Position numbers and translations under genes: made by a program. A model generated the notes under the pieces. The model saw only the letters and a list, made by a program, of their open reading frames with translations. It searched no databases and was not told the DNA's origin. Positions 1-22,980 of a stretch of DNA of 22,980 nt are shown here, piece after piece; position 1 is the first letter of the stretch, and each line of letters begins with the position of its first letter. The stretch comes from a bacterium (GTDB lineage Bacteria; JAHJDO01): positions 1-22,980 of the forward strand of contig JAUWOV010000021.1 of NCBI GenBank assembly GCA_030611945.1, written 5' to 3'.

Positions 1-60
1 ACATGATGCTTCTTTCTTTATCTCCTTAAATATTCCCGTAGATACTATTAATATTTTCCT

Positions 61-92
61 GACCCCATCCCGAAAGCTTTCGGGATGGGGTC
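61..92. repeat. Perfect 32-bp intergenic palindrome
   Basis: The left arm GACCCCATCCCGAAAG is followed at once by its exact reverse complement CTTTCGGGATGGGGTC, giving 16-bp arms with no loop. It is GC-rich in an AT-rich spacer and lies about 65 bp upstream of the likely proC -35 box. No T-run follows on either side, so it does not look like an intrinsic terminator. A REP-like or miniature palindromic repeat is the best reading, but only one copy is seen here, so its repeat status is inferred. Confidence 0.75.
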
Positions 93-158
93 CCTTGTAT
101 CCTCCACCTAGGGGGTAAGGATGTATCTTACCATTTCCAAAGGCGATATATTTCCTTA

Positions 159-186
159 TTGAAATTTTTCAACCTGTCTATATAAT
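159..186 (+). promoter_or_regulatory. Sigma70-type promoter for proC and the downstream operon
   Basis: TTGAAA (159-164) and TATAAT (181-186) are separated by 16 bp, with a perfect -10 box. The start of transcription would fall near 193, leaving a leader of about 25 nt that contains the AAGG ribosome-binding site at 207-210 before the proC ATG at 218. No other good promoter is evident before the tRNA/rpmE region, so it may serve the whole run to 8995. The call is by eye only. Confidence 0.65.
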
Positions 187-217
187 ATGTGGGCTTTTAT
201 TAGATTAAGGAAACTCT

Positions 218-1018
218 ATGAAAAAACTTTTTATTATCGGTGTTGGGAATATGGGAATGGCCATATTAGAAGGAATTATTCCGCAAGTCCTTAAGGAAGA
301 GGATATTTCTGTTTATGATGTGGATAAAAGTAGGCTGCAATCCTTTTTAAACTCAAAAACAGAAGTCGTTGATACGATTGAAAAAGGTGCGAAAAATGCT
401 AAAAGCATTCTTCTAGCAGTAAAGCCTCAGGATATGGAAGATGTTCTTAAGGAAATGAGAGGAACAGTTGTTGAGAGAAACCTTGTTGTTTCCATTGCTG
501 CAGGTATTACAACAAACTATATTAAGAGAGTATTAGGGCAAAATACTAAAGTTGCTAGGGTCATGCCAAATCTTTGTATTAGTGTGAAAAAAGGAGCTTC
601 AGCGTGTTGTTTTAGTAGTGACTGTACCAACAGAGATAAACAGTTTGTTGAGTCTCTGTTTAAAGCGCTTGGTACAACTTTGAGCGTTGATGAGAGTAAG
701 ATGGATATTATTACAGCTATAAGCGGAAGCGGTCCGGGTTATTTATTTAGAATTATGGAGATCTTTATTGATATAGGGAAGGAATATGGTCTTAAAGAAG
801 AGGATTCTAGAAAACTGGTTTATCAAACAGTTTCAGGAGCTGTCTCTTTAGCAATAACCAGCAATAGCTCTGCCAGAGAATTGAGAGAGAAAGTAACATC
901 CAGAGCAGGCACAACAGAAGCAGCCCTAAAGGTTATGGATGAATACAGAATTGAAGAAATGTTTCATGAAGCTGTAAAGGCAGCAGTCAATAGGGCAAAG
1001 GAATTGTCAAGGGAGTAG
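218..1018 (+). CDS. proC: Pyrroline-5-carboxylate reductase
   Basis: This enzyme carries out the last step of proline synthesis, NAD(P)H-dependent reduction of 1-pyrroline-5-carboxylate in the cytoplasm. The 266-residue product has the usual family length. It opens with a Rossmann motif (GVGNMG, residues 8-13) followed by MAILEG. The middle carries the conserved SGSGPGYLF stretch, where most homologues have SGSGPAY. The C-terminal substrate-binding region reads VTSRAGTTEAALKVM, a slight variant of the usual TSPGGTT signature. The ATG at 218 is preceded by AAGG at 207-210. yggT starts 2 bp after the stop, and the proC-yggT pairing is common in bacteria next to cell-division or ileS-lspA clusters. 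Product call is firm. Confidence 0.95.
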   Translation: MKKLFIIGVGNMGMAILEGIIPQVLKEEDISVYDVDKSRLQSFLNSKTEVVDTIEKGAKNAKSILLAVKPQDMEDVLKEMRGTVVERNLVVSIAAGITTNYIKRVLGQNTKVARVMPNLCISVKKGASACCFSSDCTNRDKQFVESLFKALGTTLSVDESKMDIITAISGSGPGYLFRIMEIFIDIGKEYGLKEEDSRKLVYQTVSGAVSLAITSNSSARELREKVTSRAGTTEAALKVMDEYRIEEMFHEAVKAAVNRAKELSRE

Positions 1019-1020
1019 GA

Positions 1021-1317
1021 ATGTTTGTTTTGGGTAATTTTATAATAGCAATAGCGCAGATTATTAGCGCAATATTAACGATACTTACCTGGATTATAGT
1101 TATAAGAGCGCTTATATCATGGGTAAATCCTGATCCGTATAATCAAATAGTACAGTTTCTATACAGAGCAACCGAGCCTATTCTGATACCCATACGGAGG
1201 ATACTGCCGGCAATGGGTGGTTTTGATCTTTCGCCGATAGTGGCTTTAGTGGGCATTATGTTTATCAGATCTTTTTTGGTGCAGACACTTATTGAATTTG
1301 GCATGAGATTGAAATAA
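1021..1317 (+). CDS. yggT: YggT family membrane protein
   Basis: The product is a small integral membrane protein of 98 residues with two hydrophobic segments (about residues 5-30 and 70-92). Between them lies the family-typical region ALISWVNPDP followed by ATEPILIPIRRILP. YggT proteins sit beside proC or cell-division genes in many bacteria and have been linked to osmotic stress tolerance and envelope or plastid-division functions, but the molecular role is not settled. The gene begins 2 bp after the proC stop and ends 12 bp before the ileS start, so it is probably translated from the same mRNA. No distinct ribosome-binding site is seen other than purines at the proC end (AGGGAGTAGGA), which would serve. 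Confidence 0.9.
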   Translation: MFVLGNFIIAIAQIISAILTILTWIIVIRALISWVNPDPYNQIVQFLYRATEPILIPIRRILPAMGGFDLSPIVALVGIMFIRSFLVQTLIEFGMRLK

Positions 1318-1329
1318 AAGGAGTATACG

Positions 1330-4095
1330 TTGGAATATAAAGACACATTAAATCTCCCAAAAACAAGTTTCAAGATGAAGGCAAATCTCTCACAGAAAGA
1401 GCCGGAGATTTTGAAGAATCTTGAAGAGCAGAATATTTATCAGAAGATACGGGATAAATATAAAGGAAAGCCTTCTTATATTCTGCACGACGGACCTCCT
1501 TATGCGAATGGGGACATTCATGTAGGACAGGCGTTCAATAAGATTATGAAGGATATGGTAATAAAGTATAAAACAATGAAGGGGTTTGATGCTCCTTATG
1601 TTCCTGGATGGGATTGTCATGGTCTGCCGATAGAGTATCAGCTTTTCAAGGAACTGGGAGTCAGCAGACATCAAATTGATCAGGTGAAATTTCGCAAGAA
1701 AGCTAGAAACTATGCGAATAAGTATATAGAGAGACAAAAAAAGGAATTTAAGAGATTAGGTATATTCGGAGAATGGAACAAGCCATATCTTACAATGGAT
1801 TTCAACTATGAAGCGGAAATTATAAGAGATTTTGGGAGATTGGCAAAGGATGGTTACATATATAAGGGGAAAAAGCCCGTTTACTGGTGTATAAAGTGTG
1901 AAACAGCGCTGGCTGAAGCAGAGGTTGAATATGCAGACAAGACTTCTCCATCCATATGGATAAAGTTTCCTGTTAAAAACAAGTCTGCAGCATATATTCT
2001 TATCTGGACAACTACACCGTGGACGATTCCTGCAAATGTTGCTGTTGCTGTTCATCCTGAATTTAAGTATGCATTTGTCAAGACAAGTGTTAATGGTACA
2101 GAACAGGTTTTAGTCATGGCGGAAAGCAGGGTTTCTGCTGTTGCAGATACATGTCTTAGCGGGAAATATGAGATATTAAAAACAGTAAAAGGTAAAGATT
2201 TAGAAAATATGGAGTATAGACATCCTTTCTTAGATAGAATTGGGAAGGTAGTGATTGCTGATTATGTTGAAATGGATGAGGGAACAGGCTGCGTTCATAC
2301 TGCGCCAGGACATGGAACGGATGATTATCTAACAGGAATAAAGTTCAATCTGCCAATACTTTCTCCAGTAAACAATAAAGGAGAATTTACTGAGGAAGCA
2401 GGTTCAGACCTTAAAGGACAAAATGTATTTGAGTCGAATGCAAAAATAATAGATAAGCTGTCGTCTAAGAATTTGTTGCTGCATGAAGATAAGGCGCAGC
2501 ATTCCTATCCTCATTGTTGGAGATGCAGGGAGCCTGTTATTTTCAGGGCAACGCCTCAGTGGTTTATGAGTGTGGATAAGCATAAGCTGCGCGAGCGAGC
2601 GCTTGCTGCTGTAAAGAAGGTAGAATGGATCCCGTCCCGTACTATGAATAGAATGGACGCTATGCTTATGAACAGACCTGACTGGTGTTTGTCCAGACAA
2701 AGATACTGGGGAGTAGCAATACCGGTTTTGTATTGTACGAGCTGTGAGGAACCGATACTGGATCAAAGGGTTATTGGGAATGTAGCTGAACTTGTTTCTG
2801 TAAATGGATCTGATGCGTGGTTTGAGGTTGATATAGAAAAAATTATCCCAGAAAATTTTACGTGTCCAAAGTGCGGCAAAACAAGTTTTGAGAAAGAAAA
2901 AGATATTATTGATGTGTGGTTTGATTCAGGTGTGAGTCATGAAGCTGTACTGAAAAAGAGAGAGAATCTCTCATGGCCTGCAGATCTGTATTTAGAGGGA
3001 AGCGATCAGCATAGAGGATGGTTTCAAACCTCTCTGCTCGCATCAATGGGGTTAAATAATAAATCATGTTACAGGAGTGTATTAACTCATGGCTTTGTAA
3101 TGGATGGTGAAGGCAAAAAGATGTCCAAGTCTGTTGGCAATGTGATTGATCCGCAGGATATAACAGCCAAATATGGTGCTGATATATTAAGGCTCTGGGT
3201 GTGTTCTTCTGATTACAGGGATGATATCAGGATTTCCGATGATATTCTAAGGCATATAGTTGATGCGTACAGAAGGATAAGAAATACTGTCCGTTTTATT
3301 CTCGGGAATATATCCGACTTTAATCCGGTTAAAGATAGAATTGCTCATAATGAATTAACGGAAATAGATAAATGGATGTCCTCCAAACTGCAGGAGCTTA
3401 TAAAGAATGTCGGAGATGCGTATGAAAAGTTTGCATTCAACAAAGTATATATCTTGTTGGGCAATTTTTGCGCAAATGAGTTAAGCTCTTTCTATCTGGA
3501 TGTGTTAAAGGATAGATTATACACAGCTAAAAAAGACTCTTCCCAGAGGAGGAGTTCGCAAACAGTGCTTTATGAGATTATTGAGAATATAACAAGATTA
3601 ATGTGTCCCGTTTTAGCCTTTACATCTGAAGAGATATGGAAACATATTCCAGAAAAAAAGGATAGTGTGTTTCTGGCAGAATTTCCAATCCCGGGTAAAA
3701 TAAGTAAACTCCTGCATCAGAAGTGGCAGAAAATGTTGAATATTCGCGAGAAGGCTCTTAAGATAATTGAAGAAGCGCGGGAGAAGAAACTTATCGGTAA
3801 CTCTCTTGAAGCGGAAGTGACAATACATTGCGCAAAAGAGACAGCAGAGTTTTTGGAGGGGTTTGAGGAAACTTTGACCTTGATTTTTATTGTGTCAAAA
3901 GTTAATATTACGCAATTTTTAAAGACGGATTCTAAGGAAGAATTAAAGATAGTTGTAAAACGCGCTTCCGGGGAGAAATGTGTTAGATGCTGGAACTGGA
4001 GCGAATCAGTCGGTAAAAACAAGCAGCATCCACAATTGTGCAGTAGGTGTGCAGAGGTAATGAAAGGAGATATACAATGCAACAGCGTATGTTAG
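1330..4095 (+). CDS. ileS: Isoleucyl-tRNA synthetase
   Basis: This class I synthetase charges tRNA-Ile and edits mischarged valine. The 921-residue product has the full bacterial architecture: catalytic Rossmann fold, CP1 editing domain with TTTPWTIPAN and GTGCVHTAPGHGTDDY, the DWCLSRQRYWG and SDQHRGWFQTSL motifs, KMSKS at residues 597-601, an anticodon-binding helical domain, and a C-terminal zinc site (C884, C887, C904, C907). The start is TTG at 1330, placed 7 nt after GGAG in AAAAGGAG (1316-1323). The signature HIGH motif reads H64-V-G-Q67, so the last histidine is replaced by glutamine. Everything else is canonical, so the enzyme is probably functional. The next gene starts inside the last 19 bp of this one. 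Confidence 0.96.
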   Translation: MEYKDTLNLPKTSFKMKANLSQKEPEILKNLEEQNIYQKIRDKYKGKPSYILHDGPPYANGDIHVGQAFNKIMKDMVIKYKTMKGFDAPYVPGWDCHGLPIEYQLFKELGVSRHQIDQVKFRKKARNYANKYIERQKKEFKRLGIFGEWNKPYLTMDFNYEAEIIRDFGRLAKDGYIYKGKKPVYWCIKCETALAEAEVEYADKTSPSIWIKFPVKNKSAAYILIWTTTPWTIPANVAVAVHPEFKYAFVKTSVNGTEQVLVMAESRVSAVADTCLSGKYEILKTVKGKDLENMEYRHPFLDRIGKVVIADYVEMDEGTGCVHTAPGHGTDDYLTGIKFNLPILSPVNNKGEFTEEAGSDLKGQNVFESNAKIIDKLSSKNLLLHEDKAQHSYPHCWRCREPVIFRATPQWFMSVDKHKLRERALAAVKKVEWIPSRTMNRMDAMLMNRPDWCLSRQRYWGVAIPVLYCTSCEEPILDQRVIGNVAELVSVNGSDAWFEVDIEKIIPENFTCPKCGKTSFEKEKDIIDVWFDSGVSHEAVLKKRENLSWPADLYLEGSDQHRGWFQTSLLASMGLNNKSCYRSVLTHGFVMDGEGKKMSKSVGNVIDPQDITAKYGADILRLWVCSSDYRDDIRISDDILRHIVDAYRRIRNTVRFILGNISDFNPVKDRIAHNELTEIDKWMSSKLQELIKNVGDAYEKFAFNKVYILLGNFCANELSSFYLDVLKDRLYTAKKDSSQRRSSQTVLYEIIENITRLMCPVLAFTSEEIWKHIPEKKDSVFLAEFPIPGKISKLLHQKWQKMLNIREKALKIIEEAREKKLIGNSLEAEVTIHCAKETAEFLEGFEETLTLIFIVSKVNITQFLKTDSKEELKIVVKRASGEKCVRCWNWSESVGKNKQHPQLCSRCAEVMKGDIQCNSVC

Positions 4096-4463
4096 AGAGG
4101 TTTAAGAAGAAACTAATAAAAGAAAGAGAAAAGTTACTTGCAGATGTTAATCACATACGTAACGAGGAACTGGGCAAGTCTCAGAGGGATGCTACTGGTG
4201 AGCTTTCAGGATATGCTGATCATATGGCAGACGGAGGGACTGATACTATAGAGAGACAGGTCTCCCTTGGTTTAATGTCTAATGAAGAAGTTATGCTCCT
4301 TAAGATTGATGGAGCTCTTAAGAGAATAGAGGATAAGACCTACGGTGTATGTGAGTTGTGCAAAGAGAAAATTTCGCAGGAACGCCTTAACGCTGTATTG
4401 TATGCAACGTACTGCATAAAGTGCAGGTCTCAGGAAGAAAGCAAAAATAATAAGAAGGTTTAA
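4077..4463 (+). CDS. DksA/TraR-type C4 zinc-finger protein
   Basis: The product is a 128-residue protein of the DksA/TraR/YocK group, which in other bacteria bind in the RNA polymerase secondary channel and modulate transcription with ppGpp. It has a charged, coiled-coil-like N-terminal half, a family-typical middle part (DHMADGGTDTIERQ), then TYGVCELC and ATYCIKC, giving a four-cysteine zinc site at C92, C95, C113 and C116. I chose the ATG at 4077 over an in-frame start at 4047 because AAAGGAGA (4063-4070) lies 7 nt upstream. This makes a 19-bp overlap with ileS. The typical DxxDxA loop of true DksA is not evident, so it should not be called DksA proper. A small TraR-like regulator between ileS and lspA is a known arrangement in several phyla. 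Confidence 0.88.
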   Translation: MQQRMLERFKKKLIKEREKLLADVNHIRNEELGKSQRDATGELSGYADHMADGGTDTIERQVSLGLMSNEEVMLLKIDGALKRIEDKTYGVCELCKEKISQERLNAVLYATYCIKCRSQEESKNNKKV

Positions 4464-4954
4464 TGATAATCTTCTTTTCTGCTTTATCTATATTCTTTAT
4501 AGATCAGATTATAAAGTTCTATATACTAAAAAATCTTTGCTTAGGGCAAGAAATAACTATTATTAAAAATATATTCAGTATTTCCTTTGTTACAAATAAA
4601 GGAATTGCGTTTGGCTTACTTTCAAATTCCAACTTTCCTTTTATCTTAATATCCATAGCAGTGCTTGCATGTATGACATTAGTGTTTATTTCATTCAATA
4701 AAGACGCTGTATCAAAAAAGGCGAGAGGCTGGATAAAAATTGCGTATGGATTAATTCTTGGCGGCGCGCTTAGTAATATGCTGGATAGAATAAGAATAGG
4801 GGAGGTTATTGATTTTTTGGACTTTCATATTTGGCCTGTATTTAATATTGGAGATTCTGCAATATGTATAGGGGCTGGGATATTTGTGTTGAATATATTA
4901 AAAAACAAGGCACAAAGTGACAAAGGCACACAGGCACAAAGAAAAAACAACTAG
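4463..4954 (+). CDS. lspA: Lipoprotein signal peptidase (signal peptidase II)
   Basis: This inner-membrane aspartyl protease removes the signal peptide from diacylated prolipoproteins. The 163-residue product has four hydrophobic segments, the DQIIK motif near residue 14, NKGIAFG, GGALSNMLDRIRIGEVIDFLDF and WPVFNIGDSAI. The likely catalytic aspartates are D117 and D131. Where most homologues have FNxAD, this protein has FNIGD. The start overlaps the previous stop as TAATG. The last 17 or so residues (KNKAQSDKGTQAQRKNN) are polar and are encoded by a repeat also found at 19831-19865, so the tail looks like a recent addition. lgt follows after 5 bp, giving a lipoprotein-maturation pair. Confidence 0.95.
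   Translation: MIIFFSALSIFFIDQIIKFYILKNLCLGQEITIIKNIFSISFVTNKGIAFGLLSNSNFPFILISIAVLACMTLVFISFNKDAVSKKARGWIKIAYGLILGGALSNMLDRIRIGEVIDFLDFHIWPVFNIGDSAICIGAGIFVLNILKNKAQSDKGTQAQRKNN
4907..4941 (+). repeat. Octamer-type dispersed repeat at the 3' end of lspA
   Basis: The 35-bp stretch consists of degenerate 8-bp units (GGCACAAA, GTGACAAA, GGCACACA, GGCACAAA). It matches 19831-19865 at 33 of 35 positions. In this copy it is translated as the LspA C-terminal tail, and lspA stops 11 bp after it. The units differ from the surrounding lspA codons and do not encode conserved LspA residues. Confidence 0.8.
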
Positions 4955-4959
4955 AAATT

Positions 4960-5544
4960 ATGCATCCAATACTATTTAAAATCGGTCAAGTAACTATTTA
5001 TTCATATGGCGTTATGGTTGCTATTGCTTTTCTTGTCTCAATCTACCTTGCAAGTCTTTCAGCGGCAAAAAGAGGTATTAATCAAGAAAAGATTATGGAT
5101 CTCGGACTGACCCTTTTAATCTCAGGTATAATTGGAGCAAGATTATTATATGTTCTTACAGAAATAGAATATTACAGAGCAAATCCTCTTGAGATGGTAA
5201 TGATATGGAAGGGGGGACTGGTTTTTTACGGCGGATTTATTGCGGCATTTGTTTGTGGTTGGGTGTTTCTGAAAAGGAACAAAATACCTGTTCTGAAAAC
5301 CTGCGACCATATAGTCCCGTATCTTGCATTAGGTCAGGCAATAGGGAGAATCGGCTGTTTTCTTAATGGATGCTGTTTTGGAAAGCCGACAAATCTTCCA
5401 TGGGGAATGATATTTCCAGGAGGAAGCATAGCAGGAGATATCTATCCTGCTGTGCATATTCATCCAACGCAGTTGTATTCTGTTTATACAAATTTTTTGA
5501 TATTCGCAATACTATTATTATTTGGAAAATTGGAAGAAGTTTGA
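4960..5544 (+). CDS. lgt: Prolipoprotein diacylglyceryl transferase, N-terminal three quarters (frameshifted gene)
   Basis: Lgt transfers diacylglycerol from phosphatidylglycerol to the lipobox cysteine of prolipoproteins in the inner membrane, the step before LspA. This frame gives 194 residues with family landmarks: HPILFKIGQVTIYSYGVM at the start, GGLVFYGGFIAAF, GQAIGRIGCFLNGCCFGKPT, LPWGMIF and HPTQLYS. It then runs into a stop after ILLLFGKLEEV, whereas Lgt should continue for about 65 residues. That missing C-terminus is present in the +1 frame at 5522-5734. Together they give about 257 residues, a normal Lgt length. A single extra base between about 5500 and 5540 explains this; dropping one A from the AAAA at 5526-5529 restores LFGNWKKFDGQ. 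The gene starts 5 bp after lspA, without a clear ribosome-binding site. Sequencing error, recent mutation or recoding cannot be told apart here. Confidence 0.9.
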   Translation: MHPILFKIGQVTIYSYGVMVAIAFLVSIYLASLSAAKRGINQEKIMDLGLTLLISGIIGARLLYVLTEIEYYRANPLEMVMIWKGGLVFYGGFIAAFVCGWVFLKRNKIPVLKTCDHIVPYLALGQAIGRIGCFLNGCCFGKPTNLPWGMIFPGGSIAGDIYPAVHIHPTQLYSVYTNFLIFAILLLFGKLEEV

Positions 5545-5734
5545 CGGACAAATTTTATATCTGTATTTGATTCTATATTCTGTATCAAGATTTCTTATAG
5601 AATTCCTGCGGGCAGACAATCCGCAGATTCTGTTTGGATTAACAATCTCTCAGGTAATTTGCGTTGTGTTATTTGCAACAGGAGTAGTTGTGTATGTTAA
5701 AGAGTTTATCAGGTGTTGTATAAAAAAACAATGA
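5522..5734 (+). pseudogene. lgt: lgt C-terminal portion in the +1 frame
   Basis: This frame encodes NWKKFDGQ, then two hydrophobic stretches and the typical Lgt C-terminal signature RFLIEFLRADNPQILFGLTISQ, followed by a last transmembrane segment and a basic tail (KEFIRCCIKKQ). It has no credible start of its own; the first candidate is a TTG with no ribosome-binding site. It is therefore the continuation of the gene that begins at 4960. The next gene starts at the ATGA overlapping this frame's stop (5731-5734). That is the coupling expected if ribosomes normally reach the end of lgt in this frame, so the break is probably recent or an error rather than old decay. Confidence 0.85.
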
Positions 5735-6639
5735 AATCAACATTACGTCACTTGGTGGTAATTTTATTATTATGCCTTTCAACTGCTGCATTCGGCGAAG
5801 TGATTGATTATATTATGGCAACAGTCAATGGGGAGGTAATTACTTATAGTCAATTTAAGCAGCGGATTTTTGAAGTTGAAGAAGCGTACAGAAAAGTCTA
5901 TTCAGGGGAGGAATTAGAAAAGCGGTTAAAAGAGAGGGAAAAATCGGTTTTGGGTGATTTGATTGAGGAGCGGCTGTTATTGGGAGAAGCAAAGAGAGAG
6001 AATATTAAGGTTGACAAAATAGAGATAGAAAGAATGGTAAATACTGCAAAAAGCAAGTTTAAAAGTTTAGATGATTTTTACAGCGCGTTAAGGAATGAGG
6101 GATTAACTCCGGAAACTTTGGAAAAGGAATATAAGCAGAGGTTAATGATAAAAAAGATAATTCAATTTAAGGTTAATTCAAAAGCAAGAATAGAAGAGTA
6201 TGAAATTAGTCAGTATTATCAGGCGCATAAAAAGGATTTTTGGGAGCCCGAACAAGTGAGGATAAGACAAATACTTACCAAAATTGGAGAGGATGAGAAA
6301 ATAGCGGAACAAACAGCGAAGGGCATTCTGGAAAGAATTAAAGGCGGAGAAGACATGGAATGGGAAAATCTTGGTTTTATTAATACAAGTGAATTACTGC
6401 CGGAATTAAGCGCGGAAATATCAAAATTAAAAGTTAATGAGGTTACGGATTTAATTAAGACACAAGCAGGGTATCATATTATAAGATTAGAAGGAAGAAA
6501 GCTGTCAAAGGTGAGAAAATTATCAGAGGTTAGAGATGAGATATATAGAATTCTATTTAGCAGGAAAGCAGATAAGATATACGTTGATTTAATAGATAAG
6601 CTTAAAAAGAAAGCAGATATTGATATTAGGAAAAGGTAA
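5731..6639 (+). CDS. SurA/PpiC-like periplasmic chaperone with signal peptide and shortened parvulin domain
   Basis: The 302-residue product is exported. It has a short basic N-terminus, a hydrophobic core (LVVILLLCLSTAAFG) and a likely signal peptidase I site near residue 22. Residues 25-150 match the SurA N-terminal fold (VNGEVITYSQF, charged helices, GDLIEERLL). A parvulin-like domain follows (EPEQVRIRQILTKI to TQAGYHIIRLEGRK). It lacks about 15 residues that normally read FxxLAxxYSxDP before GGDLG; here GGEDMEWENLGFI joins the two sides directly. It is therefore probably a chaperone without isomerase activity. I chose the ATG at 5731 because it overlaps the lgt frame stop as ATGA; a GTG at 5713 is the alternative. 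Likely role: outer membrane protein folding. Confidence 0.8.
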   Translation: MKSTLRHLVVILLLCLSTAAFGEVIDYIMATVNGEVITYSQFKQRIFEVEEAYRKVYSGEELEKRLKEREKSVLGDLIEERLLLGEAKRENIKVDKIEIERMVNTAKSKFKSLDDFYSALRNEGLTPETLEKEYKQRLMIKKIIQFKVNSKARIEEYEISQYYQAHKKDFWEPEQVRIRQILTKIGEDEKIAEQTAKGILERIKGGEDMEWENLGFINTSELLPELSAEISKLKVNEVTDLIKTQAGYHIIRLEGRKLSKVRKLSEVRDEIYRILFSRKADKIYVDLIDKLKKKADIDIRKR

Positions 6640-8499
6640 ATGGATCTCTTTGAGTTCCCTACGAAGCAGGCAAAATTTGACAGAAACGCTCCTCTAGCTG
6701 TTCAAATGAGGCCCAGAACCCTTGTGGAATTTGTTGGACAGGAACATATTCTAGGCGAGGAAGGGATTCTTAGAAAAGCTATTGTTAATGACAAAATAAC
6801 CTCTCTAATATTATACGGTCCTCCCGGAACGGGGAAAACAACGCTTGCTTATATTATTGCCAGTGTAACAAAATCCCACTTTGATAGAATTAATGCAGTT
6901 ACATCCGGCATTTCAGAGATACGCAAGACAATTGAATCCGCGAGAGCGAGGAAGGAGACGAACAATATAAAGACAATACTTTTCATTGACGAAATCCATC
7001 GGTTTAACAAGGCGCAGCAGGATGGATTGATGCCTGCTGTTGAAAATAATATTGTAACATTGATCGGAGCAAGCACTCATAATCCTTTCTTTGCAATAAA
7101 CAGTCCGCTGCTTTCAAGATCAAGGGTATTTCAATTAAATCCTCTTTCTGATGATGATATAAAGCTTATTATAGGGAATGCGTTAAAGGATAAGCAGAGA
7201 GGACTTGGCAAATTGAAGATTGAGATGAGTAATAGCGCATTGCTTCATATTATTAAATGTTCAGACGGAGATGGAAGAAGGGCTCTTAATGCTCTTGAGT
7301 TGGGTGTATTATTAGGCAAGCCTGATAAAAGTGGTATTATTCATTTTACAATAAAAATGGCTGAAGAAGCTGTCGGAAAAAGACAGGTAGTGTATGATAA
7401 GAATGAAGGAGCGCATTATGATACAGCCTCCGCGTTTATAAAGAGCATGAGAGGCTCGGATCCTGATGCAAGTCTTTACTGGCTTGCAAAGATGATTTAT
7501 GCGGGCGAGGATCCAAGATTTATAGCAAGACGGATTGTTATATGCGCTTCTGAGGATGTTGGCAATGCTGATCCTAATGCATTAATTTTAGCTAATGCGG
7601 CTTTGCAGGCATCTGAATTTGTTGGCTTGCCGGAAGCAAGGATAATTCTTGCTCAGGCAGTAACCTATATTGCAACTGCTCCAAAAAGCAATGCTTCTTA
7701 TCTTGGAATAGATAGAGCTTTGGATGATGTAAAGAGCAGTAGATTAAAACAAATTCCTGCGCATCTTAGAGTAGGACATGGCAAGGATTATAAGTATGCT
7801 CACAGCTATAATGATCATTATGTAGAGCAGGAATATGCGCCAGACCTTCCTGCATATTATAATCCTACCGAACAGGGATACGAGAAAAGGATAAAAGAGC
7901 GTCTTAACACTTTGAAAGAAGGGGATATGGATAATACACCAAAGCATATATTGCGTAAAAAGATGATAGAGAAACGCCAAAGGACATCTTATGATGAAAT
8001 AGCAACTAAGAGTGAAGAGATTAAGAAGCGTCTTTTTGAACTGGATGTTTTTGAAAAATCCAAAACAGTTATGTTCTATGTTGGAAAAGGAGATGAGGTT
8101 CAAACAAAGGATATGGTTTTAGAATCAATGAAAATGGGTAAAATAGTAAGTGTTCCTTATATAGAAAACAGTGGAAATCGTGAAATGCATGCATCTCTTT
8201 TGAAGAATTTTGACAGGGATCTTGTAAAAGGAGAATATGGGATATTATCTCCAAAAAAAGAAAGTTATAGACCTATAAACACAAGCAGTCTTGACTTAAT
8301 TGTTATTCCCGGAGTTTGTTTTGATAAGAACGGAAATCGCATAGGACGCGGCGGAGGATATTACGACCGCTTTCTAAAATCAGTTTCTAAAAAAGCTATA
8401 TTAATTGGTCTTGCATTTGATTTTCAGGTTATTAGAGATGTTCCACATGATGAGAAAGATATACCAGTGCAGATAATTGTAACAGAAAAAAGGATTTAG
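6640..8499 (+). CDS. RarA (MgsA) AAA+ ATPase fused to 5-formyltetrahydrofolate cyclo-ligase
   Basis: The product is 619 residues with two unrelated enzymes. Residues 1 to about 415 are a RarA/MgsA/WRNIP1-type AAA+ protein acting at stalled replication forks: RPRTLVEFVGQ, Walker A GPPGTGKTT (from residue 60), Walker B ILFIDEIHRFNKAQQD, sensor GASTHNPFF, SPLLSRSRVF, and the MgsA C-terminal region (KSMRGSDPDASLYWLAKM, GEDPRFIARRIVI, ASEDVG). Residues 430-619 are a complete 5-formyl-THF cyclo-ligase (ATP-dependent 5-formyl-THF to 5,10-methenyl-THF): HILRKKMIEKR, LDLIVIPGVCFDKNGNRIGRGGGYYDRFL, PHDEKDIPV. Codon 430 is ATG at the exact place where a free-standing cyclo-ligase would begin, and GAAGGGG lies just upstream. 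No stop separates the parts. The start ATG directly abuts the previous stop. Each domain call is firm; whether one or two proteins are made is open. Confidence 0.92.
   Translation: MDLFEFPTKQAKFDRNAPLAVQMRPRTLVEFVGQEHILGEEGILRKAIVNDKITSLILYGPPGTGKTTLAYIIASVTKSHFDRINAVTSGISEIRKTIESARARKETNNIKTILFIDEIHRFNKAQQDGLMPAVENNIVTLIGASTHNPFFAINSPLLSRSRVFQLNPLSDDDIKLIIGNALKDKQRGLGKLKIEMSNSALLHIIKCSDGDGRRALNALELGVLLGKPDKSGIIHFTIKMAEEAVGKRQVVYDKNEGAHYDTASAFIKSMRGSDPDASLYWLAKMIYAGEDPRFIARRIVICASEDVGNADPNALILANAALQASEFVGLPEARIILAQAVTYIATAPKSNASYLGIDRALDDVKSSRLKQIPAHLRVGHGKDYKYAHSYNDHYVEQEYAPDLPAYYNPTEQGYEKRIKERLNTLKEGDMDNTPKHILRKKMIEKRQRTSYDEIATKSEEIKKRLFELDVFEKSKTVMFYVGKGDEVQTKDMVLESMKMGKIVSVPYIENSGNREMHASLLKNFDRDLVKGEYGILSPKKESYRPINTSSLDLIVIPGVCFDKNGNRIGRGGGYYDRFLKSVSKKAILIGLAFDFQVIRDVPHDEKDIPVQIIVTEKRI
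7917..7929 (+). promoter_or_regulatory. Possible internal ribosome-binding site and start for a free 5-FCL
   Basis: GAAGGGG (7918-7924) precedes an in-frame ATG (7927-7929) that opens MDNTPKHILRKKMIEKR, which looks like the natural N-terminus of a 5-formyl-THF cyclo-ligase. The spacing is short if the GGGG is counted but acceptable if GAAGG pairs. It may be a relic of the ancestral separate gene, or it may still yield a second 190-residue product. Only sequence supports this. Confidence 0.45.
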
Positions 8500-8503
8500 T
8501 ATA

Positions 8504-8995
8504 ATGAACAACATGATAGAGATGTTTGTTTCAGGAGTGGCAATTGATCCGACAAATAATATGCCTATTATAATTTTGAAGAATAGTGATAAAAAGAAAA
8601 CTCTTCCTATATGGATAGGAATATCTGAGGCAAGCTCTATTGCAATGAAATTAGTTGGAGTGAGCGCTCAAAGACCCCTAACTCATGATCTTATAAAATC
8701 TGTAGCTGAAGTATGCAGAGCAAGAATATTGGAAGTGAACATAGACAGTTTTGATAAAAATACGTTTTTCGCAAAAATAAAGATTAAATGGAAAAGAAAG
8801 ACTTTTCTTATTGATTCGCGTCCAAGCGATGCAATAGCTTTGGCGTTGCGCTCTGAGGTTCCTATTCTTGTTGCTGAAGAGGTAATTAAGCAGGCTGCAA
8901 CTATAAATATTACAGAAGCCGAAGATAAAATAAAAATTTTTAGCGGTGTTTTAAAAGACCTTAATGCAGAAGATTTCAGTAAGTATAAGATGTAA
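8504..8995 (+). CDS. DUF151 bifunctional nuclease-domain protein
   Basis: The product is a 163-residue protein of the BFN/DUF151 family. Hallmarks are the opening region with LPIWIGISEASSIAMKL, then RPLTHDLIKSV, and above all IDSRPSDAIALALR, the family signature near residue 108. Plant members of this family have reported RNase and DNase activity, while the role of bacterial ones is largely unknown. The C-terminus (EDFSKYKM) is short and polar. The ATG at 8504 is preceded by AAAAAAGG about 10 nt upstream. It is the last gene of the proC operon and runs toward two - strand tRNA genes with only a few bases between them. No intrinsic terminator hairpin is visible in that gap. Confidence 0.88.
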   Translation: MNNMIEMFVSGVAIDPTNNMPIIILKNSDKKKTLPIWIGISEASSIAMKLVGVSAQRPLTHDLIKSVAEVCRARILEVNIDSFDKNTFFAKIKIKWKRKTFLIDSRPSDAIALALRSEVPILVAEEVIKQAATINITEAEDKIKIFSGVLKDLNAEDFSKYKM

Positions 8996-9001
8996 CAAGA
9001 G

Positions 9002-9086
9002 TGCCGGAGACCGGACTTGAACCGGTATGAACTAAAAGTTCGAGGGATTTTAAGTCCCTTGCGTCTGCCAATTTCGCCACTCCGGC
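9002..9086 (-). tRNA. tRNA-Leu (anticodon UAA)
   Basis: On the reverse strand the sequence folds as a class II tRNA. The acceptor is GCCGGAG pairing with CTCCGGC and there is a D-arm with TGGC...GGCAGACGC. The anticodon stem AGGGA/TCCCT encloses CTTAAAA with anticodon TAA, a long variable arm is built on GAAC/GTTC, and the T-arm is ACCGG TTCAAGT CCGGT. The discriminator base is A, as expected for tRNA-Leu. The 3' CCA is not encoded (CTC follows), so it must be added after transcription. It lies 16 bp downstream of tRNA-Cys and is probably co-transcribed with it. Confidence 0.95.
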
Positions 9087-9102
9087 AGTAATGCTTACTT
9101 AG

Positions 9103-9174
<72 letters not shown>

Positions 9175-9195
9175 ATACTATGTTTAATTATGATG

Positions 9196-9224
9196 ATAAT
9201 ATCTATTTTTATAATTTCAGTCAA
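9196..9224 (-). promoter_or_regulatory. Sigma70-type promoter for the tRNA-Cys/tRNA-Leu unit
   Basis: Read on the reverse strand, TTGACT (complement of 9219-9224) and TATTAT (complement of 9196-9201) are separated by 17 bp. The -10 box is about 21 bp from the tRNA-Cys 5' end, which suits a short processed leader. It is back to back with the rpmE promoter. Confidence 0.7.
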
Positions 9225-9231
9225 TAAGTAA

Positions 9232-9260
9232 TTGAAGCGGTATAAAGTGTATGTTATCAT
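9232..9260 (+). promoter_or_regulatory. Sigma70-type promoter for rpmE (and perhaps prfA-prmC)
   Basis: TTGAAG (9232-9237) and TATCAT (9255-9260) are separated by 17 bp. The start of transcription would lie near 9267, about 29 nt before the rpmE ATG. It is divergent from the tRNA promoter, and the two -35 boxes are only 7 bp apart. Confidence 0.6.
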
Positions 9261-9295
9261 TGTCCTGAATTAAAACAAAATAAGGAAAGAGTATT

Positions 9296-9493
9296 ATGAA
9301 AAAAGATGTCCATCCGGAATATTCCGAAACTACTGTTACATGCGCCTGTGGAGAAGTTATCCATACACGTTCTACAAAGAAAAATATCAGAGTGGAAATT
9401 TGTTCAAAGTGTCATCCTTTTTACACAGGAAAACAGAAGTTTGTTGACAGTGCTGGAAGAGTTGACAGGTTTAAGAAAAAATATAATCTCTAG
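9296..9493 (+). CDS. rpmE: 50S ribosomal protein L31
   Basis: This 65-residue ribosomal protein bridges the large and small subunits. It shows the L31 pattern: MKKDVHPEY, then [14 protein letters not shown], then [29 protein letters not shown]. The cysteines in CACG and CSKC mark the zinc-binding (C+) form rather than the zinc-independent paralogue. The ATG at 9296 follows AAGGAAAG at 9282-9289. The order rpmE-prfA-prmC is a widespread conserved translation cluster. Confidence 0.97.
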
Positions 9494-9499
9494 GTGAAG

Positions 9500-9578
9500 C
9501 AGGATTAAGGATTAAGACGCTTCGCTCTAAGGATATAAGTTTATAGCGTGCGATCTTTTTACTTAATTCTTAATCCTT
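9500..9578. repeat. Imperfect inverted repeat between rpmE and prfA
   Basis: The arm CAGGATTAAGGATTAAG (9500-9516) pairs with CTTAATTCTTAATCCTT (9562-9578) at 15 of 17 positions, enclosing a 45-nt loop. Each arm contains the heptamer GGATTAA, twice in the left arm. A similar tandem (AAGGATTAAGGATT) sits at the start of the histidine kinase gene near 18689. The loop has no clear second long stem. The element occupies most of the 101-bp gap and leaves prfA without a recognisable ribosome-binding site. Confidence 0.65.
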
Positions 9579-9594
9579 ACAACTTAATACTAAA

Positions 9595-10656
9595 ATGTTA
9601 TTAGATAAATTAGATAGTATCAAAAAGAGAGGCGCTGAACTCACTGAGTTAATGAGCGACCCTCAAGTTATATCTAATAGAGACCAATATCAGAAGTATG
9701 CCAAGGAATACACTGATATAAAGGACATAATAAAGGAATATGAAAAATATAGGGAGAATTTGAATGATATATCAAAGCACAAAGAGATTCTTTCAAATCC
9801 CGCCGAAGACAAGGATTTTCTGGAATTGGTTGAAACAGAGATAGCGGATTTGGAAGCTAAAAAAGAGAAGATAGAGGATAATCTCCGGGTATTACTGGAT
9901 CCTGATGCGCGCGATTGGAACAAAGATATTATTATGGAAATACGCAGCGGGACTGGTGGAGATGAAGCCAGCCTTTTTGCCGAAGACCTATTTCGTATGT
10001 ATAGCAAGTATGCTGAAAAGAAAGGATGGAAGATTGAGGTTTTATCGTCGCATCTAAGGGAACTGGGCGGTTTTAGAGAGGTAGTTTTTGCTGTAAAAGG
10101 AAAGAATGTTTACAGAAGATTGAGATTTGAAAGCGGAACGCACCGCGTTCAAAGAGTTCCGGTTACTGAGACTAGCGGCCGCATTCACACGTCTACAGTT
10201 ACTGTGGCAGTGCTTCCTGAACCTGAAGACGTTGAAGTTACAATAAATCCGCAGGAATTAAAAATTGATACATTCAGAGCCTCAGGAGCTGGAGGTCAGC
10301 ATGTTAATAAAACAGATTCAGCGGTTAGAATAACCCATATACCAACGAGGCTGGTTGTTGAGTGTCAGGATGAAAGATCACAGCATAAAAACAGAGTTAA
10401 AGCAATGAGAGTATTAAGGGCGCGCTTGCTCCATAAAGTTAAAGAGGACCAGCAAAAGCAGATTTCTCAGGATAGAAAAAAACAGGTTGGCACAGGAGAT
10501 AGAAGCGAAAAGATCCGCACGTATAATTTTCCACAAGCGCGGATCACAGATCATCGTATAAATTTTACTTTTCATAAGCTTCAGGCTTTTCTTCAAGGTG
10601 ATATGGATGAATTGATAGAAGCAGAATTATCAGCTGGTTTTAAGCTTGAAGATTAA
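9595..10656 (+). CDS. prfA: Peptide chain release factor 1
   Basis: The factor reads UAA and UAG stop codons and triggers peptide release. The 353-residue product is normal length. The anticodon-mimic tripeptide is P189-V-T191, the RF1 (PxT) type rather than the RF2 (SPF) type. The GGQ motif lies at 233-235 within [18 protein letters not shown]. The N-terminal helical domain and [13 protein letters not shown]-like segment ([12 protein letters not shown]) are intact. The ATG at 9595 begins MLLDKLDSI; no Shine-Dalgarno sequence is visible because an inverted repeat fills the upstream gap. The stop lies 11 bp inside prmC, whose product methylates the GGQ glutamine of this factor. Confidence 0.97.
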
Positions 10657-11512
10657 AGAATTAGTTTTTCGCGCAGCAGATTATCTCGCAAAACATAATA
10701 TTTCCTCTCCCCGTTTGGACGCAGAGGTTTTGTTGTCATATCTCTTAAAGAAAGAAAGAATATTTTTATATCTTAATTGGGATAGTGTTCTCCAAAAAGA
10801 CACAATAGATATTTTTAGAAAACTTGTTCTAAAAAGGTCAAAACACGTACCAATTGCGTATTTAACAGGACATAAAGAGTTTATGTCCATTGATTTTGAG
10901 GTAAATGAAAAAGTATTAATTCCCAGACCTGAGACTGAAGCATTGATTGAAGCAACGTTATCCCGAATGCTTTCAGGACAACCAAATAGAGAATGGACAG
11001 CAATTGATATGGGAACAGGTTGTGGGAATATAGCAGTTGCCATTGCCAAAAGTCAGAATGTAAGGATATACGCTTCTGATATCTCAGAAGACGCATTGAG
11101 CGTATCCAAAAAAAATGCAAAAAAAAACAAAGTAGAAAAGTCAATAAGGTTCCTTTGCGGAGACTTGTTCAAGGCATTTAATGGTCTCAACCTTAGCGGA
11201 AAGATTGATTTTATCGTATCAAATCCTCCTTATGTTTCTTCAGCGGATTTTGAGGAATTACCTGCTGACGTAAAGCAATATGAACCTGGGATCGCGCTTG
11301 ATGGCGGAGTTAGCGGTATTGATTTTTATCCTGAACTAATTAAAGGTGCAGAGGAATTTTTAAAACCACACGGGTTTCTTATTATGGAAATAGGATATGG
11401 ACAGGCTGAAGAAATTAAAAAACTTGTTTCCTTGCGCAAGTCGTTCTTAGAGCCCGAAATTGTTATGGATTACGGAAGAATTGAGAGAGTGGTTATCTGC
11501 GCAAAAATTTGA
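10646..11512 (+). CDS. prmC: Release factor glutamine methyltransferase
   Basis: PrmC uses S-adenosylmethionine to methylate the glutamine of the GGQ motif in RF1 and RF2. The 288-residue product shows the N-terminal helical region with [14 protein letters not shown], then [31 protein letters not shown], the SAM-binding [15 protein letters not shown], and the catalytic NPPY at residues 193-196 in [11 protein letters not shown]. The start is TTG at 10646, overlapping prfA by 11 bp, so translational coupling is likely. The stop codon (10510-10512 relative to 11510-11512 of the window) lies within the -35 box of the next promoter. Confidence 0.95.
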
Positions 11513-11537
11513 CATTATATGTTTCTTTAGGTATAAT
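11509..11537 (+). promoter_or_regulatory. Perfect-consensus sigma70 promoter for the pilus/secretion motor operon
   Basis: TTGACA (11509-11514) and TATAAT (11532-11537) are separated by exactly 17 bp, the textbook optimum. The -35 box overlaps the prmC stop codon. Transcription would start near 11544, giving a leader of about 23 nt that holds the AGAGGGA ribosome-binding site for the GTG start at 11567. It should drive the pilB-pilT-pilB-pilC run and probably the two-component genes. Confidence 0.9.
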
Positions 11538-11566
11538 TTTCGCAACTGATTTTAGAGGGAAACAAA

Positions 11567-13291
11567 GTGGCAGAAGATAGAAGGAAATTTCTGGGGGAAA
11601 TACTTCAGGACATAGGTTTGATTTCAGAAAAGAAGCTGGAAACCGCTTTAGCAGAGCAGCGGCAGACAGGTGAAAGACTTGGAAATATACTGATAAAGCT
11701 TGGCTATATAGATAGTGAAGGGCTTTGTAAGGCATTAGCTTCGCAATTCGGTCTGAAGACGATAAATATATCTGAATATGATGTTGCGCAGGAAGTGATA
11801 GATAAAGTTCCTTCATCAGTCGCAAAAAAACATAAGATTATACCTTTAAAGTTTGAAAACAATACTTTAACAATTGCTATGGCTAGTCCGCTTAATCTTC
11901 TTGCATTGGATAATCTAAGAATAGTGCTTAGTTGCGAAGTTGAAGGATTGTTAGCTACAGAAGAACAGATCGAAAGTTCTCTGGAAAGATATTATGGTGT
12001 CAGGGAAGAAACAATTGACAGCATGCTTCAGGAGCTGAGTGAACAGGACATAGATTTTGTTAGTGGTGAAGTTGCAGAGGAAGAAGAAGGGATATCTGAT
12101 GAAGCGCCGGTTATAAAATTAGTTGGTTTATTAATATTGGAAGCGCTTCGCGCTGGAGCAAGCGATATACATATTGAGCCTTTAGAGGATAGGTTTAGGG
12201 TCCGATATCGTGTAGATGGAGTTCTGCATGAAGTACCTGCTCCTCCTAAGAGATTGGAGAAATCCGTGATCTCTCGTATCAAGATTATGTCTGGTATGAA
12301 CATTGCAGAAAAGAGGCTTCCTCAGGATGGTAAAATAGGATTATCTTTATTGGGGAAAGATATTGACTTGCGTGTATCAGCCCTGCCTGCAATACATGGG
12401 GAAAGTGTCGTCCTAAGAATCCTTGACAAGAGCAGTTTATTATTGGGCATGGCTGAACTTGGCTTCTTAGAAAAGGATATGAAAAGATTTGAATCGCTGA
12501 TTGCATCGCCTAATGGTATTATTCTTGTTACAGGTCCGACAGGCAGCGGCAAAACAACAACTCTTTATGCAGCTCTCAATAAGATAAATCAGCCGGACAG
12601 AAAATTAATAACAGTTGAGGAACCTGTTGAATACCAGTTAACAGGGATCAATCAGGTTAATGTAAAAAGCGAAATTGGATTGACATTTGCTAATGTTTTA
12701 AGGTCTATATTAAGACAGGCTCCGGATATTATAATGATTGGAGAGATTCGCGATAATGAAACAGCGGAAATTGCTATAAGATCTGCTTTAACAGGACACC
12801 TTGTGTTCTCTACGCTTCACACTAATGATGCTCCCAGCGCAATAACACGGCTTATTGATATGGGGATAAAGCCTTTCCTGGTTGGTTCATCGGTTCAGGC
12901 AGTTCTTGCGCAGAGATTGATCAGAACAATCTGCCCGGAATGCAAAGAACCATACACCCCAAGGAAAGATGAAATTTTACAATTAGAAAAGGCATTTAAG
13001 AAAAAAGATATGAGTAAAGCACAGTTCTATAAAGGTAAAGGGTGTCCAAAGTGCTCTCAGACAGGTTATAAAGGGAGGATAGGTATTTTTGAATTATTTG
13101 TGCTTAATAGTGAAATTCGCGCATTGATTCTTAAGAGGGCTTCAAGCGCGCAAATTAGAGAAAAGGCGTGTAAGTTTGGTATGAAGACCCTGAGGCAGGA
13201 TGGATTGGAGAAAGTTGTAATGGGGATGACTACGCTTTCTGAGGTAGAACGAGTAACTCAAAAAGATGTAGAATTGGAAGGAGAAATATAA
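11567..13291 (+). CDS. pilB: Type IV pilus / type II secretion assembly ATPase (PilB/GspE family), first copy
   Basis: This cytoplasmic hexameric ATPase powers subunit extension. The 574-residue product has an N-terminal MshEN/GspE_N domain (about 1-150: GEILQDIGLISEKKLETAL), a central N2 domain (ASDIHIEPLEDRFRVRYRVDG), Walker A GPTGSGKTT from residue 323, the Asp box VEEPVEYQ, Walker B IIMIGEIRD, the His box STLHTNDA, and a zinc site from CPECKEPYT and GCPKCSQTGYKGR. The Walker B lead-in is LRQAPD, where many family members (and the paralogue downstream) have LRQDPD. The start is GTG at 11567 with AGAGGGA upstream. pilT follows after 1 bp. It could serve as GspE or PilB; the sequence alone does not decide. 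Confidence 0.92.
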   Translation: MAEDRRKFLGEILQDIGLISEKKLETALAEQRQTGERLGNILIKLGYIDSEGLCKALASQFGLKTINISEYDVAQEVIDKVPSSVAKKHKIIPLKFENNTLTIAMASPLNLLALDNLRIVLSCEVEGLLATEEQIESSLERYYGVREETIDSMLQELSEQDIDFVSGEVAEEEEGISDEAPVIKLVGLLILEALRAGASDIHIEPLEDRFRVRYRVDGVLHEVPAPPKRLEKSVISRIKIMSGMNIAEKRLPQDGKIGLSLLGKDIDLRVSALPAIHGESVVLRILDKSSLLLGMAELGFLEKDMKRFESLIASPNGIILVTGPTGSGKTTTLYAALNKINQPDRKLITVEEPVEYQLTGINQVNVKSEIGLTFANVLRSILRQAPDIIMIGEIRDNETAEIAIRSALTGHLVFSTLHTNDAPSAITRLIDMGIKPFLVGSSVQAVLAQRLIRTICPECKEPYTPRKDEILQLEKAFKKKDMSKAQFYKGKGCPKCSQTGYKGRIGIFELFVLNSEIRALILKRASSAQIREKACKFGMKTLRQDGLEKVVMGMTTLSEVERVTQKDVELEGEI

Positions 13292-13292
13292 A

Positions 13293-14360
13293 ATGGAGAT
13301 GAATGAACTGCTGAAAATTGTTGTAGACAGAAATGCTTCTGACATACACTTAGTAGTAGGGAAGCCTCCTGTTTTGCGTATAGATGGAAGATTGGATGTT
13401 CTTGACTTTGAGGAGCTGACAAACGAGAACACAGAGAAGTTAATGAAGAGTATTAGCTCAGAACATCATCAACAAAAATTACAAGAAATGGGAGGAACAG
13501 ATTTTGGATTTTCCTTTGGAGACATAGCAAGATTTCGTGTGGCTATTTATAAAGAGAGGGGAAATACTTCAGTTGCAATGAGACTTATACCTATGAAACT
13601 TCTGACATTTGATGAACTTGGCTTGTCGGAGCAAATTAAAAAGCTTATGTACAGACCTCGCGGATTAGTGCTTATAACAGGTCCAACAGGTTGCGGAAAG
13701 ACAACAACGCTTGCCACAATGATTGATTATATAGCGAGAAATAGAGACACTCATATAATAACGATTGAAGACCCTATAGAGTATTATCACACTCATCACA
13801 ATGGTGTTATGTCTCAGAGAGAATTGGGGGTAGACGTTCCTTCGTTCTCTGAAGCTCTCACAAGAGCGCTAAGGCAGGATCCTGATGTTATAATGGTGGG
13901 AGAGATGAGAGATCTGGCTACAATGGAGGCGGCTATTTCAGCTGCGGAAACCGGGCATCTGGTTTTTGCAACCCTGCATACAACAGGTGCCGCAGCCACA
14001 ATTGACAGAATAGTTGACGCTTTTCCTACTGCGCAGCAGGAACAAATAAGAACGCAGTTGTCTGAGTCTCTTGTAGCGGTAGTTTCCCAGCAGTTGATTC
14101 CCAGAACCGCAGGAGGAAGAGTAGCGTCTTATGAGATAATGCTTGCTACTTCAGCTATAAAGAATCTGATAAGGGAAAAGAAGAGCTATAGGATAATTTC
14201 CTCCATTCAAACAGGGAAAAAGCTTGGCATGAAAACAATGGATGATTCTCTGACAGAGCTTTACAACAGCAAAATAATAAGTTATGAAGAGTATATTACG
14301 CGTTGTTATAGCGTAGCGGATGCTGAAGCAAAGGCAGGAGAGGGAGAAAATGCCCAGTAA
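13293..14360 (+). CDS. pilT: Twitching motility retraction ATPase PilT
   Basis: PilT depolymerises type IV pili. The 355-residue product has typical PilT features: N-terminal ASDIHLVVGKPPVLRIDG, RFRVAIYKERG, Walker A GPTGCGKTTTLA from residue 130, ITIEDPIEY, SQRELGVD, LRQDPDVIMVGEMRDLATMEAAISAAETGHLVFATLHTT, TIDRIVDAFP and LVAVVSQQLIPR, then YEIMLATSAIKNLIREKK and MKTMDDSLTELY. It has no zinc tetracysteine and no MshEN domain, unlike its neighbours. The ATG at 13293 is 1 bp after the previous stop and its own end overlaps the next gene by 11 bp. A retraction motor argues that at least part of this locus builds dynamic type IV pili rather than only a secretion pseudopilus. Confidence 0.94.
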   Translation: MEMNELLKIVVDRNASDIHLVVGKPPVLRIDGRLDVLDFEELTNENTEKLMKSISSEHHQQKLQEMGGTDFGFSFGDIARFRVAIYKERGNTSVAMRLIPMKLLTFDELGLSEQIKKLMYRPRGLVLITGPTGCGKTTTLATMIDYIARNRDTHIITIEDPIEYYHTHHNGVMSQRELGVDVPSFSEALTRALRQDPDVIMVGEMRDLATMEAAISAAETGHLVFATLHTTGAAATIDRIVDAFPTAQQEQIRTQLSESLVAVVSQQLIPRTAGGRVASYEIMLATSAIKNLIREKKSYRIISSIQTGKKLGMKTMDDSLTELYNSKIISYEEYITRCYSVADAEAKAGEGENAQ

Positions 14361-16071
14361 AAAACCTATCGGAAAGTTATTGCTTGAGAAGGGGCTAATA
14401 ACAGCTGAGCAGTTAGAACATGCTCTGAATGAACAGCAAAAATCCGGCGGCTTGCTTGGCAGAATTTTGGTAGATCTTGGTTTTGTGACAGAAGCAGACA
14501 TCTTGTCTACATTAGGGGCGCAAACCGGAATGCCTGCCGCAAATCTACCTGAAATGGATGTCTCCTCAGAAGTTTTGGAAAAGGTTTCAGCTCCAATCGC
14601 AAAAGTATATAAGATTATTCCTGTAAAAATAGAAGATAATATTCTGTATATAGCTATGGCGGATCCTTTAAATATTAACGTGTTAGACGATTTGCGGTTC
14701 ATGCTGGAATGCGAAGTAAGTGGTATGGTAAGCAATGAGAAAGATATTGAAGAAGCTATTGTTAAATATTATGGAGAAAAAACGGAGACTGTTCAGGACG
14801 TGTTAAAAGAGATGGAAACAGGAGCCATAAAAATCAAGGGGAGCATTGAGGATGAGGATGAAGACGTTCATGACGTAGCAACTCTTCAGGAGTTGGCGCA
14901 TCAGGTTCCTGTAGTTAAATTGCTTAATTTAGTGCTTATTCAGGCAATAAAGGATAAGGCCAGCGATCTGCATTTTGAGCCGTTTGAAGACCAATTTAAG
15001 ATCAGATATCGTGTGGACGGGATGCTTTATGAAATGATCCCCCCGCCCAGGCATTTGGCTTTAGCTGTAACTTCCAGAATTAAGGTTATGGCAGGAATGG
15101 ATATTGCAGAGAGAAGACTACCTCAGGATGGAAGGATCCAGCTTAATATGGGCGGAAGAGAAGTAGACCTTCGTATATCAACTTTACCAACAACTTATGG
15201 AGAAAGTGTTGTAATACGGATATTGGATAGAGGAGCTGTTATGCTCTCTCTGGAGCAGGTGGGACTTTTGGATGAAGATTTAAGAATATTAAGAAGTTTA
15301 ATTAAAAAGCCTAACGGCATTATTCTTGTTACCGGTCCAACAGGATGTGGCAAGACTACAACTCTTTATTCTGCGTTAGGAGAAATTAATTCTCCCGAAG
15401 ACAAGATAATTACCACGGAAGATCCTGTTGAGTATAATTTAGCAGGTATTATACAAGTGCAAATAAGGGCTCATATAGGTTTAACTTTTTCCAAGTGCCT
15501 AAGAAGTATATTAAGACAGGACCCTGATAAGATATTAGTAGGAGAGATCCGTGATCTGGAGACCGCAGAAATGTCTATTCAGGCTTCACTTACAGGGCAT
15601 TTAGTGCTGAGCACGTTACATACCAATGATGCGGCCAGCACGATTGTCAGGCTTATTGATATGGACATTGAGCCTTTTCTTATAACATCAACGATAGAGG
15701 CTATTATTGCGCAAAGACTTGTTAGAAAAATATGTTCCAGCTGCAAAGAAGAGTATTCTCCCGATGCGGAAGAATTATCCTTAATTGGACTCAAGCCTGA
15801 GGATGCAAAAGGCAAGAAGTTTTATAGGGGCAAAGGATGTGAAATATGCAACGGTATTGGATATAAGGGACGAATAGGTATTTTCGAGATACTTGTTGTT
15901 AATGATGAAATAAGAAGTCTTGTTGTTAATAAGGCAACTGCTGCTGACCTTAGAAAAAAATCTCACGAAAAAGGAATGTCAATGTTGAGAGAAGATGGAT
16001 TGAAGAAGATATGGATGGGCATCACTACTATTGACGAAGTAGCAAGAGAGACACAGGGAGTGGAGATTTAA
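14350..16071 (+). CDS. pilB: Type IV pilus / type II secretion assembly ATPase (PilB/GspE family), second copy
   Basis: The second extension-type ATPase has 573 residues. It carries an MshEN N-domain (KPIGKLLLEKGLITAEQLEHAL), an acidic linker (SIEDEDEDVHD), the N2 domain (ASDLHFEPFEDQFKIRYRVDG), Walker A GPTGCGKTT from residue 329, LRQDPDKILVGEIRD, STLHTNDAAST, and a zinc site (CSSCKEEY and GCEICNGIGYKGR). I chose the ATG at 14350 over an in-frame TTG at 14320 because GGAGAGGGAG precedes it. It then overlaps pilT by 11 bp. It shares domain order with the copy at 11567 but has diverged clearly, so this is an old paralogue rather than a recent duplication. One may serve pilus extension and the other secretion. 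Confidence 0.92.
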   Translation: MPSKKPIGKLLLEKGLITAEQLEHALNEQQKSGGLLGRILVDLGFVTEADILSTLGAQTGMPAANLPEMDVSSEVLEKVSAPIAKVYKIIPVKIEDNILYIAMADPLNINVLDDLRFMLECEVSGMVSNEKDIEEAIVKYYGEKTETVQDVLKEMETGAIKIKGSIEDEDEDVHDVATLQELAHQVPVVKLLNLVLIQAIKDKASDLHFEPFEDQFKIRYRVDGMLYEMIPPPRHLALAVTSRIKVMAGMDIAERRLPQDGRIQLNMGGREVDLRISTLPTTYGESVVIRILDRGAVMLSLEQVGLLDEDLRILRSLIKKPNGIILVTGPTGCGKTTTLYSALGEINSPEDKIITTEDPVEYNLAGIIQVQIRAHIGLTFSKCLRSILRQDPDKILVGEIRDLETAEMSIQASLTGHLVLSTLHTNDAASTIVRLIDMDIEPFLITSTIEAIIAQRLVRKICSSCKEEYSPDAEELSLIGLKPEDAKGKKFYRGKGCEICNGIGYKGRIGIFEILVVNDEIRSLVVNKATAADLRKKSHEKGMSMLREDGLKKIWMGITTIDEVARETQGVEI

Positions 16072-16088
16072 AAAACGGAGGTTTTTTC

Positions 16089-17354
16089 ATGGCTATTTAT
16101 GCTTATGTTGCGATGAATAATAGCGGTAAAGAGATAAGTGGAAGTGTTGAGGCGGAAACTTCTACTTTGGCGATATCCCAGATAAGGGATATGGGTTATT
16201 TTCCTACGAAGGTTTATGAAAAGTCTTCTGCTTCAGGGACTTCAACATCCGCTAAACCTGCAAAGGCTGGCGGAAGTATGAATATTGCGATTAAACTGCC
16301 GGGAATTGGTGATAGAATAAAGCCTAAACACTTATCCGTTTTTGTCAGACAATTGGCAACATTGCTTGGCGCGGGACTTCCTTTATTGAGGAGCATTAAT
16401 GTTCTGAGCGATCAGGCCAAGCCTGGTATCATAAAAGAAACGCTCTCAGAGGTAGCTGTAGATATTGAGGGAGGCGCTACATTTTCAGACGCAGTTGCCA
16501 AACACCCAAAAAGCTTTTCAAAGCTTTTTGTTAATATGATAAAAGCCGGTGAAGTCGGTGGAATTTTAGAGGCGGTTTTGGAAAGATTGGCTGAATTTTC
16601 AGAGAAGGAAGAGGCGTTAAAGAGAAAAATTAAAGCTGCTATGGTTTATCCTATACTTGTTACTGTTGCGGCTGTAGGAATACTTACTTTTTTAATCATA
16701 GTGGTTATACCGACCTTTAAAAAGATGTTTGAGGATTTTAATACGGAATTGCCGGGTGCTACTGTAATGCTGCTAAAAATATCAGATCTTTTCAAGGACT
16801 GGAAGAGTATTCTTGTTATTCTTGGATCATTAGTCGGACTATTTATAATATATAAGCTTATTAGGAAAACACAAAAAGGGGAGTATTATTCGGATAAGCT
16901 CAAGTTGTATATCCCTGTTGTCGGTCCCTTGGCAAAAAAAACAGCTGTCGGAAGGTTTGCAAGAACATTTGCAACCCTGATCGGAAGCGGAGTCCCAATA
17001 CTTCAGGCGCTTACAATTGTAAAGGATACATCAGGCAATGAAGTAATAGCTCAGGCAATGGTATCTGTTCGTGATAGTATCAGAGAGGGAGAATCAATAG
17101 CAGGTCCTCTAAAAGCAAGCGGAATATTTCCTCCGCTGGTCATTAATATGGTGGATGTCGGCGAGGAAACAGGAGCGCTGGATAAGATGCTGCTTAAAGT
17201 AGCAGATACGTATGATCAGGAAATAGATGCCGCAGTGGAAGCTTTAACAAGCGTAATGGAGCCAATTATGATTGTAGGTATGGGGATTGTTGTAGGTTTC
17301 ATAGTTATTGCGTTATTCTTACCGTTGATTAAGCTGGCTACAGCGATTGTATGA
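16089..17354 (+). CDS. pilC: Inner-membrane platform protein (PilC/GspF family)
   Basis: The product is the polytopic platform that couples the ATPases to pilin insertion. The 421 residues begin [24 protein letters not shown], the typical PilC/GspF opening. They contain two GspF repeats, each with a cytoplasmic helical domain and transmembrane helices (first near [19 protein letters not shown], second near [19 protein letters not shown]), the [20 protein letters not shown] pair, and a final membrane helix ([21 protein letters not shown]). A low-complexity Ser/Ala/Lys linker spans about residues 45-65. GGAGG (16077-16081) lies 7 nt before the ATG and sits in the loop of a weak AAAAAC/GTTTTT stem. 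The stop overlaps the next start as ATGA. Confidence 0.95.
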
Positions 17355-18682
17355 AGCCAAGAATCCTAGTTGTAGACGATGAGTTAAATATGCAGAAAAC
17401 CCTTTCCGGCATTCTCCGTCAGCAAGGCTATGATATCAAGGTATGCGGTGACGGAAAAGAAGCCGTAGAAGTTTTAGACACCGAGCAATTCAATTTAATA
17501 ATCACTGACATAAAGATGCCTCGTATGGATGGGATGACTATGTTATCTGCTGTGAGAAAGAATAACAATGAAATACCTGTTATAATTATTACAGGGCACG
17601 CTACTGTGGATACGGCAATTGATGCGGTAAAGCTTGGAGCGTACGATTATATCAGGAAACCATACACTCCTGACGAGATTCTTTTCTCTGCGCGCAGGGC
17701 GCTGGAACATGAAAAGCTAATAAGCGAAAATTTATATCTACATGACCAGCTGAAAGAAAAATTTCGCCTTAAAGGTCTAATCGGAAATAATAAAAAAATG
17801 CAGAAAGTATATCAATTCGTACAAAAGGTTTCTAAAGCCAATGCCGCTATACTAATAAGAGGAGAGAGTGGAACAGGTAAGGAACTGATAGCTAATGCGA
17901 TTCACTATAATAGTCCGCGTAAGAAAAACAAGTTTCTAGCTATAAATTGCGGAGCTTTGCCGGAGAATCTGTTGGAAAGCGAATTGTTTGGACATGAGAA
18001 AGGCGCATTTACAGGCGCTATAAGCAGTAGGAAAGGAATATTTGAGACAGCTGATAAAGGGACTGTTTTTCTTGATGAAATAGGAGATCTTTCTTTGACT
18101 ACGCAGATGAAATTATTGCGCGTTCTTCAAGACGGAGAATTTAGAGGAGTTGGAGGAACTCGGGAAATTAAAGTTGATGTGAGAATTATAAGCGCAACTA
18201 ATAAGAATTTGGAAGATCTGATAAAAGAGGGACTGTTTAGAGAAGATTTATATTATCGAATAAATGTAATTGCTATTGATCTGCCTCCCCTCAGAGAAAG
18301 GAAAGACGATATAACTCTTTTGGTAAAGCACTTTTTAGCGCCTAAACGGATTTCCTCTGAAGCAATGAATTTACTCATAAATTTTGACTGGCCTGGTAAT
18401 GTTAGAGAGCTGGAAAACGTAATTGAACGCGCGGTAGCATTGCAGGAAGGACCATGTATTCTTCCTGAGGATTTACCGGAATATATTTCCATAGGGGCAC
18501 GGCGCGCCGTGCCCCTACAATTGGAAAATTTTCGCGAGGCGCGAACCGCTTTTGAAGAGAGCTTTTTAATCAATATACTAAAAAAGACAAATAGAAATAT
18601 ATCGCTTGCTTCAAAGAAAGCAGGTCTAAGCAGACGCCATTTCTACGAAAAGATGAGATTACATGGAATAAAGAAGGATTAA
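17351..18682 (+). CDS. NtrC/PilR-type sigma54-dependent response regulator
   Basis: The 443-residue product has three domains. The receiver domain (1-120) has the phosphoacceptor D53 in IITDIKMP, the DDE cluster near residues 8-10 and K-P at the end. The AAA+ sigma54 activator domain (about 145-370) has Walker A GESGTGKE from residue 171, the sigma54-contacting GAFTGA at 218-223, Walker B VFLDEIGD and the R-finger FREDLYYR. The C-terminal Fis-type helix-turn-helix reads [20 protein letters not shown]. Between AAA+ and Fis, residues 382-389 (GARRAVPL) are encoded by a perfect 26-bp palindrome and look inserted. A sigma54 promoter lies at 19914-19930, downstream of the partner kinase, so the likely target is the pseudopilin operon. 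It starts in the stop of pilC (ATGA). Confidence 0.93.
18492..18517. repeat. 26-bp perfect palindrome embedded in the response regulator gene
   Basis: The 13-bp arm TAGGGGCACGGCG is followed by its exact reverse complement CGCCGTGCCCCTA. It is far more GC-rich than the surrounding gene. It is read in frame as GARRAVPL (codons 382-389) between the AAA+ and Fis domains. The 25-bp core-plus-flank from GGGGCAC to CCCCTAC matches the element at 19366-19395 at 23 of 25 positions and is translated in the same frame in both genes. Confidence 0.85.
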
Positions 18683-19828
18683 GTGATAAGGATTAAGGAT
18701 TTATTTTCGCAGCTTGCGTATCTGTTTATATTAACAATTTTAGCCATTTTTCTTGTGTATGTTGCCATCAATGTGTGGAAGTCTCCTCTTCTTCAGCACA
18801 GGGATTTTTTTATTGCGGTTATCTTTTTTTCTCTGGGGGTTGTTGCCTCTATCTTTATATGGAAAATTATCATTCAGCCGATATTTTCGTCTTTTCAACA
18901 AGGGGCTTCAGTCCCTTGTCAGCCCGCAGCCTCCAGCAACGGTCTTCAACCTCTTGTTAACTCAAGAGAACAACTCAAAAAATGGAGTCAGGAATTAGAA
19001 AAAAAGGTAGAGGAAAGAACAGCAGAGCTAAAAAAAACCAATATAGAATTACTTGATACAGAGTTTGAACTTATGGAGAGAGACAAGCTCTCCTCTATGG
19101 GAGAGATATCTGCAAAACTGGCGCATGAAATAAAGAATCCTCTAGCGATTATTAATAATGTGGCGTTTTTTCTCAAGAACGCTTTTAAGAAGCCGGGACA
19201 TGAAGTATCAGAACAAGTTGAAATCCTTTTTCAGGAAACAGACCGCATTAATAAACTTGTTACTGATCTACTCCAGTTTTCCAGAATTTCAGCATCTAGG
19301 GATAAGAATGCGGCTATGATTGATATTAATGAGGTTCTTGATGACGCGATTGTCTCTTTTGAATCGGTCGGGGCACGGGGCGCGGTGCCCCTACCAGAGA
19401 AAAAATACGCAATAAGATTACCAAAAATAAAAGCCAATCCGGACCAGTTGAAACAGGTATTTTTGAATATAATTACCAATGCTTATCAATCTATGGGAAA
19501 CAGCGGGCTTCTTACAATAACCACAGATGTGAAAGAAAATGTAGGGACAGGGCTTGCCCCTGTCCGAGAAGAGGATATTATAGAAATTGTTTTCACTGAT
19601 ACAGGCTGCGGGATCGCGCCTGAAAATTTAAAGAAAATATTCACTCCGTTTTTTTCCACAAAAGAGCCGGGAAAGGGAACAGGACTTGGGCTTTATATCT
19701 GTAAGTCATTAATAAAAACTCTTAATGGAGATATCTCGGTTCAATCCGAAGAGGGAAAGGGAACAAGTTTTACCATTAGTTTGCCAGTGAGGGAAAGCGC
19801 ACACACTGAGATGAAAGAAACACTATGA
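18683..19828 (+). CDS. Membrane-bound sensor histidine kinase (PilS/NtrB-like)
   Basis: The 381-residue kinase is the probable partner of the regulator just upstream. It has two N-terminal transmembrane helices (about 9-30 and 41-65) with only a short extracytoplasmic loop, so it is not an obvious ligand-binding sensor. A coiled coil (about 95-135) leads to the H-box AKLAHEIKNPL with H148. The N-box is FLNIITNAYQSM, G1 is DTGCGIAP and G2 is GKGTGLGLYI. Three GC-rich palindromes are translated within it (QGASVPC, VGARGAVPLP and VGTGLAPV). They fall just after TM2, near residue 230 and near residue 290, in places where homologues usually have loops. The GTG start directly follows the regulator stop. 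No PAS domain is seen. Confidence 0.9.
   Translation: MIRIKDLFSQLAYLFILTILAIFLVYVAINVWKSPLLQHRDFFIAVIFFSLGVVASIFIWKIIIQPIFSSFQQGASVPCQPAASSNGLQPLVNSREQLKKWSQELEKKVEERTAELKKTNIELLDTEFELMERDKLSSMGEISAKLAHEIKNPLAIINNVAFFLKNAFKKPGHEVSEQVEILFQETDRINKLVTDLLQFSRISASRDKNAAMIDINEVLDDAIVSFESVGARGAVPLPEKKYAIRLPKIKANPDQLKQVFLNIITNAYQSMGNSGLLTITTDVKENVGTGLAPVREEDIIEIVFTDTGCGIAPENLKKIFTPFFSTKEPGKGTGLGLYICKSLIKTLNGDISVQSEEGKGTSFTISLPVRESAHTEMKETL
18898..18919. repeat. Small palindrome in the kinase gene (after TM2)
   Basis: ACAAGGG (18898-18904) and CCCTTGT (18913-18919) form 7-bp arms around an 8-nt loop. It is translated as part of QQGASVPCQ just after the second transmembrane helix. Weaker than the other elements; it may be chance or a relative of the same repeat class. 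Confidence 0.45.
19366..19395. repeat. GC-rich palindrome in the kinase gene, second copy of the regulator element
   Basis: Arms GGTCGGGGCAC (19366-19376) and GTGCCCCTACC (19385-19395) pair at 10 of 11 positions around an 8-nt centre. It is read in frame as VGARGAVPLP near residue 230. It matches the palindrome in the preceding gene at 23 of 25 core positions. Confidence 0.8.
19545..19565. repeat. Third GC-rich palindrome in the kinase gene
   Basis: GGACAGGG (19545-19552) and CCCTGTCC (19558-19565) are exact 8-bp arms around a 5-nt loop. It is translated within VGTGLAPVREED near residue 290, between two strands of the ATP-binding domain. Its sequence differs from the element at 19366, so it is probably another family of the same general kind. 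Confidence 0.65.
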
Positions 19829-19830
19829 AG

Positions 19831-19906
19831 AAGGCACAAAGTGGCAAAGGCACATAGGCACAAAGGATAAAAAGTCCCCCTTTGAAGGGGGATTAAGGGG
19901 GATGTT
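19831..19906. repeat. Composite repeat between the kinase and the pseudopilin operon
   Basis: Two repeat types are joined. 19831-19865 holds octamer-type units (GGCACAAA, GTGGCAAA, GGCACATA, GGCACAAA) and matches the lspA tail at 33 of 35 positions. 19856-19906 matches 21845-21895 at 48 of 51 positions and contains the inverted repeat TCCCCCTT-TG-AAGGGGGA (19875-19892). The copy here is non-coding and ends 7 bp before the sigma54 promoter. No T-run follows the hairpin, so a terminator role is unlikely. Confidence 0.85.
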
Positions 19907-19913
19907 TTAATGT

Positions 19914-19930
19914 TTGGCATAAATCTTGCT
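19914..19930 (+). promoter_or_regulatory. Sigma54 (-24/-12) promoter for the pseudopilin operon
   Basis: The sequence TTGGCATAAATCTTGCT fits the YTGGCACGrNNNTTGCW consensus, with mismatches only at the less conserved CG. The GG (19916-19917) and GC (19928-19929) doublets are separated by exactly 10 bp, the spacing sigma54 requires. Transcription would start near 19940, about 22 nt before the pilin ATG at 19963, with AAAGGAGGAG (19951-19960) as a near-perfect ribosome-binding site. A sigma54 activator with GAFTGA is encoded two genes upstream. Activator-binding sites were not identified. Confidence 0.85.
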
Positions 19931-19962
19931 TTATAGTAATATAAGGACGGAAAGGAGGAGAA

Positions 19963-20307
19963 ATGAAATTCAAAAGAGGATTTACACTTATTGAGTTATT
20001 GGTCGTAATCGCAATCATTACATTGCTTGCTTCAATAATAGTTCCTAATTATTTTAAAGGACTTGAGAAATCCAGGGAAGGAAAGGCGCTGGCGGATGTG
20101 GTGCTTTTGAGAAAAAGCGTTGACTTGTTCAGAGTTGATCATGGCGGAGACCTGCCTGCGAGTCTTGATGTTCTTGTGAAGGATAGATATTTAACTAGTA
20201 AAGAAGTTCCCAAAGATCCATGGGGAGTAGTCTATGAGTATGAATTTACAGAAAACAGCTACACAATAAAAAGCAGTAAAGGTCAATCAGTGACAATTAA
20301 TTTTTAA
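19963..20307 (+). CDS. Type II secretion GspG-like pseudopilin / type IV pilin-like protein (first)
   Basis: The 114-residue prepilin has a 6-residue basic leader (MKFKRG) cut before FTLIE, with the conserved glutamate at position +5. A long hydrophobic helix (LLVVIAIITLLASIIVP) and a small globular domain follow. The globular part has DLPASLDVLVKDRYL and PKDPWGVVYEYEF, which resembles the GspG pattern YPxxLxxL...PxDPWGxxYxY. It lacks the C-terminal DLWSYG calcium-site region of full GspG. It is the first gene after the sigma54 promoter and has the strongest ribosome-binding site of the operon, which suits a major subunit. A pilin rather than pseudopilin role is possible given pilT upstream. 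Confidence 0.85.
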   Translation: MKFKRGFTLIELLVVIAIITLLASIIVPNYFKGLEKSREGKALADVVLLRKSVDLFRVDHGGDLPASLDVLVKDRYLTSKEVPKDPWGVVYEYEFTENSYTIKSSKGQSVTINF

Positions 20308-20318
20308 AGGAGGGGAAA

Positions 20319-20897
20319 ATGAGAACAGACGACAGACGACAGACGACAGACGACAGAAAAAAACCATGGTCTATGGTCTATGGTCTATGGTCTAAAAGGG
20401 CAGGATTTACGTTAATCGAGCTTCTGGTCGTAATTGGTATCATTGTGCTTCTTGCGGGTATTGTAATGCCGAACTTTATGAAGTATATAGACAAAGCAAA
20501 AAAAGTACGCACAAGAGCGGATATTCACAGTATTGAGAATGCGTTGGCAATGTATCAGACGGATTGGGGAACATATCCAGGCGATGGCAATGTAAATACT
20601 GGAAATGCAGATTTATCAGATGATGATCCAACTAGTCCCAATATTAGGGGAACTGGAGAGTTAGAGGATATGCTGCAGACTAGCGGGACAAATGCTCGCG
20701 GACCGTATCTTTCAAAGGATATTCCAAATGATCCTTATGGGGAAGAATATAGATACAGAGCTCCTGGAGGAGTTAAGGATAGTTACAACAATCCGCTAGA
20801 TAATCGCGGTTATGATCTCTGGTCCTACGGCAAGGATAAAGAGAATGACAGCGGCGCGGATGATGATATAACCTCATGGGATACTGGGACAGACTAG
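20319..20897 (+). CDS. GspG-like pseudopilin with repeat-encoded leader (second)
   Basis: The 192-residue prepilin matches GspG over its whole mature length: AG then FTLIELLVVIGIIVLLAGIV, ADIHSIENALAMYQTDWGTYP, GPYLSKDIPNDPYGEEYRYR, and NRGYDLWSYGKDKENDSGADDDITSW, the GspG calcium-loop end. An insert of about 25 residues (DGNVNTGNADLSDDDPTSPN) sits in the middle. The leader is unusually long at 29 residues, and nearly all of it is encoded by two heptanucleotide tandem arrays (20325-20357 and 20366-20394). The ATG at 20319 follows AAAGGAGGGG (20306-20315). An in-frame ATG at 20373, within the second array, could give an 11-residue leader. The prepilin peptidase would remove all of this region. 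Confidence 0.88.
   Translation: MRTDDRRQTTDDRKKPWSMVYGLWSKRAGFTLIELLVVIGIIVLLAGIVMPNFMKYIDKAKKVRTRADIHSIENALAMYQTDWGTYPGDGNVNTGNADLSDDDPTSPNIRGTGELEDMLQTSGTNARGPYLSKDIPNDPYGEEYRYRAPGGVKDSYNNPLDNRGYDLWSYGKDKENDSGADDDITSWDTGTD
20325..20357 (+). repeat. Heptanucleotide tandem array ACAGACG x 4.7
   Basis: Unit ACAGACG is repeated four full times plus five bases without mismatch, inside codons 3-13 of the second GspG-like gene. Seven is not a multiple of three, so gain or loss of one unit would shift the reading frame. Confidence 0.9.
20366..20394 (+). repeat. Heptanucleotide tandem array ATGGTCT x 4.1
   Basis: Unit ATGGTCT is repeated four full times plus one base without mismatch, just before the prepilin cleavage region of the same gene. 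Each unit carries an ATG, so start codons occur in all three frames across the array. Confidence 0.9.
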
Positions 20898-20899
20898 AA

Positions 20900-21463
20900 A
20901 TGGCAAATAAAAGAATGTCTGGCTTTACCGCAGTGGAACTAATGATCGTTCTCGCAATCATGGGTATTATGCTTGTTGCCGCCATGCCTTCCTTTGTTCA
21001 GTTCACAAGAAATTCCAGGATTAAAAGCGGAGCGCAGATAGTTGTTTCCGCTCTTCGCACTGCGCGCAGTCACGCGATAAAAAGAAGAAAAAGATGCGCG
21101 GTTCTTTTTAATATGGATATAGATAACAGCGGATACGCAGTAAAGATTTACTGGGATCCTGGAACTGCTAGTGAATCTCATTATCCAGAAGGAGGTTCTG
21201 TAACTAACTGGAAAGCTCTTCCGAAAACAATAAGAATGGAGGCGACGACTTCTTTAACTAAAATTCCTAATATTCCCTTTCCCAATGATTCAAATGCTGA
21301 CAATCCTAATGTCGGAAGAATTATTTTTAAGCCAACAGGAGGAGCAATGTTTGGCGCTGCTACTAAAACAATTCAAGTTAGTGATGGACAACGTCAAGAT
21401 ACATCCTACATTAAAATACAAGGTGTTACAGGCAGGATAAAAACATCACGTGATGGTACATAG
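20900..21463 (+). CDS. GspH/FimT-like minor pseudopilin
   Basis: The 187-residue product has a short leader (MANKRMSG) before FTAVELMIVLAIMGIMLVAAMPSF, with E at +5. RNSRIKSGAQIVVSALRTARSHAIKRRKRCAVLF then matches the GspH/FimT pattern in which a helix leads into a beta-rich domain. The rest, with WDPGTASESH and GRIIFKPTGGAMFGAATKTIQVSDG, resembles the end of GspH family proteins, where a strand carrying FxPxG is common. I chose the ATG at 20900, 2 bp after the previous stop, because it gives an ordinary leader; an ATG at 20876 would overlap the preceding gene and add eight residues. Minor pseudopilins of this class help form the tip complex that starts filament assembly. Confidence 0.8.
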   Translation: MANKRMSGFTAVELMIVLAIMGIMLVAAMPSFVQFTRNSRIKSGAQIVVSALRTARSHAIKRRKRCAVLFNMDIDNSGYAVKIYWDPGTASESHYPEGGSVTNWKALPKTIRMEATTSLTKIPNIPFPNDSNADNPNVGRIIFKPTGGAMFGAATKTIQVSDGQRQDTSYIKIQGVTGRIKTSRDGT

Positions 21464-21841
21464 ATGAAAAATAGAGCTTTCAGCCTTCTTGAACTTGTTA
21501 TTTCAATGGCTATTCTGTCTATTGCGCTTCTCGGGCTTATTCAAATGTTTCCCGTAGGTCTCAGGGCAAGCAAGCATGCGGGAGACCACACAATGATGAC
21601 ATTTCTGGGTCAGCAGAAAATGAGCGATATTGAGCAGAGTAAACCTATAACCAGTGAACCCGTAAACAGTACAGACGGTAACAAGTTTTTCTCTTCCCCG
21701 TATGAGAGCTTTTCGTGGAGACGCGTAGTTTCAGGAAATTACAATAGTATAACTAATTTGTACCATGCTACTTTGGCTATATACTGTAATGATAGAGGCG
21801 ACACCAGAATTGAGGAATTTGTAACGCTTTATGTTAAGTAA
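21464..21841 (+). CDS. GspI/PilV-like minor pseudopilin with Ala at -1
   Basis: The 125-residue product begins MKNRA then FSLLELVISMAILSIALLGLIQMFPVGL, with glutamate at +5 but alanine instead of the usual glycine just before the cleavage site. The mature part has ASKHAGDHTMMTFLGQQKMSDIEQ, similar to GspI/PilV proteins, where AxxLAQxxME follows the first helix. A short beta-rich tail follows (WRRVVSGNY...LYHATLAIYCNDRGDTR). The ATG directly follows the previous stop, and the end overlaps the next gene by 11 bp. The position between GspH-like and GspJ-like genes matches the usual H-I-J-K order. Confidence 0.78.
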   Translation: MKNRAFSLLELVISMAILSIALLGLIQMFPVGLRASKHAGDHTMMTFLGQQKMSDIEQSKPITSEPVNSTDGNKFFSSPYESFSWRRVVSGNYNSITNLYHATLAIYCNDRGDTRIEEFVTLYVK

Positions 21842-22532
21842 AAAAGGCACAAAGGACAAAAATTCCCCCTTTGAAGGGGGATTCAGGGGGATGTTGGGCT
21901 TTACCTTGATCGAAGTCATGATCACAACAGCAGTCCTCGCTTTATTGATAACAGGCATTTACTCCATTTTTAAAGGCGGTACTGATGCAGGGACAAAGGG
22001 AAATGTGAGAATGGAGCGGTATCAGAACGCAAGAGCGGTTCTGGAAATGATGTCAAGAGAGATCTCATGCGCAATGGTCAATGAGGCGAGAAAGATATAT
22101 ATGCTTGGAATAAACGATGCTGGGTTTAAGGAAGACAGCAGCGGAGATGAGCTGTATTTTGTAGCTCCTACACATTCAACATCCAGTTTAGGAGCAGGCG
22201 AGTCGGATATGTGTGAATTAGGATACTGGGTAAGATTGGATACAGAGATTATGCGTCATTACATCGCAAAATCCATTGATTTTGTCTATGAATATGATGC
22301 TGCTGATAGTCCGCTTGGCATAGCGGCAAGAGATCTTCAGTTTTATTATTACTATGGCAATGGTGATGCAGATTTTTATTCAGGAACGTGGGATTCTACA
22401 GATGAAACCAATGATACTACTTATTATAAATTGCCAAAAAAAATAAAGATAATTCTCAAAACGCAGGATGAGGAAGAACGAGAGGCTATTCAGACATTTG
22501 AGACCACTGTGTTTATGCCTGGAGCGGAATGA
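21831..22532 (+). CDS. GspJ/PilW-like minor pseudopilin with repeat-encoded leader
   Basis: The 233-residue product has GFTLIEVMITTAVLALLITGIYSIFKGG, with cleavage after G23, then RNVRMERYQNARAVLEMMSREISCAM-type sequence (YQNARAVLEMMSREISCAM), the GspJ/PilW signature. Next come DELYFVAPTHS, LGYWVRLD and a C-terminal IKIILKTQDEEEREAIQTFETTVFMPGAE typical of the family. From the ATG at 21831 the leader is 23 residues, of which most (KGTKDKNSPFEGGFRGM) are encoded by the repeat at 21845-21895. The ATG at 21891 would give a 3-residue leader and sits after AGGGGG within the repeat. I keep 21831 because the overlap with the previous gene suggests coupling. The GspK-like start overlaps its stop. Confidence 0.82.
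   Translation: MLSKKGTKDKNSPFEGGFRGMLGFTLIEVMITTAVLALLITGIYSIFKGGTDAGTKGNVRMERYQNARAVLEMMSREISCAMVNEARKIYMLGINDAGFKEDSSGDELYFVAPTHSTSSLGAGESDMCELGYWVRLDTEIMRHYIAKSIDFVYEYDAADSPLGIAARDLQFYYYYGNGDADFYSGTWDSTDETNDTTYYKLPKKIKIILKTQDEEEREAIQTFETTVFMPGAE
21845..21895. repeat. Coding copy of the 51-bp composite repeat, in a prepilin leader
   Basis: It matches 19856-19906 at 48 of 51 positions and includes the inverted repeat TCCCCCTT-TG-AAGGGGGA (21864-21881). It is translated in frame, ends at the second possible start codon of the GspJ-like gene and stops 1-2 codons before the prepilin peptidase site. Confidence 0.88.
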
Positions 22533-22980
22533 AAATTAAAAATCAAAATGGAATCGCCCTAATCCTCGTTGTCTCAATCATGGCTGTTCTTGCCTCTATT
22601 GCCGCGGCTTTTTCATACAGCATGATAATGGACCAGCGCGCAGCAGCCAACTATATGACGAGCATAAAAGCGGACTATGTTGCAAAAGCAGGCATTCAGC
22701 ACGCAATCGGCGTTCTGAAAATGGATGGCGATGTATCTAATAACAAGTCAGGCAATTACTGTATGTACGAAGGATACGACTGGTATGGGGATGATTGGGG
22801 GTATGATTCCTCTCTCTTTGGGATTGATGATACTGTAGGTGGAGAAACCTGTATAAGTAATGATGACAATATAGCTTCCAGTCATCAGCCAACGGATGCT
22901 CCTGCCGGCTCGGATTCGCACTGGATAAATATGTATGATTCGCAGGAAAACCTGATCGGCAGATACGCTGTTCTGGTTAT
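22529..22980 (+). CDS. GspK/PilX-like minor pseudopilin, N-terminal part (runs off the window)
   Basis: The open frame starts at the ATGA overlapping the previous stop and continues to the window end (150 complete codons, then two bases). It begins MKIKNQNG then IALILVVSIMAVLASIAAAFSYSM. The +5 residue is not glutamate, a known feature of GspK. DQRAAANYMTSIKADYVAKAGIQHAI, with paired alanines and AKAGIQ, is the GspK/PilX signature following the helix. The next part is rich in Asp, Gly, Tyr and Trp (YEGYDWYGDDWGYDSS), which is not part of the motif. In secretion systems this protein caps the pseudopilus tip together with I and J. The C-terminus is not visible. Confidence 0.82.
   Translation, partial: MKIKNQNGIALILVVSIMAVLASIAAAFSYSMIMDQRAAANYMTSIKADYVAKAGIQHAIGVLKMDGDVSNNKSGNYCMYEGYDWYGDDWGYDSSLFGIDDTVGGETCISNDDNIASSHQPTDAPAGSDSHWINMYDSQENLIGRYAVLV

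Follow-up and report, generated by a model that had tools for sequence, protein, structure and literature searches.

The GTAG superfamily of REP elements, which includes intragenic REPs, was described by Di Nocera et al. (2013; PMC3733652). TnpA-REP binds single-stranded REPs and cleaves them at CT, with GTAG acting as a guide (PMC8266576). Quentin et al. (2018; PMC6006769) described REPs that lie in frame inside subclass 2.4 tnpA-REP genes, as well as REPs with a “double foot”. In Pseudomonas and Stenotrophomonas, different classes of REPs flank orthologous RAYT genes, which is known as REP orthoswitch, and in the model of the same study old dispersed REP copies decay in place (Nunvar et al. 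2013; PMC3686654). The intragenic REPs of Rickettsia conorii are CGTC elements without a dedicated transposase (PMC3733652). Here, we analyze palindromes translated in frame in an adjacent regulator and kinase gene and compare them with these systems.

Results

Palindromes in adjacent regulator and kinase genes

The window (the whole stretch of 22,980 nucleotides that was analyzed) contains, on its plus strand, two adjacent genes of a two-component system. The ORF at 17351–18682 encodes a response regulator of the NtrC family (443 amino acids; Pfam PF00072, PF00158, and PF25601), which consists of a receiver, a sigma-54 AAA+ domain, and a C-terminal DNA-binding part. The ORF at 18683–19828, with a GTG start in the reading used, encodes a ZraS/NtrB-type histidine kinase of 381 amino acids, in which Pfam places HisKA at residues 139–204 and HATPase_c at residues 252–370. 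Orthologs of both proteins are found in four congeners, with identities of 85–88% for the regulator and 77–83% for the kinase.

The regulator gene holds a perfect 26-bp palindrome, TAGGGGCACGGCGCGCCGTGCCCCTA, at 18492–18517, and the kinase gene holds a near-copy of it, TCGGGGCACGGGGCGCGGTGCCCCTA, at 19368–19393. The two agree at 23 of 26 bases, or at 23 of 25 when counted over GGGGCAC...CCCCTAC, while dinucleotide-preserving shuffles of the window gave an expected 0.00 matches at three or fewer mismatches. A first-pass annotation of the window had reported the perfect palindrome and the near-copy, with cores matching at 23 of 25 positions, and both stand far beyond chance. It had also read the two in a common phase, G-A-R-x-A-V-P-L, at domain borders or loops. 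The translations, GARRAVPL in the regulator and GARGAVPL in the kinase, confirm the phase, and the Pfam limits in both proteins confirm the placement: the regulator palindrome sits past the AAA+ lid, which Pfam ends at residue 383, and before the C-terminal DNA-binding part, and the GARGAVPL palindrome sits between HisKA and HATPase_c. In addition to what had been annotated, the kinase gene holds a third element of the GTAG superfamily (19541–19565) as well as a hairpin of a different type (18898–18919), the fourth in the two genes.

In a predicted kinase structure with a mean pLDDT of 82, the REP at 19371–19394 corresponds to the loop of residues 231–238, which joins a helix (to residue 230) to a strand (from residue 239), and the REP at 19541–19565 corresponds to the loop of residues 285–298, between the strands 277–284 and 299–306. 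The residues encoded by the regulator-linker REP, the REP at 19541, and a REP in CoaX land in alignment gaps relative to solved homologs. The idea that the palindrome-encoded residues might be absent from homologs thus holds for distant homologs, and the residues lie in loops. The fourth hairpin, ACAAGGGGC-TTCA-GTCCCTTGT, was recognized by its fold and lies in frame at kinase residues ~72–79, in a disordered linker (residues 75–88 with pLDDT <50 in the model). The same linker site is occupied in congeners by a perfect palindrome of 26 bp, GAACAGTGGGTTTAAACCCACTGTTC or GAACAGGGGGTTTAAACCCCCTGTTC (...AGGGGGTTTAAACCCCCT...), which represents a paired change.

Identification as GTAG REPs and census of the source genome

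The palindromes of the window are GTAG-type REP elements, defined by a GTAG foot and a hairpin. GTAG immediately adjoins the 5' side of each hairpin, on the minus strand at 18495–18518 and 19371–19394 and on the plus strand at 19541–19565; read on the minus strand, the first two are GTAG-GGGCACGGCGCGCCGTGCCC (18518–18495) and GTAG-GGGCACCGCGCCCCGTGCCC (19394–19371), with GTAG followed by a 20-nt hairpin in both. The elements are 24–25 nt long. In the regulator copy and the copy at 19541, the foot is joined to an 8–9-bp stem with a loop of 2–5 nt; the copy at 19371 has two stem mismatches. A covariance model built from 18 copies matched the regulator element (GTAGGGGCACGGCGCGCCGTGCCC) with an E-value of 4.6e-14, the kinase element at 19371–19394 (GTAGGGGCACCGCGCCCCGTGCCC, of which the plus strand reads VGARGAVPLP) with 5.3e-9, and the element at 19541–19565 (GTAGGGACAGGGCTTGCCCCTGTCC, reading VGTGLAPVR) with 1.5e-7. 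The regulator element has a predicted RNA fold of −25.1 kcal/mol (z = −5.1) and a second, imperfect foot, ATAG, at 18491–18494.

Searching the source genome (1.66 Mb in a fragmented assembly of 119 contigs) with this model gave at least 86 matches at E ≤ 1. Merging of both-strand matches left at least 54 distinct places at E < 0.01, a count that is a lower bound because 150 of 224 candidates were scored and the assembly is fragmented. The further copies that the first-pass annotation anticipated are thus present, both genic and intergenic. They are dispersed and mostly intergenic, with 14 of the 54 places, plus three weaker matches, in confirmed genes. The GTAG foot is present at nearly all of the ~60 REP places listed in the genome, whereas the stems vary, with ACGGC, ACAGC, GGGGC-TT-GCCTCC, ACAGGGC-TT-GCCCTGT, CAATATTTTG, and other types coexisting.

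The window also contains other repeats. A perfect 32-bp palindrome, GACCCCATCCCGAAAGCTTTCGGGATGGGGTC, lies at 61–92, and its core, CCCGAAAGCTTTCGGG, is found again close to REPs on further contigs (loci L033 and L042). The dispersed repeats GGCACAAAGTGRCAAAGGCACA and CCCCCTTTGAAGGGGGATTMAGGGGGATG are found at 19828–19906 and 21836–21895, and also at 4904–4947; in one congener (G001), a relative of GGCACAAAGTGRCAAAGGCACA stands where two REPs lie inside a Dpy19-like ORF. At 20319–20400, a predicted prepilin ORF starts with short tandem repeats (GACAGACGACAGACG and ATGGTCTATGGTC) ahead of the signal KRAGFTLIEL, and the true start of this ORF may lie downstream of the repeats.

Host genes, phases, and orientations

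Seventeen REPs lie in genes that are recognizable via Pfam or congener orthologs: one in the regulator, two in the kinase, four in two RAYTs, one at the C terminus of RpoD, four in RHS-repeat proteins, three in a Dpy19-like protein, and one each in CoaX and RibD. In nine of them the GTAG strand is the coding strand, and in eight the opposite strand is. Their phases are V-G (GTA GGG; seven), R-(G/D) (AGG; two), ...P-T (four), and ...P-L or equivalent (four). Four of the five stop-free phases are thus occupied, and none of the 17 uses the TAG phase, in which TAG would be read as a stop codon. Because four phases and both orientations occur, no single frame is favored; the phase shared by the two window copies, of the GARxAVPL type, is just one of these (4 of 17). 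Of the small mobile palindrome family in one selected frame that had been proposed, the dispersed family therefore stands and the single selected frame is rejected.

The RibD REP adds only ~1 residue compared with solved homologs, which suggests replacement of existing sequence besides insertion. The kinase site at 19371–19394 is not a clean insertion either, since the congener without a REP there (G002) is two residues longer at this position. We have therefore dropped the view that all in-gene copies are clean insertions. In RpoD, the REP forms the C terminus together with the stop codon (..GFLEVGARRDMPL*; L047, C61:19008–19039).

RAYT transposases

RAYT genes with PF01797 (Y1_Tnp) are present in all five genomes of the genus, namely the source genome and four congeners. 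Two in the source genome, on contigs C105 (228 amino acids) and C56 (231 amino acids), are open frames with an HUH motif (MPNHIHG) and a WQRNYY motif, the latter reading WQRNYYEH in C105. Each holds two in-frame REPs in inverted orientation, one on either side of the HUH codons. The internal REPs of C105 are of the ACGGC and ACAGC stem types, the former also being that of the regulator element, and another copy lies nearby at C105:13573, so that cognate REPs are both within and next to RAYT genes. Among the 72 of 80 public RAYT relatives that had a readable motif, 50 have a perfect stem of at least 7 bp within 120 nt after the HUH motif, compared with six in the 120 nt before it and two after shuffling.

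The RAYTs of the source genome, of the HUH/tyrosine kind, appear to be like the published TnpA-REP proteins of subclass 2.4. The RAYT-internal REPs are a confirmation rather than news, because Quentin et al. (2018; PMC6006769) published such REPs earlier, and we do not claim them as a novelty. The two inverted REPs bracketing the HUH codons (L032, L030, and congener RAYT loci) represent a REPIN-like arrangement inside a transposase gene.

Orthologous REP sites across congeners

Orthologous sites were compared within the genus, which is isolated, the next relatives beyond it sharing the domain only; the comparison covers few sites in five genomes with fragmented assemblies. In the regulator linker, three congeners carry differing elements at the same place (GTAGGAGCAGGCTTTGCGCCTGCCC in G003, GCAGGGGTAGGTTTTCAACCTGCCC in G004, and GCGGGGATAGGTTTTCAACCTGCCC in G002). 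At the kinase site 19371–19394, G001 carries GTAGGGGCAGGGCTTGCGCCTGCCC, G004 carries GTAGGGGCAGATTTGAAACCCGCCC, and G003 carries a decayed form, and the ortholog alignment shows no REP in G002. At the kinase site 19541, G001 carries GTAGGGGCAACCCTTGCGGTTGCCC, which starts at the same alignment base as the copy in the source genome, and the alignment shows cleanly empty sites in G002 and G004. Orthologous REPs begin at an identical alignment base.

Between the source genome and G001, the copies at 19541 show eight differences over 25 bases, and these make up exactly four fully compensated base pairs. This outcome was obtained in 0 of 200,000 random placements of eight changes, under a null that leaves mutation bias out. 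In the spacer between groEL and groES, the same two genomes differ by three compensated pairs (344 of 200,000 random placements under the same null), and the RAYT-internal site has one or three compensated pairs, according to which two copies are set against each other. At further orthologous sites, the REPs are identical across 24–26 bases while their flanks are only 71–95% identical. Compensated switches and intact REPs in drifting flanks together indicate that a REP tends to stay whole or switch whole, and these alignments suggest that a REP within a host gene can be exchanged as a unit or can co-evolve as one. Several of the new stems are types found elsewhere in the genus. The groEL–groES element, a double-foot REP (C74:2153–2184; L045), persists in three congeners, where it shows compensatory and G-U changes; it may therefore play a role in the mRNA.

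Discussion

Could the palindromes be something other than mobile REPs? That GAR-x-AVPL is a conserved peptide with accidentally palindromic codons can practically be dismissed: we found no point in its support, the residues are missing in distant homologs and different in congeners, intergenic copies exist, and the expected number of chance matches is 0.00. Another possibility is that they belong to the Rickettsia palindromic elements (RPEs), as a family of their own under selection for a single open frame that suits loops; the first-pass annotation had noted a resemblance to RPEs, and residence in frame in protein loops does fit. The likeness holds as an analogy of behavior and fails as membership, which is refuted by the GTAG foot and the RAYT association. 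The foot is GTAG rather than CGTC, the unit is 24–25 nt, the sequences are not those of CGTC-1/CGTC-4 or RPE-1, and four phases and both orientations are in use; the R. conorii CGTC elements, moreover, have no dedicated transposase (PMC3733652). We regard an RPE origin as very improbable.

A more serious contender is that the hairpins are kept for an mRNA or DNA function in the operon, such as translation pausing or mRNA stability, so that the paired changes reflect ordinary structure-preserving selection. The strong predicted folds, the fact that most congeners have hairpins at more than one site of the kinase, and the intergenic groEL–groES copy, with its paired changes and G-U intermediates, would all be expected from such a function. 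Yet the element at 19541 is cleanly missing in two congeners and G002 lacks a REP at 19366, the same elements occur in unrelated genes and at intergenic sites, and the wholesale stem switches match types elsewhere in the genus. This makes the functional explanation unlikely.

Our main reading, to which we assign a probability of roughly 90%, is that the palindromes are GTAG REPs with an 8–9-bp hairpin and a 2–5-nt loop, most likely spread as single-stranded hairpins by the RAYTs of the same genome, the mode of spread being extrapolated from PMC8266576. Insertions that break a frame or a fold would be removed, and those in tolerant loops would survive. Once settled, a REP would evolve as a unit, remaining nearly unchanged between congeners or being wholly switched to another paired stem. 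Such a switch in place is probably a conversion by another REP or a strand exchange with one, as suggested by the several new stems that equal types elsewhere in the genus, or a hairpin-templated correction from arm to arm, as suggested by the G-U intermediates in the groEL–groES spacer.

With respect to the in-gene copies, we put forward, tentatively and as somewhat less than an even chance, that REPs have repeatedly changed in place from one stem type to another, with the two arms switching together and the boundaries exact to the base. The loop would then be a standing dock, in which the peptide is rewritten by exchange among the REPs of the genome rather than by point mutation. The literature that we searched, which was not exhaustive, contained no description of in-place REP switching inside host genes. 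We consider the swap at orthologous in-gene sites a modest new evolutionary observation. Such sites allow a clean comparison of how REPs change within genes, with stems that either stay the same amid drifting flanks or are fully re-paired, and more genomes of the genus would make conversion or hairpin-templated correction directly testable. The analysis also extends the GTAG REP/RAYT system to an isolated lineage of bacteria about which little is known, and it places REPs in core genes (rpoD, coaX, ribD, and a sensor kinase with its regulator).

The kind of REP, its in-frame residence, and its link to RAYTs all match published biology (Di Nocera et al. 2013; Quentin et al. 2018). Like the elements here, the GTAG REPs of PMC3733652 have a GTAG foot, a 6–13-bp stem, commonly loops of 2–3 nt, and many families per genome; they are mostly intergenic, some of them reside in frame within genes whose function is known, and a RAYT is nearby. 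Unlike in that study, where this species is not listed, in-gene stem types can here be compared at orthologous sites across congeners. The double-foot GTAG...CTAC REPs are shared with the subclass 2.4 REPtrons (PMC6006769), while the RAYTs described here differ in having a pair of inverted internal REPs that flank the HUH codons. RPEs are similar as palindromes in frame within protein genes, but RPE-4 and RPE-6 belong to the CGTC type, RPE-1 is longer, and a dedicated transposase is lacking. As in the orthoswitch (PMC3686654), different REPs occupy orthologous places; in contrast to it, dispersed copies in host genes appear here to have switched in place, with their pairing kept.
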